A stretch of DNA of 64,000 bases from positions 1,054,001 through 1,118,000 of the forward strand of contig NZ_VCNI01000002.1 of the NCBI RefSeq assembly GCF_005937185.1, read 5' to 3'. Positions 1-64,000 of this stretch are shown here, in pieces; position 1 is the stretch's first letter, and each line of letters starts with the position of its first letter. A program made the translations under genes and the position numbers. Below the pieces are notes generated by a model that worked only from the letters and a program-made list of their open reading frames with translations, made no database searches and had not been told where the DNA came from. This stretch comes from Flagellimonas algicola (lineage in GTDB: Bacteria > Bacteroidota > Bacteroidia > Flavobacteriales > Flavobacteriaceae).

Positions 1-104
1 TCCATCATCCGTGGATCCAAAAAGGTTTTTAAGGCTACCTCACAGCCAATTCCGTTTAAATCCCCAATGGAGATTCCAAGTTTTATTTTTCCCTTTTCCT
101 TCAT
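1..104 (-). CDS. pdxA: 4-hydroxythreonine-4-phosphate dehydrogenase, N-terminal fragment
   Basis: Only the first 34 codons lie in the window; the rest runs off the left edge. The minus-strand reading begins with ATG at 104 and gives MKEKGKIKLGISIGDLNGIG followed by CEVALKTF. The GISIGDLNGIG..E.ALK pattern is the conserved N-terminus of PdxA, which oxidises 4-phosphohydroxy-threonine in pyridoxal 5'-phosphate synthesis in the cytoplasm. It is divergent from ribE with 58 bases between the starts. The call rests on this short N-terminal signature only. Confidence 0.75.
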   Translation of the reverse strand, partial: MKEKGKIKLGISIGDLNGIGCEVALKTFLDPRMM

Positions 105-162
105 AAAATTTATGCCGTTATGGCTACATTTACGCTACAAAACTACTCAATTAAAAAGATTC

Positions 163-753
163 ATGTTTACTGGTATTATTGAGACCTTGGGAAGGGTAGA
201 AAAGTTGGAAAGAGAGGGCGATAATTTGAATATTACCATTTCATCCAAAATAACTCCAGAACTAAAAATTGACCAAAGTGTGGCCCATAATGGTGTGTGT
301 CTTACCGTGGTCAAAAAAGAGGAGAATGCCTATACGGTAACTGCTATTGAAGAAACCCTGAACAAGACCAATTTAGGAGAACTAAAGGTTGGTGATCAGG
401 TGAATCTTGAAAGGGCCATGGTATTGGGAGCACGATTGGATGGGCATATTGTTCAAGGTCATGTAGATCAAACTGCCACTTGCGTTGCATCTGAAGAAAA
501 AGATGGAAGCTGGATATTTACCTTTCAATACGATTCAAGTTTGAATAATGTAACCATTGAGAAGGGATCCATAACGGTTGATGGGGTGAGTTTGACTGTT
601 GTTGATTCCAAAAAAGACAGCTTTAGTGTGGCCATTATTCCCTATACCCACGAGCATACCAGATTTAATGCCTATAAAAAGGGAACTACGGTTAACCTGG
701 AGTTTGATGTCATCGGTAAGTATGTGGCTCGTCTGTTGGACATGCGAGGCTAG
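163..753 (+). CDS. ribE: Riboflavin synthase alpha chain
   Basis: A 196-residue protein that dismutates two 6,7-dimethyl-8-ribityllumazine molecules to riboflavin. The two internally homologous lumazine-binding repeats are visible: the first opens with MFTGIIETLG, the second near residue 98 with LGARLDGHIVQGHVDQ. The open frame extends 32 codons further upstream (to 67), but MFTGII is the invariant start of the family, and the upstream stretch would overlap the divergent pdxA start, so I chose the ATG at 163. The length is normal for the family. It is followed by a convergent gene. Confidence 0.93.
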   Translation: MFTGIIETLGRVEKLEREGDNLNITISSKITPELKIDQSVAHNGVCLTVVKKEENAYTVTAIEETLNKTNLGELKVGDQVNLERAMVLGARLDGHIVQGHVDQTATCVASEEKDGSWIFTFQYDSSLNNVTIEKGSITVDGVSLTVVDSKKDSFSVAIIPYTHEHTRFNAYKKGTTVNLEFDVIGKYVARLLDMRG

Positions 754-817
754 ACTCAAGACTAGGTGCCAAGGCCATTGTCTATTGACGAAGCGGTCTA
801 GAGTTTTGATTCTTGTG

Positions 818-1906
818 CTATACCTTAACAAAGATTTTCCTTTTATACATCACATAGGCCAAAAGGCAGTAGAAGGAAACAACAGCAAGACCATACAACA
901 TGGATGAGAATTTCATGGACATAAAATCATGCACAAAGAGATTGTTGAACAACCACCCATGAATAGAGTTTTCTCCGTCCACTTTGATTAGATAAAACAA
1001 CTTGGTAACAAAGCTAGATAAAAAGTAAACGACAATTGCGTTTGCGCCTGCATACCTGAAAATACTTCCAAACTGGATATTCTTTACATCAGTCAGGAAA
1101 TAAATCAAAGCCAAAAATATGTTGGCCCAACCTGCGGTTACCAGTACAAAACTACTGGTCCAAAGAGCTTTGTTGATAGGAAAGGCTAGATCCCAAAGGT
1201 GTCCCAAAACCACTAGTGCGGCACCCAAAATCAACATGAGTTTGGTTTTGTCCTCCCTTTTTGAAGTCAAGATCAAGCCTGTAAAGATGCCCAGTAAAGA
1301 ACTTACAATGGCAGGAATAGTACTCAGCAAGCCCTCAGGGTCGTAATCCGGTTTGTAGTTATGGGTGCCAAAAATTTGTACATCCAAATAGTTGGCAAAA
1401 TTGTTGGGAGCCCTTTCCAAGGTAGAAGCAACACCTTCCACAGGAATCAGCGTCATCAAGGCCCAGTATCCCAACAGCAGGGTAACCGATAGCACTATAA
1501 GTTTTTTCCAATTAAGATTTAAGAACAGGATGGCCGCAAAAAAGAAAACAACGCCAATACGTTGGAGCACGCCTGGAAAACGGATGGCCTCAAATTCCTT
1601 GATAAAGGGGAAACTTATAGTAAAAGCGCCAAGAAACAATCCTAGTCCTATAAGCTTAAGACTTCTGATGGTAATCTTTTTATAGGTGGAGGCCTCAGCC
1701 TTTTTGTTTTTATAGGCAAAAACTATGGATGTTCCCACAATGAACAGGAAAAATGGAAACACCAAATCTGTTGGGGTATATCCATGCCACTTGGCGTGCA
1801 AAAGAGGTGCATATACATTGGACCAAGTTCCAGGAGTGTTCACCAAGATCATCAAAACAATGGTTAAACCCCTAAAAATGTCAACTGCCAGAATCCTGTT
1901 CTTCAT
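818..1906 (-). CDS. DUF5009 / HGSNAT-like membrane acyltransferase
   Basis: A 362-residue polytopic membrane protein. The N-terminus MKNRILAVDIFRGLTIVLMI followed by HAKWHGYTPTDLVFPFFLF and GTSIVFAY is the signature of the DUF5009/DUF1624 group related to heparan-alpha-glucosaminide N-acetyltransferase and to NagX of N-acetylglucosamine loci. About ten hydrophobic segments are visible, with a conserved His (HAKWHGY) early in the protein, where the family has its catalytic His. It lies 6 bases downstream of the symporter gene on the same strand, so the two are very likely co-transcribed and may handle the same amino sugar. Substrate is inferred, not seen. Confidence 0.8.
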   Translation of the reverse strand: MKNRILAVDIFRGLTIVLMILVNTPGTWSNVYAPLLHAKWHGYTPTDLVFPFFLFIVGTSIVFAYKNKKAEASTYKKITIRSLKLIGLGLFLGAFTISFPFIKEFEAIRFPGVLQRIGVVFFFAAILFLNLNWKKLIVLSVTLLLGYWALMTLIPVEGVASTLERAPNNFANYLDVQIFGTHNYKPDYDPEGLLSTIPAIVSSLLGIFTGLILTSKREDKTKLMLILGAALVVLGHLWDLAFPINKALWTSSFVLVTAGWANIFLALIYFLTDVKNIQFGSIFRYAGANAIVVYFLSSFVTKLFYLIKVDGENSIHGWLFNNLFVHDFMSMKFSSMLYGLAVVSFYCLLAYVMYKRKIFVKV

Positions 1907-1912
1907 GATAGT

Positions 1913-3721
1913 CTATAATATGTCATCTTTCATTTTACCCCAAACCCGAATAAGCAACAATCCAGAAACCAATGCTATGGCAGACATGATTATTGCAGAA
2001 GTGGTTTTTCCATAAATCCAGTGTCCCGTAGAGAACATTAGGGAGTAAATCAGAACTACCCCAAGCAGCATTGCACTTATTCCTGAGGGTACCGTCCACT
2101 TTTCACCATTATCAATTTCTATACCTGAGGTTTTGGCTTCATCAACCACCTTGCTCCATCCTGGGCCTCCAGGTTGTATTTTTTTGTAAAAGGACTGCAA
2201 AACTTCTTTGGACTCAGGTTGCGTAACAAAAGTGGCTGTCAACCAGATAATACTGGTAATGATCATTACAAAAGGAATTTCTCCCCAATCCGGAAAAACG
2301 CCTCCATCTGTGGCAAATAACATTGGGCCTAAAGGGGTCGCTTTCAAAAGGATAGACAAGATTCCCGATGCGAACATGGCCGAAATCTCTGTCCAGGCGT
2401 TAATTCGCCACCAGAACCATCGAAGGATGAAAATGAGCCCTGTTCCCGCTCCAAAAAGCAAAAGCATGTCAAAAATCTGCATGGCATTTTGCATAGCCAA
2501 GGCCAAAAAGGCACTTAATACCATCAATATTACGGTAGACAATCGGCCTACGTTAACCATTTGTTTTTCGGTAGCGTCTGGATTGATTTGTTTCTTGTAG
2601 AAATCAAAAACGATATACGAAGACCCCCAATTCAATTGGGTAGATATTGTGCTCATATAAGCAGCTACCAAAGAGGCCAAAACCAGCCCTAAAAGCCCGC
2701 TGGGCAATTTGGTAAGCATAGCTGAATACGCCAAATCATGACCTAGTTTATCTTCACTAACGTTTGGAAAGGCCTCAGCAATACTGGCGATATCCGGATA
2801 TACAACCAAGGAGGCCAAAGCAACCAAAATCCACGGCCAAGGTCTTAGTGCATAGTGCATGATATTAAAAAAGAAGGTGGCACCGATGGCATGATTTTCA
2901 TTTTTTGCTGCCAACATACGTTGCGCAATATATCCACCCCCACCCGGTTCCCCTCCAGGATACCAGGAACTCCACCATTGCACGGCTAATGGAATAACCA
3001 GTAAGGTAATCACCATTTTAGTATCGCTAAGTTCAGGGAGGATATCCATTTTGGACTTTACCAGCTCATTGGACATCATAGCACTTACTCCTCCTACTTC
3101 CGGAAGGTTCACAAGATAGAATGCAGCTCCGATGGCACCTACCATGGCGACAAAAAACAGAAGGAAATCGCTATAGACAACCCCCTTAAATCCGCCAAGA
3201 GCACTAAAAATAACCGTAATCAATCCTGCACCAACCACCGTTACCCAAGGCTCCAGGTCTAACATAACCCCTCCAATCTTTATGGCTGCGAGGGTTACCG
3301 CGGACATGGTAATCACATTGAATATCAATCCAAGATAAATAGCTCTAAATTTTCGCAAAAAACTAGCGGGCTTGCCCCCATAGCGCAACTCATAAAACTC
3401 AAGATCCGTATTGACATTTGACTTACGCCATAGTTTGGCATAAACAAATACCGTCAACATACCTGTGAGCAAAAAGCACCACCAACCCCAGTTGCCAGAA
3501 ACCCCTGTGTTACGGACAAAATCGGTCACCAAATTGGGCGTGTCCGTTGAAAAAGTGGTGGCCACCATTGACATTCCCAAGAGCCACCATGGCATGCTCC
3601 GGCCTGATAAAAAGTATTCTGTTGAGTTTTTCCCGGATTTTTTGGAAACGTACACACCGATGAAAAGTACAATTGCGAAAAATCCGAAGATTATGAAATA
3701 ATCTAATGTTCGTAAGTCCAT
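1913..3721 (-). CDS. Sodium:solute symporter (SSS family)
   Basis: A 602-residue inner-membrane symporter with about 13-14 hydrophobic helices. It begins with a short helix (DYFIIFGFFAIVLFIGVYV) and carries the STEYFLSGRSMPWWLLG motif typical of SSS proteins, plus LGGFKGVVYSDFLLFF in the middle. Members couple Na+ to uptake of sugars, sialic acid, amino acids or vitamins. The paired DUF5009 gene points to a sugar or amino sugar, but the substrate cannot be read from the sequence. It is the first gene of a two-gene unit and is divergent from the TauE-like gene across 75 bases. Confidence 0.88.
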   Translation of the reverse strand: MDLRTLDYFIIFGFFAIVLFIGVYVSKKSGKNSTEYFLSGRSMPWWLLGMSMVATTFSTDTPNLVTDFVRNTGVSGNWGWWCFLLTGMLTVFVYAKLWRKSNVNTDLEFYELRYGGKPASFLRKFRAIYLGLIFNVITMSAVTLAAIKIGGVMLDLEPWVTVVGAGLITVIFSALGGFKGVVYSDFLLFFVAMVGAIGAAFYLVNLPEVGGVSAMMSNELVKSKMDILPELSDTKMVITLLVIPLAVQWWSSWYPGGEPGGGGYIAQRMLAAKNENHAIGATFFFNIMHYALRPWPWILVALASLVVYPDIASIAEAFPNVSEDKLGHDLAYSAMLTKLPSGLLGLVLASLVAAYMSTISTQLNWGSSYIVFDFYKKQINPDATEKQMVNVGRLSTVILMVLSAFLALAMQNAMQIFDMLLLFGAGTGLIFILRWFWWRINAWTEISAMFASGILSILLKATPLGPMLFATDGGVFPDWGEIPFVMIITSIIWLTATFVTQPESKEVLQSFYKKIQPGGPGWSKVVDEAKTSGIEIDNGEKWTVPSGISAMLLGVVLIYSLMFSTGHWIYGKTTSAIIMSAIALVSGLLLIRVWGKMKDDIL

Positions 3722-3764
3722 TTGGTTAAAGTTGGTTAACCACTAAAGGTATGATTTTTTGGGA

Positions 3765-3772
3765 TACCTTTG
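3765..3772 (+). promoter_or_regulatory. Putative -7 box (TACCTTTG) for the TauE-like gene
   Basis: TACCTTTG is an exact match to the Bacteroidota -7 consensus TAnnTTTG and lies 24 bases before the TTG start at 3797. No TTG is present at the usual 17-23 base spacing upstream, so this is a half-site call. Confidence 0.4.
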
Positions 3773-3796
3773 CCCATTGTTCGCTAAACATCAACT

Positions 3797-4552
3797 TTGA
3801 CCCTATCGACAACATTGGAGCCTTCTTTAATGGCTTGGAGCTTAGCTTTTACAGCTACTTTTTTAATGGGGACTTCCAAAGCTGGGCTGAAGGGGCTCGC
3901 CACTTTTAACGTAACCTTACTGGCATTGGCATTCGGGGCTCGTATGTCCACCGGATTGATTATTCCTCTACTTATTGTGGGGGATATTTTTGCGGTTATT
4001 TATTATAATAGGCACACCCAATGGAAGTACATTGTCAAATTCTTGCCATGGATGATTTCCGGAATTTTGATTGGGGTCATACTTGGGAAAGACTTGCCAG
4101 AACAGGAATTTAAGCTGGGAATGGTCATCGTTATTTTTATCAGTTTGGGACTGTTGATTTGGTGGGACAAACGTAAATCCAGCCAAATACCAACTCATTG
4201 GTTGTTTGCAGGACCTATTGGAATTATGGCGGGAATTTGTACGATGATCGGGAACCTTGCCGGTGCATTTACCAATATATTTTTTCTGGCCATGAGGCTT
4301 CCAAAAAACGAATTTGTGGGCACGGCTGCCTGGCTATTTTTTATCACCAATCTTTTTAAACTGCCCTTTCACATCTTTGTTTGGAAAACCATTACATGGG
4401 AAACGCTACTTATCAATGTAAAGTTACTGCCCGCCATCGCATTGGGGCTAATTACCGGGGTCTTGGTGGTAAAAAGGATCAACGACAAAAACTATAAGCG
4501 TTTTATTTTGATTGTTACTGGAATTGGCGCTGTAGTTATGCTGATCAGGTAA
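3797..4552 (+). CDS. Sulfite exporter TauE/SafE family permease
   Basis: A 251-residue membrane protein with about eight hydrophobic segments in two related halves. The first carries GTSKAGLKGLATFNV and the second GPIGIMAGICTMIGNLAGAF, the duplicated glycine-rich helices of the TauE/SafE (formerly DUF81) family. Members export sulfite, sulfoacetate or other organic anions; the substrate here is unknown. An in-frame stop at 3785 limits the start to TTG at 3797 or 3815 or ATG at 3830. The ATG removes 11 residues and leaves the first helix intact, so it is a real alternative. It converges on the response-regulator gene with 2 bases between stops. Confidence 0.82.
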   Translation: MTLSTTLEPSLMAWSLAFTATFLMGTSKAGLKGLATFNVTLLALAFGARMSTGLIIPLLIVGDIFAVIYYNRHTQWKYIVKFLPWMISGILIGVILGKDLPEQEFKLGMVIVIFISLGLLIWWDKRKSSQIPTHWLFAGPIGIMAGICTMIGNLAGAFTNIFFLAMRLPKNEFVGTAAWLFFITNLFKLPFHIFVWKTITWETLLINVKLLPAIALGLITGVLVVKRINDKNYKRFILIVTGIGAVVMLIR

Positions 4553-4554
4553 GA

Positions 4555-4959
4555 CTACCCGTTGTTCAATTCTTTAGAAAGTTTTTCCAAGTCAGCATTG
4601 GTGAGTGGCTTGGTGATATATCCCTTGATAAAATCGTATTGTTTGGAAAGATTAAGGTCCTCAGGGGCTATTGAAGATGTAAGGATATGGATTTGGACTC
4701 CCATTTTGATTGCTGCGGGTCCGTCTTTCAATTCTTCCAGTAACTCCCAGCCATTCATAACAGGCATATTAATATCCAATAGCACCAGCTCGGGTAACTT
4801 TGAAGGGGTTTCTGCTAAATGCACCAGTTCCTGGTACACTTGGAGTCCATTCTCAAAATGTGAAATCTCATCAGTTAATCCTGAGCTTTTGATCAATACC
4901 TCCGCCACTTCACGAAATACAAAGTCGTCATCTACCACAAATACCTTGGGTTTTGTCAT
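4555..4959 (-). CDS. Single-domain response regulator (CheY-like receiver)
   Basis: A 134-residue receiver domain with no output domain. The acidic pocket D10-D12 (VVDDD), the phospho-acceptor D62 in LLDINMPVMNG, the switch T94 (ILTSS) and K117 (YITKP) are all present. It overlaps the upstream histidine kinase by 5 bases, so the two are translationally coupled and almost certainly partners. Without an effector domain it must signal by protein contact, as a phosphorelay intermediate or as a phosphate sink. This family is common next to PAS kinases in Flavobacteriaceae. Confidence 0.93.
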   Translation of the reverse strand: MTKPKVFVVDDDFVFREVAEVLIKSSGLTDEISHFENGLQVYQELVHLAETPSKLPELVLLDINMPVMNGWELLEELKDGPAAIKMGVQIHILTSSIAPEDLNLSKQYDFIKGYITKPLTNADLEKLSKELNNG

Positions 4960-6794
4960 TGCTTGTTGTTTTTGGGATTCGGAAAAGTGAGTGTAAAAGT
5001 AGCTCCATGACCTTCTTTGCTATTGGTGACTATTTGGGCGTTCATGGCATCCATTTGGTTTTTTGAAATAAACAGCCCAACTCCTTTTGCATCCTTGTTG
5101 CCATGAAACGTTTTGTACATGCCAAATAAGTTTGAGCCATGTTTTTCCAAATTGATACCCTTGCCATTATCTTGGAACGAAATGACGGTTTGATCAATCT
5201 CTCCTTTTGCTTTTATTTTAATGACCAGTTTCTTTTTGGGGTCCCTGTACTTCAAACTATTGGTCAATAGGTTTAGGAAAATACTGGAAATGTAGGCGCT
5301 CATTCCATATACCTTGAGGTCTTTTGGCACAGCTATTTCAATGCTAGGTTGGATTTCATCGATATGTGCATTTATACTTTCCAGCACGTTGTCCAAAGTT
5401 GTTTTAATGGAAACCCATTGGGATTTTTGGTTATGGTCTGTTTGAATTTTGATAACCTCGTTCAGTTGTACTACGGTTTCATCCAATCGTTCTGATGATA
5501 TTCGGATCATTTCCAGAAAGCGTTGTTGTTTGGCAGGTGCTATATTATCCAACAACATTCCTGTAAGCATGGAAAGATTACTGGAATTTGACCGAAGGTT
5601 ATGTGACACAATATGGGCAAAGTTCAGCAAGCTTTTGTTTTGTTTTTCGGTGGTACTCAATAACTGCCGTAGCCTATTGTCCGCTTTTTTGATTCTGGAA
5701 ACATCGGTGTTCGCACCTATCATTCGTAGTGCTGTTCCATTTTCATCCCTAAAAACTTTCCCTCTGCCATGGATATGTCTAATGGTGCCATCGGCAGTGA
5801 TAATTCGAAATTCAGTGTTGAATTCCTTTTTGCCCTCAATGGCAAGTTCAACCTCCTTTAAACTTTTTTCTTTGTCCTCTGGATGAATAGTCTGTTCCCA
5901 GGCGGCAACCTCGCCACTGAATTCGTTTCTATCTATTTGGTAGAGATCATACATATTGTCGTCCCACACCAAAATATTATTCACAATGTCGTAGTCCCAA
6001 ATTCCAATATTGGAACTTTCAACGGCAACCCTCATCCGATTCGTCAGCACCTTGATTTTGTCGTTGCTACGTTTGGATTTATCAATATCCTTGAATACCC
6101 CAAACAACCTCACGGCTTTGCCGTTGATCATTTCTGCTTTACCAATGGCCCTGACCCATTTTTCATTGCCTTTTGCTGTAACTATAATGAGTTCTACGTC
6201 GTAGGGCGAGCCATTTTCGATGGCTTCAGAAACCACCTCGATTATTTTGTCACGATGCTCCCCTTCCTTATAAAAGTTGATGCCAGTTTCCAAGTCGGGA
6301 ACAAAATTGGCAGGAACCTCATGAATTTCCTTGGTCATCTCAGACCAAAAAATTTTGTTGTTGACCAAATCCACTTCCCAACTTCCAATTCTTGCAGTCT
6401 TTTCCGCTTGCAAGGACAAATCCAATGCAATCTTCTTTTTGGTGACATCATCAAAATAGATGTAGTAATGAGCCGATTCCGGAGATGGGTTTAACACCAT
6501 CTTGTACCATTTCAATTCGTTTTTTCTAGTGATGTGGGTAATGAACTCATTAACCTGTGTTTTCTGAAAACGCTTGTTCTTTTTAATTTTAAGAAGGGAC
6601 TGTTGGAGTTCGCCAATTACAGTTTCCAATTCCAAATAGCCGTCCTTGGGACGTTCCATTCCAAAAAATTCGTAGAAACTATCGGAACAGTCTTTAATAT
6701 GCATGTGCTTGTCAACCAATACAATGGGGAAGGGCAAGTTTTGGATGGTTGATAGAGGCTGTTTATTGATTTTCATTCGGCTTGAAAAAAGCAT
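4956..6794 (-). CDS. Cytoplasmic multi-PAS sensor histidine kinase
   Basis: A 612-residue kinase without transmembrane segments. Three PAS modules are visible: about residues 20-130, 135-250 (ending in the PAC-like VRLFGVFKDIDKSK) and 260-375 (FRIITADGTIRHIHGRGKVF, IGANTDVSRIKK). The dimerisation helix carries the predicted phospho-acceptor H398 (FAHIVSHNLRS). The ATPase domain has an N-box at N512 (FLNLLTNSLKY), a G1 box DNGKGI and a G2 region GVGLFISK. It senses a soluble or internal signal and should phosphorylate the overlapping single-domain regulator. An internal ATG at 6776 (MKINKQPLST) is a plausible start, because a TACGTTTG box at 6802-6809 would place the transcript start almost on the upstream ATG. 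Confidence 0.92.
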   Translation of the reverse strand: MLFSSRMKINKQPLSTIQNLPFPIVLVDKHMHIKDCSDSFYEFFGMERPKDGYLELETVIGELQQSLLKIKKNKRFQKTQVNEFITHITRKNELKWYKMVLNPSPESAHYYIYFDDVTKKKIALDLSLQAEKTARIGSWEVDLVNNKIFWSEMTKEIHEVPANFVPDLETGINFYKEGEHRDKIIEVVSEAIENGSPYDVELIIVTAKGNEKWVRAIGKAEMINGKAVRLFGVFKDIDKSKRSNDKIKVLTNRMRVAVESSNIGIWDYDIVNNILVWDDNMYDLYQIDRNEFSGEVAAWEQTIHPEDKEKSLKEVELAIEGKKEFNTEFRIITADGTIRHIHGRGKVFRDENGTALRMIGANTDVSRIKKADNRLRQLLSTTEKQNKSLLNFAHIVSHNLRSNSSNLSMLTGMLLDNIAPAKQQRFLEMIRISSERLDETVVQLNEVIKIQTDHNQKSQWVSIKTTLDNVLESINAHIDEIQPSIEIAVPKDLKVYGMSAYISSIFLNLLTNSLKYRDPKKKLVIKIKAKGEIDQTVISFQDNGKGINLEKHGSNLFGMYKTFHGNKDAKGVGLFISKNQMDAMNAQIVTNSKEGHGATFTLTFPNPKNNKQ

Positions 6795-6801
6795 TAAAAT
6801 T

Positions 6802-6809
6802 CAAACGTA
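6802..6809 (-). promoter_or_regulatory. Putative -7 box (TACGTTTG) for the kinase/regulator pair
   Basis: On the minus strand TACGTTTG matches TAnnTTTG exactly, 8 bases upstream of the ATG at 6794. No TTG is found at the expected distance. If used, the RNA would start within a few bases of 6794, favouring the internal ATG at 6776 or leaderless translation. Confidence 0.35.
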
Positions 6810-6951
6810 AGAAAATTCCTAATATTGCCTTTTGGTATTGACCCAAGCTCGGCCATATTCTTTGAAATGACATTCTGAAATTGAATTTATAGGAACATTG
6901 TTTTTCAAACGTGCAGACTTCCCCTAATTTTAAGGTTGAAAATAAACGAAT

Positions 6952-7662
6952 ATGGACTTAACAGGAAAAGTGGCATACATTACTGGTGGAACCAAGGGGA
7001 TAGGCCTTGGTGTTGCCAAACGCCTTTTGGATGAAGGAATGAAGGTAGCTATCAGTGGAAGAAGCGAAGAGGGGGTTAGAATGGCCGTTGAGGTACTGGG
7101 AGATAGTGAAAATGTTCTGGGAGTTCAATCTGATGTGACCCAGCTGTTGGATGAGAAGCAGGCCGTTGAACAGATTCTGAAACATTGGGGCCGATTGGAT
7201 TTGACCTTGGCGAATGCCGGGGTTGGTCATTTTGCACCTGTGGATGAACTTTCTGAAAAAGCTTGGGAGCAGATGATCAATACCAATCTCAATGGTGTTT
7301 TTTATACATTAAAGGCTTCTGTGGAGGCATTAAAAAAGTCTGAAGGTTATTATATGACCTTGGCCAGTTTGGCGGGCACTAACTTTTTCCCTCAGGGAGC
7401 TGGTTACAATGCCACAAAATTTGGTGTTGTGGGCTTTACCCAAGCGGCAATGTTGGATCTTAGAAAATACAATGTAAAAGTGACCACTATTATGCCCGGC
7501 TCTGTTGCCACCTATTTTAACGGAAATGAACCTTCTGAGAAAGACGCATGGAAAATTCAGGCGGAGGACATTGGGAAATTGGTAGTGGACCTGCTTCAAA
7601 TGCATCCGAGAACCTTGCCTAGTAAAATTGAGGTAAGACCAACCCGACCTGACCTAAAATAA
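6952..7662 (+). CDS. Short-chain dehydrogenase/reductase
   Basis: A 236-residue classical SDR. The nucleotide-binding motif TGGTKGIG is at residues 11-18, the structural NAG is at 88-90, and the catalytic S139, Y152 and K156 (YNATK) are all present. It is a cytoplasmic NAD(P)-dependent oxidoreductase whose substrate cannot be told from sequence. Length is usual for the family. The gene stands alone on its strand; its stop codon directly abuts the stop codon of the convergent nuclease gene. Confidence 0.9.
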   Translation: MDLTGKVAYITGGTKGIGLGVAKRLLDEGMKVAISGRSEEGVRMAVEVLGDSENVLGVQSDVTQLLDEKQAVEQILKHWGRLDLTLANAGVGHFAPVDELSEKAWEQMINTNLNGVFYTLKASVEALKKSEGYYMTLASLAGTNFFPQGAGYNATKFGVVGFTQAAMLDLRKYNVKVTTIMPGSVATYFNGNEPSEKDAWKIQAEDIGKLVVDLLQMHPRTLPSKIEVRPTRPDLK

Positions 7663-10389
7663 TCAGGGTTGCTTTTCGGTAAAGGCTATTTTTGGGTCAC
7701 AGATTTCAAGAATGATTTGCTGGAGATAATTTTCGAAGGTGGCCAGGACCTCTGCATTGATCAAAGTGCTTGAGCCAGAAAATGGCAGAAATCCATGTTT
7801 TAAATTTTTGAAAGAATACAGTCCAGCAATAAGAGTTTCGGTGCCATGTTTGCTATGGTACAAGTAGGCATAACATAACAATTGGAAGGCTTTGCTTTTA
7901 TCATAATTGGTAATCAAAGTGTCCCAATCTTTAATTTTTACATGGGATGGTTCTACCCTTCCAGTTTTGTAATCCACAATGCGAATGGTCCCATCTACCT
8001 GATCTACTCTATCCAAAGTCCCTTTTAGTTTGATAGGAAAATCAAGGCCTGGAATTTGCAGGAATGACTCGTATTTTTCTTCCAACGCCAAAATTTTAAC
8101 CTCATGTTTTTGAAGCTGTGCGATTTCCATATCCACGAAATTCTGAAGATACTTTAAAACCACATGGTAGACTAAAAGGTATCTCCCTTTGCTGATATCC
8201 ACTCCTGGAAGGGTAGTAGTAAATTGGGAAGACACCACTTTTGGAATTTGGGTTTTGAGTGACTCTAGGTCAACTTTTTCAAGCGCCGTATTGATTAACG
8301 GGCTGTACAGCACTTCCAGACTGTCATGAATTATGGTACCAAAGGTGTTAGCTGCAATGGATTGTTCCACCTCCTCGGTATCGTAAATTTTAAGAATGTT
8401 CTTCTTGTAGAAATCCATGGGATTTCTGATGTAATTGGTAATTGCAGTAGGGGAAAATCCCTTACTGGCAAATGCCCGGATGTCTTCCGCTAGTAAGTTG
8501 CTCTTTTCAATTTGTAGAGAGGGGGAAGCATCGATTTTCAATTCTGGCGAAGCAATGGAGTGGGAGATATAACGGGAAACATTCTTGTCTGTTAAGAGCT
8601 GGGAAATTAATCGGCTTTTTTCACCACCCTCCAATACATCAGGTTCAGTATTATAGATGAGGTATACGTTTTTGGCCCGTTGGATCAATCGATAAAAGTG
8701 GTAGGTATATATGGCATCTTTTTCCTTGTAGGTGGGCAATCCAAACTCTCTTTTAACGTCAAAAGGAAAAAAGGAGTTGCCAGATTTTCCTGCTGGTAGG
8801 ATTCCTTCGTTGACAGAAGTAATGATGACGGTTTCAAAATCCAAATTCCTGCTTTCCAGCATCCCCATAATCTGTAAACCAGAAAGGGGTTCTCCAATAA
8901 AGTCTGTAGTTTCCAAAGCTGCCAATTGCTTAAAAAAACTTTTTACGGATTTCAAATGCTTGATAAAATTGACAGATTCTATCTGCTGTTTAAGTTGATT
9001 GAACAACTTATGGAATCGATAGAGATACTCCAATTCCATGGCGTTTTTTTGCTGTTGTCCAATGGTCTTTAGCTTTTGGATGAGTTGGAGACAACGACTT
9101 ATCCAATCCAATGGAGTTGGAGAATCAGAGGAAAAAAGCAAATCCATGAGCTCTGATTGGGCCGAATATTTTTCAAGATATTGATGGTTGAGATAAAGCC
9201 TGTTGTGCTGCTTAATATCTTTGGCAATTAGCGAAAGGGCATCCACCTTTTCAGAAGAAGAAAGTGAAAGGCAAAACGGATTGGAAAAAAAGGTAAGGAC
9301 ATCTTCAAAAAACCACCCTTTTTCAGATTTTGCCAGCTGTAGATCCAAAAAGGACAGAAAGAAGGAATAAAGAACCGTTTTGTTCAATGGAAAACCCATG
9401 GTGATGTTCACTTTGGAAATGGACGACGGAAGGGCCTGGAGCATTGGGATAAGCAACGATTCGTCTGCCAGAACCAGGGCCGTATCCTGGATGCCTTCTG
9501 GAGAGGCATCTTGGATTTTAGCCAATAGATGTCCCGCATATTGGGCTTGACTGATACTTTTTGGAACGCCGGTAATCGAGATGTCCTTGGGCGTCAAAAA
9601 GTTGTGATGAACGCCTTCCAGATTATTTCGTTGATAATAGGGCCAAGCTTGCTTGTAATTCCTGATAAAAAGTCCGGCATCATGTATGGAGCTGTCCAGA
9701 AAATAGGCGTCTATGTCCCAATACATATGATTTAAGGGATTATTTAAATAGTGTTGAATGATGAAGGCTTCTGCCGTATTGAGGGCGTTGAACCCTATAA
9801 ATACAATTGGTTTTTCCTGAAAGATGGAATCGCCCGAATCTGTACGTTTTGCGGCCCATCTGTACATAAGACCCTGATATCCTTTTTGTTGATCTATAAG
9901 GGTTTTGGTAAAGGCCTTATAAATTGCGCTTAAATTGTTCCAAAGTGCAAGGTAATTGCGAACCAAATCAGATTTGTCCTTTTGCATGGACCAATGATTA
10001 AGTTCCTTTATGGCCGACAGATAATTGAGAATGTCATTTGGCGGAATAAGGTACCGGTCTATTTCGTTAAAATCCTGAAGCAGTGTCTGTCCCCATTTAA
10101 GAAAAGTGTCAAAATCATCGTGTTGTTTTATTTCGGTCTTTTTGTAGACAGAGTAAAGTTCCAAGATAAGGTCCACATTGGAAGCTTGGGACAGCCCCGA
10201 GATTTGGGTCACGAAATCTTCAATAGAAAGGACAGTTGGGCTAAAAATGCTTTTCCCAATAATTTGTGCCATGTGTTTTTTGAGGAAGGTCCCAGATCGC
10301 TTGCTCGGAAGTATATAGGAACATTCGGTAATGTCCACACCCTTTTGCTGAAGGTCATGGAGTACGTATTCGAGGAAGCTTTGTTGCAT
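7663..10389 (-). CDS. AddB-like PD-(D/E)XK nuclease/helicase-related protein
   Basis: A 908-residue protein of the AddB/RexB type. The N-terminus has a degenerate nucleotide site (SKRSGTFLKKHM) and the middle shows helicase-like blocks (VIITSVNEGILPAGKSGNSF, AIYTYHFYRLIQRA). The C-terminus is a RecB-type nuclease: GTIIHDSLEVLY near residue 690, then LKGTLDRVD and RIVDYKTGRVE carrying the D...D-x-K catalytic residues. No four-cysteine iron-sulfur signature is seen around the nuclease, unlike many AddB proteins. It should pair with the UvrD-like protein at 13137-16262 in double-strand-break end processing, although kbl and ompA lie between them. Its stop abuts the SDR stop. Confidence 0.85.
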   Translation of the reverse strand: MQQSFLEYVLHDLQQKGVDITECSYILPSKRSGTFLKKHMAQIIGKSIFSPTVLSIEDFVTQISGLSQASNVDLILELYSVYKKTEIKQHDDFDTFLKWGQTLLQDFNEIDRYLIPPNDILNYLSAIKELNHWSMQKDKSDLVRNYLALWNNLSAIYKAFTKTLIDQQKGYQGLMYRWAAKRTDSGDSIFQEKPIVFIGFNALNTAEAFIIQHYLNNPLNHMYWDIDAYFLDSSIHDAGLFIRNYKQAWPYYQRNNLEGVHHNFLTPKDISITGVPKSISQAQYAGHLLAKIQDASPEGIQDTALVLADESLLIPMLQALPSSISKVNITMGFPLNKTVLYSFFLSFLDLQLAKSEKGWFFEDVLTFFSNPFCLSLSSSEKVDALSLIAKDIKQHNRLYLNHQYLEKYSAQSELMDLLFSSDSPTPLDWISRCLQLIQKLKTIGQQQKNAMELEYLYRFHKLFNQLKQQIESVNFIKHLKSVKSFFKQLAALETTDFIGEPLSGLQIMGMLESRNLDFETVIITSVNEGILPAGKSGNSFFPFDVKREFGLPTYKEKDAIYTYHFYRLIQRAKNVYLIYNTEPDVLEGGEKSRLISQLLTDKNVSRYISHSIASPELKIDASPSLQIEKSNLLAEDIRAFASKGFSPTAITNYIRNPMDFYKKNILKIYDTEEVEQSIAANTFGTIIHDSLEVLYSPLINTALEKVDLESLKTQIPKVVSSQFTTTLPGVDISKGRYLLVYHVVLKYLQNFVDMEIAQLQKHEVKILALEEKYESFLQIPGLDFPIKLKGTLDRVDQVDGTIRIVDYKTGRVEPSHVKIKDWDTLITNYDKSKAFQLLCYAYLYHSKHGTETLIAGLYSFKNLKHGFLPFSGSSTLINAEVLATFENYLQQIILEICDPKIAFTEKQP

Positions 10390-10400
10390 GGCCCAAAAAT

Positions 10401-10435
10401 AAAAAAGGCTCCCGATATTATCGGGAGCCTTTTTT
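10401..10435 (-). terminator. Rho-independent terminator downstream of ompA
   Basis: A perfect stem, GGCTCCCGATA paired with TATCGGGAGCC, is flanked by six A's on one side and six T's on the other, so it can act in both directions. It lies 26 bases past the ompA stop and just before the AddB-like gene, so it separates the strongly expressed ompA from the nuclease gene. Confidence 0.9.
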
Positions 10436-10460
10436 CAAGGAAACTAAAAAGTTCCTTTTA

Positions 10461-11819
10461 TTATTTGATCAAGTTGATTTCAACTCGTCTGTTTTGCGTT
10501 CTACCAGCTCTTGTGTTGTTGGTAGCGATTGGCTTGTCTTCGCCGTATCCGATAGCAGTCAATCTACCAGCGTCAATTCCTTTGTCGATCAAGAAATCAC
10601 GTACAGAGTTAGCTCTCTTCTCAGATAGAGACTGGTTCAATTTAGCGCTACCTACGCTGTCAGTATGACCTTCAACAGTAAACTTAGCGTTAGGATACTC
10701 GTTCAAAATTTGGATGATGTCAACCATAACTGAAGTAGACTCAGCTTTGATGGAAGACTTACCAGTATCGAACAAGATAGTTCTAGCGTAGTCGTTCAAT
10801 TGCTTTTGAACTTCCTCAGTTACTTCTGGGCATCCGTTGTTTGCAACAGTACCAGCTACGTCAGGACACTGATCGTCTTTGTCAAGAACGCTATCACCAT
10901 CTCTGTCTGGCCAAGGGCATCCATTGTTTTCAGCAGGACCAGCTTCGTTAACACACTGATCATCTCCATCTCTTACACCATCACCATCAGCATCAGGACA
11001 TCCGGCCAATGCAGCAAGACCAGCTTCGTTAGGACAAGCATCGTCTTTATCAGCAACTCCGTCACCGTCAGTATCAGGGCAACCGTTCATTTCTTTGGAA
11101 CCTGCCTCGTTAGGACAGCTATCCTTGCTATCTTCGATTCCGTCGCCATCAGCATCAGGACAACCGTTGAAAGCTTCTAGACCAGCAACTTCTGGACAAG
11201 CATCGTCTTTGTCGTAGATTCCGTCACCGTCAGTGTCAGTTCCACCAAATTTAATGCTGATACCAGCCATATGCTGGAAATGTCTTACCAAGAAATCTTC
11301 AAAAGCATGTTTGTATTGTGTTTGTACAGTAAGACCGATGTTTTCGGAGAACCATACGTTAACACCAATACCACCATTAACAGTACCAGCACCAATTTCA
11401 TCTATCCAAGTATAACCACCACCGATTTCTGCAAAAGGATCGATAGTTGTGTTTTTAAGGAAGTTGTATTTGATGGTACCATCCACAGCGTAGTGAGAAA
11501 GATCGTCGATGGATTGATCACCATTTTTTTCAAGTCTGTTCAAAGAACCTCTTGCTCCAATAGAGAAACCATCTCCTATATATTTAGAAACAGCCACATA
11601 AGAAACGGAAGGCAAAATATTCCAGTGATCAGATACATTGAAATACTCATCGAACAAAGTAGTACTTGAGAAAGGATTGTCCTCGTCGTTGGTTGGGTAA
11701 GTGTCAATGGCGTTTACCCCAAAACTGATCTGCCATGGATTATTCTCGTCTTGCGCTTGTACGTTGTTAAAACCCACAAAGATTAGGGCAACAACTAATA
11801 ATTTGCTAAGATGTTTCAT
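10461..11819 (-). CDS. OmpA-family outer-membrane protein with TSP3 repeats
   Basis: A 452-residue secreted protein. Residues 1-22 are a signal peptide ending VQA. Residues of about 23-190 form a beta-barrel-like domain. About residues 192-330 hold five calcium-binding thrombospondin type 3 repeats (DTDGDG-x-D-x-DD-x-CP). The C-terminus is a peptidoglycan-binding OmpA domain ([33 protein letters not shown]). It should anchor the outer membrane to the wall. The longest frame begins at a TTG two codons upstream (11825), but ATG 11819 starts a normal signal peptide. A consensus promoter lies upstream and a strong terminator downstream, so this is a monocistronic, probably abundant product. Confidence 0.93.
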
Positions 11820-11853
11820 GCTCAAAATTTTAAGTTTAAGTGTTTATCAGCAG

Positions 11854-11883
11854 CAAATGTAAGTTGTTAAGACTTATTAACAA
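11854..11883 (-). promoter_or_regulatory. Bacteroidota-type promoter of ompA
   Basis: On the minus strand, TTG (11883-11881), 19 bases, then TACATTTG (11861-11854) matches TTG-N17-23-TAnnTTTG exactly. A start about 6-7 bases later gives a leader of about 28 bases before the ATG at 11819. Confidence 0.8.
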
Positions 11884-11923
11884 AATCAAATTTTCTTTTT
11901 TTTTGGTGCATTACATAGAAGTT

Positions 11924-13126
11924 TTAGTGCAGTTCAACGATTTTTAATGCTTTTCCAACTTCGGTGAATGCTGCTATGGCTTTGTCCAAGTGATGCTTCT
12001 CATGCGCGGCGGACAACTGAACCCTTATCCTTGCTTTTCCCTTGGGAACCACGGGGTAAAAGAACCCGATCACATAAATGCCCTTTTCCAAAAGCATATC
12101 GGCCATTTCTTGGGATAATTTGGCATCATAGAGCATTACAGGGACTATGGCAGAATCCCCATCTATGATATCAAATCCGGCCTCTTTCATGCCTTTTTTA
12201 AAATACTCGGTGTTCTTCTGAAGCTTGTCCCGCAAGCTGGTGTCCTTGTCCAGCATCTCAAATACCTTGATGGAGGCTCCTACAATAGCGGGAGCGAGGG
12301 AGTTGGAGAAAAGATAGGGTCGTGACCGCTGTCGCAACATTTCTACAATTTCCTTTTTCCCGGTAGTATAGCCTCCCATGGCACCGCCCAGGGCTTTGCC
12401 TAAGGTGCCTGTAATAATGTCTATCCGATCCATAACCCCTTTTTCTTCCAAGGTGCCCCTGCCTGTTTCACCAATAAATCCGGCGGAGTGACATTCATCA
12501 ATCATGACCAGGGCATCATACTTATCGGCTAAATCACAGATTTTGTCAAGAGGAGCCAATAAGCCATCCATGGAGAATACTCCATCAGTGACTATAATCC
12601 GGAAGCGGGAGCCGTCTTCATGACTCTGTTTGAGTTGGGTCTCCAGATCGGCCATGTCGTTGTTGGCATACCTATAGCGTTTGGCCTTGCACAAACGAAC
12701 TCCATCTATAATGGAGGCATGGTTAAGGGAATCTGAGATAATGGCATCTTCTGCTGTCAGTAAGGGCTCAAATACCCCGCCATTGGCATCAAAGGCCGCA
12801 GCATATAATATGGTATCCTCGGTGCCGTAAAAATCAGCAATTTTTTGCTCCAAATTTTTATGGATGTCCTGAGTGCCACAAATAAAGCGAACCGATGACA
12901 TCCCAAAACCATGGGTGTCCAGGGTATCCTTAGCTGCTTGGATTACCTCGGGATGGGACGAAAGCCCCAAATAATTGTTGGCACAAAAGTTAATGACCTC
13001 CTCACCAGACGAAATTTTTATGACAGCATCTTGTGGGGAAGTGATAATGCGCTCCTTCTTAAAAAGGCCAGCTTCCCTAATGTTGTCCAGTTCTTGGGTC
13101 AAATGATTTTTTATAGTTCCGTACAT
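11924..13126 (-). CDS. kbl: Glycine C-acetyltransferase (2-amino-3-ketobutyrate CoA ligase)
   Basis: A 400-residue PLP enzyme of the alpha-oxoamine synthase family. It cleaves 2-amino-3-ketobutyrate with CoA to glycine and acetyl-CoA in threonine breakdown. The N-terminus carries [17 protein letters not shown], the middle [18 protein letters not shown], and the PLP lysine lies in [18 protein letters not shown]. Length and motifs match Kbl closely; related BioF or SPT enzymes are less likely given [12 protein letters not shown]. No threonine dehydrogenase gene is adjacent in this window. It lies 10 bases downstream of the addA-like gene on the same strand. Confidence 0.93.
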
Positions 13127-13136
13127 AGTGTTTTGT

Positions 13137-16100
13137 TTAAAGAAAAAGGGGTTTTATTTCGTGATCAATATATACAATAATAAGATGTCCGAGCGTAAAA
13201 TCCATGGCTTTTAAAGCATCGGCATATTCCATAATCTGCTCATGGTGCGAAGGGGCGGGGTTACCTGTTTTATAATCAATAATGCTGGCTTTCCCATCTT
13301 TTATGGCAATGCGATCGGGCCTTAATGTTTTGCCTTTGCTCAGTAGAATTTCCTGCTCATTTAGGATTTGGTATGCCAGGGAAAAGTATTCCCTAAGTTG
13401 GGGATGTTCAACCACCCCCATAATTTTTTCTTTGACATATCCAGAATCAACAGCTGTAAGCTGCCCTGATTCTTGAAGATTATCCAAAACGGAAGGAACA
13501 TCCTCCATGGTCTTTATTTTGCTCAAGGCATGATGAACCAAATTGCCAAGTTCTATAGCTTCCCTGCGTTCATCATCCCATAAATGAGCGGATCTTGTGG
13601 ATATGGCAAACCCCGTATCCTTTTCATCCTTTTCTGCAAATGGAATGTTGGTACTTTGCATGGCCGGTTCTTCCTGTTCTTCAGCCCTATGGGTCAATAC
13701 TCCAAAGGTGTACTTTCCTTCCTTGTTTTCTTCCAATCCTTTCTGATTTAGGAAATATTGGAACAAGTTGGAATAGGAGTTGCATTGTTCCAAATTGTTG
13801 GCTGCTTTGTCTGTTTCGGAAAGAATAAAAAGCCCTTTTTCGGCCCGGGTCAAGGCTACGTAAAGTACATTAAGCGCATCCAGCTCGGTTTTTTCCATTT
13901 CTTCCAAGTAGTTCTTGGAAGTTATTTCGTTGTACTGGAGCATTTCCTTTCTGCTATTGATCAGGAATTCATCCAGACCCAGTTCCTGTTCCTTTGGTAA
14001 GGCACCCACCCAAGATTTCTTCTGCTTTCTGGGATCATGGATCAGCGCATTCGCAAATGGAAAAATTACCATCGGAAATTCAAGTCCTTTGGATTTATGA
14101 ATGGTCATGATTTTAACGGCATCAATATGTTCCGGTGCTGCAATGGATAGCTTGTCTTTCTTCTGCTCCCAATACTTAAGAAAAGCAACTACTCCAGGAC
14201 CTTCCCTTTTTTCAACAACCAACACTTCGTCCAACAGAAAAACCAAATAGGCTTGGGATTGATCCGCTGGCTTAAAATGTCGAATAGCCTTTTCCAAAAT
14301 GATGATCACAGGCTGGGTTTGGAGCTCGGGTATGGAAAAACCATAAGCATCCAACAACAATTCCGCTACCTTTTCCAGATGACTGGAAATAAAAAGATGG
14401 GGATCTACTGTTGATTTGGACAGGTAATACAAAAGCGCATAGGTTGACTCCTGATCGGATGGATTTTCCATGACTTTCAATAGAGAAATCAGAAAACCTA
14501 CGGTGGAATTGTTTTTCAGCAAAAGCGATTCCGAGGAAACAACAGGGATTTGATTTTCGGATAAAAAGTTGGCCAACAGCATGCCATGGTCGTTTTTCCG
14601 CACCAAAATGCAGATATCGGAATACACATAGTCCTTGGTTTGTAGATTTTCAATGGTCTTGAGCACCTGATGGCAATGCTCTTCTGCTTTGTTGTCAACC
14701 TCCATGTCCACAAAGGAAAGTTCTATGTAGCCCCCTTGTTTGTCATTGGGCTTCTGATTGCATCCTTCAAAGAAAAGATTGCGGTATTCCGTATTCTTTA
14801 ATATAGGCGCAACTGTGCTGAAAAATTGGTTGTTGAACTGAACGATTTCACTGTAGCTTCTCCAATTGGTATCCAATGCAAATGTTTTGGGAGCAATGGA
14901 AAAGGGTCTGGATTTGCCGCTGATTAGGTTAAGGAACTGCTCCGCTTTGCCCCCTCGCCATCTGTAAATGGCCTGTTTAACATCCCCTACCAAAAAAAGG
15001 GTGCCTTGTTCGTTTTTCTCGTTCACGCTTTCCAAGGCATTCCCGATCAAAGGAACCAGATTTTCCCATTGCACTTTGGAGGTGTCTTGGAACTCGTCCA
15101 AAAAGTAATGCCTGTACTTTTCACCCATCCGCTCATAGATAAAGGGGACAGGTTGGTTCCTGACTTCTTTGGACAAAATCGAGTTTAAGGCAGAAATGGG
15201 AATGACTTCCCTATCCAGTTCAATGTTCTTGATTTCCTTGGCGATTTCGTTCAGTAGCGTTAAAGGGACAATATTACCATAGATGTTCCGGAGAAAGTTT
15301 CGCTGATACAACTCCTTTTTAATGGATAGATATTTGTCCAAGATAAAGGTGGCCAAATGGGAACTGTCCCGTTTGTCCGAAGCTTTTAAAAGACGACCTG
15401 CTTGTAAGGACTCTTCCAATTTATTGGCATAAAGCACTTTGATGTTGAATTCCTTTCCGCTTATTTTCTTGAAATGATTTGGGAGCGTTTGTCTGGGGAA
15501 ATCCTCTGGGGCAAACCCTTGTTTTTCTATGTCCCCAAGCACCTCGGTTGCCTGTTTGCTTACATAGGTTTCCAAGGCTAGAATCTGAGTGGAAATCTTC
15601 TTTTGGATGTCCTTGAAATCCTCAATGGTTTTGGATTTTAGGGAGGCAATGTGGTCTGCATGGTCCTCTTGAAAAAGCAGCTTGCCAATTTCCATCAGAT
15701 CATAAGAAACGTCCCAACTTTTGTCCTCATCAATTTTTTCCAGGGAAAATGCAATGAGGGTCTGGGTTAAGGCCTCATCGCTGCCCGCTCTTTCCAATAA
15801 TCTACCAATGGCCTCGTGCAACAGCAGATCGGTATCCAGTTCCACTTCAAAGTTTTGGGAAAGCTGCAGGTCGCGGGCAAAGGTTTTAATGATTTTATGG
15901 TTGAACTTGTCTATAGTCGAAATCTCAAAAAAGGAATAGTTGTGCAAAATCCGTTGCAGCACGGTTTGGGAACGTTGCTGTAATTGCTGTGGACTCAAGG
16001 AAAGTTCCTCACGAATTTCATTGAAAAGGGAACCTCTTTTTTCCGGGGGCATGTCCAACCCAAAACTATACAGACTTTCCAAAATCCGTGATTTCATTTC

Positions 16101-16262
16101 ACCCACCGCCTTGTTGGTAAAGGTAATGGCCAAAAGCTGCCTGAATTTGGAAGGAGAACCATCCTTTAGCAATAACAACAGGTACTCCTTGGTCAAGGAA
16201 TAGGTCTTGCCGGATCCGGCAGAAGCGCTGTATATTTTAAATTGGGGAGTCTCCAAAACCAT
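13137..16262 (-). CDS. AddA-like UvrD/REP helicase-exonuclease
   Basis: A 1041-residue protein of the RecB/AddA type for processing DNA double-strand ends. Walker A is at the N-terminus ([16 protein letters not shown]), Walker B is [17 protein letters not shown], and later superfamily 1 motifs include [33 protein letters not shown] and [15 protein letters not shown]. The C-terminal 150 residues hold the nuclease ([27 protein letters not shown]). With the PD-(D/E)XK protein at 7663-10389 it would form an AddAB-like complex. It is the first gene before kbl on the minus strand and divergent from sodA across 112 bases. Confidence 0.9.
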
Positions 16263-16374
16263 TTTCCTGCAAATTACGGATTACCCACCTCAACTTAATG
16301 TTACAGAGCATGAAATATATGCTATAAAGCCGTATTTTTACAGGAATCAATAATAACTTAAAAACAATACAATT

Positions 16375-16983
16375 ATGGCTTTTGAATTACCAAAATTACC
16401 CTATGCATACGATGCCTTGGAGCCACATATAGATGCCCGGACCATGGAGATTCACCATACCAAGCACCACAACGGTTATACCACCAAATTAAATGGTGCC
16501 ATTGCCGGAACGGACTTGGAGGGACAGTCCATAGACGACATTCTTTCCAATTTGGATATGTCCAATGGTGCGGTTAGAAACAATGGCGGAGGATTTTACA
16601 ATCACTGCCTTTTCTGGGAAGTAATGTCTCCTGCTGGTGGAGGTTCCCCAAGCGGGGATTTGGCCGCTGCCATTGATGCTGCATTTGGCTCTTTTGATGC
16701 TTTTATGGAACAGTTTAGTGCTGCTGCCGGCACCCGATTTGGTTCTGGATGGGCATGGCTTTGCGTGCACAAAGGCGGAAAGTTGGAAATCTGCTCCACG
16801 CCCAACCAGGATAATCCGTTGATGCCGGATACGGGTTGTGCGGGACACCCTATTTTAGGACTGGATGTGTGGGAGCATGCTTACTATTTGAACTACCAAA
16901 ACCGCAGACCGGATTATGTTTCAGCTTTCTTTAATGTAATCAACTGGGATAAGGTAGCAGAAGGATATGCTTCCAATAAATAA
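16375..16983 (+). CDS. sodA: Superoxide dismutase (Mn/Fe family, Mn-type residues)
   Basis: A 202-residue cytoplasmic enzyme converting superoxide to oxygen and hydrogen peroxide. Metal ligands H27 (EIHHTKHH), H77 ([10 protein letters not shown]), D164 and H168 ([11 protein letters not shown]) are all present. A glycine-rich GGGFYNH in place of AAQxWNH, and Gln in STPNQDNPL, are marks of the manganese or cambialistic branch. There is no signal peptide. A hairpin with a T tail follows at 17073-17095. Confidence 0.93.
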
Positions 16984-17002
16984 CAACTAGACTCTCGTAC
17001 GT

Positions 17003-17046
17003 CACTTCGAGTGTCCCGAATTTACTCCGGGATTATCGAGAAGTGG
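17003..17046. repeat. REP-like palindromic intergenic repeat
   Basis: CACTTCGA at the left pairs with TCGAGAAGTG at the right with a 2-base bulge, and an inner TCCCG/CGGGA stem lies inside. It is not coding. The sequence style (TTCGAG...TCGAGAA) is shared with the element at 19214-19309 and resembles dispersed palindromic repeats of Bacteroidota genomes; membership of a family is inferred. Confidence 0.5.
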
Positions 17047-17072
17047 AGACCGGATAAAAGTACTTGATTAAT

Positions 17073-17095
17073 AGGGCCGCTACTGTGGCCCTTTT
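17073..17095 (+). terminator. Terminator downstream of sodA
   Basis: AGGGCC (17073-17078) pairs with GGCCCT (17087-17092) across an 8-base loop and is followed by a short T tract. It lies about 90 bases past the sodA stop. Confidence 0.65.
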
Positions 17096-17114
17096 CTATT
17101 TATACCACCTTCTT

Positions 17115-17146
17115 GTCATTCCGAACGCCGAAGGCGGAGGAATCCC
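17115..17146. repeat. Short palindromic repeat (GTCATTCCGAACGCC type)
   Basis: Nested stems ATTCC/GGAAT and GCC/GGC form a compact hairpin, followed by a second small palindrome CCCAAT/ATTGGG at 17144-17157. This GTCATTCCGAACG..GGAGGAATC style of intergenic repeat is common in Bacteroidota. One copy is in the window. Confidence 0.45.
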
Positions 17147-17163
17147 AATAATTGGGTTTTACG

Positions 17164-17394
17164 TTAAGACCTTACAAACACATCCCTGATTTCAGCCTGC
17201 TGAAATCTTCCCTTCTCAAGAAGGGAGCATATACCAAAAAGCGACAGCAACCAATTCCCCTCTTGAGAGGGGCAGGGGCGTGTATTAACCCAAAACCCCC
17301 ATCCGTCAATTGAAAAGGGGCATTCATCAATTGGGAGACTCTTTGCCAAACATATAGCACTTCTTTTATGTCCTAAACCAAAAAAGTTTAATCC
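17164..17394 (+). repeat. Duplicated leader region, copy A
   Basis: This gene-free stretch upstream of the first lipoprotein is repeated upstream of the second (19092-19464). Both hold a GATTTCAG/CTGAAATC hairpin, a CCTTCT/AGAAGG hairpin, the block from CCCAAAACCCCCATCCGTCA to GGGGCATTCATCAATT, and the last about 60 bases before the ATG. Copy A also has the palindrome CCCCTCTTGAGAGGGG at 17257-17272. With the paralogous genes and similar terminators this marks a tandem duplication of an entire cassette. The whole interval 16984-17394 contains no gene. Confidence 0.85.
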
Positions 17395-18957
17395 ATGAAA
17401 AAGATTACCTACTTAGGAATTGTATTGTTGTCCATTGGATTGTTTGTTCTGTCTTGTGGCAAAGATGATGGGCCGGAGAAACCAGACCCGAACCCAAATC
17501 CCAATCCAAACCCGACTACCATCGAATTGGACAAGACAAGTTTAAAACTGTACCCCTTTCCCTTTTATACAGAAGGTTTACAGGTAACCACCGATATTGG
17601 AAGCGCTACGGTTGCTTGGAGCAGCAGCAATGAAGATGTAGCGGCCGTGAACGCTAACGGAGAAGTTACCCCCCTGGCCATAGGGACTACAACTATAACT
17701 GCCAAAGTTGGTGAGGCCACAGCCACGTGCTCTATAAACGTTGCAGATGGCCCAGTAAATGAGTTGACCTTGGATGAAGAGACCCTAGAGCTTTTTACCA
17801 ACGAAATGGGTGGCCTTTCGCTTACCATAGATGCTGAAGTCGAAAACACAAGCGCACCTGTTTGGCATTCTGATGATGAAACGGTGGCAACCGTTGATCA
17901 GGAGGGTAATGTAACGGGACAAGGAACAGGGACTGTAGAAGTTTCTGTTACCGTGGATAACATGACCATTGCTATGGTTGTAACCGTTAACCCTAATGTG
18001 TATGTAGTAGGCTCCGCAGATGAAAATGCCGTAATCTGGAAGAATGGAACCCCAAGCATTTTAGCGCTACCGGAAGGCTTTGATTCCTATTCTTATGCAA
18101 ATGATGTTTTCGTTACGGATAGTGGCGATGTTTATATTGCTGGTCATGCCCATGACGGGTTTAAATATCAGGCCATGGTTTGGATCAATGGGGTTCCCAA
18201 GGTTTTGAATGAACTTGGATATACCCATGGATACGCCCATTCTGTAGTGGTTGATGATTCCGGCAATTTTTATGTCGGCGGCTATGAATGGGACGGGACC
18301 TACCATAATGGAATGGTCTGGATAAATGGAACTGCCCATGAGGTTTCTGATGAAGAGGTGAATGATAAGGTATTTTCTATAGCTGTGGATACAGACGGTG
18401 ATGTATATGCAACAGGGATAGAAGAGATTAACACCTTAGACCGAGCAATACTCTGGAAACTGGATGTTGAAACCGAGATTTTGGCAGAAAACAATCAACA
18501 TGTTAATGCTAGCGGAGTTGCTTTAAGCGGCACAGACATTTATGTGGTAGGAAGTGTAGAGGAAAATGGAGTTCAATTGGCTAGGAGATGGGATGTTGAG
18601 AATGATGTAGGCGTTGACTTAAACGAAAACATGAATAACAACGCCTCCGCTTCTGATGTTGTTGTGGACAATGGTGTGGTATTTACCGTGGGAACCGAAT
18701 ATGAGTTTGAGAATGGAAATACTGCTAAACTGTGGATTGATGAAACTGCGGTTGCTTTGAGCAATGAAGTGAGTACAAACGCCAATTCTGTAAAAGTAGA
18801 TCCGGTAGACAAAACTGTATATATAGCAGGTCAGAAAAACCTTAATGGTCCAGATTGGGCAGCAAGACTCTGGATTAAAAGAGGTGATGATATTGAAACA
18901 AAGGACTTATCGGAATCCTATCAAAATTCTGGGGCCAGAGCAGTATTTATAAAATAA
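17395..18957 (+). CDS. Lipoprotein with two BIG2 domains and a predicted seven-bladed propeller (copy A)
   Basis: A 520-residue surface or periplasmic lipoprotein of unknown function. Residues 1-21 are a lipoprotein signal (SIGLFVLSC, lipidated Cys at about 21), then a Pro/Asn-rich linker. Two BIG2 immunoglobulin-like domains follow (about residues 42-115 and 120-198), with the usual VAWSSSNEDVAAVNANGEV pattern. The remainder carries seven repeats of about 40-50 residues that share [YF]-x-x-G ... W-x-x-[DG], which suggests a seven-bladed beta-propeller. The start is fixed by the lipobox. The gene is paralogous to 19465-20763, nearly identical over the first 26 residues but diverged in the propeller. 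No enzyme motif is visible; adhesion or ligand binding is a guess. Confidence 0.85.
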   Translation: MKKITYLGIVLLSIGLFVLSCGKDDGPEKPDPNPNPNPNPTTIELDKTSLKLYPFPFYTEGLQVTTDIGSATVAWSSSNEDVAAVNANGEVTPLAIGTTTITAKVGEATATCSINVADGPVNELTLDEETLELFTNEMGGLSLTIDAEVENTSAPVWHSDDETVATVDQEGNVTGQGTGTVEVSVTVDNMTIAMVVTVNPNVYVVGSADENAVIWKNGTPSILALPEGFDSYSYANDVFVTDSGDVYIAGHAHDGFKYQAMVWINGVPKVLNELGYTHGYAHSVVVDDSGNFYVGGYEWDGTYHNGMVWINGTAHEVSDEEVNDKVFSIAVDTDGDVYATGIEEINTLDRAILWKLDVETEILAENNQHVNASGVALSGTDIYVVGSVEENGVQLARRWDVENDVGVDLNENMNNNASASDVVVDNGVVFTVGTEYEFENGNTAKLWIDETAVALSNEVSTNANSVKVDPVDKTVYIAGQKNLNGPDWAARLWIKRGDDIETKDLSESYQNSGARAVFIK

Positions 18958-18990
18958 TTTTTTTGGGGTAATTGGATTTTTTTTCATGAG

Positions 18991-19017
18991 GGGACGCCAA
19001 TGGCGTCCCTTTTTTTG
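18991..19017 (+). terminator. Terminator of lipoprotein copy A
   Basis: GGGACGCCA pairs perfectly with TGGCGTCCC across a single base and is followed by eight T's in a row (part of the T-rich tail). The preceding 30 bases are shared with the copy after the second lipoprotein. Confidence 0.88.
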
Positions 19018-19019
19018 TT

Positions 19020-19035
19020 CCCCTCTCGAGAGGGG
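19020..19035. repeat. Perfect 16-bp palindrome CCCCTCTCGAGAGGGG
   Basis: A near-identical palindrome, CCCCTCTTGAGAGGGG, is at 17257-17272. Both are followed by a GGGG-TGTGT-like tail (GGCAGGGGCGTGT and GGCCAGGGGTGTGT), so the palindrome plus tail is one repeat unit. It looks like a dispersed intergenic repeat. Confidence 0.6.
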
Positions 19036-19091
19036 CCAGGGGTGTGTTTTTTGGTTGTACACCCAACCTCCCAAATAGTTTAGGTTTTCTG

Positions 19092-19464
19092 CTAAGACTG
19101 CACAAACACATCCCTGATTTCAGCTTGCTGAAATCTTCCCTTCTCAAGAAGGGAGTACATACCAAAAGCAACAGAAACCAATTTCCCTCTCAAGTGAGTA
19201 GGCAATATGTAAATGTCAGTTCGAGCGCAGTCGAGAACGCCTTTATAAGGCAAGTGTAATGATATCTCGACTGCGCCTGTCTGCCGACAAAGGCAGGCTC
19301 GATATGACCTTTTCTTTTTAAATCAAATTTCCTCTGCAGATGAGCTAGGGTGTATTGACCCAAAACCCCCATCCGTCAATTGAAAAGGGGCATTCATCAA
19401 TTTGGAGACTCTTGACTAAGAGCATTACACTTCTTTTATAGCCTAAACCAAAAAAGTTTAAACC
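19092..19464 (+). repeat. Duplicated leader region, copy B, interrupted by an insertion
   Basis: This is collinear with 17164-17394, but about 140 extra bases sit in the middle. The extra segment contains the compound palindrome at 19214-19309 and is bordered by two imperfect copies of a block beginning AATTTCC (near 19178 and 19324). No gene is seen in 18958-19464. Confidence 0.75.
19214..19309. repeat. Compound palindromic element (REP/MITE-like)
   Basis: The ends TGTCA and TGACC are inverted. GCGCAGTCGAGA (19225-19236) is a perfect inverted repeat of TCTCGACTGCGC (19265-19276), and a second stem CTGCC/GGCAG lies to the right. There is no coding capacity. Its absence from the otherwise collinear copy A suggests it arrived after the duplication, or was lost from A. 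Confidence 0.65.
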
Positions 19465-20763
19465 ATGAAAAAGATTACCTACTTAGGAATTGTATTCTTG
19501 TCCATTGGATTGTTTGTCCTGTCTTGTGGAAAGGATGATGGATCCGAGCCTGATCCCAATCCCAATCCAACCGCTATTGAGCTAGATAAAAGTAGTTTGG
19601 AGTTATTTAGAACTGAAACGGAGGCTATTTTAATTGGCAATCTTGATGAGTTCAATAGCTCTCTAGAATGGCAATCTTCTGACAAAAATGTTGCAACAGT
19701 AAACAATGATGGGGTCGTGACTGGGATAGATTTAGGCACAACAACTATAACGGTCACTTCTGGAAACCTCTCAGCAAGTGTTAGTGTGGCGGTAAATCCT
19801 GATTTCTATGTAGGAGGATATATTAGGAAAAATGACAAAAATTTTGGAAAGGTCTGGAAAAATGGAAAGATACACTCTTCCTTTGGAGCTGGAACTGTTA
19901 TCAAATCAATACAAATAAACGATTCTGACGTTTTTGCATGTGGATTGGAATTTGAAAACGGAAGAGCTTCGGTAAAATACTGGGAAAATGAAATATCCAA
20001 TGATTTGGCAAACGATTTTAATGATGCTGCGGGCAATGGAATACTGTTAAAGGGAGAAGAGGTTTTGGTAGCTGGATTTACAAGGGATGAAAATAATCAA
20101 GAAACTGCCATCCTATGGGAGGATGGATCATCTATAGCTTTGGATATAGGTCCAGAACATTCTGGAGCTCGTGCCCATTCCTTAATGGTGAACAATAGTG
20201 GGGAATACATAGTAGGTATGGGGCGTAATTATCCATCCTATGATGCCTTGTTATGGAAGGACAGAGGGGAGGCCATACGCTTAAGTAGCGGAGATTACTG
20301 GGCAGAAGCATTGGCAATTGATGTGTGGAGTTCTGGAAAATACGTCGCCGTTGGATTTGAAGAAAATGAAGATGGAGGAGATATGGCTGTCGTTTGGGAG
20401 GAAGATCAAGACCCTTATTTTTTGACCAGCGAAGGTGAATCTCAAGCAAAATCCGTGGATATTGGGGAGGATGGAGATGAATATGTCGGTGGATATCATG
20501 ACTTAGGAGAGGTTCGGTATGGTAAAATTTGGAAAAACAAAACAGAGTGGGTTGTACCGAATAGTACTGGCAATGCTGATATCAGATCTGTTTTTGAATT
20601 TGAAGATTATGTTTACGCGACAGGGTTTGGTCAGGAAGATGATGATAGCCCAACTTGGGCAAAAGTGTGGAAGATAAATATGCAAGGACAAATTGTAGAG
20701 ACCATAGAACTTGCCAAGGAAGCGGGAGATGAAGCGTATGCCTATTCCATCCTCGTAAAATAA
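19465..20763 (+). CDS. Lipoprotein with one BIG2 domain and a predicted seven-bladed propeller (copy B)
   Basis: A 432-residue paralogue of the lipoprotein at 17395-18957. The signal peptide and lipobox (FVLSC) are almost identical, the linker is shorter, and only one BIG2 domain is present (about residues 35-112, WQSSDKNVATVNNDGVVTG). The C-terminal part again shows seven [YF]-x-x-G ... W repeats, but with little identity to copy A. The short linker and single BIG2 domain explain most of the length difference. Like copy A it has a separate leader and terminator, so each is its own transcription unit. Function unknown. Confidence 0.85.
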   Translation: MKKITYLGIVFLSIGLFVLSCGKDDGSEPDPNPNPTAIELDKSSLELFRTETEAILIGNLDEFNSSLEWQSSDKNVATVNNDGVVTGIDLGTTTITVTSGNLSASVSVAVNPDFYVGGYIRKNDKNFGKVWKNGKIHSSFGAGTVIKSIQINDSDVFACGLEFENGRASVKYWENEISNDLANDFNDAAGNGILLKGEEVLVAGFTRDENNQETAILWEDGSSIALDIGPEHSGARAHSLMVNNSGEYIVGMGRNYPSYDALLWKDRGEAIRLSSGDYWAEALAIDVWSSGKYVAVGFEENEDGGDMAVVWEEDQDPYFLTSEGESQAKSVDIGEDGDEYVGGYHDLGEVRYGKIWKNKTEWVVPNSTGNADIRSVFEFEDYVYATGFGQEDDDSPTWAKVWKINMQGQIVETIELAKEAGDEAYAYSILVK

Positions 20764-20796
20764 TTTTTTTGGGGTAATTGGATTTTTTTTCAATTG

Positions 20797-20824
20797 GGGG
20801 CGCCTTTGGCGTCCCTTTTTTTTT
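20797..20824 (+). terminator. Terminator of lipoprotein copy B
   Basis: GGGGCGCC pairs with GGCGTCCC (one G-U) across TTT, followed by nine T's. It is homologous to the terminator at 18991-19017, and the base change A to G keeps the stem. Confidence 0.88.
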
Positions 20825-20844
20825 GTGCTTAAATACCCCAAATA

Positions 20845-20915
20845 GAAAAGGGCGAGGAAGCCCTCACCCTTTTCGTCCCAAATCTTACCATAAACTTAAC
20901 CTACTTATGCTATGG
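20845..20915 (-). ncRNA. Candidate small RNA, array unit 1
   Basis: The predicted minus-strand RNA runs from 20915 to 20845 (71 nt). The promoter is TTG (20950-20948), 19 bases, then TAATTTAG (20928-20921); five bases later begins the 40-base core CCATAGCATAAGTAGGTTAA and onward (20915-20876). This copy differs from the others in the core at two positions. The core is followed by a terminator hairpin (20874-20845), 13 pairs if one G-U is allowed, and then CTATTTGG. The opposite strand could be read as a short peptide, but here its start codon is ATA. Confidence 0.6.
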
Positions 20916-21038
20916 CGAAACTAAATTACTGGTATTGTGAGAAATAACAAAAGTTTTTGCAGAATTTTTTGAATTGGAGCCGAAAATGGAAGGGAAGATT
21001 TAAGCAACATTTTTGGTAAATCGTTGGGGTTCAAACAT

Positions 21039-21107
21039 AAAGAAGGCGGACATTGTCCGCCTTCTTTCCCCAAATCTTACCATGAACTTAACCTACTTAT
21101 GCTATGG
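21039..21107 (-). ncRNA. Candidate small RNA, array unit 2
   Basis: The predicted RNA is 69 nt. The promoter is TTG (21146-21144), 22 bases, then TACTTTTG (21121-21114), an exact TAnnTTTG box. The 40-base core is 21107-21068. A perfect 14-bp hairpin (AAAGAAGGCGGACA and its complement, 21067-21039) abuts it, with ATGTTT beyond. An 80-codon open frame on the plus strand covers this unit and is considered fortuitous. Confidence 0.68.
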
Positions 21108-21253
21108 TAGCTCCAAAAGTAAGGCAGAGGCTGGCTTTGGGAACAAGCTTTTAGATGAAACTCCTGTTAATTGGGTGAACGGATCGGGCCGGGGTGTGGA
21201 CGTACGGGAATTCAGGAAAAGGACTACGGGAATTATGGAAACCCCTAAAAAAT

Positions 21254-21323
21254 AAAGCGACCGGAGTATTCCCCGGTCGCTTTCCCCAAATCTTACCATG
21301 AACTTAACCTACTTATGCTATGG
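21254..21323 (-). ncRNA. Candidate small RNA, array unit 3
   Basis: The predicted RNA is 70 nt. The promoter is TTG (21361-21359), 22 bases, then TACTTTTG (21336-21329). The core (21323-21284) is identical to that of unit 2. The hairpin AAAGCGACCGG with its complement (21283-21254) can be extended by a U-G and a G-C pair on the minus strand only. It is followed by ATTTTTTAGG, a classic terminator tail in this direction. Confidence 0.68.
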
Positions 21324-21451
21324 TCCTCCAAAAGTAAGGCAGAGCACCACTTTGGGAGCAAGCTTTTAGACGAAAGCCCAGTTGTTTGGGTGAAATACAA
21401 TAGTCGTTGAAAAGGACTACGAAATTTGTTGGGGAAGGCCGGATGGAAAAT

Positions 21452-21522
21452 AAAAAAGGTGGAATAGCTTCCACCTTTTTTGCCCCAAATCTTACCATGA
21501 ACTTAACCTACTTATGCTATGG
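21452..21522 (-). ncRNA. Candidate small RNA, array unit 4
   Basis: The predicted RNA is 71 nt. The promoter is TTG (21560-21558), 22 bases, then TACTTTAG (21535-21528), one mismatch to the box. The core (21522-21483) matches units 2 and 3. The hairpin AAAAAAGGTGGAA with its perfect complement (21481-21452) is followed by ATTTTCC. It is the unit nearest the purF stop (21622), so its hairpin could also end purF transcripts. Confidence 0.66.
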
Positions 21523-21573
21523 CAATACTAAAGTAGGTTTGTAGGTTGCCCAGTAGGCAAAAATCCGTTCATC

Positions 21574-21619
21574 TGCACGTTTCATCGATGAAATGCACAG
21601 GTGTTCCCAATATTGGGAA
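21574..21619. other. Two short palindromes after the purF stop
   Basis: TTTCATCGATGAAA (21580-21593), flanked by TGCA on both sides, and TTCCCAATATTGGGAA (21604-21619) are perfect palindromes directly downstream of purF. Neither has a T tail, so they are not clear terminators. Dyad symmetry of this kind could be a protein site or an RNA-stability hairpin. Confidence 0.4.
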
Positions 21620-21621
21620 AA

Positions 21622-23520
21622 CTAATACGCTCTCTGGTTTTTTCCCTCGTAAAAATTGATGAATGCCCGGTTTACAACCCGGTTCCCTCCCGGTGTAGGG
21701 TAGTTGCCTGTAAAGTACCAATCCCCCAAGTTTTTTGGACAGGCTTGGTGTAGCCCTTCAATACTTTGGTAGATGATATCCACTTCGGCATTGATACCTT
21801 TAGGACTTAGGATTTCGGCAATTTTCTTCGAAATCTGGTCTGCGGTAAACGGGGCGTAGAACTCCTTTACATAGTTGACCACCTCTTTGTCCTTGGATTC
21901 GGTTTGGGTGAGGCACTTTTCATAAATCTCTCGGATCTTGTCCGTTGTGCCATGATCTTCATGCAGCGCTTGGGCCGCTTTGAAGGCCACAAAATCTTCC
22001 AGTTTGGCCATGTCTATTCCGTAACAATCCGGGTAACGGATTTGCGGAGCAGAGGATACCACAACGATTTTCTTTGGAGATAAACGATCCAAGATTTTTA
22101 GGATACTCTTCTTTAAGGTTGTCCCTCTAACAATACTGTCATCAATGATGACAAGGCTGTCCCCCTTTTTTACCGATCCATAGGAAATGTCATAAACGTG
22201 GGCCACAAGGTCATCCCTACTACTGTCTTGGGTGATAAAGGTTCTTAGTTTGGCATCTTTAATGGCCACTTTTTCTATCCGTGGGCGAACGTCCAAGATT
22301 TGATGAAGCTCTTCACCAGAAATGTTTGGCCCAAGGGCTAGGATTTGTTCTTCCTTAAGTTTGTTAAGGTAGTTCTGCGCCTCTTTGACCATCCCAAAAA
22401 AGGAAGTTTCCGCCGTATTGGGAATATAGGAAAACACAGAGTTGGCCAAATCATTATCTATGGACTTAAGAATTTGTGGGAATACCAATTTCCCCAACAT
22501 CTTTCTTTCCTGATAGATTTCCTTGTCACTTCCCCTTGAGAAATAAATGCGTTCAAAAGAACAAGCTTTTCTTTCCGTTGGTTCTTGAATTTGCTCCAAA
22601 TGAACATCACCTTTTTTCTTGATGATCAAAGCATGTCCCGGATCCAGTTCTTTGACCGAATCATAGGGCACATTAAATACGGTTTGTATGGCAGGGCGTT
22701 CCGAAGCTACCACCACCACTTCATCATCTTGGTAATAATAGGCAGGCCTGATTCCTGCAGGATCTCGTACCACAAATCCATCACCATGTCCCAATAGACC
22801 ACCCATGGTATAACCCCCATCCCAATTTTTGGAGGCTTTTCTCAATATTTTGGCAACATTCAATCGCTCTGCAATAAGGGGTGAAGCTTCCCTTTTGTTG
22901 TATCCTTCTTTCTTGATCTGCTTGTACAATTTGGCTACAGCATCGTCAAGAAAATGTCCAATCTTTTCCATCACGGTTACCGTGTCTGCCATTTCCTTTG
23001 GATGCTGACCCAAAGTGACGAGGTTCTCGAACAACTCGTTCACATTGGTCATGTTAAAGTTACCTGCAACAATGAGGTTACGGTGCATCCAGTTGTTCTG
23101 CCTTAAAAAGGGATGAACGCTTTCAATACTGTTCTTCCCAAAAGTGCCATACCGAACATGACCCATTAACAACTCTCCTATATAAGGAATGTTACTTTTC
23201 TGCAACTCCACATCATTTTCCAAACCGGGATGTTGTTCCAGAGCTGTGTTGATTCGGTCATTGATTTGAGCAAAGATGTCTTGGATGGGCTGTTGCTGGG
23301 CAGAACGTACCCGGCTCATATAGCGCTCCCCTGGTTTCATGTCCAATTTAATACTGGCAAAACCAGCTCCGTCCTGACCTCTGTTGTGCTGTTTTTCCAT
23401 CATGAGGTACATCTTGTTGACCCCATAAAATGCAGTACCATACTTTTCCTTGTAGTACTCCAGTGGTTTAAGCAATCGGATCATGGATAATCCGCACTCG
23501 TGCTTAATAGCATCACTCAT
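21622..23520 (-). CDS. purF: Amidophosphoribosyltransferase (PurF-like)
   Basis: A 632-residue class II glutamine amidotransferase fused to a phosphoribosyltransferase. It makes phosphoribosylamine from PRPP and glutamine, the first step of purine synthesis. The catalytic Cys is C9 (KHECGLSMI) after a short removable leader. NRGQDGAGFAS and VRYGTFGKN mark the glutaminase, and VIIDDSIVRGTTLKK is the PRPP-binding loop. It is longer than the roughly 500-residue E. coli enzyme, as in the longer Bacteroidota form. A terminator-like hairpin ends only 8 bases before the ATG. purN lies three genes upstream, which fits purine metabolism. Confidence 0.87.
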   Translation of the reverse strand: MSDAIKHECGLSMIRLLKPLEYYKEKYGTAFYGVNKMYLMMEKQHNRGQDGAGFASIKLDMKPGERYMSRVRSAQQQPIQDIFAQINDRINTALEQHPGLENDVELQKSNIPYIGELLMGHVRYGTFGKNSIESVHPFLRQNNWMHRNLIVAGNFNMTNVNELFENLVTLGQHPKEMADTVTVMEKIGHFLDDAVAKLYKQIKKEGYNKREASPLIAERLNVAKILRKASKNWDGGYTMGGLLGHGDGFVVRDPAGIRPAYYYQDDEVVVVASERPAIQTVFNVPYDSVKELDPGHALIIKKKGDVHLEQIQEPTERKACSFERIYFSRGSDKEIYQERKMLGKLVFPQILKSIDNDLANSVFSYIPNTAETSFFGMVKEAQNYLNKLKEEQILALGPNISGEELHQILDVRPRIEKVAIKDAKLRTFITQDSSRDDLVAHVYDISYGSVKKGDSLVIIDDSIVRGTTLKKSILKILDRLSPKKIVVVSSAPQIRYPDCYGIDMAKLEDFVAFKAAQALHEDHGTTDKIREIYEKCLTQTESKDKEVVNYVKEFYAPFTADQISKKIAEILSPKGINAEVDIIYQSIEGLHQACPKNLGDWYFTGNYPTPGGNRVVNRAFINFYEGKNQRAY

Positions 23521-23528
23521 AACAAACC

Positions 23529-23559
23529 AAAATAAAAAAGCCCCGAAACGTATCAGGGC
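23529..23559 (-). terminator. Terminator or attenuator between the pfkB-type gene and purF
   Basis: On the minus strand GCCCTGA pairs with TCGGGGC (one U-G), followed by TTTTTTATTTT. It lies just after the kinase stop and only 8 bases before the purF ATG, so it either isolates purF (then the purF promoter must be very close or absent) or works as an attenuator of read-through. Confidence 0.7.
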
Positions 23560-23565
23560 AGTTAT

Positions 23566-24492
23566 TTATGTCAACTCAATATTGAATTGTGTCAATTCTT
23601 TAAATTGCATAAGGCGGCGTTCCACCTCATGCTTCTCCAGTTCCAGCATTCGCTCCGTGCCAAATCGTTCAACAGAGAACGAGGCCAGATTGCTTCCATG
23701 GATAATGGCATTCTTCAAACTTTCAAACGAGATGTTTTTGGACTCGGCCAGATATCCCGCAAATCCACCTGCAAAGGTATCTCCAGCTCCAGTGGGGTCA
23801 AAAACCTCTTCCAAAGGTAAAGCGGGTGCAAAGAAAACATGTTCCTTATGAAACAAAAGTGCACCGTGTTCCCCTTTTTTGATGACCACATATTTGGGTC
23901 CCATTTCCTGAATTTTGGCCGCCGCCTTTACAAGGGAATATTCGCTGGTCATCTGTCTTGCCTCTTCATCATTGATGGTAAGTACATCAATCTTTGCAAT
24001 GACCTCCATCAACTCGTCCCAAGTATTGTCCATCCAGAAGTTCATGGTATCCGCTATAATAAGTTTTGGTCGTTCTTTCATCTGTGCAATTACACCCAAC
24101 TGGATGTTTGGATGAAGATTACCCAGCATGACCACATCTGCGTTCTTAAAGTTATCTGGAACAATGGGGTTAAAATCGGCCATGGTGTTCAACTCCGTGA
24201 CCAAAGTGTCCCTGGAATTTAAGTCGTTGTGGTATTTACCTTTCCAGTAGAAAGTCTTACCTCCTTTTACCACCTCAATTCCGGAAATGTCAATGTTATG
24301 TGCTGTGAAAATATCTAGATATTCTTGAGGAAAATCTTCTCCCACAACGGAAACTACTGCAGACTCTACCTTAAATTGTGAAGCTGCCAAACCTATAAAG
24401 GTGCCTGCGCCACCAAGAATTTTATCACTCTTCCCAAATGGCGTTTCAATATCATCAAAAGCCACGCTGCCTACAATAAGCAATTTGCCCAT
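23566..24492 (-). CDS. PfkB-family sugar/nucleoside kinase
   Basis: A 308-residue ribokinase-fold kinase, cytoplasmic. The glycine-rich GGAGTFIGLAASQF near residue 27 and the catalytic DPTGAGDTFAGGFAGYLA near residue 225 are present. The substrate (ribose, adenosine, inosine or another) is not determinable; the overall form (MGKLLIVGSVAFDDIETPFG) is that of the small ribokinase-like proteins of Bacteroidota often found next to purF. It precedes purF by 45 bases on the same strand, with a terminator between them. Confidence 0.85.
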   Translation of the reverse strand: MGKLLIVGSVAFDDIETPFGKSDKILGGAGTFIGLAASQFKVESAVVSVVGEDFPQEYLDIFTAHNIDISGIEVVKGGKTFYWKGKYHNDLNSRDTLVTELNTMADFNPIVPDNFKNADVVMLGNLHPNIQLGVIAQMKERPKLIIADTMNFWMDNTWDELMEVIAKIDVLTINDEEARQMTSEYSLVKAAAKIQEMGPKYVVIKKGEHGALLFHKEHVFFAPALPLEEVFDPTGAGDTFAGGFAGYLAESKNISFESLKNAIIHGSNLASFSVERFGTERMLELEKHEVERRLMQFKELTQFNIELT

Positions 24493-24588
24493 GCGCTAAA
24501 ATTTGCTGCAAATATACGGTTAGATATTCCATTTCCCACCACTTGGCATTTAATTAAGAAAATGCTTGGAAATCTGCTGAATATGAAC

Positions 24589-25224
24589 CTACTTTCTTCC
24601 GAAATCTGCAGGAATTTCACCCCAAGCTTTGGTCTCCCATTTTACAATGGGCGTGTTGTACCTGTTTTTTTTCAACCAACTTTCTGCCCGCTCTATCAAT
24701 TCAAAGAGTTGGGCATTTTTGTTGTTTTTTTTCAGTTTGGTGCCGCACTTTTTCTTGCACACCCACCCAATGGCAATTCTAGAGTCGGAGTAAATGACCC
24801 GCTCACTTTTTCGTTCCTTTAAAAAAGCAAGACCATGGACCAAGGCCAAAAACTCACCAATATTATTCGTGCCCTGTTCAAAAGGACCCTGTTTAAATAG
24901 GAGCTTTTTGGTTTTTGTATCTACTCCTTGGTATTCCATTTTACCAGGGTTGCCACTGGAGGCCGCATCCACTGAAATGGAATTGTAATTAGGGTCACCA
25001 ATTCTAAGCAACTCTTCAGGAGAAAGCTCCTTTTTTCCTTTGGAAGTTCCTTTGTACTCCAAATAGTTTCCGTTGTATGCTTTTTTGGCTTCATCGAAAG
25101 TTGAAAAGGACTTGTATTGAGCACCCTTGAAACCTGTTATCTGAGCTTTGCAGTCATCCCAACTCTCAAATATTCCGGGCCGTTTACCTTTCCAGACCAC
25201 ATAGAATTTTTTCTTATTTGCCAT
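24589..25224 (-). CDS. rnhA: Ribonuclease HI with N-terminal viroplasmin (hybrid-binding) domain
   Basis: A 211-residue enzyme that cuts the RNA of RNA-DNA hybrids. Residues 1-50 form the viroplasmin/caulimovirus-type hybrid-binding domain (FYVVWKGKRPGIFESWDDCK, FSTFDEAKKAYNG). Residues of about 78-211 form the RNase H domain with the acidic residues in ISVDAASSGNPG, IGEFLALVHGL, IYSDSRIAIGW and the last D near the end (WGEIPADFGRK). It lies 1 base from the purN start on the same strand. Confidence 0.9.
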   Translation of the reverse strand: MANKKKFYVVWKGKRPGIFESWDDCKAQITGFKGAQYKSFSTFDEAKKAYNGNYLEYKGTSKGKKELSPEELLRIGDPNYNSISVDAASSGNPGKMEYQGVDTKTKKLLFKQGPFEQGTNNIGEFLALVHGLAFLKERKSERVIYSDSRIAIGWVCKKKCGTKLKKNNKNAQLFELIERAESWLKKNRYNTPIVKWETKAWGEIPADFGRK

Positions 25225-25225
25225 T

Positions 25226-25819
25226 TTAGGTTAAGAGTTTTTCAATCACTTTGGGAAAGTGCTCGTATTCCAATTCGTGCACCTTATTGGCTATGGTATT
25301 CGGGGTGTCCTCTGGTGTCAATTCCGTTTTGGCTTGAAAAATAACGGCGCCCTCATCATAATGTTCGTTGACATAATGAATGGTGATACCCGTTTCCGTT
25401 TCTTCATTTTCTTTTACCGCCTCATGCACTTTGGAACCGTACATGCCTTTTCCACCATACTTGGGTAATAGTGCAGGATGTATATTGACAATTTGGTTTG
25501 GAAATGCCCGTATGAAACTTTCAGGAATCTTCCATAGGAATCCGGCAAGAACGATAAGGTCTGGTTCAAGACTTTTGATCATATTCAAAAGCTGGTCTGT
25601 TCCCACAAACGATTCCCGATTAAAGCAGTAGGCGGGAACTTTCAGTCTTTTGCACCGATCCAGCACTTGGGCAGTACTTTTATTGGTAAAAACCGCCGCG
25701 ACCTTGGCTGTTTTCTGTACCCTAAAATAGGTAATGATTTTTTCGGCATTGGATCCGCTCCCGGATGCCAGAATTACTATCTGTTTTAGGTTGGTTTTCT
25801 CCTGCAAATCGCTATTCAT
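25226..25819 (-). CDS. purN: Phosphoribosylglycinamide formyltransferase
   Basis: A 197-residue enzyme transferring a formyl group from 10-formyl-tetrahydrofolate to GAR in purine synthesis. The substrate loop GSGSNAEKII, the catalytic NIHPALLPKYGGKGMYG and HYVNEHYDEGAVIFQA are present, giving the Asn-His-Asp triad. Length is usual for PurN. It is divergent from acpP across 130 bases and heads a run of minus-strand genes (purN, rnhA, pfkB-type kinase, purF). Confidence 0.93.
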   Translation of the reverse strand: MNSDLQEKTNLKQIVILASGSGSNAEKIITYFRVQKTAKVAAVFTNKSTAQVLDRCKRLKVPAYCFNRESFVGTDQLLNMIKSLEPDLIVLAGFLWKIPESFIRAFPNQIVNIHPALLPKYGGKGMYGSKVHEAVKENEETETGITIHYVNEHYDEGAVIFQAKTELTPEDTPNTIANKVHELEYEHFPKVIEKLLT

Positions 25820-25910
25820 GTTTAAAAGGCTAAATTACTGCACACGTATCTAATATGTTTAATTTGAGGCACATTTTATCGACAAATGGTGTATTTAATC
25901 CAAAGTTTTA

Positions 25911-25918
25911 TATTTTTG
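25911..25918 (+). promoter_or_regulatory. Putative -7 box (TATTTTTG) of acpP
   Basis: An exact TAnnTTTG match lies 31 bases before the acpP ATG. No TTG is found at the standard upstream distance. The position fits a promoter for the acpP-fabF-rnc run. Confidence 0.5.
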
Positions 25919-25949
25919 CCCCGATTAAATTTTTAAAACCGATATAATT

Positions 25950-26183
25950 ATGTCAGACATTGCATCAAGAGTAAAGGCTATCATCGTTGATAAACTAGGT
26001 GTAGATGAAAATGAAGTAGTAGCAGAAGCTAGCTTTACCAACGACCTAGGTGCGGATTCCTTGGACACTGTTGAACTTATCATGGAATTTGAAAAAGAAT
26101 TTGACATTCAAATCCCTGATGATCAAGCAGAAAACATTGCAACTGTTGGTCAAGCCATTAGCTATATAGAAGAAGCGAAGTAA
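25950..26183 (+). CDS. acpP: Acyl carrier protein
   Basis: A 77-residue acidic carrier for fatty-acid synthesis. S37 in [10 protein letters not shown] is the 4'-phosphopantetheine site. All family landmarks are present ([30 protein letters not shown]). It is followed by a palindromic terminator and then fabF, the usual order acpP-fabF-rnc. The intervening hairpin probably lets ACP be made in excess. Confidence 0.97.
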
Positions 26184-26211
26184 TTTTATGATATTTTACT
26201 AAAGATTTTAA

Positions 26212-26251
26212 ATTATCCATGTGATGATCATCACATGGATAATTTTTTTTT
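26212..26251 (+). terminator. Terminator between acpP and fabF
   Basis: A perfect 32-bp palindrome (26212-26243, centred on GATC) is followed by nine T's. It lies 28 bases past acpP and 40 before fabF, which suits partial termination and a high ACP-to-FabF ratio. Confidence 0.85.
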
Positions 26252-26283
26252 AATTTAGGTTCATAAGGGTAAAAAATAGTTCA

Positions 26284-27534
26284 ATGCAGTTAAAGCGAGT
26301 TGTAGTTACTGGAATGGGTGCACTTACACCTATAGGTAACAATTTGGAGGCTTATTGGGAAGGACTAAAAACTGGGAAAAGCGGTTGCGCTCCCATCACG
26401 TATTTTGATACGGAAAAGTTCAAGACCAAATTTGCCTGTGAGTTAAAAGGCTATGAACCACAGGACTTTTTTGATAGAAAAGAGGCCAGAAAACTGGACA
26501 GATTTGCCCAATATGCACTGGTCTCCTCCGATGAGGCAATTGCAGATTCCGGAATTGACCTGGACGAGATAAATAAATTACGTGTTGGAGTTATTTGGGG
26601 AGCGGGAATAGGAGGTTTGGAAACCTTTCAGAAAGAAGTTTTAGATTTTGCCGATGGGGATGGAACCCCAAGGTTTAATCCATTCTTTATCCCAAAAATG
26701 ATTGCGGATATCGCACCCGCCAATATTTCCATAAAACATGGGTTTATGGGACCAAATTACACCACGGTTTCGGCCTGTGCGTCTTCTGCCAATGCCATGT
26801 TCGATGCTTTAAACTCGATACGTTTAGGGTACTGTGACCTAATTGTTACAGGAGGAAGTGAAGCAGCGGTTACCATTGCTGGAATGGGTGGTTTTAATGC
26901 TATGCATGCATTATCTACCAGAAATGAAAATCCGGAAACTGCTTCAAGACCGTTTGACGGAACCAGGGATGGTTTTGTATTAGGAGAAGGAGCTGGGGCT
27001 TTAATTTTAGAAGAGTATGAGCATGCAAAGGCAAGAGGAGCAAAAATATATGCCGAGGTTTTAGGTGGTGGATTATCAAGTGATGCCCACCATATGACAG
27101 CCCCTCATCCAGAAGGTATTGGTGTTGTGGAGGTAATGAAGAATTGTCTGGAAAATGCAGGACTGAAACCAGAAGACGTGGACCATATAAACACCCACGG
27201 AACATCGACCCCTTTAGGTGATGTGGCCGAACTGAAGGCCATTTCCAAAGTGTTTGGGAAACATGCTCCCAACATTAATATTAATTCCACAAAATCCATG
27301 ACAGGGCACTTATTGGGTGCGGCCGGAGCCATAGAAGCCATTGCTTCCATCTTGGCCATGGAACACAGTATGGTTCCTCCTACGATCAACCATAGTGTAG
27401 TAGATGAGAACATTGATCCTTCATTGAACCTGACCCTTAACAAGGCTCAGGAAAGGGAGGTAAATGTGGCCATGAGCAATACCTTTGGGTTTGGCGGACA
27501 CAACGCGTGTGTTCTGTTCAAAAAAATAGGGTAG
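26284..27534 (+). CDS. fabF: 3-oxoacyl-ACP synthase II
   Basis: A 416-residue condensing enzyme that extends acyl-ACP with malonyl-ACP. The Cys-His-His triad is C165 (TVSACASSAN), H305 (NTHGTSTPLGD) and H342 (SMTGHLLGAAG). The N-terminus KRVVVTGMGALTPIG is typical. Length matches FabF. It is followed 12 bases later by rnc, the conserved order in Bacteroidota. Confidence 0.96.
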   Translation: MQLKRVVVTGMGALTPIGNNLEAYWEGLKTGKSGCAPITYFDTEKFKTKFACELKGYEPQDFFDRKEARKLDRFAQYALVSSDEAIADSGIDLDEINKLRVGVIWGAGIGGLETFQKEVLDFADGDGTPRFNPFFIPKMIADIAPANISIKHGFMGPNYTTVSACASSANAMFDALNSIRLGYCDLIVTGGSEAAVTIAGMGGFNAMHALSTRNENPETASRPFDGTRDGFVLGEGAGALILEEYEHAKARGAKIYAEVLGGGLSSDAHHMTAPHPEGIGVVEVMKNCLENAGLKPEDVDHINTHGTSTPLGDVAELKAISKVFGKHAPNININSTKSMTGHLLGAAGAIEAIASILAMEHSMVPPTINHSVVDENIDPSLNLTLNKAQEREVNVAMSNTFGFGGHNACVLFKKIG

Positions 27535-27546
27535 TTTTGTAGTGTA

Positions 27547-28284
27547 ATGAAATTCCCCTCCAAAATATTCAATTCCCCTCCGAAATCGGATGGGGATTTT
27601 TTTTTAGGTATTAAATCAATTCTGGGATTTAAACCCAAAGATCTTGATATTTATAAAAAGGCATTTCTGCATCGATCCGTAAACAAAAGGGATAAAGACG
27701 GTAATCCCATGAATTATGAGCGATTGGAATTTCTTGGGGATGCCATGTTGGGAACCATTATTTCCAAACACCTATATAATAAAGTTCCTGGAGGAGATGA
27801 AGGTTACCTAACCAAAATGCGCTCCAAAATAGTTAGCAGAAAACACCTCAACGAGCTTGGAAAGGATTTAAAACTGCTAAAATATGTGGAGAGCAGAATT
27901 CCCAAATCCCACTTTGGGGAGAATATCCACGGCAATGTTTTTGAGGCCTTGGTCGGAGCTATTTATTTGGACAGGGGCTATGCCTACTGCGAAAAATTCA
28001 TCAATTCCAGAGTCATTATGCCCTATGTGGACATTGAGCAGTTGGAAGGAAAGGTGATCAGTTACAAAAGCCTGCTCATTGAATGGTGCCAGAAACAGAA
28101 AAAAACTTTTCACTACGATGTTTACGAAGACACCGGCAACGATGAGCTAAAGCATTTTGCGGTTAAATTGACCATCAACGAAAGAGTTATGGCCAAAGCA
28201 CGGGCCACATCCAAAAAGAAGGCAGAGGAAAAAGCCTCAAAAAGAGCCTATTTTGCACTTCAGAGCAGAATAGAAAATAGTTGA
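27547..28284 (+). CDS. rnc: Ribonuclease III
   Basis: A 245-residue double-strand-specific RNase that processes rRNA and structured mRNAs. The signature ERLEFLGDAMLGTIIS lies near residue 58, the second acidic site is FEALVGAIYLDRGY, and the C-terminal dsRNA-binding domain (SYKSLLIEWCQKQ ... AEEKASKRAYFAL) is complete. The N-terminus is about 20 residues longer than in E. coli. Spacing after fabF suggests co-transcription. Confidence 0.95.
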   Translation: MKFPSKIFNSPPKSDGDFFLGIKSILGFKPKDLDIYKKAFLHRSVNKRDKDGNPMNYERLEFLGDAMLGTIISKHLYNKVPGGDEGYLTKMRSKIVSRKHLNELGKDLKLLKYVESRIPKSHFGENIHGNVFEALVGAIYLDRGYAYCEKFINSRVIMPYVDIEQLEGKVISYKSLLIEWCQKQKKTFHYDVYEDTGNDELKHFAVKLTINERVMAKARATSKKKAEEKASKRAYFALQSRIENS

Positions 28285-28370
28285 CTTTAAATTAAGGTAA
28301 ACTCAAACGTTTTCGTTGTGGTAAAAGGGGTATTGTCCCCATTAAGCTAGGCTGTCAAAGGGAATAGGAG

Positions 28371-28378
28371 TATATTTG
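28371..28378 (+). promoter_or_regulatory. Putative -7 box (TATATTTG) before the IPExxxVDY gene
   Basis: An exact TAnnTTTG match, 17 bases before the ATG at 28396. No good TTG at the usual distance. A small GGGG/CCCC hairpin lies at about 28327-28340. The box would drive the IPExxxVDY-pyk pair. Confidence 0.45.
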
Positions 28379-28395
28379 GGGTTCGTGTAAAAGAG

Positions 28396-28860
28396 ATGTT
28401 GACGACCCATAAGATATCTGAGGATTTTTATGACGACAACTTTCAGCTTATTGCAATTCATAGTGGGCTGGAAGATTTTGCGATGGGGTATGCCGTTAAT
28501 CTAGCCTGCGGACTTCAATTAAGTAGAAGGAAAAACGATCTGCAATTTGATCAAGATCTTGCTTTTTCGGTCTTTGATTGGGACGATGAATTGAGTGACA
28601 CTTTTTGGACCCTAATGTCCAACAAATGTGCTGTTGAAGAGACCATTCCGTCCGTTGGACTTTTTCAGGATAGAACTTCTTCCAGAGCGGACTATTTGAT
28701 CAAAGAACGCAAAGAAGTCGATTACTTTTTGAAGGTTGATGGTGTGGACGGACCTACACTGGTAAACAAAATAAAGGCCATCAACACTATTCCAAAAGTG
28801 GTTACTGCGTACCCGCTTGAAACACAAACTTTAAAATCAAAAAGAAACCTAATCTTTTAA
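28396..28860 (+). CDS. IPExxxVDY family protein
   Basis: A 154-residue protein of a Bacteroidota-specific family of unknown function. The family name motif appears in degenerate form as KERKEVDYFLKVDG. There is no signal peptide, membrane segment or catalytic motif that I can see. It begins MLTTHKISEDFYDDNFQLIA and lies 2 bases upstream of pyk, in the conserved rnc / IPExxxVDY / pyk order. Tight coupling to pyruvate kinase suggests a linked role, but none is established from sequence. Confidence 0.85.
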   Translation: MLTTHKISEDFYDDNFQLIAIHSGLEDFAMGYAVNLACGLQLSRRKNDLQFDQDLAFSVFDWDDELSDTFWTLMSNKCAVEETIPSVGLFQDRTSSRADYLIKERKEVDYFLKVDGVDGPTLVNKIKAINTIPKVVTAYPLETQTLKSKRNLIF

Positions 28861-28862
28861 CA

Positions 28863-30305
28863 ATGCCAACCGTTAAAAAAACAAAAATAGTAGCCACCCT
28901 TGGACCTGCCACGAGCAAAAAGGAAGTTCTTCAGCAAATGATGGAAGCTGGGGTGGATGTTTTCAGAATAAATTTTTCCCACGCTTCACATGATGATGTT
29001 GCAGAGCGAATAAAGCTCATTCGGGAATTGAACGACGAACTGGATACCAACACCGCCATTCTTGCCGATTTGCAAGGACCAAAATTGAGAGTTGGGGTAA
29101 TGGGAGGTGAAGCTGTGGTGGCGCCTGGGGATGAGATCACCTTTGCGACTGGAGAACCTTTTGAAGGAAGTGCCAAAAGGGTGTATATGAATTACGCCAG
29201 CTTTCCCCAGGATGTGAAACCAGGAGAACGCATTTTATTGGATGATGGAAAGTTGATCTTTGAGGTGAAATCAACCAATGGGAAGGATGAAGTAAAGGCC
29301 GTTGTAATACAAGGAGGACCTTTGAAATCCAAAAAAGGAGTGAATCTCCCAAATACAGATATCTCACTACCCGCCTTGACGGAAAAAGATATTAAGGATG
29401 CCGAGTTTGCCATTTCCCAAGAAGTGGATTGGATGGCACTATCCTTTGTTCGGCATAGCCAGGACCTTATGGACCTGCAAAATTTGATTAATAAACATTC
29501 CGAGCACAAGATTCCTATCATAGCCAAAATTGAAAAACCCGAAGCGGTTGATAATATTGACAAGATTGTAGCTTATTGTGATGGCCTTATGGTTGCCCGG
29601 GGTGATTTGGGTGTGGAGATTCCAGCGCATGAAGTACCTCTGATCCAAAAGCAATTGGTATTGCGGGCTAAAAAAGCAAGAATTCCAGTAATCATTGCAA
29701 CACAGATGATGGAAACCATGATAACCAGTCTTACACCAACCCGTGCCGAGGTCAATGACGTGGCCAACTCTGTAATGGATGGGGCAGATGCTGTGATGCT
29801 GTCTGGAGAAACCTCGGTTGGAAATTATCCGGTTCAGGTTATCGAAAAAATGTCCAGCATTTTAATGAGTGTGGAAGGTTCCAATCTGATCAATGTTCCA
29901 CAGACACCGCCCCACATTCGTACCAAAAGATATATTACCAAATCCGTTTGTTATCATGCTGCCATTATGGCCAACGAAATAGAGGCCAAGGCCATATCAA
30001 CTTTGACCAATAGTGGTTACACGGCTTTTCAAATTTCCGCATGGAGACCCAGCGCCCACATCTTGGTATTTACGTCCAACAGAAGAATTCTGACCCAACT
30101 GAATCTATTATGGGGCGTAAAAGCGTTCATGTATGACAAGTATGTTTCCACGGATGAGACCATTGAAGATGTAAACCAAATTGCCTGTAAAAAAGGATAT
30201 TTGGATGTGGGAGATATGCTGATTAGCTTGGCTGCCATGCCCATCAAGGACAAGGGAATGGTGAATACCCTTAGGGTAACGGAAATAGAGAGCTGTAGTT
30301 TCTAG
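28863..30305 (+). CDS. pyk: Pyruvate kinase
   Basis: A 480-residue glycolytic enzyme converting phosphoenolpyruvate and ADP to pyruvate and ATP. The TIM barrel opens with KIVATLGPAT, the active-site block is IPIIAKIEKPEAV followed by MVARGDLGVEIP, and MDGADAVMLSGETSVGNYP follows. The C-terminal allosteric domain is present. It overlaps the end of the convergent PAS gene by 4 bases. Confidence 0.96.
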   Translation: MPTVKKTKIVATLGPATSKKEVLQQMMEAGVDVFRINFSHASHDDVAERIKLIRELNDELDTNTAILADLQGPKLRVGVMGGEAVVAPGDEITFATGEPFEGSAKRVYMNYASFPQDVKPGERILLDDGKLIFEVKSTNGKDEVKAVVIQGGPLKSKKGVNLPNTDISLPALTEKDIKDAEFAISQEVDWMALSFVRHSQDLMDLQNLINKHSEHKIPIIAKIEKPEAVDNIDKIVAYCDGLMVARGDLGVEIPAHEVPLIQKQLVLRAKKARIPVIIATQMMETMITSLTPTRAEVNDVANSVMDGADAVMLSGETSVGNYPVQVIEKMSSILMSVEGSNLINVPQTPPHIRTKRYITKSVCYHAAIMANEIEAKAISTLTNSGYTAFQISAWRPSAHILVFTSNRRILTQLNLLWGVKAFMYDKYVSTDETIEDVNQIACKKGYLDVGDMLISLAAMPIKDKGMVNTLRVTEIESCSF

Positions 30306-30820
30306 GCTACTTCTTCAAAAGCAATAAAATTGACCAATTTGCCAGCCTTGTCAAATACAGGGCTGCTTTTGATATGGCATTCGTAGGTGGTGCCATCTTT
30401 CCTGTAATTGGTCAAAACTACTTCAAAAGGCTGCTGTTCCTTAATGGCTTTGGAAACTTGACTTGTGGTTTCCCTACAGGTGGCCTCTCCTTGGAACATT
30501 CTAGGCTGTTTGCCTAAAACCTCATGAGGTTGATAGCCATTCATTTCAACCATATTCTTAGTGGCATAAACAATGTTCAAATGGGTATCCGTAACCACCA
30601 CCACCTGATCCTTTTTAAGAATCTCATCACCAAAATTGGCCATCTTATGCCATTTTCCTGATAATGCCATGCTTTCCAAACTTTTGACATCGGCAAGATT
30701 GCCAGAAAGTCGATCAAAAGATTGGGCAAACAAATCCATGCAGTGGAGAGGGTAGCCATGCACATCCAATTTATTGTAAAAAGTATGTGCGGCTTCGTCG
30801 TAAAATCGCATCTTTTCCAT
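30302..30820 (-). CDS. Stand-alone PAS protein with a LOV-like motif lacking the photoactive cysteine
   Basis: A 172-residue cytoplasmic protein with an N-terminal helical region (about residues 1-65) and a single C-terminal PAS domain. The segment GKQPRMFQGEAT aligns with the LOV motif GRNCRFLQGPET, but Pro stands where the adduct-forming Cys should be. The rest (TDTHLNIVYATKNMVEMNGY, YRKDGTTYECHIKSSPVFD) is close to LOV/PAS sensors. It may bind flavin or another ligand without the normal photocycle. The longest frame starts at TTG 30826; I prefer the ATG at 30820. It converges on pyk. Confidence 0.8.
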   Translation of the reverse strand: MEKMRFYDEAAHTFYNKLDVHGYPLHCMDLFAQSFDRLSGNLADVKSLESMALSGKWHKMANFGDEILKKDQVVVVTDTHLNIVYATKNMVEMNGYQPHEVLGKQPRMFQGEATCRETTSQVSKAIKEQQPFEVVLTNYRKDGTTYECHIKSSPVFDKAGKLVNFIAFEEVA

Positions 30821-30994
30821 ACCCAATACTATAAAAAGGAATATTGATCAGAAAATCTACGCATAACATTAACACTCTTGTTTAAGAATTTACATGTTAT
30901 AGCTCGAAAATTGGCTGTAAGTATCAACAGTATTTGAGGACTAAAGACCAGAAAAACTACCATCGGAGCTTGAAATTAGTCAAGCCAGCATATC

Positions 30995-31843
30995 ATGAAA
31001 TACGAATATTCAGATCCAAAACTGGGGGCTATATTAGGGCTTACAGATGATATTAGAAAAGACAAAGATTACTTTTCTTCAACGGCCAATACCATTAAAT
31101 TTTTGTGGAACCGAAACCCCGAACCCATAAGTCTTGAGGTAGATGGATTTGATTTACTTTTGGAACCCAACCAAATTGTAACGGTAACCTATCTACAACA
31201 GGTTTCTTTTGCCAAGACCCAGTTACCCTTGTCGTCGGTATTGTTCAATAGGGAATTCTACTGTATCTCCGATCATGATGCCGAGGTGTCCTGTAACGGT
31301 ATCTTGTTTTTTGGCACCCAAGATTTGCCCATCATTTCCATACCTGCTGACCAAGAGCGGAAATTCAATCTATGGTATGAAGTCTTTGTGGAAGAATTTT
31401 CCACTCCGGACAATATTCAAGGGGATATGTTGCAAATGTTGCTCAAGAGATTGATTATCATGAGCACACGATTGGCCAAGGAGCAACTGATCGTAAAGAG
31501 TTTGGACAATGCCCAAGTTGACACTATTCGCAAGTTCAACTATCTGGTGGACATACACTATAAAACCAAAAGAAAGGTAAGTGACTATGCAGATATGCTC
31601 TTTAAGTCGCCCAAGACCCTTTCCAACCTCTTTTCCATTTACAATCAGAAAACACCCCAACAGATCATATTGGACCGACTCATGTTGGAAGCCAAGCGTC
31701 TGATTCATTTTACCGAAAAACAAAATCAGGAAATTGCCTACGATTTGGGGTTTAATGACCCGGCACATTTTAGCCGTTTTTTCAAAAAAATGACGGATAT
31801 GAGTCCTTCGGAATACCGAGAAAACCTACTGATTGCCCCTTAA
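30995..31843 (+). CDS. AraC-family transcriptional regulator
   Basis: A 282-residue regulator. The C-terminal 100 residues carry the double helix-turn-helix of the family (RKVSDYADMLFKSPKTLSNL; then EIAYDLGFNDPAHFSRFFKK and MSPSEYR). The N-terminal part is a ligand-sensing region without a recognised motif, with a cupin-like pattern. It is followed on the same strand by a 52-residue gene, an AhpD-like gene and a cupredoxin gene, which it may control. Confidence 0.9.
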   Translation: MKYEYSDPKLGAILGLTDDIRKDKDYFSSTANTIKFLWNRNPEPISLEVDGFDLLLEPNQIVTVTYLQQVSFAKTQLPLSSVLFNREFYCISDHDAEVSCNGILFFGTQDLPIISIPADQERKFNLWYEVFVEEFSTPDNIQGDMLQMLLKRLIIMSTRLAKEQLIVKSLDNAQVDTIRKFNYLVDIHYKTKRKVSDYADMLFKSPKTLSNLFSIYNQKTPQQIILDRLMLEAKRLIHFTEKQNQEIAYDLGFNDPAHFSRFFKKMTDMSPSEYRENLLIAP

Positions 31844-31934
31844 GGGAAATTTTGGCAAGCGGTCGGGAAATCCCTCCTAACACCTCCCCTCTTTTTCGTC
31901 ACATCTTTGCTCAGTAATTAAAAGAAAGGTAAAG

Positions 31935-32093
31935 ATGAAATCACTGGAAAAATCTGTTTTCAATCTCATTGAGATTTTCAGGTCCACAAGAAGACCAGAA
32001 ACAAAGTCGATTATTTCTCCCGCACATTGCGAGCAGAAATACCATCACGATTTTTATTGTGATGCCGAAAAACCGTTTGTAAAGAATTTTTAA
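31935..32093 (+). CDS. 52-residue Cys/His-rich microprotein
   Basis: A short frame beginning with ATG at 31935 after a purine-rich AAAGAAAGGTAAAG, a plausible ribosome site. The N-terminal 20 residues are amphipathic and basic (MKSLEKSVFNLIEIFRSTRR). The C-terminal half holds H31, C32, H37, H38 and C42 (HCEQKYHHDFYC), a possible metal site. There is no signal peptide. It lies 30 bases upstream of the AhpD-like gene. I do not recognise a family, and this could still be leader sequence. Confidence 0.55.
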   Translation: MKSLEKSVFNLIEIFRSTRRPETKSIISPAHCEQKYHHDFYCDAEKPFVKNF

Positions 32094-32123
32094 CCCATAT
32101 AATAATTAGTAGAATTTATAATC

Positions 32124-32669
32124 ATGAGCAATTTTAATGTACCTAAAAGAGAAGAAGTAAGTAGTGCCAATCAGGCCATTTTTGACAACTTGGAAAAAGC
32201 TGTTGGATTTGTACCTAACCTTTATGCAACCTATGCATATTCAGAAAATGCCCTTGGCAATTACCTAACCTTTGCCAACGCCAAAACATCGCTTAAAGCC
32301 AAAGAGAAAGAAGCGGTGAACCTTGCAGTTAGTGAAGTAAATGGATGTGAATATTGTTTATCTGCCCATACCGCCATTGGTAAGATGAATGGATTTACGG
32401 ATGATCAGATTTTGGAATTGAGAACTGGAAGAGCCTCTTTTGACAACAAATTGGACGCTTTGGCCAGATTAGCCAAAAACATCACCGAAAACCGGGGAGT
32501 AACTGATGCTGCTGTTCTTGAAAATTTCTTCGATGCAGGATGGACCAAAGAAAATTTGATAGATACCATAGTATTGGTTGGTGACAAAACCATCTCCAAT
32601 TATATCAACAACACAACCCAAATCCAAGTGGATTTTCCAGTGGCACAACCCTTAGAAGCAACAGTATAA
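32124..32669 (+). CDS. Carboxymuconolactone decarboxylase / AhpD-like protein
   Basis: A 181-residue all-helical protein of the CMD/AhpD family. The redox motif is C75-x2-C78-x3-H82 (NGCEYCLSAHTAIGK), expected to work as a peroxide- or disulfide-reducing alkylhydroperoxidase-like centre. There is no signal peptide. It lies 27 bases upstream of the cupredoxin-like gene and follows an AraC regulator, so the set looks like a small oxidative-stress unit. The physiological substrate is unknown. Confidence 0.88.
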   Translation: MSNFNVPKREEVSSANQAIFDNLEKAVGFVPNLYATYAYSENALGNYLTFANAKTSLKAKEKEAVNLAVSEVNGCEYCLSAHTAIGKMNGFTDDQILELRTGRASFDNKLDALARLAKNITENRGVTDAAVLENFFDAGWTKENLIDTIVLVGDKTISNYINNTTQIQVDFPVAQPLEATV

Positions 32670-32696
32670 TTTTAAATAAGAAAACAACAAGTAATT

Positions 32697-33089
32697 ATGA
32701 AAAAGACAATTTCAATTTTAGTAGTAGCGTTGGTAACTGCATTTTCAGTTCAAGCGCAGGACAAGATGGGCAAAAGTGAAACAGTGAAAACTATTGCCTT
32801 GGAGCAAACTTCTGGTGAGTTTACACAAAAGCAAATCACCGTTTCTGAAGGAACCTATGTTTTTGACATTGCCAATAACGGTGTAGGACATGATGTTGGG
32901 TTTGTTTTGGTGAAGAAAGGGCAGGATTTGAGCAAGCCGGAAAACCATATTCAAACGGCCTATGTAACCAAATCGGTTGCAACTGGTGCTTCGCAAACAT
33001 CCAAGCCTACCGAATTAAAAAAGGGTGAATATATATATTTCTGTCCTTTGAATCCGACATCAACAGACAATCTTTTGACGGTGAAGTAG
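32697..33089 (+). CDS. Secreted cupredoxin-like protein with incomplete copper site
   Basis: A 130-residue protein: signal peptide 1-20 (ends VQA), then a single cupredoxin fold. H65 (NGVGHDVGFVL) and C116 (YIYFCPLNP) are in the positions of type 1 copper ligands. The usual second His and Met after the Cys (as in CPxPGHxxxGM) are missing; CPLNPTSTDN stands there instead. It may bind copper differently or not at all. It is exported to the periplasm and co-oriented with the AhpD-like gene. A terminator follows. Confidence 0.8.
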   Translation: MKKTISILVVALVTAFSVQAQDKMGKSETVKTIALEQTSGEFTQKQITVSEGTYVFDIANNGVGHDVGFVLVKKGQDLSKPENHIQTAYVTKSVATGASQTSKPTELKKGEYIYFCPLNPTSTDNLLTVK

Positions 33090-33111
33090 ATGGATTGATG
33101 TATGGTTGTAG

Positions 33112-33145
33112 AAGCCTCTTTTGAAAAGAAGGGGCTTTTATTTTA
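33112..33145 (+). terminator. Terminator after the cupredoxin-like gene
   Basis: AAGCCTCTTTT pairs with AAGAAGGGGCTT (two G-U pairs), followed by TTATTTTACC. It overlaps the last bases of the convergent tetR gene. Confidence 0.65.
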
Positions 33146-33716
33146 CCTCAGAATTGGCAAAAAGGGAAGGGGCCATGCTTTTTGCCATATAAATGGGCCA
33201 ATCATTTTGGAAGAGATGGCTTTCGGTAATGGCGCTTTCATATAAAAGATAAAGCCCTCCCGATATTTTTTCAATTTCCGCTTTGGACACATTGAAGATG
33301 TTCTCACCCACCACTTCCCCTAGATAAAGTAGTAGTTCCTTCTTATGTTTTTGGATGGTGGTAATGATCTTTTTTTGCTTTGGCGAAAGTTCCCCAAACG
33401 TCTTAAGCCCCCAGCAACCGTGAAAATTCTCCTCGCGATACAGGTCCCTAAGAAAATCGAAAATGGCCAAAAGCTGGTTGTTTCCAACTTTTCGTTTGGA
33501 AATAAAACTCTTTAGTGAGCCCAAAAGCCCTTCATGTCGCTGCTGCAAATAGGCAATACAAATCTCCTCTTTGGATTTAAAATGACTGTAAAGCGTAGCT
33601 TTGGCAATACCACTCTTCTCCACAATCTCATTGATTCCCGTGGAATTGTAACCGTTAATGTAAAATAGATTACCAGCAGTGGTTATAATATGTTCATGTA
33701 ATTCAGGACGTTGCAC
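33138..33716 (-). CDS. TetR/AcrR-family transcriptional regulator
   Basis: A 192-residue repressor-type protein. The N-terminal helix-turn-helix (GINEIVEKSGIAKATLYSHF, residues of about 25-45) is typical, and the C-terminal ligand-binding part is helical. The longest frame starts with GTG at 33716, and MQRPELHEHIITTAGNLFY reads as a normal TetR beginning, so I kept it. It lies alone between the cupredoxin terminator and dinB, so its target is not obvious. Confidence 0.9.
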   Translation of the reverse strand: MQRPELHEHIITTAGNLFYINGYNSTGINEIVEKSGIAKATLYSHFKSKEEICIAYLQQRHEGLLGSLKSFISKRKVGNNQLLAIFDFLRDLYREENFHGCWGLKTFGELSPKQKKIITTIQKHKKELLLYLGEVVGENIFNVSKAEIEKISGGLYLLYESAITESHLFQNDWPIYMAKSMAPSLFANSEVK

Positions 33717-33753
33717 TGATACAAATTAAGTAAGAAATGGGGTTGCATCAAAT

Positions 33754-34854
33754 TTAAAAATCAAATTTTAATTGTACAACAACCAATTCTTTGGGGGATT
33801 CCTCCTTTTTTTTCTCGGTATTGAGGTTAGCCAGTGAAATACCCAACAGCCTAACGGAGTTTTCAAGCTCGGATTGGTACAACAATTCCTTGGCAGTTTC
33901 CAGAATGAGTTCTTTTTTGGACACAAAGTAGGGCAGGGTTTTGCTGCGGGTCTGAAGCGTAAAATCGCTGTACTTTATTTTAAGGGTGATGGTTTTCCCT
34001 GCTATTTTCGATTTAACTAACCGACGTTCCAATTCAGTGGCAATGTGATCCAACTTTTCCAACATAAAAACCTCACTGCTTAGGTTTTCACTAAAAGTGC
34101 GTTCAGCTCCAACTGACTTGGGTATTCTGTGGGGCTTTACCCCACTGGTGTGAACACCCCGTACCACATGATAATAGTAGCGCCCACTCTTTCCAAAATG
34201 TTGATCTAGAAATTCCAGGGACTTTTCCTTGAGGTCTTTACCAGTGAAAACACCCAGCTTGTACATTTTTTCCGCTGTAACCTTTCCCACTCCATAAAAT
34301 TTTCGGATATCCAGTTCTTCCAAAAACGAAATAACTTCTTCGGGATTAACGGTTTTTTGCCCATTGGGCTTATTATAATCACTGGCCACCTTGGCTATAA
34401 ACTTGTTTATTGAGACGCCAGCGGAAGCTGTCAATCCAGTTTTGTCAAAAATTTTCTGACGGATGTCTTTGGCGATTAACGTGGCAGAAGGATTCCCTTT
34501 TTTGTTTTCGGTAACATCAAGGTAGGCCTCGTCCAATGATAAGGGCTCCACCAAATCGGTGTATTCAAAAAATATTTCCCGAATTTGTTGGGAGACCTCT
34601 TTGTATCGGTCAAATCGAGGTCTAACAAAAATAAGGTCAGGGCAATTTCGCTTTGCGATATAACCAGCCATTGCACTTCTGACCCCAAATTTTCGAGCTT
34701 CATAGCTGGCAGCGGAAACCACGCCCCGTTTGGAGCCTCCACCAACCGCAATGGGTTTGCCTTTCAGTTCGGGATTGTCGTGCTGCTCTACAGATGCGTA
34801 GAATGCATCCATATCCACATGAATAATTTTTCGCAATGGAAGGTCCAGCTCCAT
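33754..34854 (-). CDS. dinB: DNA polymerase IV
   Basis: A 366-residue Y-family lesion-bypass polymerase. The catalytic acids are D14 (IIHVDMDAFYASVE) and the pair in LSLDEAYLDVTE; KRGVVSAASYEARKFGVRSAM, the helix-hairpin-helix region and the little-finger domain follow. The longest frame begins 12 codons upstream (34890) but overlaps the divergent CYTH gene; the ATG at 34854 gives a normal N-terminus. No beta-clamp motif is clear, although the protein ends VVQLKFDF, which could act as one. Confidence 0.93.
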   Translation of the reverse strand: MELDLPLRKIIHVDMDAFYASVEQHDNPELKGKPIAVGGGSKRGVVSAASYEARKFGVRSAMAGYIAKRNCPDLIFVRPRFDRYKEVSQQIREIFFEYTDLVEPLSLDEAYLDVTENKKGNPSATLIAKDIRQKIFDKTGLTASAGVSINKFIAKVASDYNKPNGQKTVNPEEVISFLEELDIRKFYGVGKVTAEKMYKLGVFTGKDLKEKSLEFLDQHFGKSGRYYYHVVRGVHTSGVKPHRIPKSVGAERTFSENLSSEVFMLEKLDHIATELERRLVKSKIAGKTITLKIKYSDFTLQTRSKTLPYFVSKKELILETAKELLYQSELENSVRLLGISLANLNTEKKKEESPKELVVVQLKFDF

Positions 34855-34881
34855 ACCCAAATTTAGGCTATATTTAGTTTG

Positions 34882-35355
34882 ATGGAACACTTGGAAATTG
34901 AACGGAAATTTTTGGTCAAATCAGAGGGTTACAAGCATCAGGCCAATGAGCATACCCGGATTGTCCAAGGGTTTTTAAATACCGCACCGCAACGTACAGT
35001 TCGTGTAAGAATCAAGGGAGATAAAGGCTTTTTGACTGTGAAGGGAGAAAGCAATGTTTCCGGAACAACCCGATTTGAATGGGAAACCGAAATCAACGTT
35101 GCCGAGGCGACTAACTTAATTGATTTGTGCGAAGCTGTTATCCTGGAAAAAAACCGATACAAAGTACCATTTGGTAGTCATGTTTTTGAGGTTGATGAGT
35201 TTCTTGGAGAGAACAAGGGACTTGTTGTGGCCGAAGTGGAACTGCAACATGAAGATGAGTTCTTTGACAAACCTGAATGGTTGGGGCAGGAAGTAACAGG
35301 GGATGTTAGGTATTACAATTCCCAACTCAGCATAAATCCATTTCAAAATTGGTGA
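34882..35355 (+). CDS. CYTH-domain triphosphate tunnel protein
   Basis: A 157-residue protein of the CYTH superfamily, which binds organic phosphates or polyphosphate with a divalent metal. The signature EIERKFLV is at residues 5-12, and RVRIKGDKGFLTVKG, FEWETEIN and FEVDEFLGENKGLVVAEVEL follow, with alternating acidic and basic residues lining the tunnel. Activity is probably an inorganic triphosphatase rather than an adenylate cyclase, but this is inference. The stop TGA overlaps the next gene's ATG (TGATG). I chose ATG 34882 over the TTG at 34879. Confidence 0.9.
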   Translation: MEHLEIERKFLVKSEGYKHQANEHTRIVQGFLNTAPQRTVRVRIKGDKGFLTVKGESNVSGTTRFEWETEINVAEATNLIDLCEAVILEKNRYKVPFGSHVFEVDEFLGENKGLVVAEVELQHEDEFFDKPEWLGQEVTGDVRYYNSQLSINPFQNW

Positions 35356-36023
35356 TGGGAAAGCTTAGGCTTCGTTCCGGGATAAATTTGCTGATTTTTT
35401 GCTCGGCATGCGCTGCTATGTTCGCAGATTATATGAACTGGGAAATGCTTTATCGAATCCTTAAACCATTGACCACCGTTTTGGTCATTTCTCTTTTATT
35501 TTTTGCAAATAATTCAAGCTTGATCAAGTTTAAGAATATTATGGTTGCTGCCTTGATCTTCTGCTTGCTGGGGGATATTCTATTGCTTCAGGACGAGTTT
35601 TTCGTATTTGGTTTAGGGGCATTCTTGATAGCCCACTTGCTTTTGACTTACGGATTTGTGGTATTGGAGGGCTTTCAGTTTCATTGGATTTCCGGTCTAT
35701 TTTTTCTGGTATTGGGCTTGTCTATATTCTTTTGGTTAAAACCTGATTTGGGAAATCTGGAACTGCCCGTAACCATCTACATTTTTGTTATCAGTCTTAT
35801 GGCTTGGCAAGGCATTGGGCTTTGGCTTAAAAAAAGGATAATTGCTTATGCTTTTATAGCAATTGCCGTATCACTGTTCATGTTTTCCGATATGATGATT
35901 GCTGTCAATAAGTTTAAATCTCCATTCCCTCTTGCTGGAGTTGTAATTCTGAGCACCTATTGGATGAGCATTGCTTTGATCGCCAATGCAACATTTCTAA
36001 AACTAAAAGGACAAGATAAATAG
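35355..36023 (+). CDS. YhhN-family membrane protein (lysoplasmalogenase-like)
   Basis: A 222-residue polytopic membrane protein with about eight hydrophobic helices. The family pattern (ALIFCLLGDILLL, GAFLIAHLLLTYGF, SLFMFSDMMIAVNKF) with conserved acidic and His residues in helices is that of YhhN/TMEM86, some of which cleave lysoplasmalogen or lysophospholipid vinyl-ether bonds. The frame can start 2 codons earlier (TTG, GTG), but ATG 35355 overlaps the CYTH stop by 1 base, suggesting translational coupling. Confidence 0.8.
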   Translation: MGKLRLRSGINLLIFCSACAAMFADYMNWEMLYRILKPLTTVLVISLLFFANNSSLIKFKNIMVAALIFCLLGDILLLQDEFFVFGLGAFLIAHLLLTYGFVVLEGFQFHWISGLFFLVLGLSIFFWLKPDLGNLELPVTIYIFVISLMAWQGIGLWLKKRIIAYAFIAIAVSLFMFSDMMIAVNKFKSPFPLAGVVILSTYWMSIALIANATFLKLKGQDK

Positions 36024-36026
36024 GGA

Positions 36027-37322
36027 TCAATCCAACTTTTGGTCCAAAGAGAGTATGGTCTGAAGCAATACGTTGGTTCCATTGGCCATATCTTCTGCCG
36101 AAGTAAATTCCTTTGGTGAATGGCTGATACCGCCTTTGCTAGGAACGAATATCATACCGATAGGAGCAATATGGGCCATATCTTGTGCATCGTGTCCCGC
36201 TCCGCTGGGCATATATTTAAAGGAAAGACCCAAGTTTTTGGAGACAGTTTCTATTTCCTTTTGTACCACTGGGTCGGTCAATGCTGGATCAGCTGTTGTA
36301 TCCAAGGGAACAAATTCAATCTGTACACCGGATGCGCTGCTTATCTCCATCGCTTTGGCTTGAATGGCGTTAAAAACATGTTCTATTACCTGGGAAGATA
36401 GGTCTCGAATTTCTAAACTGGTCACCACTTTTCCGGGGATGACATTGGGTGCACCGGGTTCCGCTTTTATTCGGCCTACAGTACCCACCTGTGCACCTTC
36501 AAAACTATTTGTTACCTCATTGACAGCAACTATGAATTTGGCTGCGGCCAGAAGGGCATCTTGCCGCGCATTCATTGGAGTGGTGCCAGCGTGGTTGGCA
36601 AATCCGATAAAGATCACATCCCACCATTTTAATCCGACTATGCCTTCCACAATACCAATATCCAAATTTTCTTTTTCCAAGATGGCACCTTGTTCAATAT
36701 GAAGTTCCAAAAAGGCTGCCATGGAGTTTTTCTTTCGAACGACTTTTTTGATTTGGGACGTATCTCCTCCCAAACGCATAATTCCCTCTCCCATGGTATA
36801 GCCCGTGGAATTTGCTACCCTAAAGGCCTTGTTGCTTAAATGACCTGACATGGCGCGGCTGCCCATTACACCACCTTCCTCATTGGAAAAAATAATGACT
36901 TCCAAAGGATGCTTGGTCTTGATGTTGTTTTCATTCAGCGTTTCAATGATTTCCAAAGCGGCCATAGAACCCACACAACCATCATAATTTCCACCGTTGG
37001 GGACGCGGTCAATATGCGAACCAAAGGAAATGGCTTTGGCTTCTTTGTTTCTGCCTTTTCTAAGTCCGATGATATTTCCTGCATAGTCAATAGATACGGC
37101 CAAGCCCAAATTTTCCAAGGTTTGAACCACCCAATTCCTTGCTTCTATATCGGCATCGCTGAACGCCACCCGCTCCGTTTCTCCATTTTCTTGTACCCCA
37201 AATTGGGCCAATTCCATAATTCGGGATTCCAATCGATTTTGATTGATACGAACTTCACTTTCCTGACCCAATATGGGAATATGGACCAAACAAAGCAAGA
37301 TGAAAAGAAGACGAATTCCCAT
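36027..37322 (-). CDS. Secreted M20-family amidohydrolase (allantoate/carbamoylase type)
   Basis: A 431-residue zinc-dependent hydrolase. An N-terminal signal peptide (residues 1-20, ILLCLVHIPILG) implies export. The dimetal ligands are carried by SFGSHIDRVPNGGNYDG, FSNEEGG, ELHIEQG and HSPKEFTS; GAPNVIPGK is also present. This is the allantoate amidohydrolase / N-carbamoyl-amino-acid hydrolase branch rather than a simple peptidase. The substrate cannot be fixed. ATG 37322 is preferred over a TTG two codons upstream. It converges on the YhhN gene with 3 bases between stops. Confidence 0.88.
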   Translation of the reverse strand: MGIRLLFILLCLVHIPILGQESEVRINQNRLESRIMELAQFGVQENGETERVAFSDADIEARNWVVQTLENLGLAVSIDYAGNIIGLRKGRNKEAKAISFGSHIDRVPNGGNYDGCVGSMAALEIIETLNENNIKTKHPLEVIIFSNEEGGVMGSRAMSGHLSNKAFRVANSTGYTMGEGIMRLGGDTSQIKKVVRKKNSMAAFLELHIEQGAILEKENLDIGIVEGIVGLKWWDVIFIGFANHAGTTPMNARQDALLAAAKFIVAVNEVTNSFEGAQVGTVGRIKAEPGAPNVIPGKVVTSLEIRDLSSQVIEHVFNAIQAKAMEISSASGVQIEFVPLDTTADPALTDPVVQKEIETVSKNLGLSFKYMPSGAGHDAQDMAHIAPIGMIFVPSKGGISHSPKEFTSAEDMANGTNVLLQTILSLDQKLD

Positions 37323-37438
37323 AATCAAAAACGTTCTGAAATTAACTCAAATAGAGTCCGATGCAATAATGCACCTTCATAAATATAGGATAAAACCAGC
37401 TAAGCGTAAATTACCAGCTTAATGGAATTTCAGGCGAC

Positions 37439-37915
37439 CTACTTTTCCTTAATCGGAATCCAGATTTCCTCTTCAGAATTGGGGTCGTTGTTTTTGTATT
37501 TATCGCCCAAAACCTCAAAGTGCGGTCTGTCGTCCAATAGGTATTTGGAATTGGGGAGCCATTCTGTAAAAATGTATTGAAAAATGGAAGTGTCCGCACT
37601 GGAACCTTTGTAATGAAAAACGGCATAGGGTCCACTTTTTAAGGTGAAACTGTCCATTCCATAAGGAATATTTTCATGGTCTGGGACTTCTACACTGGCC
37701 CATTTTACAAAAGTGTTAGTGGGTTTGAAATTTGCAAAATAGGAAGGGTCGTAGACTTGCATCGAAATAAAATCAGAAGAAGACCTATTTTCAATTTCAT
37801 GGACCCTTGACCTAAATTTTCCCCAAAGCTCAAAGGTTTTATTTTGAACCAAGCTCATGGTGGTATGCATGCCCACAAGATGTTTCTCCTTAAGTTCGGT
37901 GATTTGGGGTTCCAT
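37439..37915 (-). CDS. GyrI-like small-molecule-binding protein
   Basis: A 158-residue stand-alone GyrI-like (AraC effector-binding/SOUL-like) domain protein. It begins with the typical strand ITELKEKHLVGMHTTMS and has the alternating pattern KWASVEVPDHENIPYGMDSF and GPYAVFHYKGSS. There is no DNA-binding domain. It lies 7 bases after pheS on the same strand and may be read from it. Function unknown; relatives bind cationic or toxic small molecules. Confidence 0.8.
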   Translation of the reverse strand: MEPQITELKEKHLVGMHTTMSLVQNKTFELWGKFRSRVHEIENRSSSDFISMQVYDPSYFANFKPTNTFVKWASVEVPDHENIPYGMDSFTLKSGPYAVFHYKGSSADTSIFQYIFTEWLPNSKYLLDDRPHFEVLGDKYKNNDPNSEEEIWIPIKEK

Positions 37916-37922
37916 TTACCTT

Positions 37923-38942
37923 TTAAAGCGAGCTTTTAAATTGCTCTAAAAACCGAATGTCATTTTCACTCAGCAACCGTATGTCTGAAATTTGGTGAAG
38001 TAGCAACGCAATGCGATCAATACCCATTCCAAATGCAAATCCGGAATACACTTCTGGGTCAATATTGCAATTCTTCAGTACATTGGGATCTACCATCCCG
38101 CATCCCATAATTTCCAACCATCCTGTGCCCTTGGTCATACGATAATCGGTCTCGGTTTCCAATCCCCAATACACATCCACCTCTGCGCTTGGTTCTGTAA
38201 ACGGGAAATAGGATGGTCGCAATCTTATTTTTGACTTACCGAACATTTCCGAAGTGAAATACTGCAAGGTTTGTTTTAAATCCGCGAAAGAGACATTTTT
38301 GTCCACGTACAATCCTTCCACCTGATGAAAGAAACAATGGGAACGCGCAGAAATGGCCTCGTTCCGATATACCCTACCAGGGGAAATGGTCCTTATGGGC
38401 GGTTGGTTATTTTCCATATACCGCACCTGGACACTGGAGGTATGCGTGCGCAAAAGAATGTCAGGGTCAGTCTGGATAAAGAAAGTATCCTGCATATCCC
38501 TTGCCGGATGATATTCAGGAAGGTTCAAGGCTGTAAAGTTATGCCAATCGTCTTCAATTTCTGGACCTTCGGAAACATTGAAACCAATTCTGGAAAATAT
38601 ATCTATGATTTGGTTCTTCACTATGGAAATGGGGTGCCTGGCTCCCAAGGGAATAGGTTCACCTGGGCGTGTTAAATCTCCAAATTTACCTGAAGTCTCT
38701 GCTTGGTTTTCCAAAGCGTCTTTCAGGGAGTTAACCTTATCGGTAGCTGAGGTTTTCAATTGGTTGACCACCTGTCCAAATTCTTTTTTCTGTTCGCTAG
38801 GAACATTTTTGAATTCAGCGAAGAAGGAATTCAGCAACCCTTTTTTCCCTAAGTACTTAATTCGAAAAGCCTCAATTTCATCTTTGGATGCAGAAGTAAA
38901 GTTCTCAACTTCAATCAAATGCTCCTTTATGGTCTCAATCAT
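37923..38942 (-). CDS. pheS: Phenylalanine--tRNA ligase alpha subunit
   Basis: A 339-residue subunit of the heterotetrameric class II synthetase that charges tRNA-Phe. An N-terminal coiled coil (residues of about 1-90) precedes the catalytic core. Motif 2 is around [16 protein letters not shown], and motif 3 is [14 protein letters not shown]. PheT is not adjacent, as is usual for Bacteroidota. Its start overlaps the end of the upstream membrane-protein gene by 8 bases, so it may be partly co-transcribed. Confidence 0.96.
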
Positions 38943-39648
38943 CTTTGTTGGCTGTATTGGCCGACAAATTTAGCAAATTGTCCTTGAATATATAGGCTAT
39001 AAGAAAATGAACTGCTACCCCACCAAAGAAATGCCATAACCAATGGGTGCCCATTGGAAAAAAAGTTTGGGTAAGATCAATACTTCTAAAGTAAATGGCA
39101 AGGGCAAAAATCAAGAAGGCCAAACTAGCCAGCTCCACATTTTTCCATTGGGTTTTGTACAGATGCCAGCCCAATGGCAATAGGATGGTAAGTGCGGTTA
39201 TCACATAACCCAGAGAGATTCGCAATCCTGATGGGATGGGAAGGTTTCGCAGCAAAAAGGAAGCTCCCAAAATAACCACAATCAAGAGCAATCGAGACCA
39301 CCATGTTTGAGCCAGTTTGAAAATAAAATAGATGACCAAGGCAAAACAGAGTAACATGATGGGCATCCAATCCAATCGAAGCCAAAACTCGTGGCTACGT
39401 GTTGCGTGAAACATGGTACCACCAACATAGCTTATGGCAATTATAGGGAGCACCCAGGCCAGAAACTGCTGTTGGCTCGGATTTTTGTACACCTTCAATC
39501 CCCAATAGACCACCAGCACTACAAAAATTAGATTACTATAGGTGTTGAATGGTTCCACTGGAAATCTTCCTGCCATTGTTTCCAAATAAATGGGCCCGGT
39601 ATCGTTGGGGAATTTGGTCAATGGAATCAAAAGAAATTCTTTAATCAA
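38935..39648 (-). CDS. Ceramidase-like (CREST superfamily) membrane hydrolase
   Basis: A 237-residue protein with about seven membrane helices. The metal-hydrolase pattern of the CREST group (alkaline ceramidase, PAQR, Per1) is visible: VEPFNTYSN near the start, [11 protein letters not shown], the Asp in LRLDWMP, and the last HWLWH. This suggests a lipid amide hydrolase in the inner membrane. The start is TTG (39648); no ATG precedes the conserved N-terminal part, the next being M25. It lies 6 bases from SulP upstream and overlaps pheS by 8 bases. Confidence 0.75.
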
Positions 39649-39654
39649 ATCCTA

Positions 39655-41511
39655 TTAGGCGTCTGTATCCTTGACATTTTCCTTTATCCACTCCAGACAG
39701 GAGTCAAAGCCTTCAAAGATATTTTCTCTTGGAATCAAATCGGGAATTATATCGATGCGCTCCATCATGTACTTGGGCTGGTCCAAAATTCCCACCAACA
39801 AAACATGAATATCTTTTTTCCGAAGATCTTGTAGTACATCTTCCATGGCATATAAACCGGATTGATCCATATATTGCATGCGGTCCATTCTAATGACAAC
39901 ATTGGATGCTGTGGGGGGTATTTGTTCAGCCAATTGTTGAAAATCGCTAGTGGAACCAAAGAAAAGTGGCCCTTTGATGTGTTTGATGAACACTTCTTCC
40001 CTAAGTTTTTGTGGAAAATCCCTTTCATCTGCCCAAGGCTGTTCCTTTAAAGGTTTAACGTCCGAGCGGGTAGCCGTAAGATCTCCAATTTTCTTCATGA
40101 ACATTAGGGAAGCAATCACCAGTCCAATACCCACTGCATAAACCAGATTCCAAACGGATGAAAGCACCAAAACCACCAACATCACAATAACTTCGGAACT
40201 AAGTTTAATGGGTCCCACCTTCATATCTTTTGGCAGATAAGGAATTGCTTTTAGGCCCTTGTAATCCATTACGCCTATACCAACAGTAACCAAAATACCA
40301 GCTAAAACGGCAGCTGGAATTTGTGAAGCCACGGGCCCTAATGCCAAAAGAATGACCAATAACAAAAGACCTGCGATCATCCCGGAAAGACGGGTTTTAC
40401 CACCTGAATTGATATTGACCACGGTTCTAATGGTAGCTCCGGCACCTGGAATTCCACCAAATACGGCTGCAATACTATTACCGATTCCTTGTCCAACCAA
40501 TTCCTTGTTGGGCTTGTGTTTGGTTTGTGTCATATTATCGGCAACAACAGAAGTCAACAAAGAATCTATTGCCCCTAAGAGTGAAAGGGTAAGTGCTGTA
40601 AAAATATATGGGGTGAGCGATGATAATTTAAACTGGGTGAAGATGTCCATTTGAAGGATTGGAAGTCCTTCCGGAATTTTTTCAATGGGTCTATAACCCC
40701 ATCCAAGTCCATAAGCAAGACCAGAAACTACAATAAGTGCCACAAGGGTGCTGGGCACTGCTGTGGTAATTCTTTTAAATCCGTAAATGATAAAGATAGT
40801 GGCCAACGCCAGACCCAATTCCAACCATTTGATGTTCTGCAGGGCGCGAGGAAGCACTTTGATGGTTCCTAAAACCCCGGAGGCATCTTTGGCCGCTAAG
40901 GTCTTGGCTTCTTTCTGCATATCTTCAGGGGTGATTTGGTTTGCCCTTTTTATGGTTTCCTCAAAATCCTCCAATACCAGAATTCCTTCACCGGCCTCTT
41001 CTTTTAGGATGTTTTCCAATATCTCCTCCTCTGCAGCTGCTTTAAATTGATTCACATATTCGGAGTCTTCTTTTGGATAGTAACCAACTGCGGGAAGAAT
41101 TTGGGTAACCAGAATAATCACACCAATTGCGGTCATGAATCCAGAAACCACGGGGTACGGAATATATTTGATATACTTGCCAAGGCCAATGAGCCCCAGT
41201 CCAATTTGCATTAAACCCGCTAATAAGAATACGGCCAAAATTATGGGTAAGGCCTTGTTCACATCTCCATCATGAACTGCAAGAATCCCGCCAATGATAA
41301 CCATACTCACGGCGGTCATGGGTGCGGTAGGCCCAGAGATCTGGGTATTGGTGCCTCCAAAGAGTGCTGCAAAAAAGCTAATGAAAATTGCACCGTACAA
41401 TCCGGCACTTGGGCCCAATCCGGAGCTTACCCCGAAAGCAAGTGCCAAGGGCAAAGCCACAATTCCTGCGGTTATCCCCCCAAATAAATCCCCTCTAAAA
41501 TGCTTGAACAT
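39655..41511 (-). CDS. SulP-family anion permease with STAS domain (copy 1)
   Basis: A 618-residue SLC26/SulP transporter with about 12-14 membrane helices. The N-terminus FRGDLFGGITAGIVALPLAL is typical; GQGIGNSIAAVFGGIPGAGA is the conserved loop; the STAS domain is at the C-terminus (RMDRMQYMDQSGLYAMEDVL). Residues of about 146-212 form a charged, glutamate-rich insertion between helices. The open frame extends 26 codons upstream, but ATG 41511 gives the family start. The neighbouring carbonic anhydrase points to bicarbonate as substrate; sulfate is the alternative. Confidence 0.88.
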   Translation of the reverse strand: MFKHFRGDLFGGITAGIVALPLALAFGVSSGLGPSAGLYGAIFISFFAALFGGTNTQISGPTAPMTAVSMVIIGGILAVHDGDVNKALPIILAVFLLAGLMQIGLGLIGLGKYIKYIPYPVVSGFMTAIGVIILVTQILPAVGYYPKEDSEYVNQFKAAAEEEILENILKEEAGEGILVLEDFEETIKRANQITPEDMQKEAKTLAAKDASGVLGTIKVLPRALQNIKWLELGLALATIFIIYGFKRITTAVPSTLVALIVVSGLAYGLGWGYRPIEKIPEGLPILQMDIFTQFKLSSLTPYIFTALTLSLLGAIDSLLTSVVADNMTQTKHKPNKELVGQGIGNSIAAVFGGIPGAGATIRTVVNINSGGKTRLSGMIAGLLLLVILLALGPVASQIPAAVLAGILVTVGIGVMDYKGLKAIPYLPKDMKVGPIKLSSEVIVMLVVLVLSSVWNLVYAVGIGLVIASLMFMKKIGDLTATRSDVKPLKEQPWADERDFPQKLREEVFIKHIKGPLFFGSTSDFQQLAEQIPPTASNVVIRMDRMQYMDQSGLYAMEDVLQDLRKKDIHVLLVGILDQPKYMMERIDIIPDLIPRENIFEGFDSCLEWIKENVKDTDA

Positions 41512-41622
41512 ACCTGACAGTTGGTTATAAGTTGTAATGTAAGATAGTGATTTTAGAAAATTAAAAAAGGCCAATGAAATGTTAAACACTGGCCTTTTAA
41601 AATATGTTGGGGAAAGTGGTCC

Positions 41623-42249
41623 TTACATATAGCTCACCTTACCGTTGGAGATGTCGTACATGCCCCCAACAATTAGAATCTCCCCATTGTCTTCCATTTC
41701 TTTCAAAACAGGGCTTTGGGTTCTAATATTGTCGATGGTCAATTGGACATTCTTTTCTGCCACGGTATTTACAAACTCCAAATTCTTGGAGGTTCTTTCC
41801 GAAGCGTCCGCAGGTTCTCCTACGGCATTGACAGCGGGCTTAATTTTACTAAGTAATTCTGTAAGATTTCCCATTTTAGCATCGTCACAGGCACCTTTAA
41901 CAGCTCCACAAGCAGTATGGCCCAGGACTACAATAATCTTGGTGCCGGCCAGCTTGCAAGCAAACTCCATGCTTCCCAAGATATCTTCGTTTACGATGTT
42001 ACCGGCTACCCTAGCGCTAAAGATGTCGCCAACACCTTGGTCAAAAATCAATTCTGCTGATACCCTTGAATCGATGCAGCTAAGAATAGTGGCAAAGGGA
42101 TATTGCCCCGATGATGTTTGGGCTACTTGGGCCAATAGATCACGATCAGCCTGGTTCGTTTCTACAAAACGACCATTGCCTTCTTTCAATAGGTCCCATG
42201 CGGCCTGAGGTGATAGGGCAGCCTGGGTTTCTTTTGTTTGTGTTATCAT
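41623..42249 (-). CDS. Beta-class carbonic anhydrase
   Basis: A 208-residue zinc enzyme interconverting carbon dioxide and bicarbonate. Zinc ligands C58, H111 and C114 and the D60-R62 dyad are present (LSCIDSRVSAE, VLGHTACGAVKGA). There is no signal peptide, so it is cytoplasmic. It lies between a SulP permease gene (downstream) and a universal-stress gene (17 bases upstream), with a second SulP gene beyond. The arrangement suggests conversion of bicarbonate imported by the permeases. Confidence 0.93.
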   Translation of the reverse strand: MITQTKETQAALSPQAAWDLLKEGNGRFVETNQADRDLLAQVAQTSSGQYPFATILSCIDSRVSAELIFDQGVGDIFSARVAGNIVNEDILGSMEFACKLAGTKIIVVLGHTACGAVKGACDDAKMGNLTELLSKIKPAVNAVGEPADASERTSKNLEFVNTVAEKNVQLTIDNIRTQSPVLKEMEDNGEILIVGGMYDISNGKVSYM

Positions 42250-42266
42250 AATTTTTCCGGTTATCT

Positions 42267-43082
42267 TTAATTTAAAGCGTTAGCAAATTTTGTGTTGCGC
42301 TTTCCAGCCAAAAGGAAAGGCACATTAAATTTACCAATTACATTTTTAACATTGATATTGGCATTGTTGGCATCTTCCAAATCCAAGTACAGCAGGTCAA
42401 CATTTGTTCTAGAGAGGTAGGTTGCCATATTGTTTATGGCATTGTCCTGTGGTTCAAAAACATATTCTACCATTTTTGGACCCTCCTGATCTTGAACGTT
42501 TTGGTCCTCCCGATTCGCAATTTTAAATGATTTTAAAGGTCGGGAACTTTGTGCCATCAACTTCTCCATCAAATCCATGTTCCCAAAGTCTTTTTTACCA
42601 TTCACTACACCCAAAGAGAGTTCTTTGTTGTTGGAGATAACCTGTTCATGAGAGGCAATCATTACCAAGCCATCAAAATTTGACATGATATGTTTGGTGA
42701 TTCCATCTCCCAAAAATTTAATTGGAATGGATTTTCGTTGGCCCAAAATAATAATGTCCGGGCGCATTTCCTGAATTTGTCTGTTTATTTCTTCCTTAAC
42801 ATTACCTACTTTAAACGCAGTGTCAATGTTTAACCCAAAATCTTCTTCAATGGGCTTAACCAACTGTTTAATGTGTTTTTTAGTGCTTGTATAGGTATCA
42901 TTGATTGATCGTACCGCAGACAACTGATTGTCTTGCTTTACAACACCCAGAGGCTGCTTTACATGTAGAAGTGCAATTTCACCCCCAATCATTTTCGCCA
43001 GTCCGGCGGTGTTTTTTAAAATGGTATCGGTCTTTTTCTTTAGATCCGCAAGGATCAATATTTTATAATTCTTATTTTTCAT
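42267..43082 (-). CDS. Universal stress protein (two-domain)
   Basis: A 271-residue cytoplasmic protein with two UspA-type halves. The first has ILILADLKKKTDTILKNT and DIIILGQRKS; the second is less conserved. A full ATP-binding G-x2-G-x9-G[ST] motif is not clear. It lies 6 bases after the SulP copy 2 gene and 17 before the carbonic anhydrase gene, so all three are almost certainly one transcript. USP domains often regulate SulP transporters, which may be its role here (inference). Confidence 0.83.
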   Translation of the reverse strand: MKNKNYKILILADLKKKTDTILKNTAGLAKMIGGEIALLHVKQPLGVVKQDNQLSAVRSINDTYTSTKKHIKQLVKPIEEDFGLNIDTAFKVGNVKEEINRQIQEMRPDIIILGQRKSIPIKFLGDGITKHIMSNFDGLVMIASHEQVISNNKELSLGVVNGKKDFGNMDLMEKLMAQSSRPLKSFKIANREDQNVQDQEGPKMVEYVFEPQDNAINNMATYLSRTNVDLLYLDLEDANNANINVKNVIGKFNVPFLLAGKRNTKFANALN

Positions 43083-43088
43083 AATAAA

Positions 43089-44681
43089 TTAATTTAAGCT
43101 TAAACTTGATTTTGGACGAGTTCTAAAGAACTCGATAAAACTGGCCGGATTTTCTTCAATCCCGCGCTTTGACACCAATTTTATATCGATATTCCTTTCT
43201 TTCGCCTTAAATGCAAAATCTTCAAGAATTTCGATGATATCGTTGTCAAGGTATCTGGTATTCAAAAGGCTGAGTTCCAAATAGGTGTCATTGGGAAGAC
43301 TATCCAACTCTTTTAGGATGGCTCCCTTATTAAAAAATGTCACTTCCTCTGCAAGCGTCATTTTAATTTTGTGCTTGCCATTGCTTTTATCCTCAATATG
43401 TAGGAAGTGTGAGTTTTGGTAGCTCTTCAACAAAATGACCACGATCCCTACCATTAGACCCAATCCGATTCCAATGAGTAAATCTGTAAAAACAATACCG
43501 AACACGGTAACCACAAAGGGTACAAATTGTTTCCAGCCCAGTTCGTACATTTTTTTGAACAATGCCGGCTTCGCCAATTTGTATCCCACGATAAACAATA
43601 TGGCTGCCAACACGGACAACGGAATCATATTCAATAGTCTTGGAATCAAAATAATGGATATCAACAGGAAAAATCCATGGATAATTGCGGAAGCCTTGGT
43701 TCTACCTCCAGATTGGATGTTGGCAGAACTTCGTACAATAACCTGTGTTACCGGTAAGCCTCCCAATAGTCCAGAAATACTGTTCCCAACCCCTTGGGCA
43801 AAAAGTTCCTTGTTGGTAGGGGTAGTTCTTTTAAGGGGATCTAGCTTATCAGTTGCTTCAACACATAAAAGGGTCTCTAGACTAGCAACAAGGGCAATGG
43901 TGAAAGCCGTAATCCAAATTTCCGAATTACCTATTACGCTAAAGTTGGGAAAGCTAAGCAAGGTTCCCAGGGTATCAATGCTTTCTGGAATCGGCACACT
44001 TACCAAAAGTTTATCTGAAATGGCAAAGGTGGAATCATCTTTTGTGAAAACATAAAACAAAATCCCTACAACCACCGCAACCAACGGGCCCTGCACCAAT
44101 TGGAAAATCTTGGACTTTTTGCTAAGTATCTTATCCCAAAGCAATAGAATTGCCAGCGCAACTACGGCAACAATGGTAGCTCCCGGACTGATATAGTTTA
44201 AAGAGTTTATGATTTCCGTGAAGGTGTTTTCCCCATCTACCTGAAAAAAGGCAAAATTTCCCTCGGTGTTTTCGCTATACCCAAAGAAATGTGGAATCTG
44301 CTTTAGAATGATAATGATACCAATTCCGGTAAGCATTCCCTTAATTACGGAAGATGGAAAATAATAGGCTATTACCCCCGCTTTTAGGATGCTGAACAGA
44401 ATTTGAATTAGGCCACCCAAAACAACGGCAACCAAAAAGTTCTCAAAACCACCCAGGGTTCCAATAGCGGTTAGCACAATGGCCGCTAAACCAGCAGCGG
44501 GACCACTTACTCCAATTTGGGAGCCACTTAGTGAACCCACTACGATTCCCCCAATGATACCAGCAATAAGACCTGAAAATAAGGGTGCTCCACTGGCAAG
44601 TGCAATACCTAAACATAGCGGTAATGCAACAAAAAATACTACGATACTTGCAGGCAAGTCGCTTTTAATATGCTTGAACAT
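43089..44681 (-). CDS. SulP-family anion permease (copy 2)
   Basis: A 530-residue SulP transporter, shorter than copy 1. The start FKHIKSDLPASIVVFFVALP, the central EATDKLDPLKRTTPTNKELF and the loop GQIGVSGPAAGLAAIVL are of the bicarbonate/BicA-like branch. The C-terminal region (about 455-520) is a reduced STAS domain. Together with the downstream USP and carbonic anhydrase genes it forms a module. The substrate (bicarbonate or sulfate) is inferred from context only. Confidence 0.88.
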   Translation of the reverse strand: MFKHIKSDLPASIVVFFVALPLCLGIALASGAPLFSGLIAGIIGGIVVGSLSGSQIGVSGPAAGLAAIVLTAIGTLGGFENFLVAVVLGGLIQILFSILKAGVIAYYFPSSVIKGMLTGIGIIIILKQIPHFFGYSENTEGNFAFFQVDGENTFTEIINSLNYISPGATIVAVVALAILLLWDKILSKKSKIFQLVQGPLVAVVVGILFYVFTKDDSTFAISDKLLVSVPIPESIDTLGTLLSFPNFSVIGNSEIWITAFTIALVASLETLLCVEATDKLDPLKRTTPTNKELFAQGVGNSISGLLGGLPVTQVIVRSSANIQSGGRTKASAIIHGFFLLISIILIPRLLNMIPLSVLAAILFIVGYKLAKPALFKKMYELGWKQFVPFVVTVFGIVFTDLLIGIGLGLMVGIVVILLKSYQNSHFLHIEDKSNGKHKIKMTLAEEVTFFNKGAILKELDSLPNDTYLELSLLNTRYLDNDIIEILEDFAFKAKERNIDIKLVSKRGIEENPASFIEFFRTRPKSSLSLN

Positions 44682-44753
44682 GAAATAAAAAGTTATTGCC
44701 TCCTCAATAGTTTTTAGGTTGGAGGCGGTTAAAAATTGATAAAAAGTCTTGGG

Positions 44754-45062
44754 TTATACCAATTTTTCCGGAGGGGGGAGTAAAATCTCTGTCGTTACAT
44801 CTGACAGAAGAGATGGATCTTCTGTATTTTCAACCTTTGCGTATTGGTCAAAAAAGTTATTGTCAGAAGAGAATGGACTTAGAAATAAATCCTTTTCGCC
44901 AAATTTTTTCTCAGATTCCTTTTCCGATTTTTTCTCTTCATCGCCGGAATCCATGTGTATTGCAATAGAGCAATCCCTGTCCACCAAAGGTGCTATTGAT
45001 GGTGCCAATATGGAGAATATCAGCATAAAACAAATAAAAGGATGCGCTATGGCCTTCAGCAT
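44754..45062 (-). CDS. Small secreted or membrane-anchored protein of unknown function
   Basis: A 102-residue protein. Residues 1-26 (MLKAIAHPFICFMLIFSILA) are a signal peptide or membrane anchor, then an acidic/basic stretch (SGDEEKKSEKESEKK) and a short tail ending PPPEKLV. No family recognised. The longest frame begins at TTG 45080, but a TATTTTTG box at 45085-45078 overlaps that codon, so I prefer the ATG at 45062. It lies 72 bases upstream of SulP copy 2 and may belong to that transcript. Confidence 0.55.
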   Translation of the reverse strand: MLKAIAHPFICFMLIFSILAPSIAPLVDRDCSIAIHMDSGDEEKKSEKESEKKFGEKDLFLSPFSSDNNFFDQYAKVENTEDPSLLSDVTTEILLPPPEKLV

Positions 45063-45118
45063 TTGGGAAATTTTAGACAAAAATAAACTTATGAGTGTTT
45101 ATTACTGTTAAATAAATT

Positions 45119-45880
45119 TTAAAAATCTTTCAACAATCGTATGCTTTCTTTTGGTAACCAACCCGTTTGCCCATCAGCCAATTGGATTTTTTTCCATTCG
45201 TCCAACTGATCCAATACCTTGACCTTGGTTCCTTCGTGAAGGGTAAATACAACTTCACTATTGGAATTGGGCTCTGAACTGATTTTTACTTCTTGACTAA
45301 ATATTATCGCAGGATTATCATTTTTAAATTCCTGATATTGCAAATAGGCCAACAGCACACACAGCACACCGAGGATCAGGGCAAACACGCTAGAAATAAA
45401 AGCAATCCGTTTTTGTGTGGCTGGACGCAAAAAGAAATAGGCCAAATAAGCCAAAACAAACAAAAGGATGAGGGCTACAGCTAAGTATGCCCATTGATCA
45501 AATGAGAAAAAGTTGACCAATGCGTAGTAGAATTGCGCAATTTCTGTCTTGGGCATTTCCTCTACGGCATCCAACCTCATGTTCTGGGCATAACCCAAAT
45601 TATTTAGAATTTCCTTGTCGTTTGGTTTTAACAACAGGGCTTTTTCATAATATAGAATACTGGGTGCAATAGCATTTAATTTATAGTGGCAATTACCTAG
45701 ATTGAAGTAGAGTTCTGCAGAATGCTCCCCATTTTCCAAGATTTTCCCATAGTTTTCAATAGCCTTGGTATATTCTCCTTTATTGTAGAATTCTGTAGCC
45801 TGTTTAAATAATGCACTGTTTTGGGCAGTTCCTAGAACAACCGACAAACAAAGGGTCAAGGTCAAGAGGAATTGTCTCAT
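45119..45880 (-). CDS. batE: BatE: TPR and SH3-domain membrane protein
   Basis: A 253-residue protein: signal peptide 1-19, two to three tetratricopeptide repeats (AELYFNLGNCHYKLNAIAPS), two transmembrane helices (about 130-182), and a bacterial SH3 domain at the C-terminus (VKVLDQLDEWKKIQLADGQT). It is the last gene of the aerotolerance (Bat) operon and overlaps batD by 4 bases. Family role is thought to be envelope stress tolerance; molecular activity is unknown. Confidence 0.88.
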   Translation of the reverse strand: MRQFLLTLTLCLSVVLGTAQNSALFKQATEFYNKGEYTKAIENYGKILENGEHSAELYFNLGNCHYKLNAIAPSILYYEKALLLKPNDKEILNNLGYAQNMRLDAVEEMPKTEIAQFYYALVNFFSFDQWAYLAVALILLFVLAYLAYFFLRPATQKRIAFISSVFALILGVLCVLLAYLQYQEFKNDNPAIIFSQEVKISSEPNSNSEVVFTLHEGTKVKVLDQLDEWKKIQLADGQTGWLPKESIRLLKDF

Positions 45881-47667
45881 AATTGTTTGTCCAGTTTAGA
45901 GATTACTTCACTTGCCTTTGCATAATCATTTTGCATTTGCACATCAGAGAAAGGGCTGTATCTGGCCATCTCACAATTTTGCAAGAGGCTTATAAAACCT
46001 TCTATGTCGGTACCATCTACATTTTTATCGGATAAAATCTGCATGATTTTTTCCTTGCTGAATTCCGAGGTCTCAATCTTCAATTTGGCCTTAAGATAAT
46101 TGTGCAATCCTTTTTCCAGGGCCACATAGAACGCCTCTTTGTTCCCAAGCTCTTTTTTGGCGGTGGAGAGATATTTTCTCGCCAACCTATTGGCTTGCTT
46201 AATCCTATTGCCGACCACGTCGCTTGCAATTGCTTCTCTTTTCTTAAAGGAAAATACTGCAATGGGAATTAGGATAAGTGGTGCAAACAACAGGAGATAG
46301 AAGGTATTGGAGCCAAAGAAATAATTGGTGCCAATCTTGGTTAAATTGGCATTCAACTTTATAAAATGGAACTGTTTACCTGTAGGAACAACGAATTGCT
46401 TATTGGTCGTTACTGCACTTTCAGTGCCAGAAGAACTTAAAGGACCTTCCAATACCTCAATATTGATTTCCTCAGAATTGACGGTAACATATTTTGAGGT
46501 TTTGGGATTGAAATAACTAAATGAGATGCTTGGAATAGGATATTTACCCCTGTATGAGGGAACAATGGTGTAATTGTTGGCCACCCTGCCTTCCATTCCG
46601 GTGCTAATGGTGCGTACCTTTTCGTCAAATTCAGGCTCATATACCTCCAAAGCGCTGGGCAGTTCAGGTTCGGGAAGTTGGAAAAGCTTTAAGTTGCCCT
46701 TGCCTGAAACCTCCACTTTTGCCTGTAGGGATTCTGAAGCATTGAGTGTTTGTTTGCTCGTGGTTACCTTAAAATCAAAATCTCCAACGGCGCCTCCAAA
46801 GTTGGCTGGCTTACCAGCTTCCGGCAAGGCCTTTACACTCAAGGTTCTTCTTCCTGCGGAGACCGTTTTTGTGGTTTGGGTATAAATTCTACCTCCAAAG
46901 AAATCCCTCCTATTCGTGGGCACATCCACATAAATTTCCAAGGCAAGTGGCTCAATATCCAATTTTCCAGATTTCTGCGGATACAACACTACTTTTTTCA
47001 GCACAACGGACAGATAAGGCTTGCCGTTATAAGTTGTGTTTTTGGGTTTGGGTTTGGAAACGTCAATTTCCTGACTCCAAAAGTTATTATAGGTAGGATT
47101 GTCTAGGGAGCGGTAATTGGTCACCCGAATGGAATGGCCTACATAAAGTTTGTAGGTAACGGTTACGGCTTCATTCAAATAAGGGCTTCCATCGGATACT
47201 TCTGCTACCAAATGAAGGCTTTCATCCGCAACATCGTCCACCGTTTTCTGGTCATTGGGTTTGTCAACGGCAGCCGTGACTTCTACCGTTTTTGGTAAAG
47301 TTTTGTAGGTTTCACCGCTAATTTCTATGGTAGCTTGTTTAATGCTGAACCTCCCTCTGGCCGTAGGCACCAAAATATAGGAGTAGGTTTTGGAAAAGCT
47401 TCGCTTTCCATTGACCCATGAAGAACTAATGGATTGGGAAGGCCCCATGACCACTTTGAATCCGTCAAAGGAAGGAGGATTGAAATTGTCTCCATCCTTG
47501 TTCATGGTAAACTCTACCCTTAATCGCTCGTTGATGCCCAGTTTTTCCTTGCTGAGGTTCATTTCAAAGGAAACTTCCTCTTCCTGTTTTTCTTGGGCAT
47601 ACAAAGGGTTGCCCAAAAAGATTGGGGTACAAATCAATACCCATAAAATGGACCATTTGATTTTCAT
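45877..47667 (-). CDS. batD: BatD-family protein
   Basis: A 596-residue protein: signal peptide ending near YAQ, a long beta-rich region with immunoglobulin-like repeats (FSMNLSKEKLGINERL-like segments), a transmembrane helix near residue 452 (FYLLLFAPLILIPIAVF), and a cytoplasmic tail. This is the usual BatD layout. ATG 47667 shares one base with the batC stop (TAATG), so translation is coupled; a TTG two codons upstream opens the longest frame. Confidence 0.9.
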   Translation of the reverse strand: MKIKWSILWVLICTPIFLGNPLYAQEKQEEEVSFEMNLSKEKLGINERLRVEFTMNKDGDNFNPPSFDGFKVVMGPSQSISSSWVNGKRSFSKTYSYILVPTARGRFSIKQATIEISGETYKTLPKTVEVTAAVDKPNDQKTVDDVADESLHLVAEVSDGSPYLNEAVTVTYKLYVGHSIRVTNYRSLDNPTYNNFWSQEIDVSKPKPKNTTYNGKPYLSVVLKKVVLYPQKSGKLDIEPLALEIYVDVPTNRRDFFGGRIYTQTTKTVSAGRRTLSVKALPEAGKPANFGGAVGDFDFKVTTSKQTLNASESLQAKVEVSGKGNLKLFQLPEPELPSALEVYEPEFDEKVRTISTGMEGRVANNYTIVPSYRGKYPIPSISFSYFNPKTSKYVTVNSEEINIEVLEGPLSSSGTESAVTTNKQFVVPTGKQFHFIKLNANLTKIGTNYFFGSNTFYLLLFAPLILIPIAVFSFKKREAIASDVVGNRIKQANRLARKYLSTAKKELGNKEAFYVALEKGLHNYLKAKLKIETSEFSKEKIMQILSDKNVDGTDIEGFISLLQNCEMARYSPFSDVQMQNDYAKASEVISKLDKQL

Positions 47668-48548
47668 TACCAATCCTTCTCGTTTTTGATTTTTTTGCCT
47701 TTCACCTTTTTCGCCTCCATTTTCTCCTGTACTTTTTTCTCCTCGTTCTGCATGGCTTCTAGCAAATTTTGTATCTGCTGTTTGGAAAGTTGATTTGGAC
47801 GGGGTTGTTGTTGCTTCTCTTCGGATTGATCACCTTCGCTGGGTTTTTGCTCTTGCTCCTTCTTTTCATCACCATCTCCCTCCGTATTTTCTTCAGGTTT
47901 GTTTTCCCCATTTTCCCCATCATCGCCTTGATCTTTGTTCTCATCCTGATCTTGCTCGCCTTCCTGGTCTTTGTCGTTTTCTCCGTCGTTGTTTTGATCT
48001 TGATTCTTGTCTTTTTGATCTTGTTGGTCCTGCTGATCTTTGTTGTCGTCGTTTTGATCGTTGTTTTGCTCGTCTTGCTGATTTTCCAACAATTTTTTGG
48101 CTAAAGCAAGATTGTATCGGGTCTCTTCATCCGTTGGATTGTTGCGCAAGGCCTCCTTATAAGCTTCAACCGCTTTTTGGTATTCCTTGTTCTTCATGAA
48201 CACATTGCCCATGTTGTGGAAAGCTTTATGCTTACCTGGCTTTTCCTTGGATTTTTCCCCGGCCTGTTTGAATCGGCCAAAGGCCTCCTCAAAACTTTCT
48301 CGATTATAATAGGCAGTTCCCAGATTGAAGGGCGCAACGGTATTGTCCGAACTCTTGGAAATGGCTTTTCTGTATTCGCCTTCGGCGGCGATAAAGTCAT
48401 TTGTGGTCAGTTCTTTGTTAGCATCCCAGGTTAGATTAGTAGACGCTTGGAGTGCCTTCTCCGCTTCTTTGACTGCTTCCCCTTCTTGTCCATAAGCCCA
48501 AACGGTACAGCACAAGAGACCCAAAATCAATCTTAGCTTATGCATCAT
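47667..48548 (-). CDS. batC: BatC: TPR protein with a long acidic low-complexity tail
   Basis: A 293-residue protein: signal peptide (ends VWAYG), TPRs (about residues 25-145: TVAPFNLGTAYYNRESFEEA), then about 95 residues composed almost only of Asp, Glu, Gln, Asn, Lys and Gly (about 155-250), and a basic C-terminus. The acidic tail is likely disordered and exposed in the periplasm. Overlaps batB by 11 bases and batD by 1. Confidence 0.88.
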   Translation of the reverse strand: MMHKLRLILGLLCCTVWAYGQEGEAVKEAEKALQASTNLTWDANKELTTNDFIAAEGEYRKAISKSSDNTVAPFNLGTAYYNRESFEEAFGRFKQAGEKSKEKPGKHKAFHNMGNVFMKNKEYQKAVEAYKEALRNNPTDEETRYNLALAKKLLENQQDEQNNDQNDDNKDQQDQQDQKDKNQDQNNDGENDKDQEGEQDQDENKDQGDDGENGENKPEENTEGDGDEKKEQEQKPSEGDQSEEKQQQPRPNQLSKQQIQNLLEAMQNEEKKVQEKMEAKKVKGKKIKNEKDW

Positions 48549-49584
48549 CGTGTTCGTTAAAAAGATTTAGTTTTTTCAACCACTTGGTTTTTCTATCCAG
48601 CAAGAAAACGTCCAAAAATAAAAATAAAAGACCTATGCCCAAGAACCACTGAAACTGGTCTTTATATTCGGCAAATTGCTTGGCCTCGAATTCTTTTTTG
48701 TCCATTTGATTCAATTGCTCCTTGATATATTCCACAGCATTTTCCGTATTGGAACCATCAATATATTCCCCATTGCCTTCTTGGGCAATTTCAGAAAGCA
48801 CAGCCTCATTTAGTTTTGTGATGACGACTTCCCCTTGATTGTCCTTCTTTAAGCCTTCAACAATTCCATTTCTTTTGAGTGGAATGGGAGCTCCTTTAGG
48901 TTTTCCAACCCCAATGGTAAAAATGCGAATGCCATTTTGAATGGCATTGTCCACTGCTTCAATGGTAGAGCGTTCTGAATGATCCTCACCATCCGACACA
49001 ATGAACAAAACCCTATTCGTCTGTTCTGCATCGTTGTAATACGTACTTGCCAAATCTATGGCCGCATTTATGGCTGTTCCTTGGGAGGACAACATGTTGG
49101 TGTTCATGCTTTGAAGGAACATCTTGGCCGCGCCATAATCCGTGGTTATGGGCAGTTGTGGATAGGCCTGCCCGGCATAGGCAATAATTCCAATTCGGTC
49201 ACTGGCCAATTGATTGATGATCTCAGAAACCAGACGTTTGGATTTCTCCAGTCGGTTGGGAGCAATATCCTCAGCCAGCATACTTTTGGAAACATCTACC
49301 GCAAAGACAATATCAACCCCTTCCCGTTTAACCGTCTCCAACTTGGTTCCAATTTTAGGGTTGACCAAGCCCAAAATCAAAAAGCTTAGGCCCAGTAAAA
49401 GAAATATGAGTTTCAGTGCGGACTTAAAACTTGAACGATTGGGCGCCAACTTACGCAAAAGCCCAACCTCTGCAAACTGCCGCTGCGTTCTTTTTTTCCA
49501 AACTTGCAGGAAAAAGAAAGCCACCACCATTACGGGGATAATGGCCAAAAGATAGAAATATGCTTTTTCGTCAAGCTGAATCAT
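48538..49584 (-). CDS. batB: BatB: von Willebrand factor A membrane protein
   Basis: A 348-residue protein: two N-terminal helices, a VWA domain with the MIDAS motif DVSKS (VFAVDVSKSMLAEDIAPNR), and a C-terminal helix. The open frame extends 23 codons upstream into batA, but ATG 49584 (MIQLDEKAYFYLLAIIP) is 4 bases after the batA stop and matches the family. The VWA domain faces the periplasm and probably mediates protein contacts with batA. Confidence 0.92.
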   Translation of the reverse strand: MIQLDEKAYFYLLAIIPVMVVAFFFLQVWKKRTQRQFAEVGLLRKLAPNRSSFKSALKLIFLLLGLSFLILGLVNPKIGTKLETVKREGVDIVFAVDVSKSMLAEDIAPNRLEKSKRLVSEIINQLASDRIGIIAYAGQAYPQLPITTDYGAAKMFLQSMNTNMLSSQGTAINAAIDLASTYYNDAEQTNRVLFIVSDGEDHSERSTIEAVDNAIQNGIRIFTIGVGKPKGAPIPLKRNGIVEGLKKDNQGEVVITKLNEAVLSEIAQEGNGEYIDGSNTENAVEYIKEQLNQMDKKEFEAKQFAEYKDQFQWFLGIGLLFLFLDVFLLDRKTKWLKKLNLFNEHDDA

Positions 49585-49588
49585 TGTA

Positions 49589-50587
49589 TTATATAAAACT
49601 TTTAAACACAGAGTTGCGCAAAGCCCACTCCAACAACAATAAAATTCCCGCAAGGAAAATCAGGGGGCGGTACTTTTCGTCGTATTTGTAATATTTAAAT
49701 TCCTCTATCTCGGTTTTTTCAAGTTTGTTGATTTCATCATAAATCTCCTCCAACTTTTCGTTGTCGGTTGCCCTGAAATATTTTCCACCCGTTACCTTGG
49801 CAATGTCTTTTAGCAAGGCCTCGTCTATTTCCACCTGTCGCATGCCATATCTAAAGGTACCGTCTCTATTGTAAGCTACGGGAGATAAGGCGTTTCCGTT
49901 AGTGCCCAAGCCAATGGTATAGGTTTTTATTCCAAATTCCACCGCCAAATCTGCTGCCGTCTTAGGTTCAATAAAACCAGAATTATTGACTCCGTCCGTC
50001 AACAAAATGATAACCTTGCTGATGGCTTTGCTTTCCTTTAATCTATTGACAGAGGTTGCCAATCCCATTCCAATTGCGGTACCATCCTCCAGATCGCCAT
50101 ATGAGATTTCCCGAAGCGCATTGAGCACAATGGACTTGTCGCTGGTAATGGGTGTTTTGGTATAACTTTCCCCTGCATATCCCACCAAACCAATTCGGTC
50201 ATTTGGGCGTTTTTTGATGAACTCCCCGGCCACATTCCTTAGAGCCGTAAGTCTATTGGGCTTTAAATCACGTGCCAACATACTGGAGGATACATCAATG
50301 GCCATTACAATATCAATTCCTTTGGTCGTTTTGGTTCTAGTGGAAATATCTTCAACCTGCGGACGAGCCAAAGCGGTAATTATGGAGGACAAGGCCAGTA
50401 GTCGTAGAGCAAAAAGCACTGGTCTTAGTTTTGAGGCCAAACTACTAACGGTAAAACCTTTGATACTTGAGATTTTTAAGGAAGCCACTTCTTCCCTATG
50501 CTTGAAAAGATACCATAGCAAAGCCATTGGCAGCAGAAGGAACAGCCAAAAAAATTGTGGGTTTGCAAATTCGATATTATCAAACAT
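49589..50587 (-). CDS. batA: BatA: von Willebrand factor A membrane protein
   Basis: A 332-residue protein: two N-terminal helices, a VWA domain with MIDAS DVSSS (VMAIDVSSSMLARDLKPNR) and IILLTDGVNNSGF, and a C-terminal helix (LIFLAGILLLLEWAL). It is paralogous to BatB. The gene is immediately adjacent to the upstream batD-like gene (no gap) and 4 bases from batB. Confidence 0.93.
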   Translation of the reverse strand: MFDNIEFANPQFFWLFLLLPMALLWYLFKHREEVASLKISSIKGFTVSSLASKLRPVLFALRLLALSSIITALARPQVEDISTRTKTTKGIDIVMAIDVSSSMLARDLKPNRLTALRNVAGEFIKKRPNDRIGLVGYAGESYTKTPITSDKSIVLNALREISYGDLEDGTAIGMGLATSVNRLKESKAISKVIILLTDGVNNSGFIEPKTAADLAVEFGIKTYTIGLGTNGNALSPVAYNRDGTFRYGMRQVEIDEALLKDIAKVTGGKYFRATDNEKLEEIYDEINKLEKTEIEEFKYYKYDEKYRPLIFLAGILLLLEWALRNSVFKSFI

Positions 50588-52249
50588 TTATACCTGTGTT
50601 TTTACGTCAAGTGTTTCCAACATACGCTTCACTATTTGTTCTGCATAGGCATCGCCCCTTTCATGATAGATGATTACCTGCTGTACAAATCCTTTACCTC
50701 CAAAGCACAAAATCATATATTCAATTTTGGCAGATTTCTTGGTCACCGGATTTTCGAACGAACCCGACCCATAGGTTTTTAAACCGGCCACTCCAGATTT
50801 TGTATTGAACTCATCAGTCTTGGTCAACATATTTCTTACCCCCATACTTTCAAATTGGGCCAGATTGGCCTCGACCACTGCTTCAAAATTGGGGTCTACA
50901 GCTTCCTTATAAGTGGTAGAGTTGGTCGAAACAGAAAATAGACCGTCCACTTTTCCATTCATAAAAGTTTGGTGGGATTTGATCACTTCAGCCGCCTCCT
51001 TGGGCAATTCCACTTCTTGTCGAATCAACACCTGGGGAGTTTCAATTTCTATTGGCGGATAACCATAGGAGCTGGCAACCCATTCGCCTTCCAGCAAGTC
51101 TTTGGTAGGATGACCAAAAACCGTATCCTTTACTTCTTTGAATCCAAAATAGAGCACGGAAGATACTCCGCCAATCACAACGAGTCCAGCAAAAATGGCT
51201 GCTGCCAGGATAATACGGTACCGTTGTTTTTTCTTGGCTAATTCCAGCTGATATTCCTCAGTAAGCATGAGTTCCTCTTCCGTGGGTTCCGGTAAGGCAT
51301 CATGTGTCTTGACCACAATCTGCTCCACCATTTTCCGATCTTCCTCTGCCACAGAAGTGGATGGCCTTGACTTGGCAAATTTGACCAAGTCAGCGGTTTG
51401 GAGAATTTTTTGGAATTGAACAATGGTCTCGTGCTCCAAGTCCAATTGACCTGCATCCTTGAGCATTTCCAATTTGGAAATAAGCTGAGCGGTAGTACTT
51501 TCCAGTGCGGTAACATGAACATCTTCTTCCAAATAGGAACGTACAATGTCCGTTAGTTCAGAATAGTACTTTTTGTATTCGTCCTGAATTAAATATCTCG
51601 AATTCTCTAGCTTTTTTAGCTCCAACAACGCTCGGTCATAAGGAGGTAGCAACGCTTCTTTTTCTTCCTCGGTCAATGGCTTTTTTCTTAAAAAGAACCA
51701 ATAGACCAATCCGCCAACAATTAACAGAGCCAAAAACACCCAAAGCAATATCATCCATATTTTGGCGTAGCTTTTATCCACTTCGATCAGCGGTTTGATG
51801 TCGTACATTTTTTGTTTGGTGGTATCCACCACAACATCGGCAACTTTAATGTTAAAGGAATCTGTGAAAAAGGGTTGTTCATTAATGGCAATACGTTGGG
51901 GCGGAATGGTATACGACCCACTATCAAATTGCGTTAATGCATATATCTGCTGTAGGATTACCCTATTGTTGATTTTGACTGTATCCTGCATTATGGCCTC
52001 CACGGACTCCAAAGGGGAAAAGGTTTGTCCTTCTGGGAAGTGGACTACGTTTAGGGAATCGGTTTCAACAGTTATGGTATACTCTATTTGCTCCCCTATT
52101 TTGATACCCGTAGTATCAATTACTGCAGTGACCTTGGAAGCTTGTGAAAACCCATGGGAAGGAAGTAATAAGAGGCATAGTAAAATCATACTGTAAAGCA
52201 GTAAGGATTTTCTTTGAACTTCCAATATGGGGGAACCTATCTGCAACAT
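50588..52249 (-). CDS. Hypothetical BatD-like membrane protein
   Basis: A 553-residue protein in the Bat operon: signal peptide (ends GFSQ), an Ig-like region (residues of about 40-150: VTAVIDTTGIKIGEQIEYTI), a transmembrane helix near 170-190, a cytoplasmic helical region, and a second helix near 346-368 followed by a C-terminal domain. It resembles BatD in the N-terminal half but is a separate gene. Its start overlaps the DUF58 stop by 1 base (TAATG). Function unknown; no catalytic motif. Confidence 0.78.
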   Translation of the reverse strand: MLQIGSPILEVQRKSLLLYSMILLCLLLLPSHGFSQASKVTAVIDTTGIKIGEQIEYTITVETDSLNVVHFPEGQTFSPLESVEAIMQDTVKINNRVILQQIYALTQFDSGSYTIPPQRIAINEQPFFTDSFNIKVADVVVDTTKQKMYDIKPLIEVDKSYAKIWMILLWVFLALLIVGGLVYWFFLRKKPLTEEEKEALLPPYDRALLELKKLENSRYLIQDEYKKYYSELTDIVRSYLEEDVHVTALESTTAQLISKLEMLKDAGQLDLEHETIVQFQKILQTADLVKFAKSRPSTSVAEEDRKMVEQIVVKTHDALPEPTEEELMLTEEYQLELAKKKQRYRIILAAAIFAGLVVIGGVSSVLYFGFKEVKDTVFGHPTKDLLEGEWVASSYGYPPIEIETPQVLIRQEVELPKEAAEVIKSHQTFMNGKVDGLFSVSTNSTTYKEAVDPNFEAVVEANLAQFESMGVRNMLTKTDEFNTKSGVAGLKTYGSGSFENPVTKKSAKIEYMILCFGGKGFVQQVIIYHERGDAYAEQIVKRMLETLDVKTQV

Positions 52250-53115
52250 TATCCTCTTCGTTTAAAGTAGCCCAACAATTTTTTCACATAACTTTCATCC
52301 ACGCGGCAATTGATTACACCACAACCGGATTTGGTAAAGGAATCCATGAAGTACTCCACTTTATCCTTATGGAAGGTGCCATAGGCGTTCCGTACTTTTT
52401 TGGACCGTGTGTTCACCAGTTGGAGTGTTCCAGTTTCAGCATCAAGCATTTGTACCATACCCAAATTAGGAATGGATTCTTCCTTGGCATCATAGACCCT
52501 AATCCCGGTAACATCGTGTTTATTGCCAACAATACGTAGAGTGTTGTCATAGTCATCGGTAATGAAGTCGGATAGTACAAAAACAATCGCTTTTTTCTTC
52601 ATCACATTGCTCAAGAATTTGAGAGCTTCTGCAATATTGGTTTCACTGCTATTGGGGGTAAACTCCAACAGTTCCCGAATAATTCGAAGTACATGGCTTT
52701 TCCCTTTTTTGGGCGGGATAAACAGTTCAACCTCATCCGAAAATAGGATTAAACCGACTTTGTCATTATTTTGAAGGGCCGAGAAAGCCAGCGTGGCTGA
52801 AATTTCAGTAATCACCTCTTTCTTGAATTGGTTGGTGGTTCCAAACAGCTCGGAGCCACTTACATCAACCATCAGCATCATGGTAAGTTCCCGCTCTTCC
52901 TCAAAAACCTTTACATAGGGTTCATTATATCTAGCAGTTACATTCCAATCTATGGTTCTTACATCATCCCCAAATTGATATTGCCTTACTTCGCTGAAGG
53001 TCATACCCCTACCTTTAAAGGTAGAATGGTATTCCCCACCAAAGATATGGTCGGAAAGACGCCGGGTCTTTATTTCAATTTTACGGACTTTTTTAAGTAA
53101 CTCTTTCGTATCCAT
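52249..53115 (-). CDS. DUF58 / VWA-like protein of the MoxR system
   Basis: A 288-residue cytoplasmic protein. The DUF58 signature GRGMTFSEVRQYQFGDDVRT lies at residues of about 32-51, and a MIDAS-like DVSGS (MLMVDVSGSELFG) follows near residue 90. DUF58 proteins are the usual partner of MoxR ATPases. It is 83 bases downstream of moxR and overlaps the next gene by 1 base. Confidence 0.92.
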   Translation of the reverse strand: MDTKELLKKVRKIEIKTRRLSDHIFGGEYHSTFKGRGMTFSEVRQYQFGDDVRTIDWNVTARYNEPYVKVFEEERELTMMLMVDVSGSELFGTTNQFKKEVITEISATLAFSALQNNDKVGLILFSDEVELFIPPKKGKSHVLRIIRELLEFTPNSSETNIAEALKFLSNVMKKKAIVFVLSDFITDDYDNTLRIVGNKHDVTGIRVYDAKEESIPNLGMVQMLDAETGTLQLVNTRSKKVRNAYGTFHKDKVEYFMDSFTKSGCGVINCRVDESYVKKLLGYFKRRG

Positions 53116-53198
53116 CAGTAAGCAAACCGTATTTAGGTTTCAGTTTTAGGTGATGGTAGGTTGTTGTTGCGAGATCACCTGTAAGGCCAAAGTTCCTG

Positions 53199-54200
53199 CT
53201 AAGGAACTTCTACCTCATTGACAATCTTGTTGATGATCTCTTCGGAAGTGATGTTCTCAGCTTCGGCTTCGTAGGTGATCCCAATACGGTGCCTTAGTAC
53301 GTCATGCACAACAGCCCTTACATCTTCTGGGATAACATATCCTCTTCGTTTAATAAATGCATAGCATTTAGAGGCGTTGGCCAAATTGATACTTCCCCGC
53401 GGAGAGGCACCAAAACTGATTAGGGGTTTTAAATTTTCTAGATTGTATTTTTCAGGATAACGGGTTGCAAACACCAAATCCAGGATATATTTTTCAATTT
53501 TTTCATCCATGTAGACCTCCCTTACCGTTTGTTGTGCACTCAATATTTGTTTTAGGGACACTACAGGCTTCACAGCTTCTGTTTCACCTTTAAGGTTTTG
53601 CCTAATAATGAGCTGCTCCTCGTTAAGTTTGGGATAATCAATTACGGTTTTCAGCATAAAACGGTCTACCTGTGCTTCAGGCAGCGGGTAAGTTCCCTCT
53701 TGTTCCACCGGGTTTTGTGTGGCCATTACCAAAAAGGGAGCATCCAGTTTAAAAGTCTCATCCCCAATGGTTACCTGTTTTTCCTGCATGGCTTCCAAAA
53801 GGGCCGATTGCACTTTGGCAGGCGCCCTGTTAATTTCATCCGCTAGGACAAAGTTGGCAAAAATGGGCCCTTTCTTTATGGAAAAATCATTTTCCTTCAT
53901 ATTATAGATCAAGGTACCCACCACATCGGCCGGTAATAGGTCAGGCGTAAATTGAATTCTACTGAAAACGCCTTTAACCGCTTTGGAAAGGGTATTGATA
54001 GCCAAAGTTTTGGCCAGTCCAGGAACACCTTCCAAAAGGATATGCCCTTGGCCCAATAGCCCAATAAGCAGTCGTTCCACCATATGTTTTTGCCCAATGA
54101 TGGCCTTGTTCATTTCCTGTGTGAGCAGGTCAATAAAAGCACTTTCCTGGGCAATTTTCTCATTCACAGCACTAATATCTATAGTAGTGTTTTCTTCCAT
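53199..54200 (-). CDS. MoxR-family AAA+ ATPase
   Basis: A 333-residue ATPase. Walker A is GVPGLAKT (LLEGVPGLAKTLAINTL), Walker B is FVLADEINRAPAKVQSALLE, sensor residues follow in MATQNPVEQEGTYPLPEAQ, and a C-terminal lid domain is present. MoxR ATPases act as chaperones for VWA-domain partners, here DUF58, BatA and BatB. It is the first gene of the eight-gene Bat operon. Confidence 0.95.
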   Translation of the reverse strand: MEENTTIDISAVNEKIAQESAFIDLLTQEMNKAIIGQKHMVERLLIGLLGQGHILLEGVPGLAKTLAINTLSKAVKGVFSRIQFTPDLLPADVVGTLIYNMKENDFSIKKGPIFANFVLADEINRAPAKVQSALLEAMQEKQVTIGDETFKLDAPFLVMATQNPVEQEGTYPLPEAQVDRFMLKTVIDYPKLNEEQLIIRQNLKGETEAVKPVVSLKQILSAQQTVREVYMDEKIEKYILDLVFATRYPEKYNLENLKPLISFGASPRGSINLANASKCYAFIKRRGYVIPEDVRAVVHDVLRHRIGITYEAEAENITSEEIINKIVNEVEVP

Positions 54201-54357
54201 ATAACCTTTTATTCTTTAGGTATTTCTGTCAATTTTTTTCTAGATGTGCAAAATGAAAATTAATTTAAAATCCATCTGTTAATTAATGGTTAAAAAAATC
54301 CGCGGAGGCCCAGTTTTGTGAAGGTTTTAAGGGTTTAATTTTATACTTTCACCTTTC

Positions 54358-55230
54358 ATGCAAAGTACAGAGAAATTTTCCAAAGTTTTTGTTGGAACCA
54401 TGACGTGGGGGAGTTGGGGGAAACAACTTTCCAAACAAGGGATGATCGGACTAATGGAACATTGTCTGGAAAACGGACTTACCACTTTTGATCATGCGGA
54501 TATTTATGGGGACTACACCACCGAGGCTGAATTTGGCAAAGCCTTTGCCGAAAGCGGAATAGATCGGACGCAAATTCAGCTGGTATCCAAGTGCGGTATC
54601 CAGATGACATCCGGCAGGGACAACCACCTGAAGCATTATGAATATGGAAAGGACTACATTATTTGGTCTGCCGAGGAGTCTTTGCGTAAATTAAATACGG
54701 AATATTTGGATTTGTTCCTGTTGCACCGCCCCAGTCCGTTAATGCATCCTTCGGAAATTGGAGAGGCTATTGACCACTTATTGGAGAGCGGAAAAATCAG
54801 ACAATTTGGGGTGTCCAATTTTACACCATCACAGATTGCCTTGTTGGAAAGTGTGGTTGAAGTTAAGGCCAATCAGGTTGAATTTTCTTTGACGCATACG
54901 GCGCCAATGTACGATGGAACTTTTGATGACTGCTTGGCCAATAAAAGGTTGACCATGGCATGGAGTCCTTTGGGACAAGTATTCCGAGAGGAAAACGCGC
55001 AAACAGTGCGAATAAATAAAACGCTGTCCCAGCTTGTTGATAAATATGGAGTTGACGAAAGTCAAGTTCTTTTGGCTTGGATGTTAAGACATCCTGCCGT
55101 TCCCAGGCCTGTTATTGGAACCACCACCAAGGAAAGAATAAATTCATCGGCCAAAGCCGCACAATTGGATTTGGAATTACAAGATTGGTTTGCCCTACTG
55201 GAAGCAAGCCAAGGGCACGAAGTACCTTAA
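54358..55230 (+). CDS. Aldo/keto reductase
   Basis: A 290-residue NADPH-dependent oxidoreductase of the AKR family. Catalytic D45, Y50 (FDHADIYGDYTTE) and K78 (LVSKCGIQ) are present; the cofactor-binding C-terminal block is PVIGTTTKERINSS. It resembles the YdhF-type reductases. The substrate cannot be told. A downstream SDR gene begins 9 bases later, so the two probably form a unit for reducing related carbonyls. It is divergent from the Bat operon. Confidence 0.92.
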   Translation: MQSTEKFSKVFVGTMTWGSWGKQLSKQGMIGLMEHCLENGLTTFDHADIYGDYTTEAEFGKAFAESGIDRTQIQLVSKCGIQMTSGRDNHLKHYEYGKDYIIWSAEESLRKLNTEYLDLFLLHRPSPLMHPSEIGEAIDHLLESGKIRQFGVSNFTPSQIALLESVVEVKANQVEFSLTHTAPMYDGTFDDCLANKRLTMAWSPLGQVFREENAQTVRINKTLSQLVDKYGVDESQVLLAWMLRHPAVPRPVIGTTTKERINSSAKAAQLDLELQDWFALLEASQGHEVP

Positions 55231-55239
55231 ACTTTATTT

Positions 55240-55998
55240 ATGGAATTGAAGACTGCATTGATAACGGGAGCCACCAGTGGAATTGGCAAAGCAACCGCCG
55301 AGCTTTTGGCAAAGAACGGATTTAATTTAGTGTTGTGCGGCCGACGCACAGATCGTTTAGACCAACTTCGGAATACATTGGGCGCACAAACAGGTGTTCA
55401 CACCCTAACTTTTGATGTTAGAAATCGAGAGGAAGTTATTAAGGCTTTGGAAAGTTTGCCCCAAAACTTTTCCCAGATAGATGTGTTGATCAATAATGCT
55501 GGTAATGCCCATGGGATGGATCTTATTGATTCTGGAAATATGGACGATTGGGATGCCATGTTGGATATTAATGTAAAGGGGTTGCTTCATGTTTCCAAGG
55601 CCATCATGCCACAGATGGTGGAAAGAAAGGCAGGGCATATAATCAATATTGGATCTTTGGCCGGCAAGGAAGTATACCCAAAGGGAAATGTATATTGTGC
55701 AAGTAAATTTGCAGTTGATGCCATAAATCAAGGGATGCGAATTGATCTTAACGAGCATGGTATTCGAGTGGGAGCGGTAAATCCAGGTCTAGTGGAAACG
55801 GAATTCAGTGATGTTCGGTTTAAAGGTGATACTGATCGGGCCAAAACCGTTTATCAAGGGTATCAAGCACTAAAGGCGGAAGATATAGCGGACATCATTC
55901 ACTTTGTAATTTCAAGACCATATCATGTAAATATTGCCGACTTGTTGGTGTTGCCAACCGCGCAAGCAAGCAGTACAATCGTGAACAAAACAGTGTAG
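55240..55998 (+). CDS. Short-chain dehydrogenase/reductase (YdfG-like)
   Basis: A 252-residue classical SDR. TGATSGIG at 9-16, NNAG at 85-88, catalytic S139, Y152 and K156 (YCASK) are present. The pattern (LCGRRTDRLDQLRN, DVLINNAGNAHG) is that of the YdfG/serine-3-dehydrogenase branch, which oxidises L-allo-threonine, serine or 3-hydroxy acids. It lies 9 bases after the aldo/keto reductase gene. Confidence 0.92.
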   Translation: MELKTALITGATSGIGKATAELLAKNGFNLVLCGRRTDRLDQLRNTLGAQTGVHTLTFDVRNREEVIKALESLPQNFSQIDVLINNAGNAHGMDLIDSGNMDDWDAMLDINVKGLLHVSKAIMPQMVERKAGHIINIGSLAGKEVYPKGNVYCASKFAVDAINQGMRIDLNEHGIRVGAVNPGLVETEFSDVRFKGDTDRAKTVYQGYQALKAEDIADIIHFVISRPYHVNIADLLVLPTAQASSTIVNKTV

Positions 55999-56049
55999 TG
56001 TTTCGGGATACGGGTTGAAAGTTGGGTGCAGAAGTTAAATAGTTGAGAA

Positions 56050-56430
56050 ATGAAGGGTTTTGAGGAATTGGAAGTTTGGAACATGTCCCGAGAATTGTGC
56101 AATGAAGTTTGGCAAATTATGCTGCATACAACCCTGGCAAAAGATTTTGAATTAAAAAATCAAATGAATTCGGCTTCAGGTTCGGTTATGGACAATATTG
56201 CAGAAGGATATGAAAGAAATGGCAATCGAGAGTTTATTCAGTTTTTAAGCATATCCAAAGCATCTTGTGGAGAGCTTCGTTCGCAATTGTACAGGTGTTT
56301 GGACAGAAGACATATTTCGCAAAAACAATTTGACGTTATTTATAATATGACATTGACCTTGGGTAAGAAATTAGGCGCTTTTATGTCTTATTTAAAGAAA
56401 TCTGAAAGAAAGGGTTCTAAATATGATTGA
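56050..56430 (+). CDS. Four-helix-bundle protein (S23/IVP type)
   Basis: A 126-residue helical protein of the family originally found within 23S rRNA intervening sequences. The core (FEELEVWNMSRELCNEVWQI, NIAEGYERNGNREFIQFL, ISKASCGELRSQLYRCLDRR) is clear. No rRNA sequence is nearby, so this is a free-standing copy, as is common in Bacteroidota. No function is established for most such copies. It lies 45 bases before an AlbA_2 gene. Confidence 0.88.
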   Translation: MKGFEELEVWNMSRELCNEVWQIMLHTTLAKDFELKNQMNSASGSVMDNIAEGYERNGNREFIQFLSISKASCGELRSQLYRCLDRRHISQKQFDVIYNMTLTLGKKLGAFMSYLKKSERKGSKYD

Positions 56431-56475
56431 CCAAGTAACGCGAAACTTGTAACGCACCTCCCGAAACTAAAGAAA

Positions 56476-57612
56476 ATGATCAACAAACGCCTTCTGGTTA
56501 AAAACCTGCTTGCCCATAATGATGAAAATAGTTTTTACGATAAAAAACGATTCATTGCCATTGGGGAAAAGGAAGGGAAGGCGAAATTTTTAAAACACGT
56601 TTGTGCCCTTGCCAACAGCAACCCTAAAAACAATTCTTTTATTGTTGTTGGGGTGGAGGATGAAGACAATAAAATTGTTGGGGTTGATTTTTTTGACGAC
56701 AGCAAAATCCAAAATCTGGTCAACGCCTATTTGGATAATCCGCCCATAATTTCATATGAGAACATTCCCTTTCCGCATCTTCCAGAAGGCAAAGTAGTGG
56801 GTCTGGTAACCATTCGTTCCAATGGCAAGGTATGTGCACTTCGGAAAAATATCTGGAAATACTATGGCGGAGCTGTTTTTTTCAGGGAGGGAAGTATAAG
56901 TCTTCCCAAAGCTTTTGATATTGAGCTCAAGGACATCAATTCAGATGCAGTGGCCACGATAGAGCAGCATGCACGCAATAATATTGAATTGACCTTGGAT
57001 GCCGTCATCAATTTCATAAATAACAGACATGCCGACCTGACAAGCGATTACAAAGTATTTAAGGAACAGTTTGTGGTTTGTTGGGCGGGAAATAAAAAAA
57101 GCGTTAATAACAAGACCTACTTTTCCAGGGTGGATATTGAACTGATCAACGAGCAGGTCAAATTATTTTATTCCGCCTTGGATGAAATCACGATAGACTA
57201 TACCGAAGATTCCTTTACCATGTTGGAGTTTGTGCAATTGGGATTGGGAGCCGAACAAAAATACTACCCCTTGGAAGAAATGGTAATTACTTTTTCTGAA
57301 AACGGGAAATACACCATCAACAGCAAACTGGTATTTGAACCACCCCAATACGACAAGAAAACATTGCATCATGTATTGAACACCAACAATACCCTTTTGC
57401 AAAAATTGGAAAAGAACATGGAGCTCAACAAAGTTGAGACTGCAGATTTGATGCATTTGCCCGCCACCTACCTCATCTGCTATCTCAATGGATTTGAAGA
57501 GGCCAAGGAGCAAATGGAACAAGCCCGGGCACTCCTAAAACGCCAGGATGCCAATATCTATCAATCGCTGAAAGAATCGTTGCGAATACTCCGGAAGGTA
57601 AGATACAATTAA
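56476..57612 (+). CDS. AlbA_2 (Schlafen-like) ATP-binding domain protein
   Basis: A 378-residue cytoplasmic protein. The N-terminal 140 residues match the AlbA_2/divergent AAA-4 domain: KFLKHVCALANSNPKNNSFI with VVGVEDEDNKIVGVDFFDD and VGLVTIRSNGKVCAL. The remaining 240 residues are helical and not recognised. Some relatives are nucleic-acid-binding regulators or defence proteins; there is no evidence for either here. It overlaps the end of the convergent amylosucrase-like gene by 4 bases. Confidence 0.8.
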   Translation: MINKRLLVKNLLAHNDENSFYDKKRFIAIGEKEGKAKFLKHVCALANSNPKNNSFIVVGVEDEDNKIVGVDFFDDSKIQNLVNAYLDNPPIISYENIPFPHLPEGKVVGLVTIRSNGKVCALRKNIWKYYGGAVFFREGSISLPKAFDIELKDINSDAVATIEQHARNNIELTLDAVINFINNRHADLTSDYKVFKEQFVVCWAGNKKSVNNKTYFSRVDIELINEQVKLFYSALDEITIDYTEDSFTMLEFVQLGLGAEQKYYPLEEMVITFSENGKYTINSKLVFEPPQYDKKTLHHVLNTNNTLLQKLEKNMELNKVETADLMHLPATYLICYLNGFEEAKEQMEQARALLKRQDANIYQSLKESLRILRKVRYN

Positions 57613-59537
57613 GATTTTTTAAGCCAGATCATTTGATAGGGCTGGAGTTCCAACAACCCACTTTTTACATCAATTTTTTTATCAACTACCAGATCTTTTG
57701 GATTTCCTTTGGTGAAATAGCCCAACTTCATTAACCAACCTGAATCAATTACTTGTGGATTTTCATCAAAATTGCAGATTACCATAATCCCCTCCTTGGC
57801 GCCGTGGGTTCTTTCAAAAATCAACATATGATTATTACCGGTCTGATGCAGAACTAGATTGTTGGAATCGGCCAAAGCGGGGTTGGCCTTACGGACAGCG
57901 ATAAGATGCTTAAGGGTATAATAAACTTGGCTCTGGGGTAAATCCTCATTTCCAAGTTTTTTAACCATGGTCCAATCTTGCTGGGGACGATTCACCCATC
58001 TGCTATCCCCATTTTTGCTGGAATCTTTGGTATAGGAGTAATCGTTTAAAGTGGCAATTTCATCCCCTGCATAAATCATGGGAATTCCGCCAAAAGAGAG
58101 GATAATTCCGTGTAGCAAATTGATTTTGGAAATAGCTTTTTCAATTAGGTCTTTGTCCCCATTTTCCAAAGCTGATTCCAAGCCCAATAAAGAGGCGGCG
58201 CTGCCCGTGATTCTTCCGTCACCCGTTTTGGGATTGTACATGAATAGCAATCCTTTGGCGGGAGACCAATCCAGTTTTTGACAATAATAATCCAATAAGA
58301 ATTTCCGGTGCTGTTGTGGATTCCATCCCATCTCATGGATAAAAGAATCATCGTATCCTAAACCTATGTCATCATGGCAACGGATGTAATTGATCCAGGT
58401 GCATTCTTTTGGTTTTGGGTGAACTTCGGTAAGGCTTTTATACAGCAGCCCTGTTTTTTTGGTGGCTATGGAGTTCCATAAAAGAGCCATTAGCGATGCG
58501 TTGTAGGCTACTTCGCACTCATTGCCCAGTTTTGGCCCTTCACCAAAATATTTGATGATATCCTTGGGAGCTACAATGGCTTCCGCCAAAAAAATAGTAC
58601 CAGGAGCAACCACCTGGAGACACATGCGGAACAAGGACACCAAGTTGTGGGCTTCGGGCAAATTTTGGGAGATGGTCCCTATTTTCTTCCATAAGAATGC
58701 CAAGGCGTCAAACCGAACCACATCAACACCCAAATTCACCATTTTGACCAAATTGGTCAGCATCTCCATAAAAACTTCTGGGTTGGTATAGTTAAGATCC
58801 CACTGATAGCCGTTGAAAACGGTCATCACCCAGCGATCCATTTCGGGGACATATGTAAAATTGCCTGGAGACGTTTCTGGGAATACTTCCGGAAGCACCT
58901 TCTCAAAGGCATCTGGTATTACCCTGTCTTCAAAGGTGTAGTAGTAATCCAGGTATTTTTGCTCTCCTTTTTTGGCCTTTTTTGCCCAAGGATACTCATC
59001 TGAGGTGTGGTTCACTACAAAATCCAACATCAATAAAATACCGTGTTTCCTAAAGGCAGTGGTTAATTTTAGCAGATCTTCTTGGGAGCCATACTTTTTA
59101 TCGACTTTTAGATAACTGTTAACCGCATATCCGCCATCACTTTCTCCCTTAGGGCGTGTGGTAATGGGCATTACATGGATAAAATTAACTCCTAGATCCT
59201 TCAAATAGGATATCTTTTTATGTAATCCCTTCAAATCTTTGTTGAAGTTTTCCACATACAATTGCATCCCCACAATGTTCTCGCTTTGGTACCAAGATTC
59301 GGCTTCCAGGCGCTCAAGATCCTGACGCTGAAGTTCGTCTGGCCGGAGGGCATATAACTTGGGTAAAAGTTTTAGAAGGTTATCAAAATCCTTACCATGC
59401 TTATCTACGGGATATAGCGAAAAGAAGAGCTGTTGGATCAAACTAAGATTGGTACTTAGTCTTAGATCAAAAAGTGCCTCTGGGGTTTTGACATTCAGCC
59501 GATTTGAAACGAGCTTATGTAAAGCAGCTTGGTTCAT
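57609..59537 (-). CDS. Amylosucrase-like glycoside hydrolase (GH13)
   Basis: A 642-residue enzyme close in length and motifs to amylosucrase, which splits sucrose and transfers glucose to glucan. Catalytic residues are nucleophile D277 (GVDVVRFDALAFLWK), acid/base E319 (FLAEAIVAPKD) and D389 (IRCHDDIG). D134 in GESDGGYAVNSY is the counterpart of the residue that helps fix sucrose in amylosucrase. There is no signal peptide, so it is cytoplasmic. The start shares one base with the sugar kinase stop, and a kinase for the released fructose is what this enzyme would need. Confidence 0.85.
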   Translation of the reverse strand: MNQAALHKLVSNRLNVKTPEALFDLRLSTNLSLIQQLFFSLYPVDKHGKDFDNLLKLLPKLYALRPDELQRQDLERLEAESWYQSENIVGMQLYVENFNKDLKGLHKKISYLKDLGVNFIHVMPITTRPKGESDGGYAVNSYLKVDKKYGSQEDLLKLTTAFRKHGILLMLDFVVNHTSDEYPWAKKAKKGEQKYLDYYYTFEDRVIPDAFEKVLPEVFPETSPGNFTYVPEMDRWVMTVFNGYQWDLNYTNPEVFMEMLTNLVKMVNLGVDVVRFDALAFLWKKIGTISQNLPEAHNLVSLFRMCLQVVAPGTIFLAEAIVAPKDIIKYFGEGPKLGNECEVAYNASLMALLWNSIATKKTGLLYKSLTEVHPKPKECTWINYIRCHDDIGLGYDDSFIHEMGWNPQQHRKFLLDYYCQKLDWSPAKGLLFMYNPKTGDGRITGSAASLLGLESALENGDKDLIEKAISKINLLHGIILSFGGIPMIYAGDEIATLNDYSYTKDSSKNGDSRWVNRPQQDWTMVKKLGNEDLPQSQVYYTLKHLIAVRKANPALADSNNLVLHQTGNNHMLIFERTHGAKEGIMVICNFDENPQVIDSGWLMKLGYFTKGNPKDLVVDKKIDVKSGLLELQPYQMIWLKKS

Positions 59538-60481
59538 CAGGCTTCCAATTGTGATCTAGAAGGCAGCGAGGGGATGGCTCCGTAGTTAGTGGTAGTGATG
59601 GCTCCGGCTTTATTGGCCATGGCCACCATGGCAAGAAGCGAATCAAAGTCTTCGACGAGATGTTCAAAGCTGTCCATATCTGCAATTTGTTTCAGCAGAC
59701 AACCAATAAAAGCATCTCCGGCACCTGTAGTATCAACGGGCTTAACCTTGATGCTAGGGACAACTTGTTTGTTTTTGTCCATGCTTAATAAAGTCCCTTC
59801 CTTGCCCAGGGTCACTGCAATAATTTTTGTCCCAACGTGATGGAGAAAATCGCATGCCTGGTATAAGTCGTCCTTTCCAGATAGTAATTGGGCTTCCTCC
59901 AAACTGAATTTGCATAAATGGGACTTTTCAATTAGAGGCATACATTTTTTAATGAACCGTTGTTCGTTCTCCTTCCAAAGATCTCCCCTGAAATTTGGGT
60001 CAAAGCTGATAAACATTTCTTTGGTAAGTGCATCAAAAAGGTATTTGCCATACGCCTTTTCAAGCTCACCGCCAAGCAATGCGGTAGCGGCTCCCAAATG
60101 CATTATATTTCCGTGAAAATCCTTTCTTAGCGATGGATCATAGGTCAATTCCCGATCAGCGCCCCTGCTGAAAACAAAGTCACGCTCCCCATCTTCAGCA
60201 AGTGAGACAAAGGCAAGGGTGGTAAAAGTTTTTGAAATTTGAGCAAGGGATACATCGACCCCTTCTTTTTTTATGACATCCAGCAAGAATTTCCCGAAGG
60301 GATCGTCGCCAACCGCACCAATAAATACACCTTTACCTCCCAGTTTGGAAATGGCACAGGCCACATTGGCTGGAGCGCCACCTGCTTTTTTGGTAAAGAT
60401 GGTGGCTTGGGTAAGGTCACTGCCCTGCTTTTCAGCAACAAAATCAATTAGTAGCTCACCTACGCAGAATACTTTTTTCAT
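59537..60481 (-). CDS. PfkB-family carbohydrate kinase (fructokinase-like)
   Basis: A 314-residue ribokinase-fold sugar kinase. KKAGGAPANVACAISKLGG near residue 31 is the substrate-binding motif and VDTTGAGDAFIGCLL near 244 holds the catalytic Asp. The form resembles fructokinases. The open frame extends 7 codons upstream; ATG 60481 (MKKVFCVGELLIDF) is the usual start. Coupling to the amylosucrase-like gene by a 1-base overlap supports fructose as the substrate (inference). Confidence 0.9.
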   Translation of the reverse strand: MKKVFCVGELLIDFVAEKQGSDLTQATIFTKKAGGAPANVACAISKLGGKGVFIGAVGDDPFGKFLLDVIKKEGVDVSLAQISKTFTTLAFVSLAEDGERDFVFSRGADRELTYDPSLRKDFHGNIMHLGAATALLGGELEKAYGKYLFDALTKEMFISFDPNFRGDLWKENEQRFIKKCMPLIEKSHLCKFSLEEAQLLSGKDDLYQACDFLHHVGTKIIAVTLGKEGTLLSMDKNKQVVPSIKVKPVDTTGAGDAFIGCLLKQIADMDSFEHLVEDFDSLLAMVAMANKAGAITTTNYGAIPSLPSRSQLEA

Positions 60482-60525
60482 CCATCCATCTAAATAGAAC
60501 ACTCAATGTAAGGAGAAAAAAGCGG

Positions 60526-60972
60526 CTATTCCAAAATTTTGTGGGCTATGACCGTAAAATATGTTGTGGAAGTATCTTGGCAAAGGGATTCCCGTGCTTT
60601 GGCCTCAAGTGTTGAATTGGCTTGTAGTTGTCCAGGTTCAAAAAGAAATGCCACAGAAATTTGTTGATTTTCGGAAACCTTTTGTTGGAGGCTCCCTCCA
60701 GATTCCATGATTTCCAAAACCTCAATCTTATACAGATGATCCTTGGCAACTCCGCAAATTTCCTTGTTGTCTTGAACAGCTGAAAGCACTTTTATTTTAA
60801 AAACAATTTCATTTGGCCCCAACAGCTCTTGGTCAGTGTTTGCATCGTTGACATCTTGGCTTTGATCTGTGGATTGTTCCTGTATTTGAGAGTTTTCCGT
60901 CAACGAACCTTCTTGCGATTTCGAACAAGATTGTCCTAAGATAAAAACTAGTATGAAGATTAGGGGTTTCAT
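60526..60972 (-). CDS. Small lipoprotein of unknown function
   Basis: A 148-residue lipoprotein: signal peptide with the lipobox GQSC (Cys at 16), a Gln/Ser/Asp-rich linker (about 20-45), then a beta-rich domain (IVFKIKVLSAVQDN). Two Cys in the domain (EICGVA, SLCQDT) could form a disulfide. No family recognised. It lies 44 bases upstream of the kinase gene on the same strand and may be read with it. Confidence 0.75.
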   Translation of the reverse strand: MKPLIFILVFILGQSCSKSQEGSLTENSQIQEQSTDQSQDVNDANTDQELLGPNEIVFKIKVLSAVQDNKEICGVAKDHLYKIEVLEIMESGGSLQQKVSENQQISVAFLFEPGQLQANSTLEAKARESLCQDTSTTYFTVIAHKILE

Positions 60973-61022
60973 ATGGATTACGTTTTAATGATATACGGTG
61001 CAAGCCATTGGATTGGATGTTA

Positions 61023-61050
61023 AAAAGGCGCGATTACTATCACGCCTTTT
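61023..61050 (-). terminator. Terminator of the T9SS cargo gene
   Basis: On the minus strand AAAAGGCG.GAT pairs with ATC.CGCCTTTT (one U-G) across AGTA, followed by further T's. It lies 16 bases past the stop of the large gene. Confidence 0.85.
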
Positions 61051-61066
61051 CCAAACTCTTCAGATA

Positions 61067-64000
61067 TTATTTTTTTATGATTTTAAAATTTTCATTCGTG
61101 GTCAAACCAGAAATTTTTACAAAGTAAATCCCATCGGGACTATTGGAAGCATTCCAAATAAATGGTTGAGAACCATCAACGTTTTGCTGATCAAAGACTT
61201 TTTGACCAAGAATGTTGAAAATTTGGGCACTAACCCTGCTGTCCCTATTATTTTTAACTGCAAAATAGAACTGGTTTGTAGACGGGTTGGGCCACACCGC
61301 AGTGATGACTTCGGTATCTAAGGTCGCCAGGTTTTGCTGAACTTGGTCAGCTTGGCCAGAGGGAGGAATCTGCATGGCAATATCCTCCGTAGATCCGCTG
61401 TCTACTGTTCCATATATTTGGAAAACTTGATCGGTAATCGCATCACCGAAAGCCGCTGACTGGGCTGTCCAATCTACTGCGCCTGTTCCAAAGAGATCCA
61501 CGGCATCCTTAAATACCGCTTCGTTGCCAATTAAGCCTGCCTGTGTCAACCAGAACCATTGCGTGGCATCTGGTGAGAAATTGAGATTGGCATAGACCGA
61601 TATCCAATACGTGCCTGCCTCCAAAACCAACGGTTCTGGTAGCTCAATGCTAATGTTGCTATCTGTTGGTTCTGAGGAGGGGACTACTGCACCGCTATCA
61701 TAAATAACGGCTCCAGGCTGTCCACCATTGTCGGCGTAAATTACCACATTGGCGCTTGTTAGTAAGGGGCTATTATTGGCACCTCCGAAGGCAACAACAC
61801 TGTTCACGGTCCACTGACTGTCCGCAGGAATGATGAAATCATCAGCAGATTGGGACAAGGCCCCGCCAAAATCAGGGAACAATTGGGAAGGTCTACTCCC
61901 TATTGCTGCTTCGTTTTGCTCGTAAATAGGCAGTTCTGTTAATGTAACCGTAAACCCTTCTGCCACTTGCTCTTTCCCAGATGTGGCAATTAATCCAATG
62001 GCAGCGCTTCCTTCCATATCAGGAGCAAAGGACAATTTGATGATATCTCCATCCATTTCGGCAGTAACGAGTTCAGGATTGGAATTGGTCATCTCAATGG
62101 AAATATCCCTTCCTCTTGAATGCACAAATAAGTCCTTCACAATCACTTCCTTATCCGGACTGCTTATGGGCAATACAAGATCTGGCAGCAAATAGGCTAC
62201 GCTAAGCTTGGATGTCGGAGATTTAGAGGCATAGAATTTTGCATTGTAAACCCCATTGCCGTGTGCGGCTACTGCAACAAATCCATCGGTTCTTGTTCTC
62301 ACTTGGGGTACAACAACATTTCCGACTATGCAAGGCTCCCGATACCAACGTGTCCTATCCCCATTAAGATAGTATGTTGCATAAAGGCCGGTACTGGTAC
62401 CCACATAATATATATTGTTGTTTCCCCCTATGGACAACCATCGCGCAGAAGGGCCATTGCCAGTCCCGTCGCTGTTTTGTTCTAAATTTCCGCTGATGCT
62501 TTCCCAAGTCTCACCAGCATTCCTACTCATGAATATACTTTTGATATTGTAATTGGAAAACACAGCAAATACTTTATCCGAATTGTTGGGGTCCACATAA
62601 ATTTGGTTGATGTTTCCAGCTGGTAGACCTTTACCGGTTGAAATATCCACAGGTGGTTGGTCATCAATGTTGGCATTTTCCATTTTGAAAATCATACCCG
62701 TTGAGGTTCCGTAGTACAATCTGTTGGCGACAGGGTATTTGGACACATCCAATCCGGTAATCAAGGAGCCATCAGGAGTGGCTGTTTGGTCCTGTCTAAC
62801 CCAGTTTACCGTGGTCGGGGCATTGGAGAACAATGGAATTTCATCCAAGTTATTATTTCTCCACATGCGGTCACCTGCTGGCATATACATGATGTTGTCG
62901 TTGTTCGAATCTAGAATAAAGGGAGCCACAAAATCAAATCCGCTAGCTCCGGAAGGCTGTACCCTTGTAAATGAGATAAACTCACCTGCTTCGTTAAAAT
63001 TAAATCGGAACACCACTCCAAACTGGGCGGAGACATATCGGGTCAGTCCTCCATCAGCTATGGCATTAAAGGAACCATCGCCTCCAAAATCCTCTTCCCA
63101 TGGATCTTTCCCGTTGGTAGAGCTAGTGAACCATGTACCATTATCCTGGAATCCGGCCACTACATCTTGGCTCTTCCCCTCTGGGTCTATGGCAATGGCG
63201 TAGGGTTGTGTGGTAATATAGCCGTTATTTAAGGATGTCCAACTTACAGGTTCGCTGGAAATGGTGATATCCTCGGTCACCTGAACACCGCCATCATTGG
63301 CAGAAATTGCCTTATTGGGATTGGATGGAAGAAATACCAAATTGTGCTGATCGGGATGATGATTGGGGTATAATCCAAAGGTGTCGCTAAAGATGGTGTA
63401 GCCCCCAATCCAGCTTTCAAATCCAGCTGGGGTAGTGAACCCAGAATTTGAACGATACAAATTGGTGCCGCCCAAAAAGACAATGTCAGGGTGGGTAGGA
63501 TGTACTTTCACAACCATATTATAGCCCCCTTGCAGGTTTAGATCACTGGCTATACCCCCAATTCCTATGGGTAAATTGGCCGTTAGATTTACCCACTGTT
63601 CCTCAGGTGTGGTGGCATCGGCTTGGTATCTCCATAAAAAGGCTTCTCCAGCATTGCTTAAATCATAAGAGAAGAAGTAAATTCTATTCTCATCAGACGG
63701 GTCATATGCCATAACAGTTCTTCCAAAGGAAGGAAATAATCCAGCAGGAGTAATGTTGGTCCAAGTCACCCCATCTTCGGAAGTAAAAAAGCCTGCATTT
63801 TCACCTCCAAAAATGTCCACAGTTCCGTAAAGTGTACCGCCTGGGGTTACAATGACTTCGGTTTGACTGTCGAATCCGCTTGGGAGTACTTCATCAAAAG
63901 ACCGCCCTCCATTCTTGGAGCGAAACAATCCATCAAAAGTTGCCGCATAGACATGACCGGTATGTGGATGCACGACCAAGCTATTGATCAAATCAAAGGA
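61067..64000 (-). CDS. Large T9SS-secreted protein with sortilin/BNR-type propeller (5' end outside the window)
   Basis: The frame is open to the right edge; 977 residues of the C-terminal part are visible. The first 600 residues hold many BNR/VPS10-like repeats (LFRSKNGGRSFDEV, FFTSEDGVTWTNI, MSRNAGETWESISG) that form a propeller. A beta-sandwich region follows (about 640-890), and the last about 80 residues are a type A T9SS sorting domain (WPNPSTNQFYFAVKN ... GQKVFDQQN ... GIYFVKI ... NFKIIKK). The product is exported through the type IX secretion system and probably anchored or released at the surface. Exact function unknown; a glycan- or peptide-binding role is a guess. Confidence 0.88.
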   Translation of the reverse strand, partial: SFDLINSLVVHPHTGHVYAATFDGLFRSKNGGRSFDEVLPSGFDSQTEVIVTPGGTLYGTVDIFGGENAGFFTSEDGVTWTNITPAGLFPSFGRTVMAYDPSDENRIYFFSYDLSNAGEAFLWRYQADATTPEEQWVNLTANLPIGIGGIASDLNLQGGYNMVVKVHPTHPDIVFLGGTNLYRSNSGFTTPAGFESWIGGYTIFSDTFGLYPNHHPDQHNLVFLPSNPNKAISANDGGVQVTEDITISSEPVSWTSLNNGYITTQPYAIAIDPEGKSQDVVAGFQDNGTWFTSSTNGKDPWEEDFGGDGSFNAIADGGLTRYVSAQFGVVFRFNFNEAGEFISFTRVQPSGASGFDFVAPFILDSNNDNIMYMPAGDRMWRNNNLDEIPLFSNAPTTVNWVRQDQTATPDGSLITGLDVSKYPVANRLYYGTSTGMIFKMENANIDDQPPVDISTGKGLPAGNINQIYVDPNNSDKVFAVFSNYNIKSIFMSRNAGETWESISGNLEQNSDGTGNGPSARWLSIGGNNNIYYVGTSTGLYATYYLNGDRTRWYREPCIVGNVVVPQVRTRTDGFVAVAAHGNGVYNAKFYASKSPTSKLSVAYLLPDLVLPISSPDKEVIVKDLFVHSRGRDISIEMTNSNPELVTAEMDGDIIKLSFAPDMEGSAAIGLIATSGKEQVAEGFTVTLTELPIYEQNEAAIGSRPSQLFPDFGGALSQSADDFIIPADSQWTVNSVVAFGGANNSPLLTSANVVIYADNGGQPGAVIYDSGAVVPSSEPTDSNISIELPEPLVLEAGTYWISVYANLNFSPDATQWFWLTQAGLIGNEAVFKDAVDLFGTGAVDWTAQSAAFGDAITDQVFQIYGTVDSGSTEDIAMQIPPSGQADQVQQNLATLDTEVITAVWPNPSTNQFYFAVKNNRDSRVSAQIFNILGQKVFDQQNVDGSQPFIWNASNSPDGIYFVKISGLTTNENFKIIKK

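Follow-up and report, generated by a model that had tools for sequence, protein, structure and literature searches.

A family-wide tandem array of predicted small RNAs in Flavobacteriaceae, with predicted pairing sites at mRNA start codons and a putative yidC-linked decoy

Introduction

Small RNAs (sRNAs) can themselves be titrated: in the SroC, ChiX/chbBC and AgvB systems, a small RNA or a piece of mRNA mimics the target and draws the sRNA away. Among multicopy sRNAs, FopS/GibS of Bacteroides thetaiotaomicron comprises, according to the accessible portion of its description, 14 paralogues (nine intergenic, four antisense and one 3′UTR-derived) with a single-stranded 5′ part; these RNAs are short and terminator-ended, and their conserved seed pairs near the start codon of mRNAs for envelope proteins (SusC) (PMC11697453). 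In Listeria, the portion available for LhrC1-5 likewise describes a multicopy sRNA, whose promoters share a regulatory element and whose pairing impedes translation of a surface protein (PMC4132741). Closer in phylogeny, Rfp18 of Flavobacterium psychrophilum is conserved in the genus Flavobacterium and has metalloprotease and adhesin mRNAs as predicted targets, as far as the accessible text of its report goes (PMC9723704).

Here we analyze an array of short repeated units in a window of 64,000 nt, the whole stretch of Flagellimonas algicola DNA that was studied and to which all window positions below refer. Its host belongs to the Flavobacteriaceae, a major family whose members live in the sea, in soil and in fresh water, and in which, to our knowledge, regulatory RNA has been little explored.

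Results

An earlier note on this DNA, made from the sequence alone, had described a tandem array of four near-identical small-RNA-like transcription units. The array is real, and the tests reported below support its reading as a set of sRNA genes. The units and their conserved neighbors are as follows.

21452..21522, minus strand: sRNA unit A, nearest purF; core 21484-21522, then a terminator hairpin with a T-rich tail
21254..21323, minus strand: sRNA unit B; core 21285-21323, then a terminator hairpin at 21254-21283
21038..21107, minus strand: sRNA unit C; core 21069-21107, then a strong hairpin and a weak T tract
20846..20915, minus strand: sRNA unit D, nearest sodB, with U at position 24; core 20877-20915 and a terminator hairpin
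21622..23520, minus strand: purF-type amidophosphoribosyltransferase with a glutamine amidotransferase domain (Pfam), the conserved upstream neighbor, which we take by family to be purF
16375..16983, plus strand: Fe/Mn superoxide dismutase (SOD, “sodB”), the conserved convergent neighbor

The four cores are nearly identical: over 39 nt a single position varies, C or T at position 24, and position 40 is A in unit D and G in the other three. Each core starts CCATAGCATAAGTAGGTTAAGTT and is followed by a hairpin of 12-13 bp, giving predicted RNAs of about 70 nt, as had been proposed. Up to three mismatches, we found no further core copy in the 4.54 million bases (14 contigs) of the same genome. 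The whole predicted RNAs fold better than shuffled sequences, with z-scores from -2.5 to -5.0 over the four units. A terminator for every unit, as the earlier note had it, stands for three of the four minus-strand hairpins, which a terminator scan flagged, whereas the hairpin of unit C (21038-21067) was not flagged; the next bases there are ATGTTTG, a weak T tract. Terminator hairpins were taken from single folds, the RNAalifold consensus having misaligned them. By eye, the hairpin sequence varies among same-genus units while its arms stay complementary.

The earlier note had also held that little of the 5′ part could pair with itself beyond CCAU/AUGG. This proved wrong for the predicted structure, in which CCAU/AUGG is joined by A5-U23, G6-U22 and C7-G21 around a 13-nt loop, and a single fold draws three more pairs within that loop. 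Few parts of the core are as constant as the loop AGUAGGUUAA and the linker around GAUUUGGG. Across 33 distinct cores, pairing is kept in 90.9% of cells; in relatives, both bases of pair 5/23 have changed in three cases (GC twice, UA once), and pair 6/22 alternates between G-U and A-U. Shuffled controls reached the five measures in 20, 251, 6, 244 and 19 of 500 cases, and they are not decisive because the core hardly varies. The predicted 5′ hairpin is supported, but thinly.

A 106-base query matches 70 of 71 same-genus genomes, the sole miss being an 83% complete genome, and over 42 distinct units of the genus the core is invariant but for one column. Across the family, a strict 33-mer was found in 142 of 397 genomes, while the reversed 33-mer gave 0 in all rows of the search, so that chance is excluded by the family-wide conservation together with this control. 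A first covariance model revealed variant cores such as CCATAACATTAGTAGGTTAAGTTTATGGTAGATTTGGGGC, carried by named Flavobacterium loci. A core model built from 33 variants then matched 205 of 239 Flavobacteriaceae genomes and 175 of 202 genera (completeness of 90% or more, E ≤ 0.01; 3 of the 205 only at E > 0.005), with one to seven matches per genome. Matches outside the family, five in a phylum-wide sample of 247 genomes (E 0.0016-0.008) and two when the first model was run on 296 genomes of the order (E 0.0014 and 0.005), were taken as noise. In the relatives, the units are conserved across the family as promoter, core and hairpin, in an order and at a spacing kept over genera.

The chromosomal position is conserved too. 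Among the at least 118 named loci listed, 112 contain purF or the Fe/Mn-SOD gene and 85 contain both; the six with neither are L097, L106, L148, L158, L179 and L204, the last being only 1.4 kb long. In F. algicola, two Ig-like lipoprotein genes lie between the array and sodB. These related (Big_2) genes, at 17395-18957 and 19465-20763 of the window, have near-identical start regions.

Bacteroidota-type promoters have a TTG-like element at -33 and TAnnTTTG at -7. The earlier note had assigned such a pair to every unit; the strict TAnnTTTG is present in the two middle units, B and C, whereas the outer two have TAnnTTAG. We located the following elements upstream of the cores.

21528..21535, minus strand: -7 box TACTTTAG of unit A (sequence, class logo)
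21329..21336, minus strand: -7 box TACTTTTG of unit B (sequence, class logo)
21114..21121, minus strand: -7 box TACTTTTG of unit C (sequence, class logo)
20921..20951, minus strand: promoter of unit D, with TTTG, a 19-nt spacer ending CAATACCAG, then TAATTTAG
21556..21596, minus strand: direct-repeat activator-like site of unit A, half-site TTTnAnC recurring at about 20 bp, weaker than those of units B and C
21358..21398, minus strand: direct-repeat activator-like site of unit B (repeat-period test, matrix scan)
21143..21183, minus strand: direct-repeat activator-like site of unit C (repeat-period test, matrix scan)

The spacers had been described as divergent, with conservation confined to promoter, core and hairpin position. 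They do carry features: the upstream sequences of the two middle units agree at 83% over 69 nt, and units A, B and C belong to classes with an upstream direct repeat, the unit A class being present in other genera as well. In 181 upstream regions from many genomes, thinned to below 75% identity and with AATACCAGTA-element upstreams left out, a direct repeat at -70 to -40 stands out at a period of 20 bp (z 21.3 against shuffles, compared with 4.5 at period 21 and 4.7 at period 25). The unit D promoter differs from those of A-C, is kept in most units of its class and has one match only in the window; most members of that class carry TTTGTTATTT..CAATACCAGTAwTTTAG in place of the direct repeat. 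Since the upstream regions form these two kinds, one RNA seems, on its promoters, to be under two controls. LytTR regulators may own the direct repeat, a candidate guessed from the 20-bp period, which we presume to be like that of LytTR sites. The genome has 25 LytTR genes; in a repeat-matrix scan of their loci the best score was 16.6, where shuffles of the window reach 14.5, and no clear promoter or autoregulatory repeat site was singled out among them. A repeat-matrix match at the acpP promoter was set aside as part of a different, palindrome-like conserved element. This element (CACATTT..AAA..GTG) lies upstream of acpP in the gap between purN and acpP-fabF (window 25871-25949), is seen by eye in many of 40 loci, and might be the site of a fatty-acid regulator.

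The earlier note could not tie the array to a named family, and neither could we: Rfam at gathering thresholds gave no match in the window. Among the strongest scores below threshold, RmaA reached 32.9 of 57 bits across a spacer and a hairpin, STnc40 29.5 of 45 bits and sraA 29.1 of 56 bits; we rejected all three. Much of the match in these sub-threshold alignments is A/T-rich hairpin, except for the FopS seed. FopS itself (RF04319) scored 20.6 and 21.0 bits, where the gathering threshold is 56. The FopS seed in the cmscan output, UUCAUGGUAUUAGAUUU, resembles UUCAUGGUAAGAUUU of the array RNA, a resemblance reached by 8 of 400 shuffles for the core of this genome and by 111 of 400 for the Flavobacterium form, and the FopS-like stretch lies partly in the predicted stem. 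We do not file the array RNA as FopS because the Rfam score is well below threshold and the seed resemblance marginal. A search of the open-licence literature, supplements aside, for four 13-nt words taken from the core or from its complement gave no paper, and the array RNA is not named in the accessible portions of two experimental works on flavobacteria (PMC9723704, PMC5395568). Rfp18, or another of the 85 new F. psychrophilum RNAs mentioned in that portion of PMC9723704, may be a member of this family. In the RNA-family databases and open-licence papers searched, we did not find the array RNA described.

An antisense seed in the 5′ part, suggested in the earlier note, is backed by complementary sites at start codons; short words are not enriched genome-wide in two of the three genera considered. 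In 464 kb of the F. algicola genome, antisense-core 10-mers occur 11 times at start regions against 2.3 expected (none of 300 shuffles, counted as occurrences). Counted per gene with 9-mers, the enrichment is weak, 11 of 384 genes against 6.8 (reached by 25 of 300 shuffles) and, in a further 400 kb, 12 of 334 against 5.7 (13 of 300 shuffles); in two other genera there is none (4 of 340 against 5.8 and 9 of 336 against 10.4). With per-gene enrichment weak or absent, the true targets per genome may be few. A duplex-energy test over 718 genes of this genome gave a modest signal, 2-3 of 40 shuffles reaching the observed counts. The two lipoprotein genes beside the array ranked 44th and 26th of the 718 by duplex energy and are unconvincing as targets. 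The word test being weak per gene and unreplicated in two genera, we relied on site placement, leader footprints and a bipartite search.

In 60 genomes, the number of sites for the loop complement AACTTAACCTACTTA with at most one mismatch is not raised (233, array copies included, vs 156 for the reversed word). Their placement is distinctive. Among the matches listed, 40 lie off the array (row G190, a confirmed array copy, was left out), and of these start codons account for 18, intergenic positions for 15, the antisense strand of a gene for 5 and gene interiors for 2; the control, 30 loci taken one per genome from the 156 reversed-word sites, has 1, 2, 23 and 4, respectively. Start-codon placement differs between 18/40 and 1/30 (Fisher p 8e-5). 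At least 3 of the 15 intergenic sites (L327, L400, L401) run straight into the ATG of an uncalled frame. The dprA gene of F. algicola has a perfect 15-nt loop-complement site at -19 to -5, and the apparent same gene in a second genome (G012) has the 15-nt site with one change, G-U tolerated. At several loop sites the complement of the linker, CCCAAAT, lies a few bases upstream.

Searching for both parts together, we found 36 matches to the pattern CCCAAATN{1,10}TTAACCTAC in 28 of 219 genomes, whereas the reversed pattern gave 11. Among the 36, L469 is itself an array copy. Among 30 bipartite loci, 12 are at start codons, 11 intergenic and 7 within genes, at least 4 of the latter in what looks like one conserved gene. 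Two genes recur. A small lipoprotein (MKKLFSLLAIASIIAISNC..NNDPILGIW) carries the site in four genomes of three genera (G000, G063, G300, G145; loci L461, L462, L468 and L470, orthology by eye), and L406, of a fourth genus, has the loop site. A 147-aa protein (MTCLEC..) carries it in G282 and G096, and corresponding places exist in G285 and G281. Pfam assigns no family to either protein. The gene for the 147-aa protein (L480-L509), a query itself picked through its site, is present in 41 of 199 family genomes. In the best 30 of these 41, 18 leaders have TTAACCTAC with at most one mismatch within their last 40 nt, 25 have a CCCAAA-like box within their last 60 nt, and 15 have both; in the control stretch from -110 to -70, where the loop site alone was counted, it occurs in 0 of 30. 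These leaders pair with the sRNA at a mean predicted energy of -25.2 kcal/mol, compared with -14.3 ± 1.9 for 50 letter-shuffled sRNAs, none reaching the observed value.

A simple lipobox rule was applied to 21 unique targets, drawn from the loop-complement and bipartite loci, whose site precedes the ATG (L456 dropped, having the same site as L325); 11 matched, compared with 140 of 1394 genes of the background. The non-lipoprotein dprA accounts for two of the 11, and orthologues, by eye, of a single lipoprotein for five; the 21 targets fall by eye into 13 gene families, 5 of them lipoproteins. A lipoprotein bias of the targets is likely, resting on few families. At one locus of the F. algicola genome (L289, G000:C7:1177560-1178720), a divergent pair of genes, by eye endonuclease/exonuclease/phosphatase-like and TonB-receptor-like, has a bipartite site in both start regions. 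Separately, same-genus loci L331, L332 and L412 (and L335 and L336) share a recurrent intergenic GCTTAACCTACTTAGA.CTTGG with CCCCAAATT downstream, which is not a start-codon site.

Three of the intergenic sites (G273, G281, G285) turned out, by eye on the sequence, to be not leaders but a separate small gene convergent with yidC, with a promoter-like TCCCAAATCTTACCAAACTTAACCTACTTAATGC or close variant and an intrinsic-terminator-like hairpin. A model of this gene matched 33 of 199 genomes in 32 genera, including F. algicola (C1 34841-34944, minus strand; G000, L526), the matches all falling in the single clade that had supplied the model. Every one of these 33 genomes also has the 147-aa target gene, present in 41 of the 199, which is what a single clade would show. 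Of 30 loci of the complementary gene, 26 include yidC, and 29 of the 30 pair with the core at a predicted -28 kcal/mol or better, the exception being L539, where the scan picked another spot. With the three seeds and L539 left out, 26 copies pair with the core at a mean of -35.4 kcal/mol (-28.1 to -45.6), as against -14.5 ± 1.9 and a best of -23.7 for 200 dinucleotide-shuffled sRNAs; this complementarity is partly selected, since the model includes the complement. The yidC neighborhood and the upstream TTGACAACT-type promoter were not selected by the model. One genome (G199, L518) has four tandem yidC-linked copies, each with promoter-like and terminator-like sequence. Rfam at gathering gave no match in three yidC-linked loci. 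In G224, which is not among the 33 genomes, a core complement lies in an apparent 3′ UTR directly before a terminator-like hairpin (L478), a possible mRNA-borne decoy.

Discussion

We described near-identical units, each with its own promoter and terminator (one hairpin having a weak T tract), whose conserved seed is, by placement and footprint, complementary to mRNA start regions. We think it probable that they belong to a family-wide, multicopy, trans-acting sRNA that blocks envelope-protein mRNAs by pairing at their start sites and is titrated by the yidC-linked RNA. In the model that we propose from sequence, the four copies would encode one trans-acting sRNA of about 70 nt, each transcribed from its own promoter. 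The loop UAAGUAGGUUAA and the linker GAUUUGGG would pair with a bipartite site, CCCAAAU...UUAACCUACUUA, in the short leader of a target mRNA just 5′ of the start codon or across it, so that ribosome entry would be blocked and translation would fall; repression rather than activation is assumed from the position of the site. Putative targets include several lipoproteins or exported proteins, as well as dprA and the 147-aa protein. In the clade of F. algicola, the yidC-linked gene has a near-complementary copy of the core between a promoter and a terminator of its own; its RNA, with a predicted start UCCCAAAU, would begin with CCCAAAU like the target leaders, and would bind and titrate the array RNAs. 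Multiple array copies would set the dose, and with two promoter types a single pool of RNA would answer to two signals.

Other readings of the same data have to be weighed against this one. The same leaders could be paired with the opposite outcome, the mRNAs being protected or activated, or the yidC-linked RNA could be the effector, titrated by the array RNAs. CCCAAAU directly follows a -7-like box both in the target leaders and in the yidC-linked gene, so that pairing would cover mRNA 5′ ends, and the yidC-linked gene too occurs in four tandem copies in one genome. However, the loop complement lies against the start codon or across it, where repression classically acts, and the array occurs in most of the family whereas the yidC-linked gene turned up in a single clade, so that the array RNA must have work of its own; we consider these variants unlikely. 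We give still less credit to the array RNA acting mainly by titrating a protein, as a CsrB/RsmY-like RNA or a ligand of an RbpB-like RRM protein would, with the mRNA sites being promoter or protein-binding elements. The extreme conservation of 39 nt and the multiple copies would fit such a role as well, but over both loop and linker the sequences in the mRNAs and in the yidC-linked gene complement the core rather than resemble it, and a shared protein site would be same-sense.

Two further readings dispense with a functional noncoding RNA. The repeats could be DNA elements, namely binding sites for transcription factors, terminators that work in both directions or remnants of a mobile repeat, as the earlier note had considered in part. 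A mobile repeat or a phage origin finds no support, the exact core pattern having no match in viral contigs and the copies in this genome all lying at one locus, and the order and spacing of promoter, core and hairpin are conserved over genera, with hairpins that, by eye, change in sequence while their arms remain complementary; we regard DNA elements as very improbable. That the core encodes a short peptide (ATG GTA AGA TTT GGG...) is barely credible: the core does contain an ATG from which ORFs are listed, but its frame would extend into the terminator hairpin, which varies, and the linker of other lineages is one base shorter (GGTAAGATTTGGG vs GGTAGATTTGGGG), both of which would break the frame. 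The core does not look like a coding sequence, a possibility also raised in the earlier note.

Returning to start-site repression with a yidC-linked decoy, the larger proposition is that these elements form a previously undescribed core circuit, in which an almost invariant, multicopy sRNA from the purF-SOD locus acts on a two-part site at the 5′ end of envelope lipoprotein mRNAs and silences them, and a dedicated mimic, encoded beside yidC in one large clade, keeps this sRNA in check; to this we give an even chance. If true, the supply of envelope proteins and the capacity for membrane insertion would be coupled through RNA. An sRNA shared across the family, with targets legible from their sequence and a matching decoy gene, could parallel the conserved envelope sRNAs of enterobacteria, and it offers testable handles in its predicted targets, a two-part site suited to compensatory mutations and a decoy that can be deleted.

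Compared with the systems described so far, the array RNA can be set beside FopS, with which it shares the phylum, multiple copies, a terminator end, a start-codon seed and envelope-protein targets, the targets of the array RNA being predicted ones. It differs in that its copies are mostly at one locus, its 5′ part is a predicted hairpin and its strongest target signal runs through the loop; we propose a complementary decoy RNA for the array, whereas none is mentioned for FopS in the accessible portion of its description (PMC11697453). LhrC, likened to the array by description, comes from another phylum and has CU-rich pairing sites and LisRK as activator. Rfp18, also compared by description and from the accessible part of its report, belongs to the same bacterial family and pairs through a third stem-loop, whereas the array RNA has two predicted hairpins. 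Unlike the SroC, ChiX and AgvB sponges, the presumed sponge here is a separate gene that lies by yidC in many genera and, in one genome, in four tandem copies.
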